Positions 1 to 64,000 of a stretch of DNA of 64,000 nt are shown here, piece by piece (position 1 is the stretch's first letter; each line of letters starts with the position of its first letter). Under the pieces are notes generated by a model that saw only the letters and a list, made by a program, of their open reading frames with translations, did no database searches and was not told the origin of the DNA. Source of the DNA: Enterobacteriaceae endosymbiont of Donacia crassipes (GTDB lineage Bacteria; Pseudomonadota; Gammaproteobacteria; Enterobacterales; Enterobacteriaceae); contig NZ_CP046202.1 of NCBI RefSeq assembly GCF_012569785.1, forward strand, positions 394,440-458,439, read 5' to 3'. Both the position numbers and the translations under genes were made by a program.

Positions 1-1
1 A

Positions 2-175
2 AAAACATTATTTGAAAAAGAATACGATTTAGTTGAAAAACTTGATATACATTTAGTTCCAGATATTTATATTAATAATAAATATGTAATTAATTTATCA
101 TCATTATATGATACTTATGAAAATAATCTTTATTCACACTATATAGATTTAGTATTAAAACTTTTAAAAAAATAA
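2..175 (+). CDS. dsbA: DsbA C-terminus (partial, thiol:disulfide interchange protein)
   Basis: This open frame runs in from the left edge and ends at TAA; 57 codons are visible. The end (VPDIYINNKYVIN, then a helix ending LVLKLLKK) resembles the C-terminal part of periplasmic DsbA, where a Val-cisPro pair is followed by a strand and NGKY. DsbA introduces disulfides into exported proteins. The active-site CxxC and signal peptide would lie left of the window and cannot be checked. The next gene is polA, and in E. coli dsbA also lies just upstream of polA with two genes between them; this synteny supports the call. The family fit rests on a short stretch, so confidence is moderate. Confidence 0.72.
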   Translation, partial: KTLFEKEYDLVEKLDIHLVPDIYINNKYVINLSSLYDTYENNLYSHYIDLVLKLLKK

Positions 176-216
176 ATTTTTTTTTAAAAAAAGATTTAAT
201 TTAGTAATATAAATAT

Positions 217-1080
217 ATGAAAAAAAAAATAATTTTAATAGATGGAACATTTTGTTTATACCGTGCATATTATGCTTTACCTAATTTAATTAATAGTAAA
301 GGATATCCTACTGGTGCAGTATATGGTTTTATTAATATTTTTAATAAAATTGTAAACATGAATATTAATAGTTATTTTTTAATTATATTTGATACTAAAG
401 GAGAATCTTTTAGAAAAAAGATTTTTAGTAAATATAAATTAACTAGAGTTAATATGCCGAATAATTTAGTTATACAAATTAAACCTTTGTATAAAATTAT
501 ACAGGCTATGGGATATAATATTATATCTATAAAAAATACAGAAGCTGATGATATTATTGGTACTTTATCAATATATGCAGAAAAAAAAAATTATTTAATT
601 TTTATTTTTAGTTTAGATAAAGATATATCTCAATTAGTTACAAAAAATATTAAAATAATAAATCCAATTAATTACTCTATTTCTGGACCACAAGAAATAT
701 ATAATAAATATGGAGTATACCCAAAATTTATTAGTGATTTCTTAGCATTAAGTGGAGATTCTATAGATAATATTCCTGGGGTCCCAGGAATAGGGGCTAA
801 AACAAGTCAAAAATTAATTAATAAACTAGGAAATTTAAAAAATATTTATCATAATATAAAAAAAATTAATAATATTAGTTTTAGAGGAGGAGAAAATATA
901 AAAAAAAAATTAATAAAATATAAAAAATTAGTATTTTTATATCATAAATTAACAACGATTAAAACTAACATTATTCTTGATCAAGAATATTTAAATTTTA
1001 AAACTAAAATTAAACCAAAAAAAAATTATTTAAAATATTTATTTAAATTGTATGAATTTAATAAATTAATTAATAAATAA
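217..1080 (+). CDS. polA: DNA polymerase I reduced to its 5'-3' exonuclease (flap nuclease) domain
   Basis: The 287-residue protein aligns only with the N-terminal 5' nuclease domain of Pol I (the E. coli enzyme has 928 residues). The metal-binding acidic residues are present: D9 (LIDG), D59 (IFD), the E109/D111/D112 cluster (EADD), D134 and D136 (LDKD), and D181 and D184 (GDSIDN). The helix-hairpin-helix GVPGIG follows at 188-193. The gene ends cleanly with TAA, and the 250 bp downstream shows no remains of the proofreading or polymerase domains. By family knowledge it should remove RNA primers and flaps during lagging-strand maturation, leaving gap filling to another polymerase. A similar truncation is known in Buchnera. 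It could also be described as an Xni/ExoIX-like protein, but synteny with dsbA favours polA. Confidence 0.93.
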   Translation: MKKKIILIDGTFCLYRAYYALPNLINSKGYPTGAVYGFINIFNKIVNMNINSYFLIIFDTKGESFRKKIFSKYKLTRVNMPNNLVIQIKPLYKIIQAMGYNIISIKNTEADDIIGTLSIYAEKKNYLIFIFSLDKDISQLVTKNIKIINPINYSISGPQEIYNKYGVYPKFISDFLALSGDSIDNIPGVPGIGAKTSQKLINKLGNLKNIYHNIKKINNISFRGGENIKKKLIKYKKLVFLYHKLTTIKTNIILDQEYLNFKTKIKPKKNYLKYLFKLYEFNKLINK

Positions 1081-1330
1081 TAATTTTAGTTAATATTATT
1101 ATAATAAATTTTATAAAATTTAAAAATTAACATTTGTTTAAATATTTTAAATATATAATATTGATAAATATCAATACATATTTTTTTACAAAAATATATG
1201 TTATCTTTATTCTAATAATAAATATAATTAAGGTTATTTAATTTAGTAATTAAAATAATAATAAAAATTATTTTTTATAAATTAAAAAATTTTAATTAGT
1301 TTAAAATACTATTATTCTATCAGAGATTTT

Positions 1331-3148
1331 ATGAAAAAAATACGTAATATAGCCATAGTAGCACATATAGATCATGGAAAAACAACATTAATAGATAAAT
1401 TATTACAAGAATCTGATAGTTTTAAAAACGTTAAAAATTTATTACATAATAAAAATAATAACAACAGATTAATGGACTCTAGTGAATTAGAAAAAGAAAA
1501 AGGTATAACTATTTTTTCAAAAAATACATCTATTTTTTGGAAAGATTATAAAATCAATATTATTGACACTCCAGGACATGCAGATTTTAGTGCAGAAGTA
1601 GAACGTATTTTGTCAATGGTAGATTCTGTTTTATTATTAGTAGATGCTATTGAAGGTCCTATGCCTCAAACACGATTTGTTACATCAAAAGCATTTTTAT
1701 ATAAATTTAAACCTATTGTAATAATAAATAAAGTAGATAGAAAATTTATTAGAACAAATTGGGTTATTGACCAAATATTTGATTTATTTATAGATCTAAA
1801 TGCTTCTGATGATCAACTTAATTTTCCTATAATATATACATCTGCCCTTAAAGGAATGTCAGGAAATGATATAAATAAAATGTATAATAATATGGATATT
1901 ATATATAAAACTATTATTGATTATGTCCCTTATCCCAAATGTAATATTAACAAACCATTTCAAATGCAAATATCCCAAATAGAATATAACAATTATATTG
2001 GTAATATTTGTATCGGTTTAATAAAAAGAGGTAAAATTACAATAAATCAACAACTAATTTTTATAAATAAAAATAATAAAATTAAAAAAATTAAAGTTTT
2101 ATATATAATATTTAATATAGGATTAAAAAATGTATATGCAAATAATGCTCAAGCTGGTGATATTGTAGGTATAGCAGGAACAGGATTTGAAAATATTAAT
2201 ATTTCTGATACAATTTGTGATATAAATAATTATAAATCTCTTCCAAGATTAAAAATAGAAAAACCAAAAATTAGTATGTTATTTCAGGTAAATGATTCTC
2301 CATTTTCAGGAATGGAAGGAAAACATTTAACATCTAATAAAATATTTCATAAAATTAATAAAGTTTGTTTATATGATGTAGCTTTACATATAGAAAAAAC
2401 TAAAAATAATAATATTTTTATGGTTTCTGGAAGAGGAGAATTACATCTTGCTATGCTTATAGAAAACATGAGAAAAGAAGGATTTGAATTATCAGTATCA
2501 AAACCACAAATTATATCTAAAATTATTAATGGTAAAAAAAAAGAACCATTTGAAGTATTAATTTTAGATTTTATGCAAAATAAAAAAGGTAATATAATCC
2601 AAGTATTAAATAAAAAAAAAGCTATAATAAATAATATTATTTTAAATAATTCTAATAATAGAGTTAAAATTGAAGCAATTATTTCAAGTAAAGGTTTAAT
2701 TGGTTTTCGTAATGAATTTATAAATATAACATCAGGAAATGGTATAATAAATTCTTTTTTTAGTCATTATGATATAAATAAATATGATATAATACATAAA
2801 AGAAATAATGGTGTTTTAATTTCAAATAAAGAAGGTTATGCTGTTGCATTTTCTCTATATAATTTACAATCAAAAGGTAAATTATTAATTAATCCTGGAG
2901 ATAAAATTTATAGAGGACAAATAATAGGAATACATAATAAATCAAATAATCTTCTTGTAAATTGTCTAATTAATAAAAAACTCTCAAATATGAGAGCATC
3001 AGGTAGTGATAATCCTATAAATTTAATACCTATAAAAAAAATATCTTTAGAAGAAGCAATAGATTTTATTCAATATGATGAATTAATAGAAATTACACCT
3101 AAATCAATTCGTATTAGAAAAAAACATTTAACTAAATTTATTATTTAA
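1331..3148 (+). CDS. typA: Ribosome-associated GTPase TypA/BipA
   Basis: This 605-residue translational GTPase is almost the same length as E. coli BipA (607). The G domain has AHIDHGKTT at 11-19, DTPGH at 79-83 and NKVD at 133-136, with the switch I motif KGITI between them. EF-G-like domains follow, and the BipA-specific C-terminal region ends in a basic tail (RIRKKHL). BipA binds the ribosome in a GTP-dependent manner and supports 50S assembly and growth under stress. It is transcribed alone, with about 250 bp of AT-rich leader before it, and is followed convergently by tmRNA. No degradation is visible. Retention in a strongly reduced genome suggests a basic role in ribosome assembly (inference). 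Confidence 0.97.
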
Positions 3149-3177
3149 ATATTAAACAGTATCCAATGAAATATTAC

Positions 3178-3527
3178 TGGAGCTGGGGGGATTCGAACCC
3201 CCGTCCAAAATTATTACACTCTCAGCACTACATGTTTAGTTTTATCTTAAATTCGATGATATAAACTGATAAAACAAAGTTTAATATTATCTAGTCTTAA
3301 TAATTTAATATATAATTTCAGACAAATTATATACGATCTTTTTGTTTATGACTGTTTACTTTTTATTAAAAAGAAAATAATAAGAAACAGAGCCTATACA
3401 GTTTTTTATGCTGCTAAAGCGTAGTTTTGATTTTCTGCAATTATCTTTACACGGTTTTTTTACAAGGCCTACCGTACCTTGACATGCTCTTTAAGTTTTA
3501 TAACTTTGTCAAATCCTAATCAGCCCC
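3178..3527 (-). ncRNA. ssrA: Transfer-messenger RNA (tmRNA)
   Basis: The minus strand starts GGGGCTG and ends with a T-arm (GGTTCGAATCC type) and CAGCTCC plus discriminator A. The two ends form the tRNA-Ala-like acceptor stem including the third-position G-U pair. An internal frame at 3406-3438 reads AENQNYALAA then TAA, starting at a GCA resume codon; the E. coli tag is ANDENYALAA. The RNA rescues stalled ribosomes and tags proteins for proteolysis. The terminal CCA is not encoded, because the base after the discriminator is followed by GTA. The 5' end lies 4 nt past the smpB stop, so the two may be co-transcribed and the RNA processed out. Length is 350 nt, close to the usual 363. Confidence 0.96.
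3406..3438 (-). other. tmRNA tag-peptide reading frame
   Basis: Eleven codons within ssrA encode AENQNYALAA plus a TAA stop. The resume codon is GCA at the high-coordinate end. The C-terminal ALAA, which is the degron recognised by ClpXP in E. coli, is unchanged. The internal residues differ from the E. coli tag (NDEN replaced by ENQN), in the part that binds the SspB adaptor in E. coli. Confidence 0.9.
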
Positions 3528-3531
3528 ATAT

Positions 3532-3987
3532 TTAAATACTTTTTTTTAATAAACGTACTTTTTTAATATTCCATATTTTTTTTTTTAAAATATTTCTTTT
3601 ATCATATTTTTTTTTACCTTTAACAACTGCAAGATTTATTTTGCACCATGATTTTTTCCAAAATAAGCCAATTACTACAATTGTAAAACCTTTATTATTT
3701 ATATAGTTTTGTAAAAATTCTATTTCTTTTTTTTTTAATAATAATTCTTTAATTCTTTTAGAATTAAATTTAATATGATTACATACTGTTTTTAATGGAC
3801 TAATATTTAAATTATATACATAAATTTTCTTATTATAAATAGTTACATAACTATTTATAATAGTCACTTTATTTAATCTTAAAGATTTTACTTCCCAACC
3901 TTTTAAAATAAGACCAGCATCAATTCTTTCTTTAAGAAAGAAATTATTATATACTTTTTTATTAAAAATAAAAAATTTTTTTTCCAT
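3532..3987 (-). CDS. smpB: SsrA-binding protein SmpB
   Basis: This 151-residue protein (E. coli 160) has the SmpB signatures: AGLILKGWEVKSLR near residue 25-38, the WKKSWCKINLAVVKGKKKYDKR block near 109-130, and a basic C-terminal tail. SmpB binds the tRNA-like domain of tmRNA, mimics an anticodon arm and places tmRNA in stalled ribosomes. It lies immediately upstream of ssrA on the same strand with only 4 nt between them, so both parts of the rescue system sit together. The N-terminus is about ten residues shorter than in E. coli, where it is not conserved. The gene diverges from grpE across a 213-bp AT-rich spacer. In E. coli, smpB-ssrA also lies near grpE. Confidence 0.96.
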   Translation of the reverse strand: MEKKFFIFNKKVYNNFFLKERIDAGLILKGWEVKSLRLNKVTIINSYVTIYNKKIYVYNLNISPLKTVCNHIKFNSKRIKELLLKKKEIEFLQNYINNKGFTIVVIGLFWKKSWCKINLAVVKGKKKYDKRNILKKKIWNIKKVRLLKKSI

Positions 3988-4145
3988 TATAAAGAAATTT
4001 TATTATTTGAATGTTTAAATTATAACTTTTTTTTTTATAAAAAACAATGTATAAAAAAAATAATTATTTTATATAAAAAAATTAATTTAATAAAAATTAA
4101 ATACCTTGCAAAAATTTTATTTTTATACAAAATAAAATTTATTAT

Positions 4146-4162
4146 CTATCTATAATAGATAG
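4146..4162. repeat. Palindrome in the smpB-grpE intergenic region
   Basis: CTATCTAT and ATAGATAG are separated by a single A, forming a nearly continuous palindrome. It is followed by TTTT and lies about 40 bp before the grpE start. It could be a weak hairpin in the grpE leader or a protein-binding site. Similar ATCTA/TAGAT palindromes occur in three other spacers of the window. Confidence 0.5.
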
Positions 4163-4200
4163 TTTTAAATAATTAAAAATTAATCCTATAAGGATAAGAT

Positions 4201-4947
4201 ATGAAAAATAATATAGAAAAAAAAAAAAATGACAACACTGTTAATAATACAGAATTAGATAAAAATGACAACACTGTTAATAATACAGAATTAGATAAAA
4301 ATGACAACACTGTTAATAATACAGAATTAGATAAAAATGATAACACTGTTAATAATACAGAATTAGATAAAAATGATATAAATAATAGTTTATCTATTAA
4401 TAAACATAAAAAAAAATATACAATTGAATATTTTAAAGAAAAAAATGACATATTAAAAATAAAAATTCTTGAATTACAAAATAAAATTAAAAAGATAAGA
4501 CAAAAAATATTGGATTTAAAATTATATTCCCAATCTGAAATAGAAAATATGAGACGTAGATCAATTTTAGATATAGAAAATGCTTATAAATTTTCTTTAG
4601 AAAAATTTATTTATGAATTATTACCTGTTATAGATAATTTAGAAAGATCTTTAGATTTAAAAATACATAAAGAAGAAAATTCTTTAAAAGTTTCTATAAT
4701 AGAAGGTATTAAATTAACTTTGCAATTATTAATAATATTAATTAAAAAATTTGGTGTAACAATTATAAATGAAATTAATGTACCTTTTAATCCATCTAAA
4801 CATCAAGCAATGTCAATAGTTGAATCAGATAAAATAAAAGAAAATTATATAATAAAAATTTTACAAAAAGGATATTTTCTTCATAAAAGATTATTAAGAC
4901 CTGCAATGGTTATTGTATCTAAAATAAAAGAAAATATAAATAATTAA
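4201..4947 (+). CDS. grpE: GrpE, nucleotide exchange factor of DnaK, with a repeat-expanded N-terminus
   Basis: The protein has 248 residues, about 50 more than E. coli GrpE (197). The C-terminal half is typical: a long coiled-coil helix (near 75-115) containing the SEIENMRRRS segment, then the beta domain ending GYFLHKRLLRPAMVIVSK. GrpE releases ADP from DnaK during protein folding. The extra length is an N-terminal stretch of four tandem 12-residue repeats (NDNTVNNTELDK, residues 10-57), normally a short disordered tail. A run of 13 A (4217-4229) precedes the repeats, so the frame depends on accurate copying of that tract. ATG follows AAGGATAAGAT, a fair ribosome-binding site. A strong hairpin follows the gene. 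DnaK and DnaJ are not in the window. Confidence 0.95.
   Translation: MKNNIEKKKNDNTVNNTELDKNDNTVNNTELDKNDNTVNNTELDKNDNTVNNTELDKNDINNSLSINKHKKKYTIEYFKEKNDILKIKILELQNKIKKIRQKILDLKLYSQSEIENMRRRSILDIENAYKFSLEKFIYELLPVIDNLERSLDLKIHKEENSLKVSIIEGIKLTLQLLIILIKKFGVTIINEINVPFNPSKHQAMSIVESDKIKENYIIKILQKGYFLHKRLLRPAMVIVSKIKENINN
4228..4371 (+). repeat. Four tandem 36-bp repeats inside grpE
   Basis: Four head-to-tail units start at 4228, 4264, 4300 and 4336. Each encodes NDNTVNNTELDK. The first three are identical at the DNA level; the fourth differs by one synonymous base (GAT for GAC). A partial fifth unit (AATGATA) follows. The period is a multiple of three, so gain or loss of a unit keeps the frame. 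Confidence 0.97.
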
Positions 4948-4957
4948 TATAAATATT

Positions 4958-5001
4958 AATAATATGTTTATTTACTATTATATAGTAATGAACATATTAT
5001 T
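4958..5001 (+). terminator. Hairpin after grpE, probable intrinsic terminator
   Basis: AATAATATGTT (4958-4968) pairs with AACATATTATT (4991-5001). An inner stem TTACTAT/ATAGTAA is separated by a small internal loop. ATTTTAATA follows. The position, between the grpE stop and rpmB, fits a terminator, although the U tract is short. Confidence 0.6.
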
Positions 5002-5036
5002 ATTTTAATAATTAAACATTATTAAGGAATTAATAA

Positions 5037-5255
5037 ATGACTAAAATTTGTCAAATAACTAATAAAAAAACAATAAAAGGTAATAATCGTTCTCATGCGA
5101 TGAATGCAACTAAAAGAAAATTTTTACCAAATATTCATTATCATAAATTTTGGTTAATTAAAGAAAAAAAATTTATTACTTTAAAAGTGTCTGCAAAAGG
5201 AATAAGATTAATTGATAAAAAAGGGATAGAAAATATAAAATTTAATAAAAAATAA
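5037..5255 (+). CDS. rpmB: 50S ribosomal protein L28
   Basis: The 72-residue protein matches L28 along its length (E. coli 78): [19 protein letters not shown] at the start, then [15 protein letters not shown], then [14 protein letters not shown]. It lacks only the last few residues of the E. coli tail. L28 binds 23S rRNA near the subunit interface in the large subunit. AAGGAATTAATAA precedes ATG. rpmG follows after 13 nt, so rpmB-rpmG form the usual two-gene operon. Confidence 0.97.
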
Positions 5256-5268
5256 GGATAATAATTTT

Positions 5269-5433
5269 ATGGCAAAAAAAAAACGTGTAATAATTAAATT
5301 AGTTTCATCTGCTAAAACTGGACATTTTTATACTACTACTAAAAATAAAAAAAATACAAAAAAATTATTTTTAAAAAAATTTGATCCTTTATTAAGAAAA
5401 CATATTTTATATAAAGAAAAAAAAATAAAATAA
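5269..5433 (+). CDS. rpmG: 50S ribosomal protein L33
   Basis: This short gene encodes 54 residues (E. coli 55). It starts [20 protein letters not shown] and ends [17 protein letters not shown], both characteristic of L33; the YTTTKNKKN segment lies between. It is the zinc-free form, with no CxxC pairs. The start follows AAGGATAATAATTTT, a good ribosome-binding site. The gene lies 13 nt after rpmB and is followed by a strong hairpin shared with the convergent rpmE. Confidence 0.96.
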
Positions 5434-5452
5434 AATAATTTTTTTATTAATT

Positions 5453-5495
5453 ATTAATCAATAATGATTTTTTTTATTAATCATTATTGATTAAT
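5453..5495. terminator. Bidirectional hairpin between rpmG and rpmE
   Basis: A perfect 17-bp inverted repeat (5453-5469 with 5479-5495) has a 9-nt T-rich loop. TTTAATATAA follows on the plus strand. It lies between two convergent ribosomal protein genes, the expected place for a shared terminator. Confidence 0.75.
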
Positions 5496-5523
5496 TTTAA
5501 TATAATTATTTAAAATTAAATAT

Positions 5524-5745
5524 TTATTTAAATATTTGAAAATTTTTAAATTTTTTTCTAAATTTTTCAACACGTCCTTTGTTGTCTGTAATCTTTTGTT
5601 TACCTGTATAAAAAGGATGACATAAATAACAAACATCTAAATTTAATTCTTTATTATTTTTTAAAGTTGATTTAATATTAATTAAATTACCACATGAACA
5701 TTTAGCTGTAATATTATTACATTGAGGATGAATATTTTTTTTCAT
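5524..5745 (-). CDS. rpmE: 50S ribosomal protein L31
   Basis: The 73-residue protein (E. coli 70) starts [11 protein letters not shown] and has the zinc-binding form of L31: C9 in HPQC, CSCG near 17-19, and [13 protein letters not shown] near 39-51. The final segment VEKFRKKF is also typical. L31 joins the central protuberance to the 30S head. The adjacent divergent gene is priA, and rpmE and priA are also neighbours in E. coli. Retention of the cysteines shows this is the Zn-dependent paralogue. Confidence 0.96.
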
Positions 5746-5838
5746 ATATAATTATTTTTTATTAGAAGTAATTTATATATTTTATAAATAAAAAATTTTA
5801 TTACAAGTAAATTTTATAAAAAATAAAAATTTTAAATC

Positions 5839-7944
5839 ATGAAAATTATTAAAGTTGTAATTAATAATTCTATTATAAATAATAAATTTGATTATTTATT
5901 ACCAAAAAATACTATTATTTCAATTGGATGTAGAGTTTTAATATCGATTAAAAAAAAAAATTATATAGGTATAGTAATAAAAATTACTTCTTCTTCTAAA
6001 AAACCTATAGATAAATTAAAATTTATATCTAAAGTTTTAGATAAAAAATCACTTTTTAATTCTTTAATATTAGATTTTGCAAAAAAAATTTCTCAATATT
6101 ATCAATATCCTATTGGAAGCATCTTATTTCAAATATTACCTATTTTTTTTAGAAAAAAAAATAATTCTTTAGAAGAATTATCAGATACTTTAAAAGTAAA
6201 AAAAAATAATTTTCTAAATAATATTAAAGTTATAAATTATTATAATTTTAAAAAAATTAATTTTACATTTCATAACAAAAAATGTACTTGTTTATATAAA
6301 AATCAATTTAATTCTATTCAAAAAAAAAAAAATAATAGTTTTTATAAAGAAAATATACAAAACATACTAAAAAATTTTGAAGAAAAATATCACAAAAATA
6401 AATTTTTTGTTTGGATTACACAAAATAATATTATTTTTTTAGAAAAAATTAATATATATTTAAATATTATTAAAAAAGTTTTATTACAAAAAAAACAAAT
6501 ACTAATAATAGTTCCTCAATATTATTTTTTTTTTCAATTATATGAATATTTTTTATCTAAATTAGATATACATATCTGTTTATTATATTCAAATTTTACC
6601 AATAAAAAAACATTGCCAATATGGGAAAATATTAAAAACGGGATAATATCTATTATTATAGGTACTAAATTTTCTATTTTTACACAGTTTTTACAATTAG
6701 GATTAATAATCCTAACAGAAGAACATAACTTTATATATAGAAAAACAAATATATATAAATATAATACACGAAATATAGCTATTTTAAGAGCTAAAACAGA
6801 AAATATTCCTATAATATTAAGTTCTAATACATTAAATATAGAAACAATATACAATATAAATATTGGTAAATATAAATTTTTATTTAAAAATAATACAACA
6901 ATTTTATATAAAAATTTTTTTAAATTTTTGATAATAGATAAAAATAAAAAAACATTTAGATCTCAATTATTTTCTAATATTTTAATACAAATGATATTAA
7001 AATGTATTAAAAATAATGAACAAATTATTATTTATAATAAATATATTGGATATTCAATTAATATTTTATGTAATTTTTGTCAAAAAATTTTAAAATGTAT
7101 AGATTGTAATAGTAATTTAATTTTTTATAAAAAACTTTGGAAATTATATTGTTATTGTTGTAAAAAAACTATTAATATGTTTACTATGTGTCCATTTTGT
7201 AAAAAAAATTTTTTTATACCGATAGGTATCGGTACAGAACAATTAATTGAATTATTAAATAATGTTTTTCCAAATATATTAATTTTAAATATTAATAATA
7301 ATAATTTTTTTAAAAAAATTTTACTTATTGATAATAAAAAACCATTAATAATTATTTCATCTCAAATTTTATATAAAGAATATTTTTCTATTTTAAAAAA
7401 TAGTTTAATTATATTTTTTAATATAGATGATATTTTATTTTCTAAAAATTTTAAAGCTACAGAATATTTTATACAGTATATTTTTAATATATTAAATAAT
7501 CATTTAGATAAAAAAAAAAAAACGGTTATTATTCAAACATATTATCCACAAAATAAAATATTTTTAAAAATTTTTAAAGAATATAAAAATTATTATGATA
7601 TAACTAATTTTCTTTTAAAAGAAAGAAAATTAATGTTATTACCTCCTTTTACTAAGCATATTTCTATAGTTTTTGAATCTAAAAATAAAAAAATTTTATT
7701 AAATTTTTTAAATATTTTTAAAAAAAAAGTACAAAAAAAATATATAAATGAAAAAAATTTTATTATTATTGGACCTTTATCATTAAAACAATGTAAAAGA
7801 AAAGGTTTTTTTAGAAAACAATTAATTTTACAACATTTTTCAAAAAAACAATTACAGTTAATTATAAAATATATTTTTTCTATTATAAAAAAAATTGTAT
7901 TTTTTAATAAAATTAAATTTATTATTAATGTTGATCCGATTTAA
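5839..7944 (+). CDS. priA: PriA-like primosomal protein with degraded helicase motifs
   Basis: The full-length 701-residue PriA (E. coli 732) has no stop or frameshift. The N-terminal DNA-binding domain (FDYLLP, GCRVLI, YYQYPIGSILFQILP) and the zinc domain with all eight cysteines (C411, C414, C420, C423, C438, C441, C451, C454, then GIGTEQL) are well conserved, as is the C-terminus (LPPFTKH, NVDPI). The ATPase motifs are not. The P-loop GSGKT aligns with FLEKI (200-204), DEEH reads TEEH (293-296), GSATP reads SSNTL, GTQMLAKGHHF reads SSQILYKEYFS (near 507-517), and the GRAGR motif VI is absent. PriA normally loads DnaB at stalled forks; this copy probably cannot unwind DNA but might still bind forks or partners. 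Two runs of 13 A (6320-6332, 7510-7522) lie within it. Confidence 0.9.
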   Translation: MKIIKVVINNSIINNKFDYLLPKNTIISIGCRVLISIKKKNYIGIVIKITSSSKKPIDKLKFISKVLDKKSLFNSLILDFAKKISQYYQYPIGSILFQILPIFFRKKNNSLEELSDTLKVKKNNFLNNIKVINYYNFKKINFTFHNKKCTCLYKNQFNSIQKKKNNSFYKENIQNILKNFEEKYHKNKFFVWITQNNIIFLEKINIYLNIIKKVLLQKKQILIIVPQYYFFFQLYEYFLSKLDIHICLLYSNFTNKKTLPIWENIKNGIISIIIGTKFSIFTQFLQLGLIILTEEHNFIYRKTNIYKYNTRNIAILRAKTENIPIILSSNTLNIETIYNINIGKYKFLFKNNTTILYKNFFKFLIIDKNKKTFRSQLFSNILIQMILKCIKNNEQIIIYNKYIGYSINILCNFCQKILKCIDCNSNLIFYKKLWKLYCYCCKKTINMFTMCPFCKKNFFIPIGIGTEQLIELLNNVFPNILILNINNNNFFKKILLIDNKKPLIIISSQILYKEYFSILKNSLIIFFNIDDILFSKNFKATEYFIQYIFNILNNHLDKKKKTVIIQTYYPQNKIFLKIFKEYKNYYDITNFLLKERKLMLLPPFTKHISIVFESKNKKILLNFLNIFKKKVQKKYINEKNFIIIGPLSLKQCKRKGFFRKQLILQHFSKKQLQLIIKYIFSIIKKIVFFNKIKFIINVDPI

Positions 7945-7997
7945 TTATTAATTTTAATATAGAATAATTAGATATTTTAAACTTTGGTATATAATAT

Positions 7998-9875
7998 ATG
8001 TGTGATTTTAATAAATTTGATGTAATAGTAATAGGTGGTGGACATGCAGGTACTGAAGCTGCTTTAGCTAGTGCTAAAATGAAAAAAAAAACTCTTTTAA
8101 TTACAAATAATATAGATACAATTGGACAAATGTCTTGTAATCCAGCAATAGGAGGTGTTGGTAAAAGTCATTTAGTAAAAGAAATAGATGCATTAAATGG
8201 TATTATGGCTACTGCAATTGATTATTCCGGTATTAATTTTAAAATACTTAATTATAGTAAAGGTCCAGCTGTTAGATCTACAAGAGTACAAATAGACAGA
8301 GAATTATATAAAAATCAAATAAAATATTTATTACAAAAAGAAAAAAATTTGTTTATTTTTCAACAAGAAGTAAAAAAAATTATAATTAAAAATTATAAAA
8401 TAACCGGCATTATAACTATGAATAATGATATTATTAATGCAAGAGTTGTAATTTTAACTACTGGTACTTTTTTAAATGGAAAAATTTATATTGGATTAAA
8501 TAATCAATATATAGGAGGAAGAATTAATGATATTTCATCTATTCATTTAGCTAGTTTTTTAAATGAATTACCAATTAATAAAGGAAGATTAAAAACAGGA
8601 ACACCTCCTCGTCTTGATAAAAGAAGTATTAATTTCTCTGAATTAGAAATACAAAATAGTGATAATCCTTTGCCATTTTTTTCTTATATTGGAAATGCAA
8701 AACAACATCCTAAACAATTACCTTGTTATATTACATATACTAATAAAAATACACATCAAATTATATTAGATAATATAATTAAAAGTCCTATATATAGTGG
8801 CTTAATAAAAGCTAAAGGACCTAGATATTGTCCATCTATTGAAGATAAAATTATTAGATTTTCAAATAAAGAAAAACATCAAATTTTTTTAGAACCAGAA
8901 GGTATTATTAATCATGAAATATATCCTAATGGAATTTCTACTAGTTTGCCATTTAAAATACAATTTTTAATTATAAAATCAATTAAAGGTTTAGAAAATG
9001 CATATATTACTAGACCAGGATATGCTGTAGAATATGATTTTTATGATCCTAGAGGGTTGAAACTTACAATGGAAAGTAAATTTATAAAAAGATTATTTTT
9101 TGCAGGACAAATTAATGGAACTACTGGTTATGAAGAAGCTGCAGCACAAGGATTAATAGCTGGATTAAATGCTTCTCTTTTAATAGATGATAAAAAACAA
9201 TGGTATCCATTAAGAAATCAGGCATATATAGGAGTTTTATTAGATGATTTATGTACATTAGGTACAAAAGAACCATATCGTATGTTTACATCAAGAGCAG
9301 AATATAGATTATTATTAAGAGAAAATAATGCTGATATAAGATTAACAGAAATAGGACGTAAATTAGGTTTAGTAGATGATTTTCGTTGGAAGAAATTTAA
9401 TGAAAAATTAGAAAATATTGAACAAGAATATCAAAAAATTAAAAATTTTTCTATTAATTTTAATGATAAACAAAAATTGAAAAAATTTAAATATTTATTA
9501 AAAACATCTAATATAAAAAATATTAATGGTATTAATTTATTAAAACGTTCTGAAATATCTTATAAAGATTTAATAAAATTAAATATATTATCTTTTGATA
9601 AAAATAAAACAGAAATTTTTGAATATATTGAAACACAATTAAAATATCAAGGATATATTAAAAGACAAGAAGAACATATAAAAAAACAAAAAAAAAATGA
9701 AAATATATTTATACCTATAAATATTAAATTTAATAATATTAAAAGTTTATCTCATGAAGCAATAGATAAATTTAATCATTATAAACCTTATACTCTTGGA
9801 CAAGCTTCAAGAATACCTGGAATAACACCAGCAGATATTTCAATACTTATGATTTATTTGTTAAAGAATAAGTAA
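7998..9875 (+). CDS. mnmG: tRNA uridine-5-carboxymethylaminomethyl modification enzyme MnmG (GidA)
   Basis: The 625-residue flavoprotein (E. coli 629) has the FAD-binding GGGHAG at 13-18, [24 protein letters not shown] near 45-68, [16 protein letters not shown] near 200, and the C-terminal domain ending [23 protein letters not shown]. With MnmE (at 43.2-44.6 kb) it installs the cmnm5 group on wobble uridine 34 of several tRNAs; MnmA (38.4 kb) adds 2-thiolation at the same base, so this pathway is represented three times in the window. The usual downstream neighbour rsmG and the atp operon are absent; about 600 bp without genes follows. Confidence 0.97.
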
Positions 9876-9880
9876 TTAAC

Positions 9881-9906
9881 ATAAATTTATTATTTAATAA
9901 ATTTAT
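9881..9906 (+). terminator. Inverted repeat just after mnmG
   Basis: ATAAATTTATT (9881-9891) and AATAAATTTAT (9896-9906) are perfectly complementary, with a 4-nt loop, starting 5 nt after the mnmG stop. No U tract follows, so termination is only suggested by position. Confidence 0.45.
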
Positions 9907-10036
9907 ATTGATAATCTAATATATATTTTTTAAAATTTTATTATTTATATGTAAAAAATAATTTTTTAATTAAAAATATAAAATTTATTAATATTATTAT
10001 TTTTGATAATAATTAAAAAAAAACTATAAATTTAAA

Positions 10037-10055
10037 ATTATCTAAAATAGATAAT
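10037..10055. repeat. Palindrome upstream of nrdA
   Basis: ATTATCTA and TAGATAAT are separated by AAA. It lies about 420 bp before nrdA in the gene-free stretch and resembles the palindromes before grpE and obgE. The role is unknown. Confidence 0.45.
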
Positions 10056-10472
10056 ATTTAGTAGAGTATTTAATTAAATAAATATATTATTAGAATATTA
10101 TTAAAAAATTTAAATAATATGATTAAAATTATATATCGTATATATTTTTAATAAAAAATTTTCAGTAATATTTAAAAATAAATATATAAATTAAAATAAT
10201 TAAAATAGAATATAATGTTAAATATATTTAATTAAAATTTTATTTAAAAAAATATTTTATATTTATAATGATATATTGTCTCCTATTTTACATATAATAT
10301 TCTTATTAAGATAAGATACTAAAATAAAGTATAATATTAATTATTTTTGTAATTTATATTTTTAAACAAAAATAAATTTTTATATAAAATTATTTTTTTT
10401 AATTTTAATTAGTTATATTTTAAATTTATTTAATAAATATTATGAATATTTTTTATTTTAAAAGGTATTTAT

Positions 10473-12755
10473 ATGAAAAAAAATTTATTTGTTATTAAAA
10501 GAAATAAATGTAAAGAATTAATAGATATGAAAAAAATAAATGTTTTATTATCTCGTACTGCTCAAAATTTAAAAAATATATCTTTTTTACAAATAAAAAA
10601 ACAATTATGTTTACAATTATATAATAAAATTAGTACAGTTAAAATTCATAATATTATAATTAAAATTACAGCAGATCTTATTTCAGAAGAAAATCCTGAT
10701 TATCAGTATATGGCAGCTAGATTAGCTATATCATATTTTAGAAAAGAAGCATATGGAACATTTACTCCTCCAAAATTATATAATCATGTAAAAAATATGA
10801 TTTTTTTAAAAAAATATGATTCATTACTTTTAAAAAAATATACTGAAAAAGATTTTTTAATTATGGAAAAATTTCTTAATCATAATCGTGATATGAATTT
10901 TTCATATGCAGCAGTAAAACAATTAGAAGGTAAATACTTAATAAAAGATAGAATAACAGGTAAAATTTATGAAAGTGCTCAATTTTTATATATATTAATT
11001 GCAGCCTGTTTATTTTCTCAATATCCTGTAAATGAAAGAATTTATTATATTAAAAATTTTTATAATGCTATTTCTACTTTTAAAATTTCTTTACCTACAC
11101 CTATAATGTCTGGAGTGCGTACTTTAACTAAACAATTTAGTTCATGTATTTTAATTGAATGTGGTGATAATATTGATTCTATTAATGCTACAACTAGTAG
11201 CATAGTAAAATATGTATCTCAAAAAGCAGGAATTGGTATTAATGGAGGACGTATACGTGCTTTAGGTAGTCCTATTAGAAATGGGGAAGCATTTCATACT
11301 GGTTGTATTCCTTTTTATAAACATTTTCAAACTGCTATTAAATCATGTTCACAAGGAGGTGTAAGAGGAGGAGCAGGTACATTATTTTATCCTTTATGGC
11401 ATTTAGAAATAAGTAATTTATTAGTATTAAAAAATAATAGAGGTGTAGAAGATAATAGAGTAAGACATCTAGATTATTGTGTACAAATTAATAAAATATT
11501 ATATCAACGTTTAATTAATGGAAAAAAAATTACTTTATTTAGTCCTTCAGATGTTCCTGATTTATATGAATATTTTTTTTCAAATCAAAAAAAATTCAAT
11601 AATCTTTATAAGAAATATGAAAAAAATAACAAAATTAGAAAAAAAACTATTAGTGCTGTTAATTTATTTACATTAATGATGCAAGAACGTACTTCAACAG
11701 GAAGAATATATATTCAGAATGTTGATCATTGTAATACACATTCTGCTTTTAATCCTAAAATTGCTCCAATAAGACAATCAAATCTTTGTTTAGAAATTAC
11801 TTTACCTACTAAAATATTAGATAATATTAATGATTTTAAAGGTGAAATAGGATTATGTACTTTAGCTGCATTTAATTTAGGAAAAATTAAGAATTTAAAT
11901 GAAATTAAAAATTTATCAGATTTAATTGTAAGAGCATTAAATTGTTTATTAGATTATCAAAAATATTTAATTCCTGCAGCAAAAAATTCAGCTTTAGGTC
12001 GTAGACCTTTAGGTATAGGAGTTATTAATTTTGCTTATTATTTAGCAAAAAATAATGTACGTTATTCTGATAATAGTGCAAATAATTTAACACATAGAAC
12101 ATTTGAAACAATACAATATTATTTATTACAAGCATCTAATAATTTAGCAAAAATTGAAGGTTATTGTCCTTTGTTTAAAGAAACAAATTATTCAATGGGT
12201 ATTTTACCTATAGATACATATAAAAAATATGTGGATAATATCCATACAGAAAAATTACATCATAATTGGGAAAAATTAAGAAAAAATATAAAAAAATATG
12301 GATTACGTAATTCTACTTTATCTGCTATAATGCCTTCTGAAACTTCTTCTCAAATATCAAATGCTACTAATGGTATAGAACCACCTAGAGGATTTATTAG
12401 TATAAAAGCATCTAAAAATGGTACTTTAAAACAAGTAGTTCCTGAATTTTTAAAATTAAAAAAAAAATATGAATTATTATGGAATATTCCAAATAATAAT
12501 GGATATTTAAATTTAATAGGTATAATACAAAAATTTATAGATCAATCTATTTCTTCAAATATTAATTATGATCCTACTCGTTTTAAAAAGAATAAAATAC
12601 CAATGAAACAATTATTATATGATTTATTAATTTCTTATAAATTAGGTATAAAAACATTATATTATCAAAATACTAGAGATGGAGCTCAGAAAATTTATAA
12701 TAATAATATTTTAGAAAAAAATAATATATGTTTAAATGGTTCTTGTATAATTTAG
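10473..12755 (+). CDS. nrdA: Ribonucleoside-diphosphate reductase 1 alpha subunit
   Basis: The protein has 760 residues, about the length of E. coli NrdA (761), and aligns along its full length. An N-terminal ATP cone (KRNKCKELIDMKKIN) is followed by the catalytic barrel with the three active cysteines in context: FSSCILIECGDNIDSI, NLCLEITLPTK and IGLCTLAAFNLG. The C-terminal redox pair is C753/C758 in CLNGSC. It reduces ribonucleoside diphosphates to deoxy forms with NrdB (next gene, 37 nt downstream) as the radical source. Conservation is unusually high for this genome, so strong selection is likely. Re-reduction would use thioredoxin, for which trxB is at 56.8 kb. No yfaE ferredoxin gene follows nrdB as it does in E. 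coli. Confidence 0.98.
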   Translation: MKKNLFVIKRNKCKELIDMKKINVLLSRTAQNLKNISFLQIKKQLCLQLYNKISTVKIHNIIIKITADLISEENPDYQYMAARLAISYFRKEAYGTFTPPKLYNHVKNMIFLKKYDSLLLKKYTEKDFLIMEKFLNHNRDMNFSYAAVKQLEGKYLIKDRITGKIYESAQFLYILIAACLFSQYPVNERIYYIKNFYNAISTFKISLPTPIMSGVRTLTKQFSSCILIECGDNIDSINATTSSIVKYVSQKAGIGINGGRIRALGSPIRNGEAFHTGCIPFYKHFQTAIKSCSQGGVRGGAGTLFYPLWHLEISNLLVLKNNRGVEDNRVRHLDYCVQINKILYQRLINGKKITLFSPSDVPDLYEYFFSNQKKFNNLYKKYEKNNKIRKKTISAVNLFTLMMQERTSTGRIYIQNVDHCNTHSAFNPKIAPIRQSNLCLEITLPTKILDNINDFKGEIGLCTLAAFNLGKIKNLNEIKNLSDLIVRALNCLLDYQKYLIPAAKNSALGRRPLGIGVINFAYYLAKNNVRYSDNSANNLTHRTFETIQYYLLQASNNLAKIEGYCPLFKETNYSMGILPIDTYKKYVDNIHTEKLHHNWEKLRKNIKKYGLRNSTLSAIMPSETSSQISNATNGIEPPRGFISIKASKNGTLKQVVPEFLKLKKKYELLWNIPNNNGYLNLIGIIQKFIDQSISSNINYDPTRFKKNKIPMKQLLYDLLISYKLGIKTLYYQNTRDGAQKIYNNNILEKNNICLNGSCII

Positions 12756-12792
12756 TTTTTAAATAATTTTAAATTTTTCTTTGGATAATAAA

Positions 12793-13923
12793 ATGAGTTA
12801 TACTACTTTTTCAAAAAAAAAAAATAATCAATTAAAAGAACCTATGTTTTTTGGACAATCTGTAAATATTGCACGTTATGATCAACAAAAACATCAAATT
12901 TTTGAAAAGTTAATTGAAAAACAATTAAGCTTTTTTTGGAGACCTGAAGAAATAGATATATCATATGACCGTATCCATTATCAAAATTTACCAAAAAACG
13001 AAAAACATATATTTATTAGTAATTTAAAATATCAAACTTTATTAGATTCAATTCAAGGTCGCAGTCCTAATATAGCTTTTCTTCCTTTAATTTCTATCCC
13101 AGAATTAGAAACATGGGTGGAAACTTGGTCATTTTTTGAAACAATACATTCAAGATCTTATACTCATATTATTAGAAATATTGTAAATGATCCATCAATA
13201 ATTTTTGATGATATTATTACTAATAATAATATTCTTCTTAGAACAAAAGATATTATTAAATATTATGACGAACTTATTGAAATGTCTAATTACTGGCATT
13301 TATTTGGAGAAGGTACTTTTTTATTGAAAAAAAAAAAAATTAAAATTAATTTATATGACTTAAAAAAAAAATTATATTTATGTTTAATGAGTGTTAATAT
13401 TTTAGAAGCAATAAGATTTTATGTAAGTTTTGCTTGTTCTTTTGCTTTTGCTGAAAGAGAATTAATGGAAGGTAATGCTAAAATTATTAGATTTATAGCA
13501 CGTGATGAATATTTACATTTAGTTGGAACACAATATATAATTAATAGTATGAGAAAAGGAGAAGAAGATAAAGAAACAGCAAAAATTGCGCTTGAGTGTG
13601 AAAAACAATGTTATAAATTATTTCTTGATGCTTCTATACAAGAACAACAATGGGCAGAATATTTATTTTCTAATGGATCAATGATAGGTTTAAATAAAAA
13701 TATATTATGTCAATATATAAAATATATTACTAATGTTAGTATGGAAAAAGTAGGTTTGAAATCACCTTTTAAAATTAAAAAAAATCCTCTTCCATGGATT
13801 AATTCTTGGTTAATATCTGATAATGTACAAATGGCTCCTCAAGAAGTAGAAATAAGTTCCTATTTAATAGGACAAATAGATTCTTCTGTAAATATTCAAG
13901 AATTTAAAAATTTTAAACTTTAA
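12793..13923 (+). CDS. nrdB: Ribonucleoside-diphosphate reductase 1 beta subunit
   Basis: I start the gene at ATG 12793 ([17 protein letters not shown]), which gives 376 residues, the same as E. coli NrdB. An upstream in-frame TTG at 12781 would add four unmatched residues. The radical tyrosine lies in [14 protein letters not shown], and di-iron ligands are present in [10 protein letters not shown] and IARDEYLHL (E. coli has A where this has Y). The C-terminal NrdA-binding tail ends IQEFKNFKL. It carries the diiron-tyrosyl radical for class Ia reductase. Runs of 12 A (12813-12824) and 13 A (13327-13339) lie within the frame. A hairpin with a T tract follows. Confidence 0.97.
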
Positions 13924-13931
13924 TTCTAGTA

Positions 13932-13965
13932 ATATCATGACTATTATATATAACAGTCATGATAT
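13932..13965. terminator. Intrinsic terminator after nrdB
   Basis: ATATCATGACT (13932-13942) pairs with AGTCATGATAT (13955-13965) around a 12-nt loop, and ATTTTTTATTTT follows. It lies between the convergent nrdB and the antiporter gene and has the clearest stem plus T-tract in this part of the window. Confidence 0.8.
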
Positions 13966-13983
13966 ATTTTTTATTTTAAAATT

Positions 13984-15378
13984 TTAATTAAATAAAAAAT
14001 ATAAAGCATAAAAAAACGTAATAAATAAAATAAAACATAATAATTTTTCTATTTTATTCAAAAAAAGAATTTTTGGATTTATAGTTTTAATTAATAATAA
14101 AAATATTAATCCAGGTGTATATAATATTAAAGATAATAATAGATTTATAAACCCAGCTGCATATAATAACCAAATAGAGTAAATACATGAACCTATGCCA
14201 ATAAATAAATTAAACTTGTTAATTTTTTTTCTACAAGATATATTTACTAAATAAGCACCAACTAAAAAATATGGTACCAATATCATTTCAGATGCAATAG
14301 TTAATAATTTATTATAATTTATTTTAGTTATCCAAATTAATATTAAACATATTTGCATACTAATATTAGTAAACCACAAAGCATATGATGGAGCTTGATA
14401 ATCATTTTGTTTAGATAATATTTTAGGAAAAATTTTATTTTTAGCAGCTATCCAAGGCACTTCTGCAGCCATTATAGTCCAACTAAGGTATGAACCACAT
14501 ACTGATATAATTAATCCTAAAGAAATAAAAATATCTCCCCATTTCCCAATTAAAACAGTCATAATACTAGCCATTGAAGGATTTTTTATCTTAGATAAAT
14601 CTAATCTAGACATAATACCGAAGGGTAATAAAGATATAAGTAAATATATAAATAAAGCAATCAGAACTGCTAATAATGTTGCTTTACCTACATCTTTAGA
14701 ATTTTTTGCTTTATTTGAAAGAATAACAGCACCTTCTAAACCAATAAATACCCATAAAGTAATTAACATAGTATCTTTAACTTGTTTAAAAATAGAAATT
14801 TTGGTTTGTAACCCTAATAAATCTATACTAAATAATTTAAAATTAAAAACTATACAAGTTAAAACTATAAAAATAGTTAAAGGAATTAATTTACATAATG
14901 TAGTAATTATATTAATATTAGAAGCTGTTTGTGTTCCTTTTAATAATAAAAAATGAATTATCCATAATAATATAGAAGCTCCTAAGATAGATATCCATGT
15001 ATTACCACAACCAAAGATAATATGATTTGGAGTGTCAATTAGAATTCCTATTGCAGAAAATACAATTACTAAATAAGAAATATTAGCAATAACAGCACAT
15101 AACCAATATCCCCATGTAGAATAAAACCCAATTAAATTACCAAATCCATTTTTAGCATAAGAAAAAATTCCTCCTTGTAAATTAGGTTCTAATTTATTAA
15201 GTAATAATAACGATAAAGCTAAAAAAATAATACCTATACCAGTTATACTCCAACCTATTATTAAGGCTAAAGGACTTGCAATCATAGCCATATTTTGGGG
15301 TAAACTAAATACTCCAGCCCCTAACATAGAATTAAGAACTAATGATGTAAGTGCTATTAAATTTAATTTTTTATTCAA
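13984..15378 (-). CDS. ydgI: Arginine/ornithine-type amino acid antiporter (YdgI/ArcD family)
   Basis: This 464-residue inner-membrane protein has about twelve hydrophobic segments and starts with the APC-family signature LTSLVLNSMLGAGVFSLPQN. It matches the YdgI/ArcD group throughout (KGTQTASNINIITTLCKLIPL, MLITLWVFIGLEGAVILSNKAKN, CGSYLSWTIMAAEVPW, LLTIASEMILVPYFLVGAYL). Family members exchange arginine for ornithine, or other basic amino acids. In an endosymbiont it could move a basic amino acid between host and bacterium, but the substrate and direction cannot be read from sequence. It stands alone, convergent with nrdB. No arginine deiminase pathway genes lie nearby. argR and argS are elsewhere in the window. 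Confidence 0.88.
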   Translation of the reverse strand: MNKKLNLIALTSLVLNSMLGAGVFSLPQNMAMIASPLALIIGWSITGIGIIFLALSLLLLNKLEPNLQGGIFSYAKNGFGNLIGFYSTWGYWLCAVIANISYLVIVFSAIGILIDTPNHIIFGCGNTWISILGASILLWIIHFLLLKGTQTASNINIITTLCKLIPLTIFIVLTCIVFNFKLFSIDLLGLQTKISIFKQVKDTMLITLWVFIGLEGAVILSNKAKNSKDVGKATLLAVLIALFIYLLISLLPFGIMSRLDLSKIKNPSMASIMTVLIGKWGDIFISLGLIISVCGSYLSWTIMAAEVPWIAAKNKIFPKILSKQNDYQAPSYALWFTNISMQICLILIWITKINYNKLLTIASEMILVPYFLVGAYLVNISCRKKINKFNLFIGIGSCIYSIWLLYAAGFINLLLSLILYTPGLIFLLLIKTINPKILFLNKIEKLLCFILFITFFYALYFLFN

Positions 15379-15459
15379 AATAATTCCTTTAATTATATTA
15401 ATAAATAATTTTTTAATTTATTTAAATAAGATTTTATTAAAAATATAATTTTAAAAATT

Positions 15460-16209
15460 TTATATTGGATTATATATATCTATAAAATGAGTTTTTAATT
15501 TTAATTTTTTTTTCAACCATTTACCTAACATAATAACACCACCTTTTTCTGTTGCATGATGTCCTGCACTAATAAAATGAATTTTATTTTCATTTGCAAT
15601 ATGTAAATTCATTTCTGATATTTCTCCTGTTAAAAATACGTCTACATTAAAATATAAAACTTTTTCCAAAAATTTTTGTCCTGCTCCACTACACCAAGCA
15701 ATTTTATAAATTTTTTTAGGTGCATTTTTACCGAAATGTAATGGAATACGATTTAATTTATTTTTTATTTTTAAAAGAAATTTTTTAATACTAATTTTAT
15801 TTTTTAAATAACCGTAAAAAATAAAAGGATTAATTTTACCTTGTATTTTTATATCTAAAATTTGAGCTAAATAAATATTATTTCCTATTTTTTCATTAAT
15901 ATCTAAAGGTAGATGCCAACTATATAAATTAATATTTTTCCTTAATAAGGTATATATTCTTTTTTTTTTAAATCCTTTAATAACTGGAGATTCATTATTC
16001 CAAAAATATCCATGATGAACAATAATAGCATCAGCTTTAAGTTTAATTGCAATATTTAATAATTGTTGACAAGCACTTACTCCAAGTATAATATTTTTTA
16101 TATGTTTTTTCCCTTCTATTTGTAGACCATTAGGAATGTAATCTTGTATATTTAAATTAGTTTTTAACTTATTATTAATTATTTTTTCTAATATTATATT
16201 TTTTATCAT
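15460..16209 (-). CDS. ybgI: NIF3-family dinuclear metal protein (YbgI-like)
   Basis: The 249-residue protein matches E. coli YbgI (247), a NIF3/DUF34 family member. Metal-binding positions are visible: VHHGYFW near 60-66, HLPLDINEKIGNN near 98-110, and the C-terminal SAGHHATEKGG with its His and Glu. Members form toroidal hexamers with a di-metal site; some databases call them GTP cyclohydrolase 1 type 2 homologues, but the cellular role is not settled, so I give none. Retention with intact ligands in a reduced genome suggests a basic function. It lies 81 bp upstream of the antiporter gene on the same strand. Confidence 0.9.
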   Translation of the reverse strand: MIKNIILEKIINNKLKTNLNIQDYIPNGLQIEGKKHIKNIILGVSACQQLLNIAIKLKADAIIVHHGYFWNNESPVIKGFKKKRIYTLLRKNINLYSWHLPLDINEKIGNNIYLAQILDIKIQGKINPFIFYGYLKNKISIKKFLLKIKNKLNRIPLHFGKNAPKKIYKIAWCSGAGQKFLEKVLYFNVDVFLTGEISEMNLHIANENKIHFISAGHHATEKGGVIMLGKWLKKKLKLKTHFIDIYNPI

Positions 16210-16380
16210 ATTAATTAATTTTTTTTTATTAATATAATTAATATATATAATTTTTTATATTTTATATAATTAAATATTTTTTTTAAAATAGATATATTTA
16301 TTTTAATTTTAAAAAAATTATATATTATAAATAAATAAAATTTAATTTTATATTTATAAAATAAAATATAAGGAAACTTT

Positions 16381-17754
16381 ATGTTTAAAAATCTAAGTAA
16401 AAAATTATCTGAAACATTATTAAAAATTAAAAATTATGGACGTTTAACAGAAAAAAATATACAAGAAATTTTAGATAAAATTTATATTAATTTATTAGAA
16501 GCAGATGTTGCTTTAGAAGTTATAAAAAATTTTATTAAAAATATTAAAAAAGATTCTATTGGTAAAAAAATTAATAATAATTTTACTCCAGGACAAGAAT
16601 TTATAAAATTAGTATATAAAAATTTAATTAAAATTATGGATTCTCCTGACAAAAATATTAATATGGCAATTCAACCTCCTGCTGTAATTTTATTTACAGG
16701 ATTACAAGGAGTTGGAAAAACAACGAGTGTAATAAAATTAGCGTATTTTTTAAAGAAAAAATACAAAAAAAAAATTATTGTTACATCAACAGATGTATAT
16801 AGACCTGCTGCTATGGAACAATTAAAAATTTTAGCAGAAAAAATAAAAATTGATTATTTTAATGTAAATAAAAATTTGTATCCAATAGATATTTCTAAAA
16901 AGGCACTTAATTATGCTAAAAAAAATTTTTATGATATATTAATAGTTGATACAGCAGGTAGACTTCATATAGACCATTTTATGATGAATGAAATTAAAGA
17001 TATTTATAAGATATTATCTCCTATAGAAACTATTTTTACTATTGATGCAATGACAGGTCAAGATTCTATTAATAGTGCTAAAAAATTTAATACTACTTTA
17101 CCTATTACTGGAATTTTTTTAACTAAAACTGATAGTGATACTAGAGGAGGAGCTATTTTGTCTGTTAAATATATAATAAAAAAACCTATTAAATTTATTG
17201 GTACTGGAGAAAAAATAAATAATATGTCAATATTTTCTCCAGAAATAATTGCTTCTAAAATATTAGGTATGTCTTCTGAATTATCTATTATTGATAATAT
17301 AAAAAAAAAGATTAATTTAAAAAAAAATAAAAAATTAATAGAAAAATTAAAAAATAAACATAAATTAAATTTACAAGATTTTTTAGAACAAATAAAACAA
17401 ATAAAAACAGTAGGTAGTAAAAATATTATCAATCTTTTAAGTAAAATAAAAATGAATAATATTCAAAATTTTTCTAATCCAATTATGAATATTTTAAATA
17501 TAGATGATAATATTATAAAAAATACAAAAGCAATTATAAATTCTATGACTAAAATTGAAAGAAATGATGTTAGTATATTAAATCTTTCTAGGAAAAAAAG
17601 AATATCATTAGGATCTGGAGTTTCTATTTTTAGAATAAATGTTATACTAAAACAATATAATCAAATGAAATTAGTTACTAAAAAAATGAAAAAAAATAAT
17701 AATTTTAGTAAAATAATTAGTTATATAAAAAATATATTTAATTCTAAAAATTAA
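16381..17754 (+). CDS. ffh: Signal recognition particle protein Ffh (SRP54)
   Basis: The 457-residue GTPase (E. coli 453) has an N-terminal helical bundle, then GLQGVGKTT at 107-115, STDVYRPAAMEQL, DTAGRLHID, TKTDSDTRGG and the GTGEK element. The M domain follows, with SRKKRISLGSG binding 4.5S RNA. Ffh binds signal sequences on ribosomes and docks at FtsY for membrane targeting. The M domain keeps few methionines compared with E. coli, with Ile and Asn instead. AAGGAAACTTT precedes ATG. rpsP follows after 10 nt, giving the ffh-rpsP-rimM-trmD-rplS order seen in Enterobacterales. Confidence 0.97.
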   Translation: MFKNLSKKLSETLLKIKNYGRLTEKNIQEILDKIYINLLEADVALEVIKNFIKNIKKDSIGKKINNNFTPGQEFIKLVYKNLIKIMDSPDKNINMAIQPPAVILFTGLQGVGKTTSVIKLAYFLKKKYKKKIIVTSTDVYRPAAMEQLKILAEKIKIDYFNVNKNLYPIDISKKALNYAKKNFYDILIVDTAGRLHIDHFMMNEIKDIYKILSPIETIFTIDAMTGQDSINSAKKFNTTLPITGIFLTKTDSDTRGGAILSVKYIIKKPIKFIGTGEKINNMSIFSPEIIASKILGMSSELSIIDNIKKKINLKKNKKLIEKLKNKHKLNLQDFLEQIKQIKTVGSKNIINLLSKIKMNNIQNFSNPIMNILNIDDNIIKNTKAIINSMTKIERNDVSILNLSRKKRISLGSGVSIFRINVILKQYNQMKLVTKKMKKNNNFSKIISYIKNIFNSKN

Positions 17755-17764
17755 GGAATAATAT

Positions 17765-17989
17765 ATGGTTAAAATTAGATTATCTAGAAAAGGTATTAGG
17801 AAAAAACCTTTTTATCAAATAATTGTTACAAATAGTAGAAATTCTAGAGATGGACGTTTTATAGAAAAATTAGGTTATTTTGATCCTTTAAATTTAAATA
17901 AAAGATTGCATTTTAATAAAAATAGAATAGATTTTTGGATATCTAAAGGAGCTATTCTTTCGAAAAGAGTATATAGTTTAATAAGATAA
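17765..17989 (+). CDS. rpsP: 30S ribosomal protein S16
   Basis: The 74-residue protein (E. coli 82) starts MVKIRLSRKGIRKKPFYQIIV and continues NSRNSRDGRFIEKLGYFDPLN, both standard for S16. The C-terminal tail is shorter by about eight residues, which are not conserved in the family. S16 is needed for 30S assembly. The start follows AAGGAATAATAT, and rimM, whose product matures the same subunit, comes 16 nt after the stop. Confidence 0.96.
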   Translation: MVKIRLSRKGIRKKPFYQIIVTNSRNSRDGRFIEKLGYFDPLNLNKRLHFNKNRIDFWISKGAILSKRVYSLIR

Positions 17990-18005
17990 TTTTATATACT
18001 TATTT

Positions 18006-18530
18006 ATGACTATTTTAAAAAAAAAAATAATTTTAGGACAATTTAGTCAAACGTATGGAATAAAAGGATGGATTAAGTTATATTCTTATACTCAAAATAA
18101 AAAAAATATTTTTTTGTATAAGAAAATATTTATAATAAACAATATAAAAGATATTTGTTTTATAAAATTTTATAAATATAAAGTTTATAAAAAAAATTAT
18201 ATTGTTAAATTTAAAAATTTAAATAATATTAATGATGTTTCTAATTTAAAAAATAAAAAAATTTTTATTTTCAAAAATGAGTTAAGAAAATACAAAAATA
18301 TAAAAGAATATTATTGGTATGAAATAATTGGATGTTATGTATTTAATAAATATTTTTTTTTAGGTAAAATTATTAATTTAATAAGTTTGAAAACACATGA
18401 TGTTCTTATTATTAAATCTAATTTATTAAAAATTAATAAAAAAAAAATATTAATTCCTTTCATAGAACCTAATATTATTACTAAAATAGATTTAATTAAT
18501 AAATTTATTAAAGTAAACTGGGATATATGA
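18006..18530 (+). CDS. rimM: Ribosome maturation factor RimM
   Basis: The 174-residue protein (E. coli 182) has the N-terminal barrel motif LGQFSQTYGIKGWIKLYSYT and the PRC-barrel domain with YYWYEIIGCYVFN and VLIIKSN, LIPFIEPNIIT near the end. RimM binds S19 and helps mature the head of the 30S subunit. The linker is very rich in Lys, Asn and Ile, as expected from base bias. It lies between rpsP and trmD in the usual operon order. No ribosome-binding site better than TATACTTATTT is visible, so translation may be coupled to rpsP. Confidence 0.94.
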   Translation: MTILKKKIILGQFSQTYGIKGWIKLYSYTQNKKNIFLYKKIFIINNIKDICFIKFYKYKVYKKNYIVKFKNLNNINDVSNLKNKKIFIFKNELRKYKNIKEYYWYEIIGCYVFNKYFFLGKIINLISLKTHDVLIIKSNLLKINKKKILIPFIEPNIITKIDLINKFIKVNWDI

Positions 18531-18561
18531 TTTATTTAATAAATAAAATAATAAAATATTT

Positions 18562-19314
18562 ATGTGGATTAGTGTTATTAGTTTATTTCCTGAAATGTTT
18601 AAAGAAATTATAAAATATGGATTAATTAATAAAAGTATAAAAAAAAAATTATTAAATATTAATTTTTTTAATCCTCGAGATTTTACTAAAAATAAAAAAG
18701 TAGATTCATTAATTTATGGAGGAGGTGGTGGTGTTATATTAAAAGCAAAACCTTTAATAAGAACTATTTATCAAGCAAAGTTACAAATGCAGCATCATGT
18801 AAAAATTATTTTTTTATCTCCTCAAGGTAAAAAAATAAATGTATCTTGTATTAAAAAATTATTATCTTATAAAAAAATGATATTTATTTGTGGTAGATAT
18901 AAAGGTATAGATGAACGTATAATTAATAATTTTGTAGATGAAGAAATTTCAATAGGAGATTATATTCTTAGTGGGGGAGAGTTACCAGCTATGGTTTTAA
19001 TAGACGTTTTAGTAAGAAATATTCCTGGTGTGTTAAATACAATTTCGTCATGTACTACAGATTCTTTTTTTAATAATGGATTATTAGGATCTCCTAATTA
19101 TACTAAACCTAAAATATTAAAATTTTTAAAAAATAATAATGTTCCTAAAGTTTTAATATCAGGTAATCATAAAAAAATAAAAGAATGGAGATTAAAACAA
19201 TCATTAGGAATGACCTGGTTAAAAAGACCAGATTTATTTAAAAAAAAAATATTAACAAAAAAAGAAAAATTTTTATTTAATAAATTTAAAAATTCCTATT
19301 TAAAAAAAAGATAA
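18562..19314 (+). CDS. trmD: tRNA (guanine-N1)-methyltransferase TrmD
   Basis: The 250-residue SPOUT methyltransferase (E. coli 255) starts MWISVISLFPEMF. The SAM-binding trefoil-knot elements are clear: SLIYGGGGGVILKAKPL near 50-67, CGRYKGIDERI near 111-121, and SIGDYILSGGELPAMVLIDVLVRNIPGVL near 131-159. It methylates G37 next to the anticodon of tRNAs for Leu, Pro and Arg, preventing +1 frameshifting. It sits between rimM and rplS; the rplS start is 18 nt downstream. Confidence 0.97.
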   Translation: MWISVISLFPEMFKEIIKYGLINKSIKKKLLNINFFNPRDFTKNKKVDSLIYGGGGGVILKAKPLIRTIYQAKLQMQHHVKIIFLSPQGKKINVSCIKKLLSYKKMIFICGRYKGIDERIINNFVDEEISIGDYILSGGELPAMVLIDVLVRNIPGVLNTISSCTTDSFFNNGLLGSPNYTKPKILKFLKNNNVPKVLISGNHKKIKEWRLKQSLGMTWLKRPDLFKKKILTKKEKFLFNKFKNSYLKKR

Positions 19315-19332
19315 TACTTTGGAGTTATTATA

Positions 19333-19689
19333 ATGAATAATATTATTAGTTATATTGAACAAGAACAAATTAAAAATTATAAAAAATTTCCATTATTTAG
19401 ATCAGGAGATACATTAGAAATACATATTTGGGTTGTAGAAGGTTCAAAAAAAAGAGTTCAAATTTTTGAAGGTATTGTAATTGCAATTTCTAAAAAAAAT
19501 AGTTTTAATTGTTCTTTTACCATTAGAAAATTATCAAATGGTATTGGAATAGAACGCGTTTTTTCTTTATATTCTAAAATAATTAATGATATTAAAATAA
19601 AAAAAAAAGGTTATGTAAAAAAAGCAAAATTATATTATTTACGTAAATTAGTAGGCAAAGCTGCACGTATTAAAGAACGTTTAATGTAA
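19333..19689 (+). CDS. rplS: 50S ribosomal protein L19
   Basis: The 118-residue protein (E. coli 115) contains [30 protein letters not shown] and [20 protein letters not shown], then the basic C-terminal end [16 protein letters not shown]19 lies at the subunit interface and contacts 16S rRNA. It is the last gene of the ffh-to-rplS operon. GGAGTTATTATA precedes ATG. A small A/T hairpin (ATATTTTTA/TAAAAATAT, 19694-19713) follows. The convergent recD ends 54 bp away. Confidence 0.97.
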
Positions 19690-19742
19690 TTAAATATTTT
19701 TATATAAAAATATATGAGGATTTATTTAAACAAATAAAATAT

Positions 19743-21587
19743 TTATATGTGATTAATGATTTTGTTTTTAATATTAGAAAATCTTTTAATTTGAGATTTT
19801 ATTGCTTTATAAAAAATAATTTTATTACTGTAGATAGTAATTTTTTTTTTAGCTCTTGTAATAGCAGTATAAATTAATTCTCTAGTTAATACAGAATAAA
19901 ATTTATTTGGTAATACTAATGCAATATTTTGAAATTCTGATCCTTGTGATTTATGAGCTGTTATTGCATATGCTATTTCATATGACGGTAAGTTTTCAAT
20001 GCATATAATTTTTTGTTCCCCATTAAATAAAAAAAACTTAATTTTTAATTTTTGATCTTTTTTATCTAAAAAAGTAATGCCAATATCTCCATTAAATAAA
20101 TTTAAATAGCTATCATTTTTGGTAATAATTATAGGTTTTCCTACATACCAATTGTGTTTCTGAGAACTAATGTTTATTATATTATTACTTAATAATTCTT
20201 TTTCAATGATAGAATTAATTTTTTTTGTACCAAACAATCCATATTTTATAGCACATATAATTTGATAATTATTAAATTTATACAAAATATTTATATCATA
20301 TTTTTTATATTTTTGTAAATAAATAAAATATTTCTTATATTCTTCAATAAAAAAAGATATCATTAATTTATATTTATTTATATTTAACATATTAAAATAT
20401 TCGATATCATTATATTTTTTTAATAAAAAAATTCTTTCAATTTTTTTTTGATTACCATTCTTAATATTTAAAGCTAATTTATTAATACCAGAATTTATTG
20501 CATATCTATAATTATATTTTAAAACAGTAATAAAATTACGAAAAAAAAATTTTTGTATATTTTTATTTTCATATTGATATTTAATTATAGAATTTAACCA
20601 TAAAAAATACTTTTTTGTAAAACAAAATTTTTTAAAATAACATAAATCTTTAAATAAATTTCCATATTCTATAGAAGGCAATTGATATTCATCTCCTAAT
20701 AAAATTAATTTAGTTTTTTTAGGTAAAATATTTAAAATAATAGACATTAAATTAAAATCAATCATCGATGATTCATCGATAATTAACAAATCTATATTAA
20801 GTTGATTTAAATCATTAAATTTAATTTCTTTAGTATAAATTTCCATTTTTAATAAATGATGTATAGTAGTTGCTTTTTTAGGAATATTTGCTCTTTTTTT
20901 TTTATCTATTATTTTATCAGAAAAATTTTTAAAAAAATGATTAATAGATTGTGTTAATCTAACTGCAGCTTTACCAGTAGTAGCTACAATTTTTATTTTT
21001 AAATTTGTATTAAAAATTTTTATAAATGCAAAAATTATTTTTGATATTATACTAGTTTTTCCTGTACCAGGAGATCCAGTAATTATACTAATTTTATGAG
21101 TTAATGCTGAACAAATAGCTTCTTGTTGTATAACATCTGTTTTATTACATAATAATTTCAAAATTTTTTTTATTTTTTTTGGTTCTATAAAAGAAAAATT
21201 ATTATTAAGAAAATTTTTTACTATTATATTTTCTTCATACCACATTTTATGTAAATACAAATAATTATTTATTAAAATAATAGGAGTATTTTTTTCTCCA
21301 TTACTAACAATATCTTTATAAGAAGATAAAATTTCTTTCCAATTTTTAATTTTATTAATTTCTTTTATTTTTTTTAATAAAAAACTATTTTTATTATTTT
21401 TAATATTTATATCTAAATATAATTTAGATATGGGCAAACAAATATTACCTTTGCCAATATAATTGCTAAGTAAAGCAATAGCAAACATTAATAAATCTTT
21501 TTTTTTATTTGTTAGTATAGATGCTAAATATAAATCAATTAAACGAATAATTTTAATTTTACATAATTTTTTTAAAAATAAATACAT
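19743..21587 (-). CDS. recD: Exodeoxyribonuclease V alpha subunit RecD
   Basis: The 614-residue superfamily 1 helicase (E. coli 608) has Walker A GSPGTGKTS at 171-179, Walker B with IDESSMIDF, LLGDEYQLPSIEYGN, and motif VI near the end (YAITAHKSQGSEF, then YTAITRAKKKITI). RecD is the fast 5'-3' motor of RecBCD. It lies 32 bp downstream of recB and is last in recC-recB-recD. ptrA, which separates recC from recB in E. coli, has been lost. All helicase motifs look intact, in contrast to PriA. Confidence 0.97.
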   Translation of the reverse strand: MYLFLKKLCKIKIIRLIDLYLASILTNKKKDLLMFAIALLSNYIGKGNICLPISKLYLDINIKNNKNSFLLKKIKEINKIKNWKEILSSYKDIVSNGEKNTPIILINNYLYLHKMWYEENIIVKNFLNNNFSFIEPKKIKKILKLLCNKTDVIQQEAICSALTHKISIITGSPGTGKTSIISKIIFAFIKIFNTNLKIKIVATTGKAAVRLTQSINHFFKNFSDKIIDKKKRANIPKKATTIHHLLKMEIYTKEIKFNDLNQLNIDLLIIDESSMIDFNLMSIILNILPKKTKLILLGDEYQLPSIEYGNLFKDLCYFKKFCFTKKYFLWLNSIIKYQYENKNIQKFFFRNFITVLKYNYRYAINSGINKLALNIKNGNQKKIERIFLLKKYNDIEYFNMLNINKYKLMISFFIEEYKKYFIYLQKYKKYDINILYKFNNYQIICAIKYGLFGTKKINSIIEKELLSNNIINISSQKHNWYVGKPIIITKNDSYLNLFNGDIGITFLDKKDQKLKIKFFLFNGEQKIICIENLPSYEIAYAITAHKSQGSEFQNIALVLPNKFYSVLTRELIYTAITRAKKKITIYSNKIIFYKAIKSQIKRFSNIKNKIINHI

Positions 21588-21619
21588 GTTATTTTATTCA
21601 ATATCTATTAAATATCATT

Positions 21620-24600
21620 TTATAAAAATAATTTATTTAATTTATCAATTAATTTGATTGATGGTTTTGTTTCCCAAACACCATTATATTTTTTTATTTT
21701 ATGATCAAAACCTCTAATATAGAAATAAATAACACCTCCAAAACATTTATTATAATTATAATTTTTAATACGATATTTTAAATATTTATGTAAAGCTAAT
21801 GTATAAAATTGATATTGTATATCATAACGATTTAAATATATATCTTTTTCAAGATTTTTTGTTTTATAATCTTTGTTATTATTACCTAACCAACTTGATT
21901 TATAATCTATAATGTAAAATTTGTTTTTCCATAAAAATATTAAATCTATAATTCCTGATAAAAATCCATTAATTGTTTGAAAATTTAATTTATTTAATTT
22001 ATTAGAAATAATGTCATATTTATTTATAATATTATTATATTCTATAGAAGAAAAATCTTTTTTTATAGATAAATAAAATTTAAATTCTGTTTTTTTTTCA
22101 TGATTATTTATCTGATGTAAAATAATTTTATTTTTACCTATTGGTATATTTAAAATATTATTAAACCAATTAGTTATCATAATATGCCAAGTCACATTAA
22201 TATTTGTTTCCATTAATTCTTTTTTAATAAAACTTCTAGAAATATTTTTTGTAAAATCTAATTTTTCTAAAATTTTATGAATAATAATTCCTATATTTTT
22301 CCCTATAGGAAAATTATATTGTGTTTTTTTCCCACTATTTTTAGTTAAATTTAAAAAATTATATTGATAATTAATACTAAAATAATTTAAATTAAAATTT
22401 TGTTGTTTTTTTATTTTAGAAAAACTAGATATTATTTTATTTTTAAAATAAAAGTTTTTTACTGGTAATGTAAATAATTTTTTATTTTCTAGTCTTGTAT
22501 AAATATCATGATCTAATTTTATTTTTTTTTTTTTATTAAAAATTTTAATAGAAATATTTTTATCTTTTAAATTATATAAAATTTTTTTCAAATCAGTATT
22601 TGAAATATTATTTTTTTTTTTTAATAGAAAATTTAAAGCATTTATATAAGATAAATATAAATTTTTTTTTTTAAAATTATAAAATTTTAAATTAGTAATA
22701 CCAATACTACAATGAAAAATTGATCTAGTTAAAGAAACATATAATAATCTTAAATTTTCAGAAAGAGTTTCTTCTAAAAATAATTTTTTACTTTCTTCAT
22801 CTTTTATAAAATCTAAAGTTATTTTAAAATTTTTTCTATTATGATAAATAATTCCATCTTTATTTATAAATTCAATAATATTTGAAGAAATAAATGGTAA
22901 CCAAACAATAGGAAATTGTAATCCTTTAGATTTATGTATAGTCATAATTTTAATTTTATTAATTTTATTATTTAATTTTATTTGTTGATTTAATAAATTT
23001 TTATTTGTATATTTAATCTGTTGTAATAACCATACTATTGTCTTTTTAAGATCTGTTATATCAAAACATGATGTTTGTATTATTTCACCTAAATATAAAA
23101 TATTTTTTATTTTTTTTCTCATAAACTGATTTGAAATATTTATTTGAGAAATAAATTTATCTTGTATAAAAATTTCTTCTAACATACTTAAAATTCCATA
23201 TTTTTCCCAAATTAATTTATATTTATTAAATTTATTCATTATTTTTTCTATATAATTTTTTTGATTATTTTCATCAAAAAAAGATAAATTAATATTAAAT
23301 AATGTACTTGATAAAACATTTATAATTTTTTGTTTTTTATTTGGTTTTAAAATGGTTTTTAATAAAAAAAATAATTCTTTAGCTTCTTGTTTTTCAAAAA
23401 TATTATTAGAATTAGATAAATAAATAAAAGGTAAATTAAATTTTACAAATTCTTTTTGTAAAATTATGGCTTCAAATCTATTGCGAACTATAACAGTTAT
23501 ATCTGAAATATTAATATTTTTTTTTTCATTATTTTTTTGTAAAAAAGCTTGTCCTTTTTCTCCTAAAATTATTAACTGACATATTTCATATGCACAAATA
23601 TATGATATTTTTTGTCTATATAAATTTATATCCATTATTTTATCAATAAACCAAAAAGTTATTCCAGATTTTATTTTATTATTAATAATAAAATGATCAT
23701 TTAATTTTTTTGATGAATATTTAATAGGATTGAATATTATATTTTTAAATACAAAAGGATAAGTTCTATTAGAAAATAATTTATTAATACCATTAATCAT
23801 GGTGCTTGAAGAACGCCAATTATATGTTAATGTATAACATTGTTTAATTTCTAATGAAGCTTTTAAATAAGTAAAAATATCAGCACCTCTAAAAGAATAA
23901 ATTGCTTGTTTAGGGTCTCCTATTAGGATCATTAAATCATTATTTTGATTGAAATAAATTTTTTTTAAAATATTATATTGTTGTATATCTGTATCTTGAA
24001 ATTCATCTATTAATATTACAGGAAATAATTTTCTTATATCTTCTATAATTTGAATACCAAATCTAGTATTTAAACTTTTATTTAAAATATTTAATAAATC
24101 ATTAAAACTTATTTCGTTATTATTCCTTTTTTTTTGTAACACATATTTTTTTATATATTTGATTGCTTTAGTAATTATTAGATATTTTAAATTAATAATT
24201 TTATTTATAAAAATGTCAATATATTGAAATAATATATATATAGGTGGATTAATATTATTAATAGTATTATTAATTAATATTTTTTGAGAAAATCTAGATA
24301 ATTCTTTAGGAAAGAAATAATTTTTAGTTTCTATTAAACTCCATTTATTAATAATACTTATCCAATTTTTTATAAATTTTTTATTATAAATATGTTTATT
24401 AACATTAGAATTATTAATAATATTAATTATATTATTTTTATATTTTATCCAATATTTTTTTATGTTTTTAATATATTTTTTGTTTTTATAAAATTGTACA
24501 CAAAGATTCCGATTTTTAAAAGGATATTTTATAATTGGTAATTTTTGTTGTGATAACAATGGTAATAATGTTTTTAATAAATCATCTGGAGTTTTCCAAT

Positions 24601-25168
24601 ATAATAAAATTATTTTTATTATTTCTTTAGGTAAATCATATAAATATGTTTTCCAAAATATTATAGAAGCCTTTCTTTGTAAAAATAATTCATCATTAAT
24701 AATTTTTTTATTAAATAAAAAATTATGAATTTCATAATTTTTTAAATTTAAAATTTTTTGACAAAAAGAATGTATTGTATAAATAGATGCATTATTTATA
24801 TTTTTTTCAGCTTTTAATAATAAAATATTAGCATTTTTATAATCTTTTATTTCTCTAATAATATTATTTATAATATCATATTTACTTTTTTTTTGTATGC
24901 ATCCAATTCTTAAAAGATAAATACTATTTTTAATTTTTTTATATAAATTTTGTATTGCAATATCAGTAAAAGTTACCACTAGAATTTGTTCTACATTTAG
25001 TGGTTTTATATTTGTATTTTTTTGATGTAATCCTAAAAGCATTCTTAAATATATAATAATAATATTAAATGTTTTACCAGTACCTGCTGATGCTTCAATC
25101 AAAAATTGACCCTTAAGATTTTCTTTAAAAGGATTAAATTCTTTAAAATTTGTTAGTTTATTTGTCAT
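21620..25168 (-). CDS. recB: Exodeoxyribonuclease V beta subunit RecB
   Basis: The 1182-residue protein (E. coli 1180) has an N-terminal UvrD-type helicase with EASAGTGKT at 25-33, SIYTIHSFCQ, LIDEFQDTD, LIGDPKQAIYSFRGAD, YNWRSS and MTIHKSKGLQFPIVW. The C-terminal nuclease has GIIDLIFLW (D1075) and DYKS (1088-1091), the catalytic Asp and Lys region, followed by YDIQYQFYTLALHKYL. RecB unwinds, cuts and loads RecA at double-strand ends. It starts 8 nt after the recC stop. A run of 13 T on the plus strand (22522-22534) reads as Lys codons. The nuclease site is retained, so the complex should be fully active. Confidence 0.97.
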   Translation of the reverse strand: MTNKLTNFKEFNPFKENLKGQFLIEASAGTGKTFNIIIIYLRMLLGLHQKNTNIKPLNVEQILVVTFTDIAIQNLYKKIKNSIYLLRIGCIQKKSKYDIINNIIREIKDYKNANILLLKAEKNINNASIYTIHSFCQKILNLKNYEIHNFLFNKKIINDELFLQRKASIIFWKTYLYDLPKEIIKIILLYWKTPDDLLKTLLPLLSQQKLPIIKYPFKNRNLCVQFYKNKKYIKNIKKYWIKYKNNIINIINNSNVNKHIYNKKFIKNWISIINKWSLIETKNYFFPKELSRFSQKILINNTINNINPPIYILFQYIDIFINKIINLKYLIITKAIKYIKKYVLQKKRNNNEISFNDLLNILNKSLNTRFGIQIIEDIRKLFPVILIDEFQDTDIQQYNILKKIYFNQNNDLMILIGDPKQAIYSFRGADIFTYLKASLEIKQCYTLTYNWRSSSTMINGINKLFSNRTYPFVFKNIIFNPIKYSSKKLNDHFIINNKIKSGITFWFIDKIMDINLYRQKISYICAYEICQLIILGEKGQAFLQKNNEKKNINISDITVIVRNRFEAIILQKEFVKFNLPFIYLSNSNNIFEKQEAKELFFLLKTILKPNKKQKIINVLSSTLFNINLSFFDENNQKNYIEKIMNKFNKYKLIWEKYGILSMLEEIFIQDKFISQINISNQFMRKKIKNILYLGEIIQTSCFDITDLKKTIVWLLQQIKYTNKNLLNQQIKLNNKINKIKIMTIHKSKGLQFPIVWLPFISSNIIEFINKDGIIYHNRKNFKITLDFIKDEESKKLFLEETLSENLRLLYVSLTRSIFHCSIGITNLKFYNFKKKNLYLSYINALNFLLKKKNNISNTDLKKILYNLKDKNISIKIFNKKKKIKLDHDIYTRLENKKLFTLPVKNFYFKNKIISSFSKIKKQQNFNLNYFSINYQYNFLNLTKNSGKKTQYNFPIGKNIGIIIHKILEKLDFTKNISRSFIKKELMETNINVTWHIMITNWFNNILNIPIGKNKIILHQINNHEKKTEFKFYLSIKKDFSSIEYNNIINKYDIISNKLNKLNFQTINGFLSGIIDLIFLWKNKFYIIDYKSSWLGNNNKDYKTKNLEKDIYLNRYDIQYQFYTLALHKYLKYRIKNYNYNKCFGGVIYFYIRGFDHKIKKYNGVWETKPSIKLIDKLNKLFL

Positions 25169-25176
25169 ATTGTTTA

Positions 25177-28100
25177 TTAAATACTATAGTAAAGTAAATC
25201 AAACATCCATTTTTTTATTAATTTTTTAGTATCTAACCAAGTTTTATTATTTAAATAAAAATTTAATTTTTGAAAATATGGATCATTACATTCATTCATA
25301 ATATTATTATTATTCCAATAGTAAAAAAATTTTTTTTTTGATTTATTTTGCACATAAGAATCCATAATAATATGTTTTGTAATTTTATCATAACAATCTT
25401 TTATCCATATCCAAGAACTTTTTATAGGTAATAAAATAGGATTATTTATACCTTGTAAATAACCATTAATATATTTTTCTAATAAAAAATAAGCTTGATT
25501 TTTTTCGAAAAATTGAAAACTGAATTTTGTATTTTCTATACCATAAATAGATAACAAAAATTTTTTATTATTATAAATACATAAAATTAAATGATTGATC
25601 CACAAACTAATAATGGATTTAATATCTATTATTTTAGGTTCTAATATAATATAATTATTTCGATAACTAAAATAATTAATATTACCTTCTAATATAAGAT
25701 TAGAAATATTTAAATTAATTTTATTAATTTGTTCTACATATTGATATTTTTTAAATTGCTTATTTAATATTTGGTTTATTTTATGAATTTTTTCTTCCCA
25801 CCATATTTTCCCATAATATCCATAAGGTAAAATACCTTTATTTAAATAATAAATATATAGATCATTAATATTTTTATTTGATAAAAGTGTATGTAGTATT
25901 TGTTTTTTTATTAAAAATTCTTGTAATGGATTGATTTTAAATAGTTCTATATCAGGTGTTGTTATATCATGTAAATATTTTAAATATATTTTAAATCTTT
26001 GATTAAAAAAACCTTTAACAGGATGTTTCCAAAAATTAATTAAATTATTAATTGATAATTTAGTAATATTTACTATTTTCAATTTTTGAGAATTGTTAGA
26101 ATATGAAATATTTTGTTTTTTTATTAAAAAATTATTTTGATAATTTCTATAAAAATATTTAATAAAATTATTTTTTAAATAATAATTTTTTGAAATATAT
26201 AATATTAATTCATTAATTAATGTAGATAGATTATTATCATCATTATTTAAATTATTATTTGTATAACTAATAAATAATTTATTTTCTGTAGAAATTATTA
26301 ATTTTAATAAAATATTTTTTTCTTTGTCTAAATAATTTTTTTCATTTTTATTAGAAAATTTATTAGTTAAATCAAAAATTATAGGATTTATTTTTTTTGG
26401 TAAATATTTATCATTCATACCTATCATAAAAACTTTTTTAAAAGTCATATTTTGAAATACATGAAAAGGACAAAAATTTATTTTATTTATACAAAAATAA
26501 AAATTTTTATATTTTTTTTTAATTAAATAATCAATTTTTTTTTTTATTATATTAATAGAAATTTTTTTTTTGTATTTAAAACTTAATCCTTGATTAAGGA
26601 AAAATAAAATTTTTTTTAAAAAAAAATATATATTTTTTGATACTAAATTAGATTCTGGGAAAAAATCATAATAAAGATTTAATAAATTTTTTTTCCATTT
26701 TTCTAAAGAAAAATTTTTTTTTAATTTTTTTTTCCATTTTTCTAATTTTAATAAAAAATAAATAAATTTTCCTAATAATTCTTTAGATAATCCCATTGAT
26801 ATATTATATGGAATAAGATTTTTCCATTGACCAAAATTTGTATTTAAAGTAAAACCTAAAAATATACGATATAAACCTAATTTCCATGTATATTGATCTT
26901 TGGGTAAAGAAATTTTATTAAAATTTTTAATATTCAAATTATATTTAATACCTACATGTTTTATCCAATAATATAAATATTTTATATCTTTTTTACTTAA
27001 AGAAAATTTTTTAGATATAAATTTATTATCTAATAAAAAGAAAATTTCATGAGGAGTTAAATCTTTATAAGATAAATCTAATAAAAATAAAAATTTATTT
27101 AAAATATCTAAATTTTTCATATTATCTAAATTAGAATATATATTAATAGGAAGATTAATATTTCTAAAAATAGAATTAATAAATGGAATATATAATTTTA
27201 ATTTAGGGGAAATAACAATTATATCATGTAAAAAATAATTTTGATTTTTTTTTAAAGTATATATTATATTATTGTATAATAGTGTTATCTCTGTATAAAA
27301 ATCTTCACAAATGTTTATTTGTATAGATTTATCCAAATAATTTATTTTCTTTTTTAAATTTATATTATTTTCTTTTATATATAAAAAATCATTTTTAATA
27401 TGATTTAATAAACTTATATTATTATATTTTATAAATGTTTTAATACACCTAGATGGTAAATCTACTAATTTATTAATATTATTTAAAGTATAATTTCCCC
27501 ATAAAAATAATAATTTATTAAAATTAATTTTTTTATTATTTTGATTATAAATAAAATTATCCCAATAATGTTTAGAAGGAGTACATAATAAAATATGTAT
27601 TTCCATATATTTTTCTAATTTTTTTAATAATTTTAAATATATTAAAGGTATGCTTTGTATATCTAAAATAAATATTCTTTGTGGGAGTAAATCATATCTA
27701 AATTGTTTAGATTTTTTATTTTTTTGATAAAAATCATATAATTTACCATAATGCCATAATTCTTTATGTAAAATATTTTTATAATAAATTAATAATGTTT
27801 TCCATAATTTTGCTTGCCATATTTGATGTTTATTTTTCAATAAAGGTTCAATTTTGTTTTTTGTCCACATTAATAATAATTCTGGTTTATATTTTTGATA
27901 ATGATCATATAAATGAGATATTTGTTCCGATAATTGAAATAAATATTTAGTATCTTGAATTTTAAATTTAAAATTTTTTCTAAAATTTTTAAATTCTATC
28001 GTAGATATTAATTCTGGAATTAATAAAAATATTAACCAAACAATATTTCCTTTATATAAAAAATCACCTTTATCCAAGTTAGGAATTATTGTTTTAAATA

Positions 28101-28317
28101 TATTCCAAATAAATTTTTCAAAATTAATAAAATTTATATTTCCATATATTCCTAATATATTTGAAAATTTAATTTTTATTAATTCAGAAAAATTTTCATA
28201 ATTTTCGTATAATATTAGTTCCGGTTCTAATACCTTTTTTAAAGGATATTTTTTAACTTGAATTTTTATTAAATTTAATAAAATATCAATATTATTTGAA
28301 TAATAAATTGCAAACAT
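25177..28317 (-). CDS. recC: Exodeoxyribonuclease V gamma subunit RecC
   Basis: The 1046-residue protein (E. coli 1122) starts MFAIYYSNNIDILLNLI, like E. coli RecC (MLRVYHSNRLDVLEALM). Recognisable blocks include the LPQRIFILDIQSIPLIYLKLL region near 215 and FHVFQNMTFKKVFMIGMNDKYLPKK near 620-645. RecC has inactive helicase and nuclease folds; it holds RecB and RecD together, splits the strands and reads Chi. It is more diverged than RecB or RecD and about 75 residues shorter. It is the first gene of the recCBD operon. Whether Chi recognition is retained cannot be judged here. Confidence 0.93.
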   Translation of the reverse strand: MFAIYYSNNIDILLNLIKIQVKKYPLKKVLEPELILYENYENFSELIKIKFSNILGIYGNINFINFEKFIWNIFKTIIPNLDKGDFLYKGNIVWLIFLLIPELISTIEFKNFRKNFKFKIQDTKYLFQLSEQISHLYDHYQKYKPELLLMWTKNKIEPLLKNKHQIWQAKLWKTLLIYYKNILHKELWHYGKLYDFYQKNKKSKQFRYDLLPQRIFILDIQSIPLIYLKLLKKLEKYMEIHILLCTPSKHYWDNFIYNQNNKKINFNKLLFLWGNYTLNNINKLVDLPSRCIKTFIKYNNISLLNHIKNDFLYIKENNINLKKKINYLDKSIQINICEDFYTEITLLYNNIIYTLKKNQNYFLHDIIVISPKLKLYIPFINSIFRNINLPINIYSNLDNMKNLDILNKFLFLLDLSYKDLTPHEIFFLLDNKFISKKFSLSKKDIKYLYYWIKHVGIKYNLNIKNFNKISLPKDQYTWKLGLYRIFLGFTLNTNFGQWKNLIPYNISMGLSKELLGKFIYFLLKLEKWKKKLKKNFSLEKWKKNLLNLYYDFFPESNLVSKNIYFFLKKILFFLNQGLSFKYKKKISINIIKKKIDYLIKKKYKNFYFCINKINFCPFHVFQNMTFKKVFMIGMNDKYLPKKINPIIFDLTNKFSNKNEKNYLDKEKNILLKLIISTENKLFISYTNNNLNNDDNNLSTLINELILYISKNYYLKNNFIKYFYRNYQNNFLIKKQNISYSNNSQKLKIVNITKLSINNLINFWKHPVKGFFNQRFKIYLKYLHDITTPDIELFKINPLQEFLIKKQILHTLLSNKNINDLYIYYLNKGILPYGYYGKIWWEEKIHKINQILNKQFKKYQYVEQINKINLNISNLILEGNINYFSYRNNYIILEPKIIDIKSIISLWINHLILCIYNNKKFLLSIYGIENTKFSFQFFEKNQAYFLLEKYINGYLQGINNPILLPIKSSWIWIKDCYDKITKHIIMDSYVQNKSKKKFFYYWNNNNIMNECNDPYFQKLNFYLNNKTWLDTKKLIKKWMFDLLYYSI

Positions 28318-28367
28318 ATTTATGTTTTTATAAAAAAATTAAAATTTTATATTAAAATATAATATAA

Positions 28368-28433
28368 TTACATATTTAAATATTAATTACTAGTATAGTA
28401 GTTATTATATTTTAACTATAAATAAATATGTAA
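28368..28433. repeat. Nested inverted repeats in the recC-mutH divergent spacer
   Basis: TTACATATTTA (28368-28378) is perfectly complementary to TAAATATGTAA (28423-28433). Between them lies a smaller imperfect repeat (ATTACTA/TAGTAGT around GTA). It lies between two divergent DNA repair genes and could be a regulatory site or chance in AT-rich DNA. Confidence 0.4.
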
Positions 28434-28551
28434 ATTAATAATTTAATATTTAAATTTTTTAAAATTTTATAATTTTTATAAATTATGTTATCAAAATTAA
28501 ATTTTAAAATTATTAAATAATATTATAATTAATAAATAAATTTTTATATAT

Positions 28552-29223
28552 ATGAAAAAAATTTTTTCTACAATTATACCAAATGAAAATATTTTGTTTT
28601 TAAGAGCAAAATTAATAACTGGTTATTACATTATTGATATTATAAAATGGTTAAATTATCCAATAAATTATAACTCTATAAAAGACAAGGGGATAATAGG
28701 AAAATTAATTGAATATTATTTAACAGGGGAAAAACAAAATAATAAATTAAATCAGGATATTCCATATCTTGGAATAGAAATTAAAACAATTACTGTAAAT
28801 TTAAAAAATAAAATCTTAAATGATTGTTTTATTTGTTCATTCCCTTTATTAATTAAAAAAAGTTTATCTTTTTATAAAAATCAATTATATAAAAAAATAT
28901 CTAAAATTTTATGGATACCTATTATAACTAAAAATATAAATACTCCTATGTTGAAAAAAAAAATAGGTAATCCATTTTTTTGGGAACCTTCTATTAAAGA
29001 TAAAATAAAATTAAATAATGATTGGAATAATTTAATAAAATTATTAATTATGGGACAATTAAAAAACATTAATTATTATAATGGTTATATGTTAATAGTT
29101 AAAAATAAAAGTAATAAAAAACAATTAACTAAAACAATTGATCAAAATGGAAAATTTTTATATATTTCTCCTAAAGCTTTTTATTTTAAAAAAAAATATT
29201 TAAGTTCTTTACTTAAAATTTAA
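28552..29223 (+). CDS. mutH: DNA mismatch repair endonuclease MutH
   Basis: The 223-residue protein (E. coli 229) keeps the nuclease triad D69, E76 and K78 in QDIPYLGIEIKT. It also has GKLIEYYLTG near 50-59, ILWIPI, GNPFFWEPS and a C-terminal FYFKKKYLSSLL. MutH nicks the unmethylated strand at hemimethylated GATC after MutS/MutL activation, so the genome should also contain mutS, mutL and dam; none is in this window. It sits between recC and lysA, in the order of the E. coli 61-64 min region with many genes deleted. ATG has no clear ribosome-binding site. Confidence 0.95.
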   Translation: MKKIFSTIIPNENILFLRAKLITGYYIIDIIKWLNYPINYNSIKDKGIIGKLIEYYLTGEKQNNKLNQDIPYLGIEIKTITVNLKNKILNDCFICSFPLLIKKSLSFYKNQLYKKISKILWIPIITKNINTPMLKKKIGNPFFWEPSIKDKIKLNNDWNNLIKLLIMGQLKNINYYNGYMLIVKNKSNKKQLTKTIDQNGKFLYISPKAFYFKKKYLSSLLKI

Positions 29224-29234
29224 ATAAAATTATT

Positions 29235-30506
29235 TTAACATAATTCTAAATTAATTAATTCTTCTATTTTTTGGCGTCTTCTTATTAATTTAGGAATATT
29301 ATTTTCAATTAAAATTTCTGGAATTAAAGGTCTGCTATTATAATTAGAAGACATTGATGCACCATATGCTCCAGTATCATGAAAAATTAAATAATCATTA
29401 ATATTTACTTGTGGTAACATAAAAAAATTAATTTCTCCACTTTCTAATTGAGTAAATATATCTCCTGATTCACATAAAGGACCTGCAACAATAGTTGCAA
29501 TTTTATGATCATCAGACATATCTCTTCCTTTAAATGAAATTGCAGATATATAATGATAACTACCATACATTACAGGTCTAATTAAATCATTAAAACCAAC
29601 ATTAACTAAAACAAATCTTTTATTTTTAATAATTTTTATAGCACATACTTGACAAATTAATATACCTGATTCAGCTACTAAAAACCTTCCTGGCTCAATT
29701 TCTATTTTTATATTTTTTTTAAAAAAATTATTAAGAATATTTCTTGTTTTATCCCATAAATTAAAATAATGATTAGTATCAACTATAATATCAGTTTTTT
29801 TATAAGGTATTGGCAAACCTCCCCCTGCAGAAATAATATTAATTGTTGGCATATATGATCGTAGTACATTATATAACATTGAATCACATACTTTTTGTAA
29901 ATGTTCATAATTTACTCCTGAACCTATATGCATATGTAAACCTATTAAATTTAAATTATATTTTTTTATTAAAAAAATAGATTTTTTTAAATCTTGATAC
30001 CAAATGCCATGTTTACTATTTTCTCCTCCTGTATTTGTTTTTTTATTATGACCATGTCCAAAACCTGGGTTAATTCTTAACCATATATTATGATTTTTAG
30101 ATAATTTACCTAATTGATGTAACATATCTATTGATCCAATATTAACAGTGATATTCAAAGAAATAATACGTTTTAATGTATATTTTTCAAAAACATCTGA
30201 TGTAAAAACAATATCATTTATATTTTTTGGATTATATCCAGCAACTAAAGCTCTTTCTATTTCTCCTAATGAAATAGCATCTATTTTAACTCCTTCATGT
30301 CTCATTAATTTTAAAATATTTATATTAGAACAAGATTTTTGTGAAAATCTTATTATATCAAATTTTTTTAATTGTAAAATTTTATTTTTTATATTTTCTG
30401 CACAATATAACCAAAATGGGGTATTATATTTTTTTATCAGAAATAAAATAGTTTGAATAGAAATATTATTTTTATTAAATTTTTTATCAAAAATTTTTAT
30501 GTTCAT
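29235..30506 (-). CDS. lysA: Diaminopimelate decarboxylase LysA
   Basis: This PLP enzyme of fold type III makes lysine from meso-diaminopimelate. The PLP lysine is in FSQKSCSN near residue 45, followed by ISLGEIERALVAGYNP, GFGHGHNKKTNTGGENSKHGIW, HMHIGSGV, SAGGGLPIPY, EPGRFLVAESG, PLCESGD and HDTGAYGASMSSNYNSRPL. I chose ATG at 30506 (423 residues; E. coli 420), because AAGG lies 8 nt before it; an upstream ATG at 30536 would add ten unmatched residues. It stands alone, convergent with mutH. The adjacent E. coli regulator lysR is not seen. It may supply host nutrition as well as peptidoglycan balance (inference). Confidence 0.97.
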   Translation of the reverse strand: MNIKIFDKKFNKNNISIQTILFLIKKYNTPFWLYCAENIKNKILQLKKFDIIRFSQKSCSNINILKLMRHEGVKIDAISLGEIERALVAGYNPKNINDIVFTSDVFEKYTLKRIISLNITVNIGSIDMLHQLGKLSKNHNIWLRINPGFGHGHNKKTNTGGENSKHGIWYQDLKKSIFLIKKYNLNLIGLHMHIGSGVNYEHLQKVCDSMLYNVLRSYMPTINIISAGGGLPIPYKKTDIIVDTNHYFNLWDKTRNILNNFFKKNIKIEIEPGRFLVAESGILICQVCAIKIIKNKRFVLVNVGFNDLIRPVMYGSYHYISAISFKGRDMSDDHKIATIVAGPLCESGDIFTQLESGEINFFMLPQVNINDYLIFHDTGAYGASMSSNYNSRPLIPEILIENNIPKLIRRRQKIEELINLELC

Positions 30507-30775
30507 TTTATTGACCTTATAAATATATTTAAACATGATATATATTTTATATAGAATAAAATTTATTTAATAAATTTTTATTAAAATGTTAATTAATTAA
30601 TTTACTAGCCAATATAGTTGATCTATGTTATTTATTAAATAAAATATTTAAAATATATCATAATTATTTATATAATTTATAATTATAATTTATTATAATT
30701 TATTATAAATAAAATAAATTGTATTATTTAAATTATATAAATTTATTTAAATATATTAAAATTTAGGGAAAAATA

Positions 30776-31030
30776 ATGTTACAAAAAGAAATTATTATTA
30801 ATAATATTCATGGTTTTCATACTCGTCCTGCAGCACTTTTTGTAAAAGAAGCCAAAAATTTTGTCTCTGACATTACTATTACATCTAATGGTAGAACAGT
30901 AAATGCTAAAAGCTTATTTAAAATACAAACTTTAGGATTAACTAAGGGAACTTTAATTATTTTAAAAACTTCTGGAAAAGATGAAAAAAAAGCTATTGAA
31001 CATTTATCTAATATTATTCAAAATTTATAA
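30776..31030 (+). CDS. ptsH: Phosphocarrier protein HPr
   Basis: The 84-residue protein (E. coli 85) has the phosphorylated histidine at residue 15 in GFHTRPAALFVKEAK and a serine at position 46 in NAKSLFKIQTLGL. HPr passes phosphate from enzyme I to sugar-specific IIA proteins. AGGGAAAAATA precedes ATG. It is the first gene of ptsH-ptsI-crr, in the E. coli order. A 269-bp AT-rich spacer with short TTATAATTTA-type repeats (near 30683-30712) lies upstream and probably carries the promoter. No membrane sugar permease is in the window. Confidence 0.97.
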   Translation: MLQKEIIINNIHGFHTRPAALFVKEAKNFVSDITITSNGRTVNAKSLFKIQTLGLTKGTLIILKTSGKDEKKAIEHLSNIIQNL

Positions 31031-31140
31031 ATAAATTATTAAATTTTATAAAATAATTTAATTTTAAATATTACATTAATTTTATAAAATTATTTGAATG
31101 ATATTCAATATGTAATTTTAATACATTAGAGGTAAAAAAT

Positions 31141-32874
31141 ATGATTTCAGGAATTTTAGCTTCTCCTGGCATTTCATTTGGTAAAGCATTTTTATTAAAA
31201 ATAGATAATATTATTATTAATCGTAAAAAAATTACTGATAATCAAATAGATATAGAAATTAATAAATTTTTAAATAGTCAAAAAAAATCTATAGAACAAT
31301 TAGAATATATAAAAATAAAATTACTTAAAAATAATAATTCTGAAAAAAAATCAATTCTTGATGGACACATTCTCTTGCTTCAAGATGAAGAAATGACAAA
31401 AGAAGTTATTTTATTAATAAAAAATCATTTTATATCAGCAGATGCAGCAGTAGATTCCGTTGTAAAATCTCAAATTAAAATATTACAAAATTTACATGAT
31501 CAATATCTAAAGGAAAGAGCTAGTGATATTAAAGATATAGGTGATCGTTTAATAAAAAATATTTTAAATTTAAATACTATTAATTTAAATAATATAAATG
31601 AAAAAGTAATTTTAATTGCAAAAGATCTTACACCATCAGAAACAGCACAATTAAATTTAAAAAAAATTTTAGGATTTATTACTGATTTAGGAAGTAAAAC
31701 ATCTCATACAGCTATAATAGCACGTTCATTAGAAATACCAGCAATTGTTGGTACTGGTAATATTACAAAAAAAGTTAAAACAAATGATTATATTATTTTA
31801 GATAGTATTAATAATAATATTTTTATTAATCCTTCTCAAAAAATAATAAAAGAAAAAAAACTATTATTTAATAAATATATGATAGAAAAAGAAAAATTAA
31901 AAAAAATTAGTAATTTACCTGCTAAAACTAAAGATAATTATCAAATTAAAATTTGTGGTAATATAGGATCATTAAAAGAATTACAAAATATTAAAAATAA
32001 TGGTGCTGATGGTATCGGATTATATAGAACAGAATTTTTATTTATGAATCGTGACTCTTTCCCTTCAGAAGAAGAACAATTTTTTGTTTATAAAACATTA
32101 GCAATAAATATGAATAAAAAATCTGTTATTATCAGGACTATGGATATAGGTGGCGATAAAAAAATATCATATATGAATTTACCTCAAGAAGAAAATCCAT
32201 TTTTAGGTTATAGAGCAATTAGAATAAGTATTGATAGAAAAGATATTTTACATACACAATTAAGAGCTATTTTAAGAGCTTCTTCTTTTGGTAAATTATG
32301 TATAATGTTTCCTATGATTATTTCAATAGATGAAGTTCTTCTTTTAAAAGATGAATTAAAATTTTTAAAAAAACAATTGCAAGAACAAAAATATGATTTT
32401 AATAAAAATATTTCTATAGGTATAATGATAGAAACTCCAGCATCAGCTATAATAGCTCATTTTTTAATAAAAGAAATTGATTTTTTTAGTATAGGTACAA
32501 ATGATTTAACACAATATACATTAGCTGTAGATCGAGGAAATGATTTAATTTCACATTTATATAATCCTATTCATCCAGCAATCTTATGTCTTATTAAACA
32601 AGTAATAGATGCTTCTCATACAGAAGGCAAATGGACAGGAATGTGTGGTGAATTAGCAAGTGATGAATTTTTTATTCCTGTATTATTAGGTATGGGATTA
32701 GATGAATTAAGTATGAATGCTATTTCTATTCCAAAAATTAAAAATATTATTCGTAATATTAAAATAACTAAAGCTAAAGAATTAGCCAATAACATTTTAT
32801 TACAACCTACAATTAGAAAGATTCAAACTTTATTACTAGAATTTAATAAAAAAAATTATTTTTTAAAAAGGTAA
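31141..32874 (+). CDS. ptsI: Phosphoenolpyruvate-protein phosphotransferase (PTS enzyme I)
   Basis: The 577-residue protein (E. coli 575) starts MISGILASPGISFGKAF. The phosphorylated histidine is in GSKTSHTAIIARSLEIPAIVG near residue 189. The PEP-binding barrel has GADGIGLYRTEFLFM, RTMDIGGDKKISY, NPFLGYRAIRI, IGTNDLTQYTLAVDR and the CGELASDE motif with its active cysteine. It transfers phosphate from PEP to HPr. AGAGGTAAAAAAT precedes ATG. crr follows after 3 nt, so the operon is intact. Confidence 0.98.
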   Translation: MISGILASPGISFGKAFLLKIDNIIINRKKITDNQIDIEINKFLNSQKKSIEQLEYIKIKLLKNNNSEKKSILDGHILLLQDEEMTKEVILLIKNHFISADAAVDSVVKSQIKILQNLHDQYLKERASDIKDIGDRLIKNILNLNTINLNNINEKVILIAKDLTPSETAQLNLKKILGFITDLGSKTSHTAIIARSLEIPAIVGTGNITKKVKTNDYIILDSINNNIFINPSQKIIKEKKLLFNKYMIEKEKLKKISNLPAKTKDNYQIKICGNIGSLKELQNIKNNGADGIGLYRTEFLFMNRDSFPSEEEQFFVYKTLAINMNKKSVIIRTMDIGGDKKISYMNLPQEENPFLGYRAIRISIDRKDILHTQLRAILRASSFGKLCIMFPMIISIDEVLLLKDELKFLKKQLQEQKYDFNKNISIGIMIETPASAIIAHFLIKEIDFFSIGTNDLTQYTLAVDRGNDLISHLYNPIHPAILCLIKQVIDASHTEGKWTGMCGELASDEFFIPVLLGMGLDELSMNAISIPKIKNIIRNIKITKAKELANNILLQPTIRKIQTLLLEFNKKNYFLKR

Positions 32875-32877
32875 AAT

Positions 32878-33384
32878 ATGAACATTTTTTCTAATTTTTT
32901 CAATAAAAAATCTAAAAAGATTGAGATTACTAAAATTTTTGCTCCTATTTCAGGAAAAATTATTAATATAGAAAAAGTTCCTGACATGGTTTTTTCAGAT
33001 AAAATAGTAGGAGATGGTATTGCTATTGATCCAATCGGAAATATTATAGTATCTCCTGTTGATGGAATAATAGGTAAAATTTTTGATACTAATCATGCTT
33101 TTTCAATAAAAACTAATAATAACATTGAATTGTTTATTCATTTTGGAATTGATACGATAAATTTAAAAGGTCAAGGATTCATAAGAAAATTTGATTTAAA
33201 TAAAACTAATATTGTAAAAAAAGGTGAAATAATTATCGAACTAGACTTAGAATTCTTAAAAAAAATGGCTAAATCTATATATACACCAATTGTAATTTCT
33301 AATATTGAAAAAATTAATAAAATTAAAAAATATACAGGAAATGTTATTGCTGGTATAGATCCTATATTAGAAATATATAAATAA
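32878..33384 (+). CDS. crr: PTS glucose-specific enzyme IIA
   Basis: The 168-residue protein (E. coli 169) has the two active histidines in NHAFSIKT (near 75) and LFIHFGIDTINLKGQGF (near 90). The IFAPISGKII start of the beta sandwich and the VIAGIDPILEIYK end are also typical. It phosphorylates the glucose-family IIB domain and, in E. coli, regulates adenylate cyclase and permeases. It begins 3 nt after ptsI (AAAAAGGTAAAATATG). Its retention implies that at least one sugar permease of the Glc family exists elsewhere. Confidence 0.97.
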   Translation: MNIFSNFFNKKSKKIEITKIFAPISGKIINIEKVPDMVFSDKIVGDGIAIDPIGNIIVSPVDGIIGKIFDTNHAFSIKTNNNIELFIHFGIDTINLKGQGFIRKFDLNKTNIVKKGEIIIELDLEFLKKMAKSIYTPIVISNIEKINKIKKYTGNVIAGIDPILEIYK

Positions 33385-33400
33385 AAATTTTTTATAGAAA

Positions 33401-33438
33401 ACATTTTTTAATAATAAAAAATAATTATTAAAAAATGT
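33401..33438 (+). terminator. Hairpin after crr
   Basis: ACATTTTTTAATAAT (33401-33415) is perfectly complementary to ATTATTAAAAAATGT (33424-33438), with an 8-nt loop, starting 16 nt after the crr stop. There is no long U tract after it, but the position fits the end of the pts operon. The remaining 220 bp to yebC are very AT-rich, with no gene visible. Confidence 0.6.
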
Positions 33439-33662
33439 CTAATAACACTACTTTATAATATTTATATATAAAAAATATTTATATATTAATATATAATTTA
33501 TTATATGATATTAATCTAATTATTTTAAATAATTTATTTTTAAAAATTTAAAATTATTAAAAAAATTTTTAATATTTATTATACAAATATAATTTTATTA
33601 TATTTATATAATATTATTTATTATTTTGTAATAAAAATAAAATTATTATAATTAATAATATA

Positions 33663-34382
33663 TTAAAATTCTGCATTATGATAAAAATTTTTAATATCTT
33701 TATTTTTTTTACATACAGATTCTAAATAAATTAATTTGTCTTTTGTGAAAATATTAATTTTTTTTTTTATAAATGGTTCTATTTTTAATTCAATTTTAGT
33801 TGGTTTTATTTTAAATTTTTTTATTTCTTTTGTAAGAAATTTATATTTTTTTTTTGTAAAAATTATTTGAATATTTTTTTTATTTAAAATAATATCATTT
33901 GCTTTTAACTTTTCTGCTATATCCATAACATAATCTGCATTATTTTTATATAAATATGTAATAAAGATTTGCTTATTAAACATATAATCTACTGCACCTT
34001 TTTGTTTTAAATTACCTCCAATTTTCTTTAAAATTTTACGTATAAAAGATACGGTTCTATTATTATTATTTGTTAAACATTTTATTAATAATGCAATATT
34101 TTCAGGGCCATAACCTTCATAATAAATTTCTTTTAATTGGTTTTTATTTTCTTTATTTATATTTTTTTTCAAAATATTATTAATTGTAATACGACTCATA
34201 TTATAAGTTAATGCTTTTCCTATAACTAAACGTAATTTTGAATTATATTGTGGATTTATTCCTTTTCCTGTTTGAATAGCTGAGTTTAATTCTTTAATAA
34301 TTTTAGAAAAAATTTTATCTTTTTTATTATCTTGAAATTTTTTACGATAACGTGTATTAGACCATTTACTATGTCCAGACAT
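33663..34382 (-). CDS. yebC: YebC/TACO1-family protein
   Basis: The 239-residue protein (E. coli 246) starts MSGHSKWSNTRYRKKFQDNKK and has YEGYGPENIALLIKCLTNNNNRTVSFIRKI near 90-120 and GAVDYMF. The family includes transcription factors in E. coli and translation activators (TACO1, YebC2) acting on difficult peptide stretches; I cannot decide between them here. It lies 18 nt downstream of aspS, on the same strand, as in part of the E. coli aspS-yebC-ruvC region; ruvC is not present here. Confidence 0.94.
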   Translation of the reverse strand: MSGHSKWSNTRYRKKFQDNKKDKIFSKIIKELNSAIQTGKGINPQYNSKLRLVIGKALTYNMSRITINNILKKNINKENKNQLKEIYYEGYGPENIALLIKCLTNNNNRTVSFIRKILKKIGGNLKQKGAVDYMFNKQIFITYLYKNNADYVMDIAEKLKANDIILNKKNIQIIFTKKKYKFLTKEIKKFKIKPTKIELKIEPFIKKKINIFTKDKLIYLESVCKKNKDIKNFYHNAEF

Positions 34383-34400
34383 AAAATATTCCTTTATATA

Positions 34401-36149
34401 TTAAAATATATATGATAATCCATAATCTTTAAGTAAATAATTATCAATTTTGTTAGGAGCATGAGTTAATAAACAATTTGCAGATGTTGTTTTAGGAAAT
34501 GCTATAACATCACGGATATTATTCGTATTAGCTAGTAACATTACTAATCTATCTAATCCTAAAGCAATTCCTATATGAGGGGGAGTACCAAATTTTAAAG
34601 CTTCTAAAAAAAAACCAAAATTTTTTTGTTGATTAATTTGACTTATTTTAAGAATATTAAATATTTTTTTTTGTATTTTATAATTATTTATTCTCATAGA
34701 ACCACTACCGATTTCATAGCCATTAATAACTAAATCATATGAATTAGATATTATCTGTTGAGGATTTTGTTCCAAGAGATTATATAAATTATTTACAGAA
34801 TAATCTTTTGGAGATGTAAAAGGATGATTCATTGAAACTAAGTTACCTATTTTATCTTTTTTAAATAATGGATAATCAATTATCCATAATGGATAATAGA
34901 TTTTATCTTTAATTAAATTTAAATCTTTTCCTAATTTTTCTCTTAAATATCCCATTGAAGATATATTATCATATAAATATTCTGTTCCAATAAAAATAAT
35001 ATCATTATCATAGGCATTATTTTTAATAATAATATTTTGTGTTTCATACTGGTTTAAATTTAAAAAATATGTATTTTTTTTATTAAATAAATTAATTAAT
35101 TTATTTTTATATACTTTAAAAACATTTAAGTCATTTGTACCATACTTATTAATATATAATATATATTTATTTAAATCTTTTAATTTTATATTAGATATAT
35201 ATTTATTTTTAATATTAATAGAAACAATTCTTTTTTTATTTGTTTTAATAAAAAAATTACTTAGATTTACAAGTTTTAATTTATTTCTTAAATCAGGTTT
35301 ATCTGTTCCAAAAATTTCCATTGATTCTTGAAAAGTAAAAACTTTAAATTTATTTAAAGATACATTTTTTATTTTTTTCCATATATAAAATATCATTTTT
35401 TCTATAAATAATCTAAATATATTTGATTTTATAAAAGACATTTCTATATCAATTTGTGTAAATTCTGGTTGTCGATCTGAACGTAAATCTTCATCACGAA
35501 AACATTTAGCAATTTGATAATAACGATCTAATCCAGAAATCATTAATAATTGTTTAAAAATTTGAGGAGATTGTGGTAAAGCATAAAAATGATGTTTAGT
35601 AATTCTACTAGGTACTAAATAATCTCTTGATCCTTCTAATGTAGAATTTGTTAATATAGGAGTTTCAATATTTAAAAATTTATTTTTTTCTAAAAAATTT
35701 CTAATATAAAACATTATATTTGATCTTAATTTTAAATTTTTAATCATTTTAAATTGTCTTAGATCTAAATACCTATATTTTAATCTAATTTCTTCTGTAT
35801 TATGCATATTAATATCTATAGGTAAGGATTTAGATTTATTTAAAATAAAAATATCAAATACAATAATCTCAATTTCTCCTGTTGATAATTTTATATTGTT
35901 ATTATTTTTTGCTCTTTTTACTATTTTTCCTTTAATTTTTACACAAAAATTATTACGTAATGTATTTGCTATATTATAAGCTATTTTATATTCAGGTTTA
36001 AAAACTGCTTGAATTATACCTTCTCTATCTTTTAAATTAATAAAAATTAATTTTCCTAAATTTCTATAATTTTGGACCCATCCATAAAGAATTATTTCTT
36101 TATTAAGAAAATTTTTATTAATTTCACCACAAAAAATTTTTTTTATCAT
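34401..36149 (-). CDS. aspS: Aspartyl-tRNA synthetase
   Basis: The 582-residue class II enzyme (E. coli 590) has an N-terminal OB-fold (GWVQNYRNLGKLIFINLKDREG), motif 2 near FRDEDLRSDRQPEFTQIDIEMSF, the bacterial insertion domain, and motif 3 GIALGLDRLVML near the C-terminus. It charges tRNA-Asp in the cytoplasm. It is the first gene of aspS-yebC. The 406-bp spacer upstream is shared with the divergent argS and contains complementary ATTTCAT/ATGAAAT elements just before the start (36171-36214). Confidence 0.97.
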   Translation of the reverse strand: MIKKIFCGEINKNFLNKEIILYGWVQNYRNLGKLIFINLKDREGIIQAVFKPEYKIAYNIANTLRNNFCVKIKGKIVKRAKNNNNIKLSTGEIEIIVFDIFILNKSKSLPIDINMHNTEEIRLKYRYLDLRQFKMIKNLKLRSNIMFYIRNFLEKNKFLNIETPILTNSTLEGSRDYLVPSRITKHHFYALPQSPQIFKQLLMISGLDRYYQIAKCFRDEDLRSDRQPEFTQIDIEMSFIKSNIFRLFIEKMIFYIWKKIKNVSLNKFKVFTFQESMEIFGTDKPDLRNKLKLVNLSNFFIKTNKKRIVSINIKNKYISNIKLKDLNKYILYINKYGTNDLNVFKVYKNKLINLFNKKNTYFLNLNQYETQNIIIKNNAYDNDIIFIGTEYLYDNISSMGYLREKLGKDLNLIKDKIYYPLWIIDYPLFKKDKIGNLVSMNHPFTSPKDYSVNNLYNLLEQNPQQIISNSYDLVINGYEIGSGSMRINNYKIQKKIFNILKISQINQQKNFGFFLEALKFGTPPHIGIALGLDRLVMLLANTNNIRDVIAFPKTTSANCLLTHAPNKIDNYLLKDYGLSYIF

Positions 36150-36555
36150 CTATAAAACCTTTTATAAAAAATTTCATTAAATAATTAATTATTTTAATAT
36201 GAAATTTATTTCATTTAAAATAATAATTTATATAAATAAAAATTTTATATATTTAAAATATATAATATTGTTTTTTTATTAGAATAAAAATAATTTTATT
36301 AAATATTATGATATTTTATATTATTAATATATTTGATATTTTTTTAATTTTAAAATATTAATAATAATTTATATATTATATATAACAATATTTTTTAAAA
36401 AATTTATATATAAAAAATAAACTAATCTTAATTACCAATTAATTTTTTAAATATATTAAATTGTAATATTATTATATATTTTATATATACATAAATATAT
36501 TAAAACATTTTTTATTTAAAATTTATAATTATTCATATAAAAAAAAAGAAAATAA
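36150..36555. other. 406-bp AT-rich divergent spacer between aspS and argS
   Basis: No coding frame or RNA gene is visible. Close to aspS lie three 7-nt elements: ATTTCAT (36171-36177), ATGAAAT (36199-36205) and ATTTCAT (36208-36214). The middle one can pair with either neighbour. Between the first two is a perfect 16-bp palindrome (AAATAATT/AATTATTT). The rest is A/T tracts that should contain promoters for both synthetase genes; none can be placed with confidence. Confidence 0.7.
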
Positions 36556-38286
36556 ATGAACATAAAAAAATTTCTTTCAATAAAAATTCATAAATCAATG
36601 ATTCAATCAGGCATACCATCTAAATATAATGTTATTTTACGTCCATGTAAAAAAAAAATATTTGGGAATTACCAAATAAATGGTATTATTTCTGCTGCTA
36701 TTCATTTAAAAATGAATCCTAATGATCTTGCTAAAAAAGTAGTAAAAAATTTAAAATTAAATAATATTTTATCTAAAATTACAATATCGCAAACAGGATA
36801 TATTAATTTTTTTCTTAAAAAAAAATGGTTATCTAATCAAATTAATTTATTAATGATTTCTAAAAAATTAGGATTAACAGAAAATATTATATTTAAAAAT
36901 ATAGTTGTTGATTATTCTAGTCCTAATATAGCAAAAGAAATGCATGTAGGACATCTAAGATCTACAATTATAGGAGATTCAATGGTACGTATTTTATCTT
37001 TTGTTGGACATAATGTGATTAAATCAAATCATATTGGTGATTGGGGTACTCAATTTGGAATGCTTATTGCTTTTTTAAAATTAAAAAATAAAAAAATTGA
37101 TTTTTTACTTTCTGATATAGAAAAATTATATAAACAAGCACAAAAAAAATATGTTAAAGATATTAATTTTACCAAATTAGCTAAATATTATGTAGTAAAA
37201 TTACAACAAAAAGATAGTTCTTGTTTAAAAATATGGAAAAAAATAGTTAATATTACTATGAATTATAATTATCAATTATATAATAAATTAAATATTAAAC
37301 TTACTCATCGTGATACTATGGGTGAAAGTAAATATCATGATATGATTCCTAATATTATTAAAGATTTAAAAAAAAAAGGAATTGCTGTTAATAATAATGG
37401 AACAATTATGATTCCTATTAAAGGAATACAAAATAAAAAAGGAAAATTAATGGCAATAATTATTCAAAAACAAGATGGTGCCTATCTTTATGCTACAATA
37501 GATATTGCATGTATTAAATATCGTTATGATATTTTTAAAGCAGATAGAATTATCTATTATGTAGATTCACGTCAAAATCAATATCTTAATCAAATTTTCC
37601 AAATAGTTAGAAATGCGAAATATGTACCTAATAATTTACAATTAGAACATCATATGTTTGGTATGATTTTAAATAAAAATAATAAGCCTTTTAAAACAAG
37701 AGAAGGAACAAATATTAAATTAAATTATTTAATTGATGAATCTATCATTAGAGCTAAAAATATAATTTTAAAAAAAAATCCTTTAATTAAAACAAAAATA
37801 TTAGAAGATTTATCTAAAAAAATTGGAATAGGTGCTATTAAATATGCTGATCTATCTAAAAATAGAATTAATAATTATATTTTTAGTTGGGAAAAAATGT
37901 TATCATTGAATGGGAATACTTCTTTATATATTCAATATGCTTATGTAAGAGCTATATCTTTATTAAAAAAAGCTAATATTAATTTAAATAATTTTTTGAA
38001 TTTAGAAATTAGTTTTATATCTAGTTATGAATTTGATCTTGCTATATCATTTTTAGATTTTGAAGAAATTATTTTTAAAATTGTTAATAAGGGAATTCCT
38101 CACTTATTATGTAATTGGTTATATAAAATTACAGTGTTATTTTCTTCTTTTTATGAAAATTGTAATATTTTAAATATAAAAGATATTAAACTAAAAATTA
38201 GTAGATTAAAAATTGTTTTTTTAACATCCTTGTTTTTAAAACAAGGATTATACCTTCTAGGTATAGATGTTATAAAAAAAATATAA
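36556..38286 (+). CDS. argS: Arginyl-tRNA synthetase
   Basis: The 576-residue class I enzyme (E. coli 577) has the signature SSPNIAKEMHVGHLRSTIIGD near 124-144, GDWGTQFGMLIAF, a DSRQNQYLNQIFQI segment, and the EGTNIKL variant of the KMSKS region near 392. The C-terminal anticodon domain includes YIQYAYVRAISLL. It charges tRNA-Arg. It is divergent from aspS and is followed by mnmA after 81 bp. ATG follows AAAAAAAAGAAAATAA, a poor ribosome-binding site. Confidence 0.97.
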   Translation: MNIKKFLSIKIHKSMIQSGIPSKYNVILRPCKKKIFGNYQINGIISAAIHLKMNPNDLAKKVVKNLKLNNILSKITISQTGYINFFLKKKWLSNQINLLMISKKLGLTENIIFKNIVVDYSSPNIAKEMHVGHLRSTIIGDSMVRILSFVGHNVIKSNHIGDWGTQFGMLIAFLKLKNKKIDFLLSDIEKLYKQAQKKYVKDINFTKLAKYYVVKLQQKDSSCLKIWKKIVNITMNYNYQLYNKLNIKLTHRDTMGESKYHDMIPNIIKDLKKKGIAVNNNGTIMIPIKGIQNKKGKLMAIIIQKQDGAYLYATIDIACIKYRYDIFKADRIIYYVDSRQNQYLNQIFQIVRNAKYVPNNLQLEHHMFGMILNKNNKPFKTREGTNIKLNYLIDESIIRAKNIILKKNPLIKTKILEDLSKKIGIGAIKYADLSKNRINNYIFSWEKMLSLNGNTSLYIQYAYVRAISLLKKANINLNNFLNLEISFISSYEFDLAISFLDFEEIIFKIVNKGIPHLLCNWLYKITVLFSSFYENCNILNIKDIKLKISRLKIVFLTSLFLKQGLYLLGIDVIKKI

Positions 38287-38367
38287 AAATATTATTAATA
38301 AATATATTTTTTTTTTACAAAAAATATTATTATATATTTTATATAAAAGTATTATTTTACATAAAAT

Positions 38368-39465
38368 ATGTTAAAAAAAAAAGTTATAATTGCTATGTCT
38401 GGAGGAATAGATTCTTCTTTTTCTGCTTGGTTATTAAAAAAACAAAATTATCAAGTAGAAGGATTATTTATGAAAAATTGGGAAGAAGATGATATAAATA
38501 ATACTTGTAATAGTAAAACAGATCTATATCATGCAGAAATTATATGTAAAAAATTAAATATTCCTTTACATAAAATTAATTTTTCATTTGAATATTGGAA
38601 TTATGTTTTTAAAAATTTTCTTGATGAATATCAAAAAGGTAATACACCAAATCCAGATATTTTATGTAATAAAATTATTAAATTTAAATATTTTATGAAT
38701 TTTGCTATAAAAAATTTAAAAGCTGATTTTATCAGTACAGGACATTATGTCCGTTGTAAAAAAATTAAAAATCATATTTTTTTACTAAAAGGTTTAGATG
38801 ATGATAAAGATCAAAGTTATTTTTTATATACAATAAAAGAAAAACAATTAAAAAAAATTTTATTTCCTATAGGCGGTTTAAAAAAAAAAGAAGTAAGATA
38901 TTTTGCAAAAAAATTTAAATTTGTTAATGCATTTAAAAAAGATTCGATGGGAATTTGTTTTATAGGTAAAAAAAATTTTCCTAATTTTTTAAATAAATAT
39001 TTAACTTCTAAAGAAGGTAATATAACAGATATAAATGGCAAAATCATAGGAAAACATAAAGGTTTAATTCATTATACCATAGGACAAAGAAAACGAATCG
39101 GATTAGGTGGATCAATATTTTATGGAAATGAACCATGGTATGTATATAAAAAAGATATTAAAAATAATATTTTAATTGTTATACAAAATAAAGAAAATTT
39201 ACATTTGTATTTTATTGGATTAATAATAAAAAAAATTACTTGGATTACTAATGTTTCTAAAATAATAGAAAAAACATATATGATTAAAACTAGATATCGT
39301 CAAAAAGATATTAATTGTAAAATTATTTCTTTAAATAAAAATAAAATTAAAGTATATTTTTATACTCCTATTTCTAGTATTACACAAGGACAATCAGCTG
39401 TATTTTACTATCATAAAATTTGTTTAGGAGGTGGAATTATTGAAAAAGGAATACCATTAATTTAA
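38368..39465 (+). CDS. mnmA: tRNA-specific 2-thiouridylase MnmA
   Basis: The 365-residue enzyme (E. coli 368) has the PP-loop SGGIDSS at 11-17, FMKNWEEDD, the catalytic cysteine in NPDILCNKIIKF, FISTGHYVR, DDDKDQSYFLY, the second cysteine in GICFIG, and the C-terminal barrel ending GQSAVFYY. It thiolates wobble U34 of tRNAs for Lys, Glu and Gln using sulfur relayed by Tus proteins. It acts on the same base as MnmE/MnmG. potA follows after 115 bp; in E. coli mnmA is also near the pot operon. Confidence 0.97.
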   Translation: MLKKKVIIAMSGGIDSSFSAWLLKKQNYQVEGLFMKNWEEDDINNTCNSKTDLYHAEIICKKLNIPLHKINFSFEYWNYVFKNFLDEYQKGNTPNPDILCNKIIKFKYFMNFAIKNLKADFISTGHYVRCKKIKNHIFLLKGLDDDKDQSYFLYTIKEKQLKKILFPIGGLKKKEVRYFAKKFKFVNAFKKDSMGICFIGKKNFPNFLNKYLTSKEGNITDINGKIIGKHKGLIHYTIGQRKRIGLGGSIFYGNEPWYVYKKDIKNNILIVIQNKENLHLYFIGLIIKKITWITNVSKIIEKTYMIKTRYRQKDINCKIISLNKNKIKVYFYTPISSITQGQSAVFYYHKICLGGGIIEKGIPLI

Positions 39466-39519
39466 AATTATAAAAAAATATTTAAAATAATTTTTATTGA
39501 AAAATAAAATTTAATATTT

Positions 39520-39551
39520 AAAGTTATTATTTTAACTTTTTTAAAGTTAAA
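39520..39551 (+). promoter_or_regulatory. Mutually exclusive hairpins in the potA leader (candidate)
   Basis: Three segments lie in order: AAAGTTA (39520-39526), TTTAACTTT (39531-39539) and AAAGTTAAA (39543-39551). The middle segment is perfectly complementary to both neighbours, so two alternative hairpins are possible, ending about 30 nt before the potA ATG. This is the geometry of a switchable leader or of a plain terminator for mnmA. The function is not shown by the sequence. Confidence 0.4.
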
Positions 39552-39580
39552 TAAAAAATAATATTTTTTAGAGTATTATT

Positions 39581-40708
39581 ATGAAAAAAAAAATTTTTAA
39601 AAAAATATTAATTAATCTTATAAATGTTAATAAATCTTTTTATGGTAAAAAAATTATTTCTAATTTAAATTTAAGTATAAATGATGGAGAATTTATTACT
39701 TTATTAGGTCCTTCAGGTTGTGGTAAAACAACTATTATTCGTTTAATAGCTGGTTTAGAGAAAGTAGATAGTGGTACAATTATTTTAAATAATACAGAAA
39801 TAACAAAATATCCAGCTGAAAAAAGACAAATTAATACTGTTTTTCAAAGTTATGCATTATTTCCTCATATGTCTGTATTTGATAATATAGCTTTTGGATT
39901 AAGAATGCAAAAAAAAAACTATCAAGAAATAATTACTAAAGTAAAAAAAATTTTAGATATAGTACAATTAAAAAATTTTATGAATAGCAAACCACATGAA
40001 TTGTCTGGAGGACAACAACAAAGAGTAGCTATAGCAAGAGCAGTAATAAATCAACCAAAATTATTATTGCTTGATGAATCATTATCAGCTTTAGATTATA
40101 GATTACGAAAAAAAATGCAAAATGAATTAAAAGCATTACAAAGAAGATTAGGTATTACTTTTATTTTAGTAACACATAATCAGGAAGAAGCTTTAAGTAT
40201 ATCAGATAGAATTATTTTATTACGTAATGGTAAAATAGAACAAGATGGTACTCCTAGAGAAATATATGAAGAACCTAAAAATTTATTTGTTGCAAAATTT
40301 ATAGGAGATATTAATATATTTAATGCTTCTATTTTAGAAAAAATTAATAATAATAAATTTAAAGCTAATTTAGAAAATTTTATTTGTACTATAAAAGTAC
40401 CGTTTAATATTTTTCCAGGAGAAAAAATACATGTCTTATTAAGACCAGAAGACTTAAAAATAAAAAAAATTAACCAAAATACTAATGTAAATACAGGTTT
40501 AATAGGTTATATACAAGAAAAAAATTATAAAGGTATGACTTTAGAATCTATATTAAAACTTAATAATGGTAAAATTATTACTGTAAGTGAATTTTTTAAT
40601 GAAAATGATCCTTATGTTGATCATCCACTCAATCAAAAAATGTTAATTAATTGGATTGAAACATGGGAGATTGTATTGCCTTATGATCAAAATTATAAAA
40701 CATATTAA
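39581..40708 (+). CDS. potA: Spermidine/putrescine ABC transporter ATP-binding protein PotA
   Basis: The 375-residue ATPase (E. coli 378) has Walker [10 protein letters not shown] at 43-51, the Q-loop in [21 protein letters not shown], the signature [14 protein letters not shown], Walker [21 protein letters not shown] and the switch His in THNQEEAL. The C-terminal TOBE domain includes LLRPEDLKI. It powers polyamine import through PotB and PotC. The potB start overlaps its end. All ATPase motifs are intact. Confidence 0.96.
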
Positions 40709-41549
40709 AAAAATTATAATTTTTTTAATTATTAGTTGGTTATTATTATTTATTTTTTTACCTAGTATAATACTAATTATTATTAGTTTTTTAAAAAAAG
40801 ATAATTATGATTCAATAATACTTTACTTTTCATTAAATAATTATTTAAAGTTATTTAATGATTTATATATTAAAGTATTTATAAATACTTTATTTATTTC
40901 ATTAATTACAACAGTAATATGTTTTTTAATAGGTTATCCATTTGCATGGTGTTTAACTAAAATATCTGCAAAAAAAAAATCTTTAATGTTATTTTTTCTA
41001 TTCTTACCTTTTTGGGTAAATTCTTTAATTAGAATATATTGTTTAAAAATTTTTTTAGGAATTAATGGATGGTTAAATAATATTTTACTATATTTAAAAA
41101 TTATTCATTATCCTATTCATATTATTTATACTCCTAGTGCTATTATTTTAGGATTAGTATATATTTTATTACCGTTTATGATAGTGCCAATATATTCTAG
41201 TTTTGAAAAATTAGATAAATTTTATATAGAAGCAGCAAAAGATTTAGGTGCTAAATCATGGAAAATTTTTTTTTATATAGTTATTCCTTTAACTACTTCA
41301 GGAATTATTGCAGGTTGTTTATTAGTTTTTTTACCTAGCATGGGGATGTTTTATATTTCTGATTTAATGGGTGGTTCTAAAAATTTATTAATTGGAAATA
41401 TAATTAAAAATCAATTTTTATATATTAGAGATTGGCCTTTAGGAGCAGCAACAAGTAATATAATAACATTATTTACTGGTATTTTTTTAATATTATATTT
41501 TAAAATTATAAATTTTTTAAGTAAAAAGGAATTTAAAAAAAATGTTTAA
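40683..41549 (+). CDS. potB: Spermidine/putrescine ABC transporter permease PotB
   Basis: I place the start at ATG 40683 (288 residues; E. coli PotB about 275-285), since the product then begins just before the first membrane segment; an ATG at 40656 is also in frame. About six membrane helices are predicted by eye. Family blocks include [30 protein letters not shown] and the cytoplasmic EAA loop [22 protein letters not shown], which contacts PotA. It overlaps the end of potA by 26 nt and the start of potC by 8 nt, which indicates a translationally coupled operon. Confidence 0.95.
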
Positions 41550-42342
41550 ATATATATGTAGAATAATTTTTATAAATGTAATTTATTTATGGTTTTATAT
41601 ACCTATTATATTACTAATTATAAATTCTTTTAATTCATCACGCTTTGGAATTATATGGGAAGGATTTAGTACTAAATGGTATTTATTAACTATAAATAAT
41701 AATTCTTTATTAGAAGTTACATATCATTCTTTATGTATTAGTATTATTACAGCAACTTTTACAACTTTAATTGGTTTATTAACAGCTCTATCTTTACATT
41801 ATTATAATGTATATATCAAATCATTAATAAATACTTTATTATTTATAGTAATTATTTCTCCTGATATTGTGATGGGAATTTCTTTGTTATTATTATTTAT
41901 TTTATTAGATTTTCCTTTAGGATTTTGGTCTTTATTATTTGCTCATATTACTTTTTGTTTTCCATATGTAGTTATTAATATCTATTCTAGATTACAAAAT
42001 TTTGATAATCGTATAATAGAAGCTGCAAAAGATTTAGGTGCTAATGAAATTATTATTTTAACAAAAATAATATTACCTATAATTTTTCCTGTTATTATCT
42101 CTAGTTGGTTAATAAGTTTTGTTTTATCTATGGATGATATAACAATATCAACATTTGTAACTGGACCAGAATATGAAATTTTACCATTAAAAATCTATTC
42201 AATGGCAAAAATAGGTATTACTCCTGAAATTAATGTTTTAGCTACTATACTAATAGTAGTATCTTTATTCTTAGTAATTATAAGTAAAATTATTTTAGGT
42301 AAATATAAAATATTTAATGAAATAAATTCTTTATTAGATTAA
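41542..42342 (+). CDS. potC: Spermidine/putrescine ABC transporter permease PotC
   Basis: The 266-residue inner-membrane protein (E. coli 264) has about six membrane segments, FNSSRFGIIWEGFSTKWY near residue 30-47, and the EAA loop [20 protein letters not shown], followed by SFVLSMDDITISTFVTGP. It forms the translocation pore with PotB. In E. coli the next gene is potD, encoding the periplasmic binding protein; here potC is followed directly by the convergent mutM, so potD is lost or moved. Confidence 0.95.
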   Translation: MFKYICRIIFINVIYLWFYIPIILLIINSFNSSRFGIIWEGFSTKWYLLTINNNSLLEVTYHSLCISIITATFTTLIGLLTALSLHYYNVYIKSLINTLLFIVIISPDIVMGISLLLLFILLDFPLGFWSLLFAHITFCFPYVVINIYSRLQNFDNRIIEAAKDLGANEIIILTKIILPIIFPVIISSWLISFVLSMDDITISTFVTGPEYEILPLKIYSMAKIGITPEINVLATILIVVSLFLVIISKIILGKYKIFNEINSLLD

Positions 42343-42358
42343 TTATTTAATATGTACA

Positions 42359-43180
42359 TTATTTTTGGCATTTATAACAAAAAAAAGTACTTCTATTTCT
42401 TTGATTTATTTTAATAATTTTTGTATAACATATCTTACATAATTTATTTTTTTTTCCATAAACATATAAATACTTAGAATAAGTACCAATATTATTATCA
42501 GGTAATCTATAATCAATAATGGTAGAACCCCCATATTTTATAGATTGACTTAAAATATATTTAATATTTTTTACTAAAAATGTAATTTCTTTAAAACTTA
42601 AAGTACTAGAGTTGCGTGTAGGTAATATATTTGATATAAATAATGATTCATTTGCATATATATTACCTATTCCTGTTACAATTTTATTATCCATTATTAA
42701 TATTTTAATAGGAAGATTTTTTTTTTTACTAATATTATATAAATATAAATTATTAAATTCATTAGTTAATGGTTCAAAACCTAATTTTTTTAAAAAAATA
42801 TTTGTTTTATAATTTTTTTTTTCCCACAACCAAAATCCAAATTTTCTTATATCTGTATATCTTAAAATTAAATTATTATCAATAATTAAATCAATATGAT
42901 CATGTTTATGATATTGAAAAGAATTTTTTATATTATTTAGTAAAAATAACTTTCCTGTCATACCTAAATGAATAATAATTGTATTATTTATTAAAATTAA
43001 TAAAATATATCTTCCTCTTCTTTTAATATTTAAAATTTTTTGATTATTTATTTCAATAATTTCATTAGGAATAATATATTTTAATTTTTTAACTCTAATA
43101 ATAGAATAATTAATTATTTTACCTTTTAACAAAGGTTGTATCATATTTTTAATAACTTCTACTTCAGGTAATTCAGGCAT
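42359..43180 (-). CDS. mutM: Formamidopyrimidine-DNA glycosylase MutM
   Basis: The 273-residue protein (E. coli 269) starts MPELPEVE, which supplies the N-terminal proline nucleophile and Glu3. The lesion and helix-two-turn-helix elements are present (HLGMTGKLF, DIRKFGFW, GIGNIYANESLF), and the C-terminal zinc finger has CKIC and CYKC. It removes 8-oxoguanine and opens the abasic site in base excision repair. It begins 5 nt after the mnmE stop, so it is probably co-transcribed with mnmE. Confidence 0.97.
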   Translation of the reverse strand: MPELPEVEVIKNMIQPLLKGKIINYSIIRVKKLKYIIPNEIIEINNQKILNIKRRGRYILLILINNTIIIHLGMTGKLFLLNNIKNSFQYHKHDHIDLIIDNNLILRYTDIRKFGFWLWEKKNYKTNIFLKKLGFEPLTNEFNNLYLYNISKKKNLPIKILIMDNKIVTGIGNIYANESLFISNILPTRNSSTLSFKEITFLVKNIKYILSQSIKYGGSTIIDYRLPDNNIGTYSKYLYVYGKKNKLCKICYTKIIKINQRNRSTFFCYKCQK

Positions 43181-43185
43181 AATAA

Positions 43186-44553
43186 TTATTTACCAACACA
43201 AAATTGTGAAAAAATATTATCTAATAAATCTTTAGAAGTAAATTCTCCGGTAATTAAATCTAAATCTTTTTGTATTAATCTTAAATCTTCAGCTATTAAT
43301 TCTAATGAATAAGTTTTTAAAAAGTTTTTTTGTCCTTTAATTAATAATTTATTAATAGAATTTAAAGAATCTATATATCTTGCTCTAGCGGTAAATTGAT
43401 CTTCATTACTATTAGTATTCACAATATTTTTATTTATAAAATTTGCTAAAATAGATATTCCTTTTTTATTTTTTACAGATAATTTTATAATTACATAATA
43501 ATTTTGATGAATGATTTCTGAATTACTATTTGTAATATCAATTTTATTACGTATAATAATAATAGGAATTTTTTTTAAAAAATTTTTTAAATATTTTTTA
43601 ATTATTTGAGATAAAATATTTTCTGATATTTGATCTTCTACTACTAAAAATATATAATTTGCATTTTTTATCTCTTGAAATGTTTTTTCTATACCTATAA
43701 CTTCAATTTTATTTGTAGTATTTCTAATGCCTGCTGTATCAATAATCTCTATTGGTACTGAATTAACATAAATTTTTTCATGTAAAATATCTCTAGTAGT
43801 ACCAGGAATATCAGTTACTATAGAAACATTTTTATTAGTAATCAAATTCATTAAACTAGATTTTCCAGAATTAGGAGGTCCAATTAACACTATTTTAATT
43901 CCTTCTTTAATTTTTATTCCATTTTTTACATATTGTATAATTTTTATTAAAAATTTTAATGATTTTTTTATTTTTATTAAAATTTTTTTACAAAAAATAG
44001 AAAAATTATTTTCATGATTAAATTCTAAAAAAGATTCTATTTTTATTCTCATATCAATAATTAAATCTTTAAAATTTTTTAATAATAATGAAAATTTACC
44101 ATTCATTAAATTCATTGCAGAAAAAATAGCTTGTTTAGAATTAGCAGAAATAATATCAGCAATTGCTTCAGCTTGAGTCAAATCTATTTTTTTATTTAAA
44201 AAAGCTCTTTTAGAAAATTCTCCTGGATATGCAATCCTCACACCATTAATATGTGTTATTATATCATTGATTAATAAATCAATTAATATTGCATTACCAT
44301 GACATTGTAATTCTAAAATATCTTCTCCAGTAAAAGAATCAGGTTTAGGAAACCATAATACAATACCTTTATCTATAATTTTATTTTTATAAAAAAATGG
44401 TAAATAATATGCATATCTTGGTTTTATATATTTCAATTTTAATGTATGTTTAATTACATTAATAACTTTATTACCAGATATTCTAATAACCCCTATACTA
44501 CCTTGTCCTAAAGGAGTAGCTCTTGCGATTATTGTATAATATTGTTTTTCCAT
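43186..44553 (-). CDS. mnmE: tRNA modification GTPase MnmE (TrmE)
   Basis: The 455-residue protein (E. coli 454) has an N-terminal folate-binding domain (ATPLGQGSIGVIRISG, PGEFSKRAFLNKKIDLTQAEAIADII), an inserted G domain (GPPNSGKSSLMN near 224-235, DIPGTTRD, DTAGIR, NKID) and the C-terminal CVGK with the conserved cysteine. With MnmG it modifies wobble uridine 34. It follows yidC by 16 nt in the conserved rpmH-rnpA-yidC-mnmE order. Confidence 0.97.
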   Translation of the reverse strand: MEKQYYTIIARATPLGQGSIGVIRISGNKVINVIKHTLKLKYIKPRYAYYLPFFYKNKIIDKGIVLWFPKPDSFTGEDILELQCHGNAILIDLLINDIITHINGVRIAYPGEFSKRAFLNKKIDLTQAEAIADIISANSKQAIFSAMNLMNGKFSLLLKNFKDLIIDMRIKIESFLEFNHENNFSIFCKKILIKIKKSLKFLIKIIQYVKNGIKIKEGIKIVLIGPPNSGKSSLMNLITNKNVSIVTDIPGTTRDILHEKIYVNSVPIEIIDTAGIRNTTNKIEVIGIEKTFQEIKNANYIFLVVEDQISENILSQIIKKYLKNFLKKIPIIIIRNKIDITNSNSEIIHQNYYVIIKLSVKNKKGISILANFINKNIVNTNSNEDQFTARARYIDSLNSINKLLIKGQKNFLKTYSLELIAEDLRLIQKDLDLITGEFTSKDLLDNIFSQFCVGK

Positions 44554-44569
44554 AAATTTTTAAATTTAA

Positions 44570-46222
44570 TTATGAAATTTTATAATTTTTATTATTTATT
44601 TGATACATAATCCATTTTTGTTGCAAAATAGTAATTAAATTATTTATTATATAATATAAAACTAATCCAGAAGGAAGCCATAAAAAAAAGAAACTAAAAA
44701 TAATAGGCATTATATATGTAAATTTATTTTGTATAAAATTATTTTTATCAAATTTAGTTTGAGAAAAATATTGTATAACTAACATAGTAATACTCATTAT
44801 TATTGGTAAAATATAATATGGATCTTCTGATGACAAATCTTGTATCCAAAAAAGAAATTTAGCATGTCTTAATTCAATTGAACTAATTAACATATAATAT
44901 AAAGCTAAAAAAATAGGCATTTGTATAATAAATGGAAAAAATCCAGCAAAAGGATTTAAATTTTCCCTTTTATATAATAAAATTATTTCTTTACTAAGAC
45001 GTTCCTTATTATTAGCAAATTTTTCTTTTATTTTTTGTATTTCTGGTTGTAAATCATTTATTTTAGTAATAGTTATATACTGTTTTTTAGATAAAGGATA
45101 TGTTAATACCCTTATTATAATAGTAATTATAATAATTGAAATTCCCCAATTTTTTACTATACTAAAAATAAAATTTAATAATTGAAATAATAATTTTGAT
45201 AAAAATCCTAAAAAACCATAATCTATGGTTAAATCTAAAAAAGGTACTATCTGAGACATTGTTGCTTGAATTTTAGGTCCTATCCATAATTGAGATGTAA
45301 AATTATGTTTTTGTCCTGGTAAAATTAAATAAAATGGAGATTTAAAACCAATACTAATAATATTATTAAATATTTTTTTTATATAAACAGTATTTTCTTT
45401 AGAAAAATTAGGTAAAATCCAAACTGAAGTAAAATACTGTTGTAACATAGCTATCCATCCAGTATAAGTTTTAAATTGTATGTTTTTTTTTTTTAAAATA
45501 TAAGGAAATTTATATTTCTTAAATTTTGTTTCTTTTGTTGAAAAAGCTACCCCATCAAATGTTTTTATAGTAACATTATTATGTTTTTTATCTAAATATT
45601 TTTGAGGAGTAACGCTTGATTTATCTATTTGGCCAAAAATACCTATACTAATAGGTTGTTTATTATTTAAATTAAAAATTTGATGATTAATTTTAATTAA
45701 ATAACTTCCTTTTGTAAAAATAAAAGTTTTTATATATAAAATATTATTTTTTATGAAAAAAAAAGGTATTTTTAATATATTTTTATTTTTTTTAAATGTA
45801 AAAAAGTTTGAACTTGTAAAAAATTTAGAATTTTTATAAAAATTAATATCTTTTCCTAATTTATTATTTTTTATAACACCACTTGTTACTTGATAAACAA
45901 AATCAGTATTTTTTCTTAATAAAGTAAAAAATTTTTTAGAATGTAATTTTTCAAAATAGTCTAATAATTGTACTTTTTCAATATTACCCCCATAAGGGTT
46001 AATAGATATAAAAAATTTATCTGTTTTAATCAAAACATTATCTTTTTTTATGTCTTTAAAGAAAATCTTAGATTGCTTATCTAGATGAGTGTCATTATCA
46101 ATATTAATAGTATTTTTTATTGTATTATTTTTTGTATAATTATATATTATTTTCCAATTATTTAAAATAATAAAAAAAAACAAACAAAAAATAATTAAAA
46201 AAATATTATTTTTTGAATTCAT
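44570..46222 (-). CDS. yidC: Membrane protein insertase YidC
   Basis: The 550-residue protein (E. coli 548) has an N-terminal membrane segment (FLIIFCLFFFIILNNW), a large periplasmic domain, and the conserved core from about residue 345: NWGISIIIITIIIRVLTYPLSKKQY with the cytoplasmic Arg, then NPFAGFFPFIIQMPIFLALYYML and LPSGLVLYYIINNLITILQQ. It inserts inner-membrane proteins alone or with SecYEG. The small gene yidD that normally lies before it is absent; only 78 bp separate it from rnpA. Confidence 0.97.
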   Translation of the reverse strand: MNSKNNIFLIIFCLFFFIILNNWKIIYNYTKNNTIKNTINIDNDTHLDKQSKIFFKDIKKDNVLIKTDKFFISINPYGGNIEKVQLLDYFEKLHSKKFFTLLRKNTDFVYQVTSGVIKNNKLGKDINFYKNSKFFTSSNFFTFKKNKNILKIPFFFIKNNILYIKTFIFTKGSYLIKINHQIFNLNNKQPISIGIFGQIDKSSVTPQKYLDKKHNNVTIKTFDGVAFSTKETKFKKYKFPYILKKKNIQFKTYTGWIAMLQQYFTSVWILPNFSKENTVYIKKIFNNIISIGFKSPFYLILPGQKHNFTSQLWIGPKIQATMSQIVPFLDLTIDYGFLGFLSKLLFQLLNFIFSIVKNWGISIIIITIIIRVLTYPLSKKQYITITKINDLQPEIQKIKEKFANNKERLSKEIILLYKRENLNPFAGFFPFIIQMPIFLALYYMLISSIELRHAKFLFWIQDLSSEDPYYILPIIMSITMLVIQYFSQTKFDKNNFIQNKFTYIMPIIFSFFFLWLPSGLVLYYIINNLITILQQKWIMYQINNKNYKIS

Positions 46223-46300
46223 TATTCATATTCTCATTTTTTTTGTTAAAAATATAAATTTAATTATAACGTAAAACAACAAGTTTAGCCTATTTTTATA

Positions 46301-46651
46301 TTAAATTATTTTTCTAAAATTTAACCATATATTTTTTAAATATTTTTTAAAATAAAAAATATCAATTTTTAATATGTTTTTATTATATAAAATAATAATA
46401 TAATCTCTATTAAAAAAATAATATTGATTTAAACGAAAATATTCACGAATTATTCTTTTAAATTTATTTCTAATATATGTTTTACGAACTATTTTTTTAG
46501 GAATAATTATACCTATTCTAGAATATTGAATATTATTTTTTTTATTTAATATAATAAAATATAAATTATTTAATCTATTATTTTTTTTAAAAATTGAATT
46601 AAAATTTAATGAAGTTAAACGTTTATTTTTTGTAAAATTAAAATTAAACAT
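46301..46651 (-). CDS. rnpA: Ribonuclease P protein component
   Basis: The 116-residue basic protein (E. coli 119) has the RnpA signature RTYIRNKFKRIIREYFRLNQ near 57-76, with RLTSLNFNSIFKKNNR at the N-terminus and a GIIIPKK strand. It assists the RNase P RNA (not in this window) in tRNA 5' maturation, and possibly in tmRNA 5' processing. It starts 2 nt after the rpmH stop, the usual coupling. Confidence 0.95.
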   Translation of the reverse strand: MFNFNFTKNKRLTSLNFNSIFKKNNRLNNLYFIILNKKNNIQYSRIGIIIPKKIVRKTYIRNKFKRIIREYFRLNQYYFFNRDYIIILYNKNILKIDIFYFKKYLKNIWLNFRKII

Positions 46652-46653
46652 TT

Positions 46654-46806
46654 TTATTTAAATTTTTTATCTGAAACACTTAAATAAATACGTTTTTTAG
46701 TACGACGACGATTTATAATTTTTCTACCATTTTTTGTTTTCATTCTACATCTAAAACCATGGGATCTATTTCTTTTTAATATAGATGGTTGAAAAGTACG
46801 TTTCAT
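46654..46806 (-). CDS. rpmH: 50S ribosomal protein L34
   Basis: The gene encodes 50 residues starting [20 protein letters not shown], then [19 protein letters not shown], the typical L34 sequence. The E. coli protein has 46 residues; the C-terminal tail differs. It is the first gene of the rpmH-rnpA-yidC-mnmE-mutM run. The divergent gene across a 188-bp spacer is dnaN, where dnaA is normally found. Confidence 0.97.
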
Positions 46807-46994
46807 TTAGTTTACACCTATACTTATATAATATATAATTATTATATACATAAAATAATTTTTTTATACATATTTTTTTATTATTTCAAATTAAAAAATT
46901 ATATATTTATTTTAAGTTTGACCGTAAAATATATAGTATATTATTGTATATAAATTATAATTTTATATTGTGTATTTTTTTTAAAATAAGAATT
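46807..46994. other. Spacer between rpmH and dnaN where dnaA is normally located
   Basis: This 188-bp AT-rich spacer contains no coding frame and no sequence I recognise as a dnaA remnant or canonical DnaA box. It must hold the promoters for rpmH and dnaN. In many bacteria the origin lies by dnaA; whether this spacer acts as an origin is unknown. Confidence 0.7.
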
Positions 46995-48116
46995 ATGGAA
47001 AATAATATTATTATTAATAGAGAATTAATAATTAAACCATTACAATATGTTACTAATATTGTTAGTAATAAATCTTTACATCCTAATCTTAGTAATATTT
47101 TAATAAAAATTTTAGATAATGGAATTGTATTATTTAAAAGTACTAATCTAGAAATAGAAATTACATCTTTTATTAAAAATAAATATTTAAATAAAAAATA
47201 TTCTGTTATTATTCAAGGAAAAAAATTTTATAATATATGTCGTTCTTTTCCTAAAAAAAATGATATAAAAATAGTATTTAATATAAATAAAATGATTATT
47301 TCTACAAAAAATTGTCATTTTACAATAACTACTTTACCTGCAAATAATTTTCCAAATATAAGTTTTTTAAAACATGATATAGAATTTAATTTAACAAATA
47401 AAATATTAAAAAATTTTATATATGCTACTTATTTTTCAATAGCAGATAACGATGTAAGAAAATATTTAAATGGATTATTTTTGCAAATTAAAAATAATGT
47501 TTTAAATATTGTATCAACTGATGGACATAGATTATCTTTTTATAAATATATTTTAGATAAAAATATTATAAATTATAGTGTTATAATTCCTCGTAAAAGT
47601 ATTTTTGAATTATCTAAATTAATTAATAATACTAATGAATTAGTTAATATTAAAATTAATAATAATAATATTTGTTTTACTTTTAAAAATTTAAAATTTA
47701 TATCTAAATTAATTACAAGTAATTTTCCTGACTATAAAGAAATTATACCTAAATCATTCTATCAAATAATTAAAATTGATCGTGTTTTATTTAAAAATGC
47801 TTTAAATAGAATTTCTATTTTAGTAAATGAAAGAACAAAAGGAGTAAATTTATTATTAAATAATAAAAACTTAAAAATTTTTACTAATAATATTAATAAT
47901 GAAAAAGCTGAAGAAGTATTAAAAATAGAAAAATTTCAAAATAAAAAAACAAATGATATTCAAATATCATTTAATATTAATTATTTAATTGATGTTATTA
48001 ATATATTAGAAAGTAATTTTATTAAATTATCTTTTATTGATAGTATTTCTAGTATTAAAATAGAAGATAATTATGATAAAAATAAAATTTACTTAATTAT
48101 GCCAATGAAAATATAA
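46995..48116 (+). CDS. dnaN: DNA polymerase III sliding clamp (beta subunit)
   Basis: I start at ATG 46995 (MENNIIINRELIIKPLQ), which gives 373 residues (E. coli 366) and matches the family start; an upstream in-frame ATG at 46944 would add 17 unmatched hydrophobic residues. Three clamp domains follow, with LPANNFPNIS, STDGHRLSFYKY near residue 175, SNFPDYKEIIPK and the C-terminal YLIMPMKI, which binds polymerase partners. It is the ring processivity factor of replication. dnaA upstream and recF downstream are missing; gyrB starts 35 nt after it. Confidence 0.96.
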   Translation: MENNIIINRELIIKPLQYVTNIVSNKSLHPNLSNILIKILDNGIVLFKSTNLEIEITSFIKNKYLNKKYSVIIQGKKFYNICRSFPKKNDIKIVFNINKMIISTKNCHFTITTLPANNFPNISFLKHDIEFNLTNKILKNFIYATYFSIADNDVRKYLNGLFLQIKNNVLNIVSTDGHRLSFYKYILDKNIINYSVIIPRKSIFELSKLINNTNELVNIKINNNNICFTFKNLKFISKLITSNFPDYKEIIPKSFYQIIKIDRVLFKNALNRISILVNERTKGVNLLLNNKNLKIFTNNINNEKAEEVLKIEKFQNKKTNDIQISFNINYLIDVINILESNFIKLSFIDSISSIKIEDNYDKNKIYLIMPMKI

Positions 48117-48151
48117 ATTTTATTTAATTTTAAAAAAAATGAGAGTTAAAT

Positions 48152-50554
48152 TTGATAAATAAATATTATGATTCTTCAAGTATTCAAATCTTAAAAGGAT
48201 TAGATGCTGTTAAAAAAAGACCAGGAATGTATATTGGCAATACTGATGATGGTACAGGATTACATCATATGGTATTTGAAGTTATAGATAATTCAATAGA
48301 TGAATCTTTGTCTGGTTTTTGTAAAAATATACAAGTAATTATACATAAGGATAATTCTGTTTCTATTATTGATGATGGGAGAGGTATACCTACAGATATA
48401 CATAAAGAAGCTCAAATATCAGCTGCTGAAGTTATTATGACTATATTACATTCAGGTAGTAAATTTAATAATAAATTTTATAAATTATCAGGAGGTTTAC
48501 ATGGAGTAGGAATTTCTGTGGTAAATGCTTTATCAAAAAAATTAGAATTAATTATTAAAAAAAATGGAAAATTATATAAACAATTATATTATTATGGAAT
48601 ACCTCAAGAAAAATTAAAAATTATTGGTATTAGTAATACTACCGGAACACATATTAGATTTTGGCCTGATTATAATATTTTTACTACAGTTCAAAAATTT
48701 AATTATCAAATTCTATCTAATAGACTAAAAGAATTATCTTTTTTAAATTCAGGATTAATTATTTCAATTATTGATGATAAAAGAAATAAAAAAGATATTT
48801 TTCAATATAAGGGAGGTATAAAAGAATATATAAAATATTTAAATAAAGATATTAATTTGATTAATCAAAAAATTTTTTATTGTTATACCAAAAATAATAA
48901 TATTAATATAGAAATTGCTATGCAGTGGAATAATTCATTCAATGAAGAAATATATTGTTTTACTAATAATATACCTCAAAAAAATGGAGGTACTCATTTA
49001 TCCGGATTAAAATCAGCTATAACAAAAACAATAAAACTTTATATAGACAAAGAAGGATATAATAAAAAAAAGAATATTAATTTAAAAGGAGAAGATACTA
49101 GAGAAGGTTTAATTGCAATTATATCAATAAAAATTTTAAATCCAAAATTTTCTTCTCAAACTAAAGAAAAATTAATATCATCAGAAGTAAAATCATTAGT
49201 AGAATGTTATGTAAATAAACAATTAATGTTTTTTTTATTAGAAAATCCAAGTGATGCTAAAAATATTGTAGAAAAAATTATTAGCATAGCTAAAATAAGA
49301 GATATTGCTAGAAAAACCAAAAATATAATAAAAAATCAAAACATAAATAACATATCAAGATTACCAGGAAAATTATCTGATTGTCAAGAAAATAATCCTG
49401 AATTATCTGAAATTTATTTAGTAGAGGGAGATTCAGCAGGAGGATCAGCTAAACAAGGTAGAAATAGAAAAACACAAGCAATTTTACCTTTAAAAGGTAA
49501 AATTCTTAATGTAGAAAAAGCTAAATTTAGTAAAATTATTACTTCGCAAGAAATAATAACTTTAGTTACAGCATTAGGTGTTAATTTAGAAAAATATCAT
49601 TTAGATAATTTAAGATATCATAATATCATTATAATGACAGATGCAGATGTAGATGGGGCACATATTCGTACTTTATTATTAACATTTTTTTATCGTCAAA
49701 TACCTAATATTATTGAAAAAGGTTATATATATATAGCACAACCTCCACTTTATAGAATTAAAAAAGGTAATAAAAAATTTTATATTAGAAACAATGAAGA
49801 AATGGAAACATTTATACTAAATTCAGCTATAGAAAAAGCTGTTTTTTATTTTAAAAAATCTGAAGAAAAATTAATTGATAAAAAATTAATGATATTAATT
49901 AATGAATATTATTCTATAAAAAAAATTATAAAAAATTCTCAATATAATATTGATAGTAAAATATTACATGCACTATTGTATAATACAAAATTAAATCAAT
50001 CAAATAATTATAATGTAGATATATGGTTAAATAATTTACTTTTGTTTTTAAATAAAAATTATATAAATATGAAATTTTCAGGTAAGATAAACAAAAATAT
50101 TGATAAAAATATTTTTGAATTAGTAATTTATGAAAATAAATATGAAAATATAAATAAATATTTATTAAATAATGATTTTTTTATAAGTAATGAATACAAT
50201 AAAATATGTTTATTAGGAAATAAATTATGTTCTTTACAAAAAAAAGGTATTTTTTATGTAAAAAAAGGAGAAAAAAATAAAAATATTAATTCTTTTGAAG
50301 AAGGAATGGAATGGTTGTTAAAAGAATCTAAAAAAAGTCTTTCTATACAAAGATATAAGGGATTAGGTGAAATGAATCCAAGTCAATTATGGGAAACTAC
50401 TATGAATCCTTTAACTCGTAATATGTTAAAAGTAACAATTCAAGATGCAATTTCAGCTGATCAATTATTTTCAACTTTAATGGGTGATGAGGTTGAACCC
50501 AGAAAATTATTTATAAAAGAAAATGCTTTAAAAGCATTAAATATCGATTTTTAA
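48152..50554 (+). CDS. gyrB: DNA gyrase subunit B
   Basis: The 800-residue protein (E. coli 804) probably starts at TTG 48152 (then INKYYDSSSIQILKGLDAVKKRPGMYIG). GAGAG lies 5 nt before it, and no in-frame ATG fits the family start. The GHKL ATPase has VIDNSIDESLSG, DDGRGIPTDIH and GGLHGVGISVVNALS. The TOPRIM domain has EGDSAGGSAKQGR and DADVDGAHIRTLLLTFFYRQ. The C-terminal QRYKGLGEMNPSQLWETTMNP is intact. With GyrA (not here) it introduces negative supercoils. recF, normally between dnaN and gyrB, is absent. Confidence 0.97.
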   Translation: MINKYYDSSSIQILKGLDAVKKRPGMYIGNTDDGTGLHHMVFEVIDNSIDESLSGFCKNIQVIIHKDNSVSIIDDGRGIPTDIHKEAQISAAEVIMTILHSGSKFNNKFYKLSGGLHGVGISVVNALSKKLELIIKKNGKLYKQLYYYGIPQEKLKIIGISNTTGTHIRFWPDYNIFTTVQKFNYQILSNRLKELSFLNSGLIISIIDDKRNKKDIFQYKGGIKEYIKYLNKDINLINQKIFYCYTKNNNINIEIAMQWNNSFNEEIYCFTNNIPQKNGGTHLSGLKSAITKTIKLYIDKEGYNKKKNINLKGEDTREGLIAIISIKILNPKFSSQTKEKLISSEVKSLVECYVNKQLMFFLLENPSDAKNIVEKIISIAKIRDIARKTKNIIKNQNINNISRLPGKLSDCQENNPELSEIYLVEGDSAGGSAKQGRNRKTQAILPLKGKILNVEKAKFSKIITSQEIITLVTALGVNLEKYHLDNLRYHNIIIMTDADVDGAHIRTLLLTFFYRQIPNIIEKGYIYIAQPPLYRIKKGNKKFYIRNNEEMETFILNSAIEKAVFYFKKSEEKLIDKKLMILINEYYSIKKIIKNSQYNIDSKILHALLYNTKLNQSNNYNVDIWLNNLLLFLNKNYINMKFSGKINKNIDKNIFELVIYENKYENINKYLLNNDFFISNEYNKICLLGNKLCSLQKKGIFYVKKGEKNKNINSFEEGMEWLLKESKKSLSIQRYKGLGEMNPSQLWETTMNPLTRNMLKVTIQDAISADQLFSTLMGDEVEPRKLFIKENALKALNIDF

Positions 50555-50616
50555 ATATAAAATTAAATTGAATGTATGAAGTATAAATTAATAAATAATA
50601 CTTAAATATATAAAAA

Positions 50617-50871
50617 TCAGTAATCATTTAAATCTATAGATTTAAATTTTTCTTCTATATTATTTTTTTCATAATTATTTATAATTTCTTTATTAATTAA
50701 ACCTTGTTCAATTTCGCGTAATGCTAAAATAGTTGTTTTATCATTTTTTTCTGATAATAATGGAATTTTACCTCTTATTTGTATTTGTCTTGCTCTTTTA
50801 GCAGCTAAAATAACTAAATCAAACCTGTTACCTATTTTTTTAACAGCTTTTTCTACTGTAACTCTAGCCAT
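50617..50871 (-). CDS. rpoZ: RNA polymerase omega subunit
   Basis: The 84-residue protein (E. coli 91) starts [31 protein letters not shown] and has [15 protein letters not shown] near 45-60, the conserved clamp around the beta-prime C-terminus. Omega helps assemble RNA polymerase. The C-terminal tail is shorter than in E. coli. Its usual partners gmk and spoT are not adjacent. AAGGAAGATAATAT precedes its start. Confidence 0.96.
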
Positions 50872-51027
50872 AATATATTATCTTCCTTACAAAAAATTAA
50901 CTAACTTTAATAAATATTATTAATAATATTTGTTATCATATCATATATATTTAAAATGTATAAATTATTAAATTTATAAGAAATATATATATAAAAAATT
51001 TTTAATATAATTAAAGGATAAAATAAC

Positions 51028-51567
51028 ATGAATTATAATAATATTTCTTCTGGAGAAAATATTCCTAATGATATTAATGTAATTATCGAAATTTCTTCTC
51101 ATTCAAATCCAATAAAATATGAGGTAAATAAAAAATATGGAATATTATTTGTAGATCGTTTTATTACTACACCTATGTTTTATCCTTGTAATTATGGATA
51201 TATAAATAATACATTATCATTAGATGATGATCCATTAGATGTAATTGTCATAACTAAATATTCTATTATTCCAGGAACTGTAATAAGATGTCGTCCTATA
51301 GGAATATTAAATATGATAGATGAATCGGGAAATGATAAAAAAATTATTGCGGTACCACATAACACAATTTCACAAGAATATCTATTAATTAAAAATATTA
51401 AAGATTTACCAAAACTATTACAACAACAAATTATATATTTTTTTCAACATTACAAAGATTTGGAAAATAAAAAATGGTGTAAAATAGAAAACTGGGGAGA
51501 TTTATCTCAAGCACAAACAGAAATTTTATCTTCTATCAAAAGATTTCAACAAAAAAAGATTAATTAA
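51028..51567 (+). CDS. ppa: Inorganic pyrophosphatase
   Basis: The 179-residue family I enzyme (E. coli 176) has DRFITTPMFYPCNYGYINNT and DDDPLDVIVIT near 65-76 with the metal-binding aspartates, VPHNTIS, and the C-terminal KKWCKIENWGD. It hydrolyses pyrophosphate from biosynthesis and drives tRNA charging and nucleic acid synthesis. It stands alone between rpoZ and eno. AAAGGATAAAATAAC gives a good ribosome-binding site. Confidence 0.97.
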   Translation: MNYNNISSGENIPNDINVIIEISSHSNPIKYEVNKKYGILFVDRFITTPMFYPCNYGYINNTLSLDDDPLDVIVITKYSIIPGTVIRCRPIGILNMIDESGNDKKIIAVPHNTISQEYLLIKNIKDLPKLLQQQIIYFFQHYKDLENKKWCKIENWGDLSQAQTEILSSIKRFQQKKIN

Positions 51568-51705
51568 TAACATTATTTAATAAATGAATTAATTATAAAA
51601 TTTATATAAAAAAATTAAAAATTTATATTTATTCTAATGCTTTTTTAGTATATATATTTCAAATAATTTATTATTAATACTTATTAAGTATATTAAGGAA
51701 ATAAA

Positions 51706-52950
51706 ATGTCTAAAATAAAAAAAATAATAGGTCGAGAAATTATTGATTCTAGAGGCAATCCTACTATTGAAGCAGAAGTTCATTTAAATAATAATATAAT
51801 TGGGATTGCTTCTGTTCCTTCTGGAGCTTCCACAGGATCAAAAGAAGCAATAGAATTACGTGATAATAATAAAAAAAGATTTTTAGGACAAGGAGTTCTA
51901 AAATCAGTAAAAATAATTAATACTATGTTAAATAAATATTTAGTTAATCAAAATTCATCTCATCAATCATATATTGATGAAATTATGATTAATTTAGACA
52001 ACACTGAAAATAAATCTAATTTAGGAGCTAACACTATTTTAGCAGTTTCATTAGCTAATGCAAGAGCATCTTCTTTATTTCATCAAATACCATTATACAA
52101 ATATATTGGTAATATTTATGGTATAAAAAATTTTTTTATGCCTATGCCTATGATTAATGTTATTAATGGAGGAAAACATGCTAATAATAATTTAGATATA
52201 CAAGAATTTATGATTCAACCTATTAGTTCAAAAAATATTAAAGAAGCAATTCGTTATGGTTCAGAAATTTTTCACCATTTATCATTTGTACTTAAAAAAA
52301 ATAAATTAATTACATCAGTTGGAGATGAAGGTGGATATGCTCCTAATTTAAAAAATAATACTGAAGCATTTGATATAATATCACAATCAGTTAAAAATGC
52401 TGGTTATGTACTTGGTAAAGATATTACTTTTGCTATTGATTGTGCTGCATCTGAATTATTTTTTAATGATAAATATCACTTAACAAGTGAAAATCTTAAT
52501 CTTTCTTCTAAAGAATTTACACATTTTTTATATAATTTAACTCAAAAATATCCTATTACTTCTATAGAAGATGGTTTAGATGAAAATGATTGGAAAGGTT
52601 TTATATATCAAACTAAAATATTAGGTAATAAAATTCAATTAGTAGGAGATGATTTATTCGTTACAAATACTAAATTTTTAAAAAAAGGTATTAAGAATAA
52701 TATTGCTAACTCTATTTTAATAAAATTAAATCAAATTGGATCTCTTACAGAAACATTATCAACCATAAAAACAGCTAAAAAATCAGGATATAAAGTAATC
52801 ATATCACATAGATCTGGAGAAACAGAGGATACATTTATTGCAGATTTAGCTGTTGGTACAAATGCAGATCAAATTAAAACTGGTTCTATGAGCCGTTCTG
52901 ATAGAAATGCTAAATATAATCAATTAATTAGAATTGAAGAACAATTATAA
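51706..52950 (+). CDS. eno: Enolase
   Basis: The 414-residue protein (E. coli 432) has [62 protein letters not shown], the metal ligand regions ([22 protein letters not shown]), and [18 protein letters not shown] with the catalytic lysine upstream. It converts 2-phosphoglycerate to PEP, which also feeds the PTS. In E. coli it is also part of the RNase E degradosome. AAGGAAATAAA precedes ATG, and a clear hairpin terminator follows. pyrG, its usual neighbour, is not present. Confidence 0.97.
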
Positions 52951-52963
52951 ATTATTGTTATAG

Positions 52964-52988
52964 ACTATGTTGATAAAATCAACATAGT
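52964..52988 (+). terminator. Intrinsic terminator after eno
   Basis: ACTATGTTGAT (52964-52974) is perfectly complementary to ATCAACATAGT (52978-52988) with a 3-nt loop. ATAGTTTTATTA follows. It starts 14 nt after the eno stop and separates it from cydD. Confidence 0.8.
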
Positions 52989-53022
52989 ATAGTTTTATTA
53001 CTTATAAGATTATTTATTAAAA

Positions 53023-54768
53023 ATGAATATATATAAAGAAAAAAAAATAATTTTTTGGTTAAAAAAAAATAGTTTGTTAGCTAAAAATACATTAATAATA
53101 TCTTATTTTTTAAATATTATTAATATCCTTATATTAATAATAAAAAATTGGATGTTAGCAAAACAAGTTGAATTTTTTTTTTTAGAAAAAAATAAGGAAT
53201 ATATTTTTTATTATTATAAAATAATATGTGTATGTTTTACAGTAAATTTATTACTATCTTTTTTAATAGATAAATATAATTTTTTATATAGTCAAAAAAT
53301 AAAAGTTCTTATTAGAAAAAAAATTTTACATAAATTAACATCTCAATATTTTAATTATTTTAAAAATAAATCTTTAGGATCTGCATTATCTTTAATAATA
53401 AATAATATAGAAAATTTACATGATTATTATCATCAATATATACCTCAATATTTTACAGTCAAAATATCATCATTAGTAACTTTAATTACTATATTTTTGG
53501 TTAGTTGGATATTTGGAATTGTAATTATTATTACAAGTATTTTAATAATATTTTTTATAATATTAATTGGAGATAAAACTATAAAAAAAAATAAAAAAAA
53601 TTTTAAAATTTTATCTATTTTAAGTGGAATATTTTTTGATAGATTAAAAGGAATAGAAACTGTTAGAATATTTAATCTTCAAAAAATTGAAATAAATAAA
53701 ATGATATTATTTATTGAAGAATTTAGAAAAAAAAATTTTGAAATATTAAAAATTGTTTTTTTAACTTTTACTATTCTAGATTTTTTTGCTTCTATTTCTT
53801 TAGCTTTTGTGATTATGTATTTTAGTTTTTCATATTTACATATAATAAATATTGGTTTTTATAATAAAAATATTAAAATATTACATAGTTTTTTTATAAT
53901 TATTATTGTTTCTGAATATTTTCAAAATTTTAATAATTTAGGTAAATTATATCATATAAAATCTAAAGCTATTGGAGCTGCAAACAATATTGTAAAATTA
54001 TTAAATAAAAAATCTATTATTTTAGATATAAAAAGAAATTATTTTTTAAAACAAATTAAAAAATTAACAATTAAAGCTACTAATTTAGTAATTAGAAATA
54101 ATAAAGGATATATATTAATAGGTCCTATATCATTTACAATATTTTCAGGACAGAATATAGTTATTACTGGACCTAACGGAGCTGGTAAAACAACATTATT
54201 TAATGTTTTTCTTGGAATTATTCCATATGAAGGATCTTTAAAAATAAATGATATTGAATTTAATAAAATTAATTTATATAGTTGGTATGAACAAATATCA
54301 TGTGTTCAACAAAATTCTCAATTATTTGCTACAACAATTAAAAAAAATTTATTTTTTTCTAAAAAACCAGATTTATTTAAAATAAATAATATTTTAAAAA
54401 AAATTAATATAATAAATTTTTTACTAAAATTACCTAATAAATTAAATACTATTCTTAATAAAGAAAATATATGTTTATCAGTAGGACAAATTCAAAAAAT
54501 AGTAATTGCTAGAGCATTAATTAAAAATTATATATTATTATTATTAGATGAACCTATAGCTAATATAGATATTAATAGTCAATATGATATTATACAAATA
54601 ATAAAAAAAAATTTATCAACTTCAAAAATAAGCATAACTATTACACATAAAATTAATCAAATTAATTACTATAATGAAATTTGGTATATGGAAGATGGGC
54701 AAATTATAACAAAATCATTTAATAAAAATTTATATAAAAAAAAATTTTTTTTTAAAAGAGTTTTTTAA
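53023..54768 (+). CDS. cydD: Heterodimeric ABC exporter subunit CydD
   Basis: The 581-residue ABC half-transporter (E. coli CydD 588) has about six membrane helices, then an ATPase with GPNGAGKTT near residue 385, Q-loop QQNSQLF, the variant signature LSVGQIQKIVIARALI, Walker B LLLLDEPIANID and the switch His in ITHKI. The LSVGQ variant is also what I recall for E. coli CydD. CydDC exports cysteine and glutathione and is needed for cytochrome bd assembly. The identity rests on the order cydD-cydC-infA-trxB, matching the E. coli region. cydC starts 1 nt after it. Confidence 0.88.
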   Translation: MNIYKEKKIIFWLKKNSLLAKNTLIISYFLNIINILILIIKNWMLAKQVEFFFLEKNKEYIFYYYKIICVCFTVNLLLSFLIDKYNFLYSQKIKVLIRKKILHKLTSQYFNYFKNKSLGSALSLIINNIENLHDYYHQYIPQYFTVKISSLVTLITIFLVSWIFGIVIIITSILIIFFIILIGDKTIKKNKKNFKILSILSGIFFDRLKGIETVRIFNLQKIEINKMILFIEEFRKKNFEILKIVFLTFTILDFFASISLAFVIMYFSFSYLHIINIGFYNKNIKILHSFFIIIIVSEYFQNFNNLGKLYHIKSKAIGAANNIVKLLNKKSIILDIKRNYFLKQIKKLTIKATNLVIRNNKGYILIGPISFTIFSGQNIVITGPNGAGKTTLFNVFLGIIPYEGSLKINDIEFNKINLYSWYEQISCVQQNSQLFATTIKKNLFFSKKPDLFKINNILKKINIINFLLKLPNKLNTILNKENICLSVGQIQKIVIARALIKNYILLLLDEPIANIDINSQYDIIQIIKKNLSTSKISITITHKINQINYYNEIWYMEDGQIITKSFNKNLYKKKFFFKRVF

Positions 54769-54769
54769 T

Positions 54770-56500
54770 ATGTTTTACTTATTATATTATTTTAAATATC
54801 ATAATAAATTTTTTAAAAAAATTATTTTAGATATATTACTATCAATAATTAACAATTTAATAAATCTATTATTATCTGTAATATCTGGATCTTTATTAAC
54901 TTCTACTTTTTTAATTGGAATAAAAAATAATAATATGTATTATAATTATATAATACCAACAATTATTATCAGAATATTTTCTATAATAAAAACTATTACA
55001 CAATATTTTGAAAAAATAATCCAACATAATAATACTTTATATTTATTAAATAATTTCAGAATATTAATTTTTAAGAAAATATTTCCTTTATATCCATCTG
55101 ATTTGATATCGATGTTTAATACTGAAATATTAAATATTTTAATTTCAGATATTGAAATTTTAGATTTTTTATATATAAAAATTTTTATTCCTATAATAGT
55201 TATTAGTATAATAACCATTATAGTTTTAATTTATTTGAGTATTATTAATTTTATTTTTTTTATAATATTATGTATTACTATATTATTTTTAATATTATTT
55301 TATTTTTTTTATTTTTACAAAAAAGGAAAAATAATAGGAAAAAAATATATTTTTTTAAAAGAAAAATATTTTTTTTACATAAATAATTTTATATTACAAC
55401 ATACAGAATATAAAATATTTGAAGGAATAAAATATATATCCTATAAAATAAATAATTTAGAATCAAAATTAGAGAAAATACAATTAATAAAAAATAATTA
55501 TGATATTCAATCAAAATTATTAATAAATATAATAATTAATATTAATTTATTACTAATATTAGTGTATTATTATAACAATAAATTTAAATATCAGATCATA
55601 TTATTTTTATTATTTTTTATTACGTTTTATAAAATTTTATTTCCTTTAAATAATGTTTTTCAAAATATTCATGAAATATTTTTATCAATTAAAAAAATTT
55701 TTTATTTAATAGAAAAAAAACCTACCATAATATTTACAAAAAATAATTTAAAAAATAATAATTATTCAATTTTATTAAAAATAGATAACTTATCATTTTA
55801 TTTTAATAAGAAAAATTTATATATATTAAAAAATATATCATTATGTATACATAAATATCAAAAGATAGCAATTACTGGACATAATGGTAGTGGAAAGTCA
55901 ACATTATTTATGTTATTAACTAGAGCATGGGATCCTATAAAAGGTAAAATTTTTTTAAACGAATATAATTTAAAAAATTGGGATTTATCTTCATTAAGAA
56001 ATAATATAAGTGTAATGACTCAAAAAATATATCTTTTTAGTGATACATTAAAAAATAATATTTTATTAAATAATCAAAATAACAAAAATATTGATGATAC
56101 TTATTTAATAAAAATTTTAAAATTAGTAGGTTTAGAAAAATTACTAAAAAATGAAGGTTTAAATACATGGATGGGTGATGGAGGCAGATTACTTTCTGGA
56201 GGAGAATTAAAGAAATTAGGTATTGCAAGAATTATTATCCATAATGGAAATCTAATATTATTAGATGAACCTACAGAAGGATTAGATAAACATTCATCTA
56301 TTAAAATAATAAAGTTAATTTTATCATTTTTTCAAAAAAAAACTGTCATAATTATAACACATGATATTCATATTTTAAAAAAAATGGATTTTATTTATTT
56401 AATAAATAATGGATTTATAATTGAAAAAGGAAAACATACTAATTTAATAGATAAAAAAGAATATTACTGGAATTATATCAAAAATAATATAATATTATGA
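54770..56500 (+). CDS. cydC: Heterodimeric ABC exporter subunit CydC
   Basis: The 576-residue half-transporter (E. coli 573) has about six membrane segments and an ATPase with GHNGSGKST near residue 370, MTQKIYLFSDTLKNNILL, signature LSGGELKKLGIARIII, Walker B LILLDEPTEGLD and ITHDIH. The SGGELKKLGIAR stretch resembles CydC closely. It pairs with CydD to move reduced thiols to the periplasm. The membrane part is very diverged and extremely Ile/Asn-rich, so MdlB would be an alternative, but gene order before infA and trxB supports CydC. aat, which lies between cydC and infA in E. coli, is absent. Confidence 0.87.
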   Translation: MFYLLYYFKYHNKFFKKIILDILLSIINNLINLLLSVISGSLLTSTFLIGIKNNNMYYNYIIPTIIIRIFSIIKTITQYFEKIIQHNNTLYLLNNFRILIFKKIFPLYPSDLISMFNTEILNILISDIEILDFLYIKIFIPIIVISIITIIVLIYLSIINFIFFIILCITILFLILFYFFYFYKKGKIIGKKYIFLKEKYFFYINNFILQHTEYKIFEGIKYISYKINNLESKLEKIQLIKNNYDIQSKLLINIIININLLLILVYYYNNKFKYQIILFLLFFITFYKILFPLNNVFQNIHEIFLSIKKIFYLIEKKPTIIFTKNNLKNNNYSILLKIDNLSFYFNKKNLYILKNISLCIHKYQKIAITGHNGSGKSTLFMLLTRAWDPIKGKIFLNEYNLKNWDLSSLRNNISVMTQKIYLFSDTLKNNILLNNQNNKNIDDTYLIKILKLVGLEKLLKNEGLNTWMGDGGRLLSGGELKKLGIARIIIHNGNLILLDEPTEGLDKHSSIKIIKLILSFFQKKTVIIITHDIHILKKMDFIYLINNGFIIEKGKHTNLIDKKEYYWNYIKNNIIL

Positions 56501-56529
56501 TTATATAATTATATTAATAAGGAATAATA

Positions 56530-56748
56530 ATGTCTAAAAAAGATAATATAGAAATGCAAGGTATAGTATTAAATACATTACCTAATACTATTTTCCATGT
56601 AAAATTAGAAAATGGACATATTATAACAGCACATATTTCAGGTAAAATGAGAAAAAATTATATTCGCATTCTTACAGGAGATAAAGTTACCGTAGAATTA
56701 ACTCCATATGATTTAAAAAAAGGTAGAATAATTTTTCGTAGTCGTTAA
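56530..56748 (+). CDS. infA: Translation initiation factor IF-1
   Basis: The 72-residue protein equals E. coli IF-1 in length. It has the OB-fold sequence [49 protein letters not shown]. It binds the 30S A site and helps IF2 and IF3 at initiation. The start ([11 protein letters not shown]) follows AAGGAATAATA. It lies 29 nt after cydC. A perfect 16-bp ATTTTATA/TATAAAAT palindrome (56756-56771) lies between it and the convergent trxB. Confidence 0.98.
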
Positions 56749-56779
56749 AATTTATATTTTATATATAAAATAAAATTAA

Positions 56780-57751
56780 TTATTTTTTATTAATTTTATT
56801 TAAAAATTTTTGCGCATCTAATGCTGCCATACAGCCTGTAGCTGCTGATGTAATTGCTTGTCTATAATTTTTATCTGTAACATCACCAGCTGCAAAAATA
56901 CCAGGTATATTTGTTTGTGTAAAATTTAAATTATTTAATTTATAATTATTTGTAATAATATAACCATCTTTATCTAATTTTATTCGATTTTTAAATAAGT
57001 TACTATTAGGAATAGTACCTATTAATATAAATACACCAAATGTTAAAATGTTTAAAATATTATTATCATATATAGAATTAATTTTAATACTATTAACTCC
57101 TGTTTCATTTCCTAAAATTTCTTTTAGTACATAAGGAGTATGTAAAATTACTTTTTTCTTTTTTATTAAAATTTTTAATTTATTAAGTAATATTTTTTCA
57201 GCATTTAAAGTATTTTTTCTATGTATTAAATGTACTTTAGATGCAATACTAGATAAGTATATTGTTTCTTCTATAGCAGTATTACCTCCTCCTATAACTG
57301 AAACTATTTTATTGCGAAAAAAAAATCCATCACAAATAGTACATGAAGATACTCCTTTGCCTATAAATTTTTTTTCTGAATATAAACCTAAAGATTTTGG
57401 ATTTGATCCAGTAGCTATAATAATACTTTTACATATGTATGTATTTAAATTACCTTCTAAAATAAAAGGTGTTTTTTCCAAATTAATAATTTTAACAATT
57501 GTATCATTAATAATATTAGTATTTAAAAATACTGTATGATTATATAAATTATCCATTAATTTTTGTCCTGTTATTTTAGGAAAATTTCCTGGCCAATTTT
57601 CTATATTAAATGTTTTTGTTAATTGACCTCCAATATTATTTCCTGTTACTAAAATAGGATTTAAATTTGCCCTTACTGCATATATAGCAGCTGTATAACC
57701 AGCAGGTCCAGAACCTATAATAAGTAGTTTTGTTTTTTTTATATTTTTCAT
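56780..57751 (-). CDS. trxB: Thioredoxin reductase
   Basis: The 323-residue flavoprotein (E. coli 321) has the FAD motif IGSGPAGYTAAIYA near 12-25, the redox-active pair in CTICDGFF near 138, the NADPH motif GGGNTAIEE, and the C-terminal IPGIFAAGDVTDKNYRQAITSAATGCMAALDA. It reduces thioredoxin with NADPH and so supports ribonucleotide reductase (nrdAB at 10.5-13.9 kb). In E. coli trxB adjoins cydD; here infA and cydC have been brought between them. It is divergent from serS. Confidence 0.97.
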   Translation of the reverse strand: MKNIKKTKLLIIGSGPAGYTAAIYAVRANLNPILVTGNNIGGQLTKTFNIENWPGNFPKITGQKLMDNLYNHTVFLNTNIINDTIVKIINLEKTPFILEGNLNTYICKSIIIATGSNPKSLGLYSEKKFIGKGVSSCTICDGFFFRNKIVSVIGGGNTAIEETIYLSSIASKVHLIHRKNTLNAEKILLNKLKILIKKKKVILHTPYVLKEILGNETGVNSIKINSIYDNNILNILTFGVFILIGTIPNSNLFKNRIKLDKDGYIITNNYKLNNLNFTQTNIPGIFAAGDVTDKNYRQAITSAATGCMAALDAQKFLNKINKK

Positions 57752-57901
57752 ATTATTTGATTACTTAAAATATTTTTCATATTATATATAATATATTAAA
57801 TATTTAAATTAATAATTTAAAAAAATTATTTTAAAAAAATAAATTTATATAAATTTTAATTTTATAATAAAATATTACATTATTCTTTATAAGAAAAAAT
57901 T

Positions 57902-59191
57902 ATGTTAGATGTAAAATTATTACGTAATAATATTAATTATATATATACAATTTTAAAAAAAAGAAATTTTCATTTAGATATTAATCTAATAAATAAATTA
58001 GAAAAAAAAAGAAAATTTTTTCAAATTAAAATAGAAAAATTACAAATAGAAAAAAATAAAATATCCTATATTTTATCTAAAAAAAATATTAGTAATACTT
58101 TTGATTTAAAACAAAAATCTATTATTACTAATAATAATATATTAAAATATAAATCTATATTAGATAATATTAAAAAAAATATAGAATATATTTATTCTTC
58201 TATTCCTAATTTACCTCATGAAGATGTTCCTATAGGAATTAATAATACAAAAAATAAAGAAATTAAAAAATGGGGTAAAATAACTAATTATGATTTTACA
58301 ATAAAAGATCATTTAGAATTAGGTTTATTACACAAAGGAATTGATATTGAATCTGGTATTAATTTAAGTGGATCAAAATTTTTTGTGTTAAAAGGGGAAA
58401 TAGCCTATTTATATAGAATACTCATTCAATTTATGTTAAATATCCACACAAATCAACATAATTATCAAGAAGTTTATGTTCCTTATATAGTTAAACAAGA
58501 AACTTTATATGGTACTGGACAATTACCTAAATTTAGTAAAGATCTTTTTCATATAAAAAATTTTAAAAAAAATAATACATATAAATATTTTTTAATTCCT
58601 ACAGCAGAAGTACCATTAACTAATTTAGTATATAATAAAATTATTGAAGAAAACCAATTACCTATAAAATATGTTGCTCATACTCCTTGTTTTAGATCTG
58701 AAGTAGGTTCATATGGTCAATATAATAAAGGATTAATACGTACACATCAATTTGATAAAGTAGAATTAGTACAATTAGTAAAACCAAAAAATTCAATAAA
58801 AACTTTAGAACAAATCACTATACATGCAGAAAAAATTTTACAATTATTAAATCTACCATATAGAAAAGTATTATTATGTACAGGAGATATGAGTTTTGCA
58901 TCAAATAAAACTTATGATTTAGAAGTATGGTTCCCTTCAAAAAATAAATATTATGAAATATCTTCTTGTTCTAATATGGGTGATTTTCAATCTAGAAGAA
59001 TAAAAGCTAGATATAGAAGGATAAAAGATAAAAAAATTAAATTTATACATACTTTAAATGGATCTGGTTTAGCTATAGGTAGAACATTAGCTGCAATTAT
59101 GGAAAATTATCAACTTAAAAATGGAACTATTAAAATACCTAATGTACTTCAACAATATATGAATGGTATGAAATATATAAAAATTAAATAA
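57902..59191 (+). CDS. serS: Seryl-tRNA synthetase
   Basis: The 429-residue class II enzyme (E. coli 430) has an N-terminal coiled-coil arm (near 28-105) that contacts the long variable arm of tRNA-Ser. The catalytic domain has GTGQLPKF, PTAEVPLTNL, motif 2 FRSEVGSYGQYNKGLIRTHQFDKVE, SSCSNMGDFQSRR and motif 3 LNGSGLAIGRTLAAIMENYQ. It charges tRNA-Ser and tRNA-Sec. It is near trxB as in E. coli, with lrp, ftsK, lolA and rarA lost between them. Its stop is 5 bp from that of the convergent argR. Confidence 0.97.
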   Translation: MLDVKLLRNNINYIYTILKKRNFHLDINLINKLEKKRKFFQIKIEKLQIEKNKISYILSKKNISNTFDLKQKSIITNNNILKYKSILDNIKKNIEYIYSSIPNLPHEDVPIGINNTKNKEIKKWGKITNYDFTIKDHLELGLLHKGIDIESGINLSGSKFFVLKGEIAYLYRILIQFMLNIHTNQHNYQEVYVPYIVKQETLYGTGQLPKFSKDLFHIKNFKKNNTYKYFLIPTAEVPLTNLVYNKIIEENQLPIKYVAHTPCFRSEVGSYGQYNKGLIRTHQFDKVELVQLVKPKNSIKTLEQITIHAEKILQLLNLPYRKVLLCTGDMSFASNKTYDLEVWFPSKNKYYEISSCSNMGDFQSRRIKARYRRIKDKKIKFIHTLNGSGLAIGRTLAAIMENYQLKNGTIKIPNVLQQYMNGMKYIKIK

Positions 59192-59196
59192 TAAAA

Positions 59197-59688
59197 TTAT
59201 AATTTTTGTTTAAACAAATTTTGAATAGAATTATATAAGTTAATAGTTTTAAAAATACGAGTAGGAACTACAAAAATAGTATCATCACCTGCAATAGTAC
59301 CTAATATACCTTCTGGTTTACCTAAAGAATCTAATAATCTTGCTATTAATTGTGCAGCTCCTGGACTTGTATGAATAATAATTAAAATATCATTATAATC
59401 AATATCTAATACTAAATTTTTCAATGGACTTGTTGTATTAGGAATTCCTAATTCTAAAGGAAAACAATATACCATTTCCATTTTTGTATTTCTAATCCTT
59501 ACTGCACCAAATTTAGTTAACAGTCTAGAGACTTTAGATTGATTAATACTATGAAATCCTTCTTCTTGTAAAGCACGAACAATTTCAATTTGAGTACTAA
59601 ATTTTTCTTGTTTTACTAAATTTTTAAAAATTTTAATTAAATTAGCTTCTTTTTTTTTTGCAGAAATTATATTCATAAAGTTCACCAA
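59197..59688 (-). CDS. argR: Arginine repressor ArgR
   Basis: The 163-residue protein (E. coli 156) has an N-terminal winged helix with [25 protein letters not shown], then the oligomerisation and arginine-binding domain with [34 protein letters not shown] and [11 protein letters not shown]. It is more conserved than most proteins here, including the arginine-binding GDD. In E. coli ArgR represses arginine genes and helps XerCD resolve cer sites. No arginine biosynthesis gene is in the window. The 232-bp spacer before it holds strong palindromes. In E. coli argR is also near rplM-rpsI. Confidence 0.96.
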
Positions 59689-59742
59689 AAAAAATAAAAA
59701 AAAATATTTTATTTATAAAATAAATTTATTATATTATTTTTT

Positions 59743-59786
59743 ATCTAAATATAGATTATATTACTTATTCTATTTAAATAGAATAA
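59743..59786. repeat. Palindromes upstream of argR
   Basis: A 5-bp ATCTA/TAGAT repeat (59743-59756) is followed by a perfect 22-bp palindrome (59765-59786, arms TTATTCTATTT and its complement). They lie 55-98 bp upstream of the argR start. They do not match the ARG-box consensus well, but argR is autoregulated in E. coli, so they are candidate operators. Confidence 0.4.
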
Positions 59787-59832
59787 ATTCAAAAATAAAA
59801 AGACTAATTGCATTTACTAAATATATATATTA

Positions 59833-59848
59833 TCATATTTTAATATGA
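59833..59848. repeat. Palindrome in the argR-rplM spacer near rplM
   Basis: TCATATT and AATATGA are separated by TT and flanked by partly complementary ATATATATT runs on both sides. TGAATATATATT overlaps its right side and matches one half of an ARG box. It lies about 73 bp before the rplM ATG and may be part of its leader. Confidence 0.35.
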
Positions 59849-59920
59849 ATATATATTTTTTTATTAAAAAATTAAAAATAAATAATGTAAATAAGATTTT
59901 TTATATTTTGGATATATAAA

Positions 59921-60343
59921 ATGAATATTTTGTTAAATAAAAAACTTAATCGTCAATGGTTTCTGATAAATGCAAAAAATAAAATTTTAGGAAGATTATC
60001 TAGTACAATTGCTCATTATTTAATGGGAAAACATAAAATCTTATATTCGCCCTATATTGATATAGGTGATTATATTATAATTATAAATGCTAATAAAATT
60101 AAAATAACAGGAAATAAATTAAAAAATAAATTTTATTTTAGTCATAGTGGTTATTCAGGAGGATTAAAAAAAATATCATTAGAAAAATTAATGATAAAAA
60201 ATCCTTGTAAAGTTATTCAACATTCTGTTAAAGGAATGTTGCCTAAAAATAAATTAGGAACATTAATGCTAAATAGATTAAAAATCTATATAGGATCAAT
60301 ACATAAACATATAGCACAAAAAAACAATATTTTAAATATTTAA
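59921..60343 (+). CDS. rplM: 50S ribosomal protein L13
   Basis: The 140-residue protein (E. coli 142) has WFLINAKNKILGRLSSTIAHYLMGKHK, IINANKIKITGNK, SHSGYSGGLKK and VKGMLPKNKLGTLMLNRLKIYIGSIHKH. L13 is an early assembly protein of the 50S subunit. It forms the usual two-gene operon with rpsI, 21 nt downstream. The 232-bp upstream spacer contains palindromes that may include its leader; in E. coli L13 represses its own operon by binding the leader. Confidence 0.97.
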   Translation: MNILLNKKLNRQWFLINAKNKILGRLSSTIAHYLMGKHKILYSPYIDIGDYIIIINANKIKITGNKLKNKFYFSHSGYSGGLKKISLEKLMIKNPCKVIQHSVKGMLPKNKLGTLMLNRLKIYIGSIHKHIAQKNNILNI

Positions 60344-60364
60344 TTTTATTAGGAATATAAGTTT

Positions 60365-60763
60365 ATGAATAAAATGAATTATGATTATTACACAACAGGA
60401 CGAAGAAAAAATTCTTCTTCTAGAGTTTTTATGAAAAAAGGAACCGGTAGTATTTTAATTAATAAAAAAAAAATAAATATTTTTTTTACTAGAAATACAC
60501 ATCGTATTATGATATTAAAACCTTTACAATTAATTGAAATGCGTGATAAGTTTGATTTATATATTACAGTTAAAGGAGGAGGTATTTCAGGCCAAGCGGG
60601 GGCAATTAGACATGGTATTACAAGAGCTTTAATAAAATATGATAATTTTTTTAGAAAAGATTTAAAAAAAGCCGGTTTTGTTACTAGAGATGATCGTAAA
60701 GTAGAACGTAAAAAATTTGGTTTTAAAAAAGCAAGACGTAGTCCACAATTTTCTAAACGTTAA
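60365..60763 (+). CDS. rpsI: 30S ribosomal protein S9
   Basis: The 132-residue protein (E. coli 130) has [46 protein letters not shown], and the C-terminal tail [28 protein letters not shown], whose last residues reach the P-site tRNA. The start may be ATG 60365 or the second Met at 60374; AGGAATATAAGTTT favours the first. It follows rplM closely and precedes murA by 81 bp. Confidence 0.97.
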
Positions 60764-60844
60764 AATTTTACTTATTTTAAAACATTTAATATTAAAACAA
60801 AATTAATCACTTTAATTATTTTATTAATATTTATAGAGTTTGAT

Positions 60845-62104
60845 ATGGATAAATTTTTAATACAAGGGCCAGTACAGTTAAAAGGAAAAGTTAATATTTC
60901 TGGATCAAAAAATTCTGCTTTACCTATTTTATTTGCATCACTTTTAACAAATGAATTAATAGAAATTAAAAATATTCCTAAATTAAAAGATATAGATATA
61001 ACTATTAAATTGCTTTTAACATTAGGGGTAAAAATAAAAAAAGGTAAATCATTAATAATAAATGCAAATAATTTATATAAAAATTATATTCTTCCTAAAA
61101 AATTAATTCAATCTATTAGAGCTTCTATTTGGCTAATAAGTCCATTATTAATGCGTTTTAAAAAAATAAAAATATATTTACCTGGTGGATGTTCTATAGG
61201 TCAAAGACCAATTGATTTGCATATTAAAAATTTAAAAAAATTAGGTGCTAATATTTATATTAAAAATGAATTTATTATAGCATCTATAAATAATAGATTT
61301 CAAGGTGCTTATATTTTTATGAAAAAAATAAGTGTAGGAGCTACTATTAATAGTATTTTGGCTGCAATCTATGCTAGTAATATAACTATAATTGAAAATG
61401 CGGCTAAAGAACCTGAAATAGAAGATTTAATTAATTTTTTAAATATGATAGGTGCAAATATTAAAGGAGGAGGAACTAAAAAAATTATAATTAAAGGTGT
61501 TAAAAAATTAACAGGGGGTATTTATACTATAATGCCAGATAGAATTGAAACTGGAACTTTTTTAATAGCCGCTGCTATATCTCAAGGTAAAATTTTATGT
61601 AAAAATACTAATCCTAAATATTTAGATATTTTATTAAAAAAATTAAAAAATATAGGTGCAAAAATTAAAATAGGTAAAAATTGGTGTAGTCTTAATATGA
61701 ATAATAAAAAACCTAAAGCTATTAATATTACAACAGGTCCTTATCCTAATTTTCCTACTGATATACAACCTCAATTTACTTTGTTAAATTGTATTGCATT
61801 AGGTAAAAGTGTAATAACAGAAACTATATTTGAAAATCGTTTTTTATATATATACGAATTAATAAAAATGGGAGCTAAAATCTTTATTAAAAATAATAAA
61901 GTATTTTGTCAAGGTGTAAATTTACTTTATGGTTCTGAAATTAAAGCAACTGATTTAAGAGCTTCAATAAGTCTAGTTTTAGCAGGCTGTATTGCTACAG
62001 GTATAACTATTATTAATAATATTAATTATATTGATCGTGGTTATGAAAATATAGAAAATAAATTAATTAATTTAGGTGCTAAAATTATAAGATTAAAAAA
62101 TTAA
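60845..62104 (+). CDS. murA: UDP-N-acetylglucosamine 1-carboxyvinyltransferase MurA
   Basis: The 419-residue enzyme has the same length as E. coli MurA. It starts MDKFLIQGPVQLKGKVNISGSKNSALPILFA with the catalytic Lys-Asn pair, has the catalytic cysteine near 116 in LPGGCSIGQRPIDLH, MPDRIETGTFLIAAA, and the C-terminal TDLRASISLVLAGCIATG. It commits UDP-GlcNAc to peptidoglycan, so the bacterium probably still makes at least some cell wall. ibaG and ispB, its usual neighbours before rplU, are lost. Confidence 0.97.
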   Translation: MDKFLIQGPVQLKGKVNISGSKNSALPILFASLLTNELIEIKNIPKLKDIDITIKLLLTLGVKIKKGKSLIINANNLYKNYILPKKLIQSIRASIWLISPLLMRFKKIKIYLPGGCSIGQRPIDLHIKNLKKLGANIYIKNEFIIASINNRFQGAYIFMKKISVGATINSILAAIYASNITIIENAAKEPEIEDLINFLNMIGANIKGGGTKKIIIKGVKKLTGGIYTIMPDRIETGTFLIAAAISQGKILCKNTNPKYLDILLKKLKNIGAKIKIGKNWCSLNMNNKKPKAINITTGPYPNFPTDIQPQFTLLNCIALGKSVITETIFENRFLYIYELIKMGAKIFIKNNKVFCQGVNLLYGSEIKATDLRASISLVLAGCIATGITIINNINYIDRGYENIENKLINLGAKIIRLKN

Positions 62105-62176
62105 GATTATTAATATAAAACATATTAAATTGATAGTAATTTTATATTAATAAATTTTTTATAAGGATCATAGTTA

Positions 62177-62494
62177 ATGTATGCTATTTTCGATAATTAT
62201 GGAAAACAATATAAAGTTATACAAGGACAAATTATTAAATTAGAAAAAATACAAGGTAATATTGGAAAGCAAATTGAATTTAATAATGTTTTATTAATTT
62301 TTAATAAAAATAAATTAAATATAGGTAATCCTTTAGTTCCTGGAGGGAAAATTATAGCAGAAATAATATCACATGGAAAAAACAAAAAAATTAGAATAAT
62401 TAAATTTCGTAGAAGGAAACATTATCGTAAAATACAAGGTCATCGTCAATTATTTACTAATATAAAAATTATTGAAATAATATCTCTGATATAA
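62177..62494 (+). CDS. rplU: 50S ribosomal protein L21
   Basis: The 105-residue protein (E. coli 103) has [25 protein letters not shown], the [22 protein letters not shown] middle and the basic [23 protein letters not shown] segment. It binds 23S rRNA with L20. ATAAGGATCATAGTTA precedes ATG. rpmA follows after 16 nt in the conserved rplU-rpmA pair. Confidence 0.97.
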
Positions 62495-62510
62495 AAGGAA
62501 AAAAAATTTT

Positions 62511-62762
62511 ATGGCACATAAAAAAGCAGGTGGATCATCTAGAAATGGTAGAGATTCACATGCAAAAAGATTAGGAATAAAATGTTATGGAGGAGAAATA
62601 GTAAAATCAGGTTATATTCTAATAAGACAAAGAGGTACTAAATTTCATGCAGGACATAATGTCGGATGTGGTAAAGATCATACTTTATTTGCTAAAATAA
62701 ATGGTATTGTAAAATTTACTTATAAAGGAGTAAGAAAAAAATTATATATTAATATTATATAA
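62511..62762 (+). CDS. rpmA: 50S ribosomal protein L27
   Basis: The 83-residue protein (E. coli 85) starts [29 protein letters not shown] and continues [30 protein letters not shown]. Its N-terminal tail reaches the peptidyl transferase centre. No extra N-terminal extension is present, so no protease processing is needed. It lies 106 bp before obgE; yhbE, which separates them in E. coli, is lost. Confidence 0.97.
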
Positions 62763-62826
62763 TATATAATTTTAATTATTTATTATTCTTTATTAATAAC
62801 TATGTTAATTTATTAAAATAAATTAG

Positions 62827-62846
62827 ATATCTATCTCTATAGATAT
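62827..62846. repeat. Palindrome in the rpmA-obgE spacer
   Basis: ATATCTAT (62827-62834) and ATAGATAT (62839-62846) flank CTCT, and ATTTTTATAAAA follows. It could be a weak terminator for rplU-rpmA or part of the obgE leader. It resembles the palindromes before grpE and nrdA. Confidence 0.5.
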
Positions 62847-62868
62847 ATTTTTATAAAATGGAGTTATA

Positions 62869-63900
62869 ATGAAATTTTTTGATAAAGTAATTATATATGT
62901 TAAAGCAGGCAAAGGAGGAGATGGATGTATTAGTTTTTATCGTGCAAGATTCCTTCCTAAAGGAGGGCCAGATGGAGGTAATGGAGGTAAGGGAGGTAAT
63001 GTATATATTGTAGCTAATCATAATATTAATAATTTAAAAAATTTTCATTACAAAAATAATTATATAGCTAGTAATGGTGTAAATGGACAAAATCGACAAC
63101 GTACTGGAAAAAATGGTAAAAATTTAATTATTCAAGTACCATTAGGTACAAAAATTATTGATGTAGAAAAAAATATAGTTTTGATATTTTTAAAAAACGA
63201 AAATCAAATGTTTTTAATTGCAAAAGGTGGAAAAAATGGATTAGGTAATATTAATTTTAAATCTTCTATAAATAGAACTCCATATAAAAAAACTATGGGT
63301 AGCTTAGGAGAAAAAAAAAAAATTAAATTAGAATTAATTTTAAAAGTAGATATAGGTGTTTTAGGATTGCCTAATTCTGGAAAATCAACATTTATTAAAA
63401 ATATATCTTCAGCTAAAACTAAAATTGGTAATTATATATTTACTACTACAAAACCTATTTTAGGAATTATTAAAAATAAATTAGATAATTCTAATATTTC
63501 TATATTAGATGTACCAGGAATTATCAAAAATTCTTTTTTAGGAAAGGGATTAGGTTTAGATTTTATTAAATATTTTAAATATTGTAATTTAATTTTTTAT
63601 ATTATAGATATATCAATTATTAACATAAAATATAATATATCTAATACTTTAGATATAATAAGTAATGAAATCATCAAGTACAATAAAAATTTTTTATTAA
63701 AAGAACAATGGATTATTTTTAATAAAATTGATTTATTACATAATTCAAATTATTTAATATCTTGTATCAAAAAAATTTTAATAAAATATCAATATATAAA
63801 AAAATTTTATTTAATATCATCTAAAAATAATATTGGAATGAAAAAATTATATATAGATATTTTAAATCATTTATATAAGTTAAAAAATATAAAATATTAA
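62869..63900 (+). CDS. obgE: GTPase ObgE/CgtA
   Basis: The 343-residue protein (E. coli 390) has the glycine-rich Obg fold (GKGGDGCISFYRARFLPKGGPDGGNGGKGGN near 13-44, then NGVNGQNRQRTGKNGK). The G domain has GLPNSGKST near 167-175, TTTKP, DVPGI and NKID, ending YLISSKNNIGMKKL. Obg binds late 50S precursors and links ribosome assembly to growth. The acidic C-terminal tail of E. coli Obg, about 45 residues, is missing. GGAGTTATA precedes ATG. A hairpin follows. Confidence 0.96.
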   Translation: MKFFDKVIIYVKAGKGGDGCISFYRARFLPKGGPDGGNGGKGGNVYIVANHNINNLKNFHYKNNYIASNGVNGQNRQRTGKNGKNLIIQVPLGTKIIDVEKNIVLIFLKNENQMFLIAKGGKNGLGNINFKSSINRTPYKKTMGSLGEKKKIKLELILKVDIGVLGLPNSGKSTFIKNISSAKTKIGNYIFTTTKPILGIIKNKLDNSNISILDVPGIIKNSFLGKGLGLDFIKYFKYCNLIFYIIDISIINIKYNISNTLDIISNEIIKYNKNFLLKEQWIIFNKIDLLHNSNYLISCIKKILIKYQYIKKFYLISSKNNIGMKKLYIDILNHLYKLKNIKY

Positions 63901-63919
63901 TTTTTTAAATAAATTATAT

Positions 63920-63937
63920 AAACTATTTATATAGTTT
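63920..63937 (+). terminator. Hairpin after obgE
   Basis: AAACTAT (63920-63926) pairs with ATAGTTT (63931-63937) around a 4-nt loop, followed by TATTGTCTT. It starts 20 nt after the obgE stop. The stem is short and the T tract weak. The remaining bases to the window edge show no recognisable gene. Confidence 0.5.
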
Positions 63938-64000
63938 TATTGTCTTAATTATTATTTCATAAACATGTACAATCAAATTTTATTCAATTTGGATTATAAA

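Follow-up and report, generated by a model that had tools for sequence, protein, structure and literature searches.

The 64,000-nt stretch analyzed here (the window), from the Enterobacteriaceae endosymbiont of Donacia crassipes, encodes a full-length PriA that has lost its catalytic motifs and that selection maintains in every domain across the genus; it is not a decaying pseudogene. Judged by its sequence, this PriA can probably no longer hydrolyze ATP or unwind DNA. The preserved, motor-less protein suggests a landmark that would guide the replication machinery onto DNA. We think it reasonably likely that it is a pseudohelicase marking forks and D-loops, where DciA would load DnaB; its fork binding and its contact with DnaB or DciA are predicted.

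Results

Identity and predicted fold of the window PriA

The genome containing the window measures 465 kb in two contigs. The uninterrupted 701-codon frame that the sequence-only reading had aligned with PriA end to end was matched over its whole length by the NCBIfam PriA model NF004065 (protein 1-701, model 1-729 of 731, E = 1e-121), with 407.5 bits against an equivalog cut-off of 858, and by TIGR00595 with 268.1 bits, above the cut-off of 230.35. The nearest named relatives were each labeled "Enterobacteriaceae endosymbiont" of Donacia, Plateumaris, or Macroplea reed beetles (PriA identity 42-83%). Alignment with E. coli PriA and solved PriA chains confirmed that all eight zinc cysteines and the GTEQL, LPPF, and VDP motifs are retained, as had been claimed. 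The structure prediction proposed earlier as a check gave an AlphaFold model whose best match was fork-bound E. coli PriA. The protein thus shows the end-to-end profile match, the eight zinc cysteines, and the predicted fold of the PriA family. In hmmscan, PF17764 and PF18074 were found in the window PriA and the helicase domains PF00270 and PF00271 were not; precomputed assignments placed PF00270 on three of 22 reed-beetle-type PriAs (P0003, P0021, and P0022 of P0001-P0022) and PF00271 on none of the 22.

Table 1 Features of priA, its downstream neighbor, and the putative loader (window positions unless another contig is given)
Feature	Position	Strand	Basis or remark
priA (PriA without catalytic motifs, pseudohelicase)	5839..7944	+	single open frame, 701 aa
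3'-DNA-binding domain, residues 5-101	5851..6141	+	PF17764, E 7.3e-21; omega 0.081
Low-confidence stretch, winged-helix/linker, residues 109-165	6163..6333	+	pLDDT <50; omega 0.194, least constrained domain
Walker A remnant FLEKI for GSGKT, residues 200-204	6436..6450	+	alignment
Motif II remnant TEEH for DEEH, residues 293-296	6715..6726	+	alignment
Motif III remnant SSNTL for GSATP, residues 328-332	6820..6834	+	alignment
Cysteine-rich zinc region, residues 411-454, 8/8 Cys	7069..7200	+	8/8 in 24/24 genus genomes
Motif V remnant SSQILYKEYFS for GTQMLAKGHHF, residues 507-517	7357..7389	+	alignment
Motif VI remnant NILNNHLD for QVAGRAGR, residues 550-557	7486..7509	+	both Arg gone, 24/24
PriA C-terminal domain, residues 603-700	7645..7938	+	PF18074, E 8.1e-11
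mnmG, downstream neighbor	7998..9875	+	named by sequence reading; part = dN/dS control, omega 0.036
Divergent DciA-like loader (putative), 161 aa	G000:C1:142174-142659 (L149:6175-6660), outside window	-	genus profile

Loss of the catalytic motifs

Alignment to E. coli PriA bore out each of the losses claimed for motifs I, II, III, V, and VI. The Walker A segment GVTGSGKTE aligned with NIIFLEKIN, and both GSGKT glycines and both motif VI arginines were absent; the EEH of motif II was present. The window PriA thus lacked the Walker A GxGKT, the aspartate of DEEH, and the motif VI arginines of an active SF2 PriA helicase. The catalytic loss was found in all 24 genus genomes. The lysine of FLEKI aligned with E. 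coli K230, a position occupied across the genus by K (13), N (6), E (3), R (1), and Q (1) (n = 24); the D320 position held T, I, N, V, D, or S, and R584 was replaced by N in 24/24.

Motif columns of the 24 genus PriAs were 26% identical to E. coli PriA, and the surrounding lobes 30% and 26%. Eight intact PriAs from other reduced genomes gave 87% for the motif columns and 65% and 70% for the lobes. The extra constraint on the motif columns has been lifted in the genus. Eight other reduced genomes (L064-L071) kept near-consensus motifs with all six catalytic residues while the motifs were eroded in 24/24 genus genomes, so the loss is not due to chance. The position of E. coli G37, which we take to be part of the 3'-end pocket, was K or R in all 24 genus PriAs; recognition of the 3' end may therefore be altered.

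Selection on priA

We estimated dN/dS with a simple pairwise codon model (F3x4) from seven sister pairs picked from a tree, the domain borders being set by the analyst. Omega was lowest in helicase lobe 1 (0.080) and the 3'-DNA-binding domain (0.081), followed by the C domain (0.096), the zinc region (0.098), lobe 2 (0.108), and the winged helix/linker (0.194); the value for the mnmG control (part of the gene) was 0.036. The values of 0.080-0.108 indicate that the helicase lobes are under selection despite their missing catalytic residues. Constraint on PriA was 2-5 times weaker than on mnmG, so a partial relaxation is real. The frame was open in all 24 genus genomes (the window and 23 congeners), and every one of these PriAs was motif-eroded and kept 8/8 cysteines. 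When priA was simulated under neutrality, roughly 14 stop codons had accumulated by 0.05 substitutions per site. The earlier proposal that selection retains the protein was therefore upheld (omega 0.08-0.19 across domains).

PriA erosion in other symbionts

The alignment of PriA across insect endosymbionts, also proposed earlier as a check, revealed, in other symbionts as well, PriAs that had lost some or all of the motifs and kept 8/8 cysteines. All eight cysteines were present in each of 69 aligned rows, whether or not the motifs were; L078 and L093 (then taken as broken) and L062 (the same gene as L081) were excluded from this count. Buchnera-like genomes were also among the rows with motif loss. 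At least one catalytic motif was lost in 12 of 14 further PriAs, the 12 all being from named symbionts: Lightella, four Buchnera, Ecksteinia, two Erwinia haradaeae, Profftia, two Arsenophonus, and a Sodalis-like symbiont. The other two were an intact PriA from Dasytiphilus and an eroded metagenomic protein labeled Solirubrobacteraceae. Remnants varied: the two Arsenophonus proteins retained GSGKTE and lost motif VI, and Profftia read GSGKK. In six loci read as whole open frames, the motif VI arginines were absent from 6/6 and the eight cysteines were present in 6/6. Some Buchnera proteins carry the database name "Probable replication restart protein PriA"; "Probable" in such names is presumably the annotators' flag for missing motifs.

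From the differing remnants, together with the DnaC/DciA split described below, we infer that motifs were lost independently at least two times, probably more.

Among the matches listed, PriB was retained in 6/9 non-genus genomes with intact PriA and in 1/19 with eroded PriA (Fisher test ignoring kinship, P = 0.0014; the genus and two recoded genomes left out), "intact" being defined by six residues only, so that L072 (GSDKT, SRRIGR) was counted as intact.

In two reduced genomes, G102 (L093) and G116 (L078), priA and dnaB were interrupted solely by TGA, as were dnaA, recA, and ssb in G102. With TGA read as Trp, the L078 and L093 PriAs were open at 673 and 598 aa, respectively, and were eroded with 8/8 cysteines. 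The TGA-only interruptions and the frames opened by this reading suggest TGA-to-Trp recoding in both genomes.

Replication partners in the genus

Family searches covered 75 genomes (that of the window, 23 congeners, and 51 other reduced genomes). DnaB and RecA were each found in 24/24 genus genomes. DnaA was undetectable in the genus (0/24), as were DnaT and PriC (0/24 each), and PriB gave no match above the cut-off (0/24); the E. coli controls for DnaT, PriC, and PriB all matched. Weak PriB matches of 26-33 bits occurred in 23 genus genomes, with none in G210; judging by their length and, in the genome of the window, by sequence, these are SSB. For DnaC (PF01695), no genus match above the cut-off was among the matches listed, and those listed (approximately 18-21 bits, in frames of approximately 420 and 780-816 aa) are probably ClpX and Lon, given their lengths.

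Outside the genus, DnaA-less genomes included at least 10 with RecA and an open PriA and at least four with RecA and no PriA. GC skew showed no clean switch across the 64-kb window. At window positions 217-1080 (+), DNA polymerase I was represented by the 5' nuclease alone (287 aa; only PF02739 and PF01367), and the following ORF was a different gene.

A putative divergent DciA

The DciA search (PF05258) covered 54 of the 75 genomes. Matches above the cut-off occurred in 18/54; within the genus, one was above and eight were weak. Among the matches listed, PF05258 was absent from the genomes with both DnaC and DnaT (at least 12), as is predicted by the known mutual exclusion of DnaC and DciA (PMC5109545, available text). 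The genome of the window had no PF05258 match at E = 0.001, and a genus profile later found a candidate in it (PF05258 score 17 bits, below the 24-bit cut-off; E = 0.0072). This candidate lies between ddlB and secA, names assigned by sequence reading and, for secA, by motif. Counterparts were present in 24/24 genus genomes and adjoined secA, on the opposite strand and head-to-head with it, in all 21 genomes whose flank reaches that gene. In hhalign, the genus alignment matched five confident enterobacterial DciA proteins with a probability of 99.7% (E = 1.1e-25, 156 columns). All 10 genus members scanned with PF05258 matched (best 8.6e-5), and omega was 0.088 in the genus. The same 10 members gave no match to NCBIfam DciA, so the genus protein may be unnamed in public annotation. 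The helicase loader of the genus is thus likely a divergent DciA.

Two other loading routes were considered and dropped. Loading of DnaB by PriA alone was abandoned once DciA had been found by position and profile in 24/24 genomes. In unmodified form, the E. coli-style route (PriA with PriB, DnaT, and DnaC) is inapplicable: PriB, DnaT, and, among the matches listed, DnaC were all undetectable in the 24 genus genomes.

Discussion

Comparison with known systems

A catalysis-free PriA is already a known kind, since the D. radiodurans protein is a tested precedent: it has no ATPase or helicase activity and binds ssDNA, forks, and DnaB (Lopper 2015, PMC4504706, available text). Like the window PriA, it is a full PriA without working Walker A and B; D. 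radiodurans also lacks a clear priB and dnaT, and a replisome-loading role was proposed there. PMC1193525 (2005, available text) calls PriA absent from D. radiodurans, whereas PMC4504706 cloned that protein. In the window we likewise found eroded motifs in a PriA kept by selection and, in the genus, neither PriB nor DnaT (0/24 each). The D. radiodurans loss concerns motifs I and II (Walker A K to R; 17 phylum members aligned; PMC4504706, available text), whereas the genus PriA is eroded in motifs I, II, III, V, and VI and belongs to insect endosymbionts in which DnaA is undetectable.

In E. coli, PriB docks on the cysteine-rich region of fork-bound PriA; delivery of DnaB/DnaC is attributed to DnaT (PMC13377028, available text). 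The claim in the sequence-only reading that an ATPase mutant of E. coli PriA can support primosome assembly is confirmed for K230R, and E. coli survives without PriA motor activity (PMC4504706, available text). The genus PriA resembles K230R in lacking hydrolysis, as predicted here; unlike that laboratory point mutant in a cell with PriB, DnaT, and DnaC, it represents a natural, genus-wide loss without these partners. The PriAs of Buchnera, Lightella, the Sodalis-like symbiont, Ecksteinia, Erwinia haradaeae, Arsenophonus, and Profftia show a similar loss with 8/8 cysteines and differing residual residues; unlike the genus, Buchnera-like genomes retain DnaC and many also DnaT, among the matches listed. 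To our knowledge, actinobacterial PriA lacks helicase motifs; it belongs to another phylum and is likened to the genus PriA by description only. It is also smaller and very divergent (PMC1193525, available text). Moranella retains priAB without dnaT and dnaC, and dnaA is missing from many symbionts (PMC3620526, available text).

No paper on PriA catalytic loss in insect symbionts was among the matches listed by a literature search with subscription journals mostly outside its coverage. PMC7289800 had no mention of priA, primosome, helicase, DNA replication, DNA repair, or pseudogene, and PMC12508126 none of priA, replication, dnaA, dnaB, or pseudogene.

Proposed role and alternatives

The non-unwinding role suggested by the earlier reading remains the best interpretation. 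PriA without ATPase would bind branched DNA at stalled forks and at D-loops made by RecA, with the zinc region and the lobes holding the lagging strand and keeping the junction open to the loader; the divergent DciA would then place DnaB on lagging-strand ssDNA. Because DnaA is undetectable, this PriA/DciA route may also serve initiation, most simply at RecA-made D-loops. An R-loop route is less likely: in E. coli it is thought to depend on DNA polymerase I (PMC5333043, available text), of which the window polA encodes the 5' nuclease only. With DnaA, DnaC, DnaT, PriB, and PriC undetectable, PriA plus DciA would be the only known way left to load DnaB. The catalytically dead PriA might therefore be the replication initiator, every round being origin-independent and PriA-guided at RecA-made D-loops with loading by DciA; we regard this as a speculative extension with perhaps a modest chance of being right. 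If it were true, neither recruiter nor loader would have an ATP-driven step.

Alternatively, PriA may be kept solely as a structure-specific DNA binder that takes no part in loading DnaB and, for example, shields stalled forks or displaces or anchors SSB. The preserved DNA-binding domains, predicted fold, and SSB tail fit such a function, as does the failure to detect PriB, DnaT, and DnaC; the presence of DnaB and DciA in 24/24 genomes in which other recruiters were not found (PriC and DnaA, 0/24 each) makes it rather unlikely. That some NTPase activity persists, perhaps in changed form, in an atypical pocket seems very improbable: in the window PriA a lysine aligns with K230 and motif II keeps its EEH, and three of 22 reed-beetle-type PriAs carry a precomputed PF00270, but the K230 and D320 sites vary across the genus (K/N/E/R/Q and T/I/N/V/D/S), R584 is N in 24/24, and the window protein lacks both GSGKT glycines and both motif VI arginines. 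The early-pseudogene alternative of the sequence-only reading, in which priA is decaying and owes its intact look to chance or to inactivation in the recent past, could draw on the weaker constraint relative to mnmG, the linker omega of 0.19, and the reduced genomes of the family without a PriA match above the cut-off, but it fails, and we give it almost no credence, in view of omega values far from 1 in every domain, 24/24 open frames with 8/8 cysteines, the stops that neutral runs would add, and the apparently broken L078 and L093, which are interrupted only by TGA and otherwise open.

If PriA is the fork-marking pseudohelicase that we favor, the genus points to loading of DnaB by very few proteins, PriA and DciA, without DnaA. 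Evolution in insect symbionts looks like a natural experiment run repeatedly, with the PriA motor dropped and the rest kept; their proteins separate scaffolding from motor activity and show what must stay.

Other features of the window

A 36-bp tandem repeat at window positions 4207-4376 (4.7 copies, 95% matches) encodes NNTELDKNDNTV repeats at the GrpE N-terminus. An amino-acid permease (PF13520; 13984-15378, minus strand) is retained in this tiny genome.
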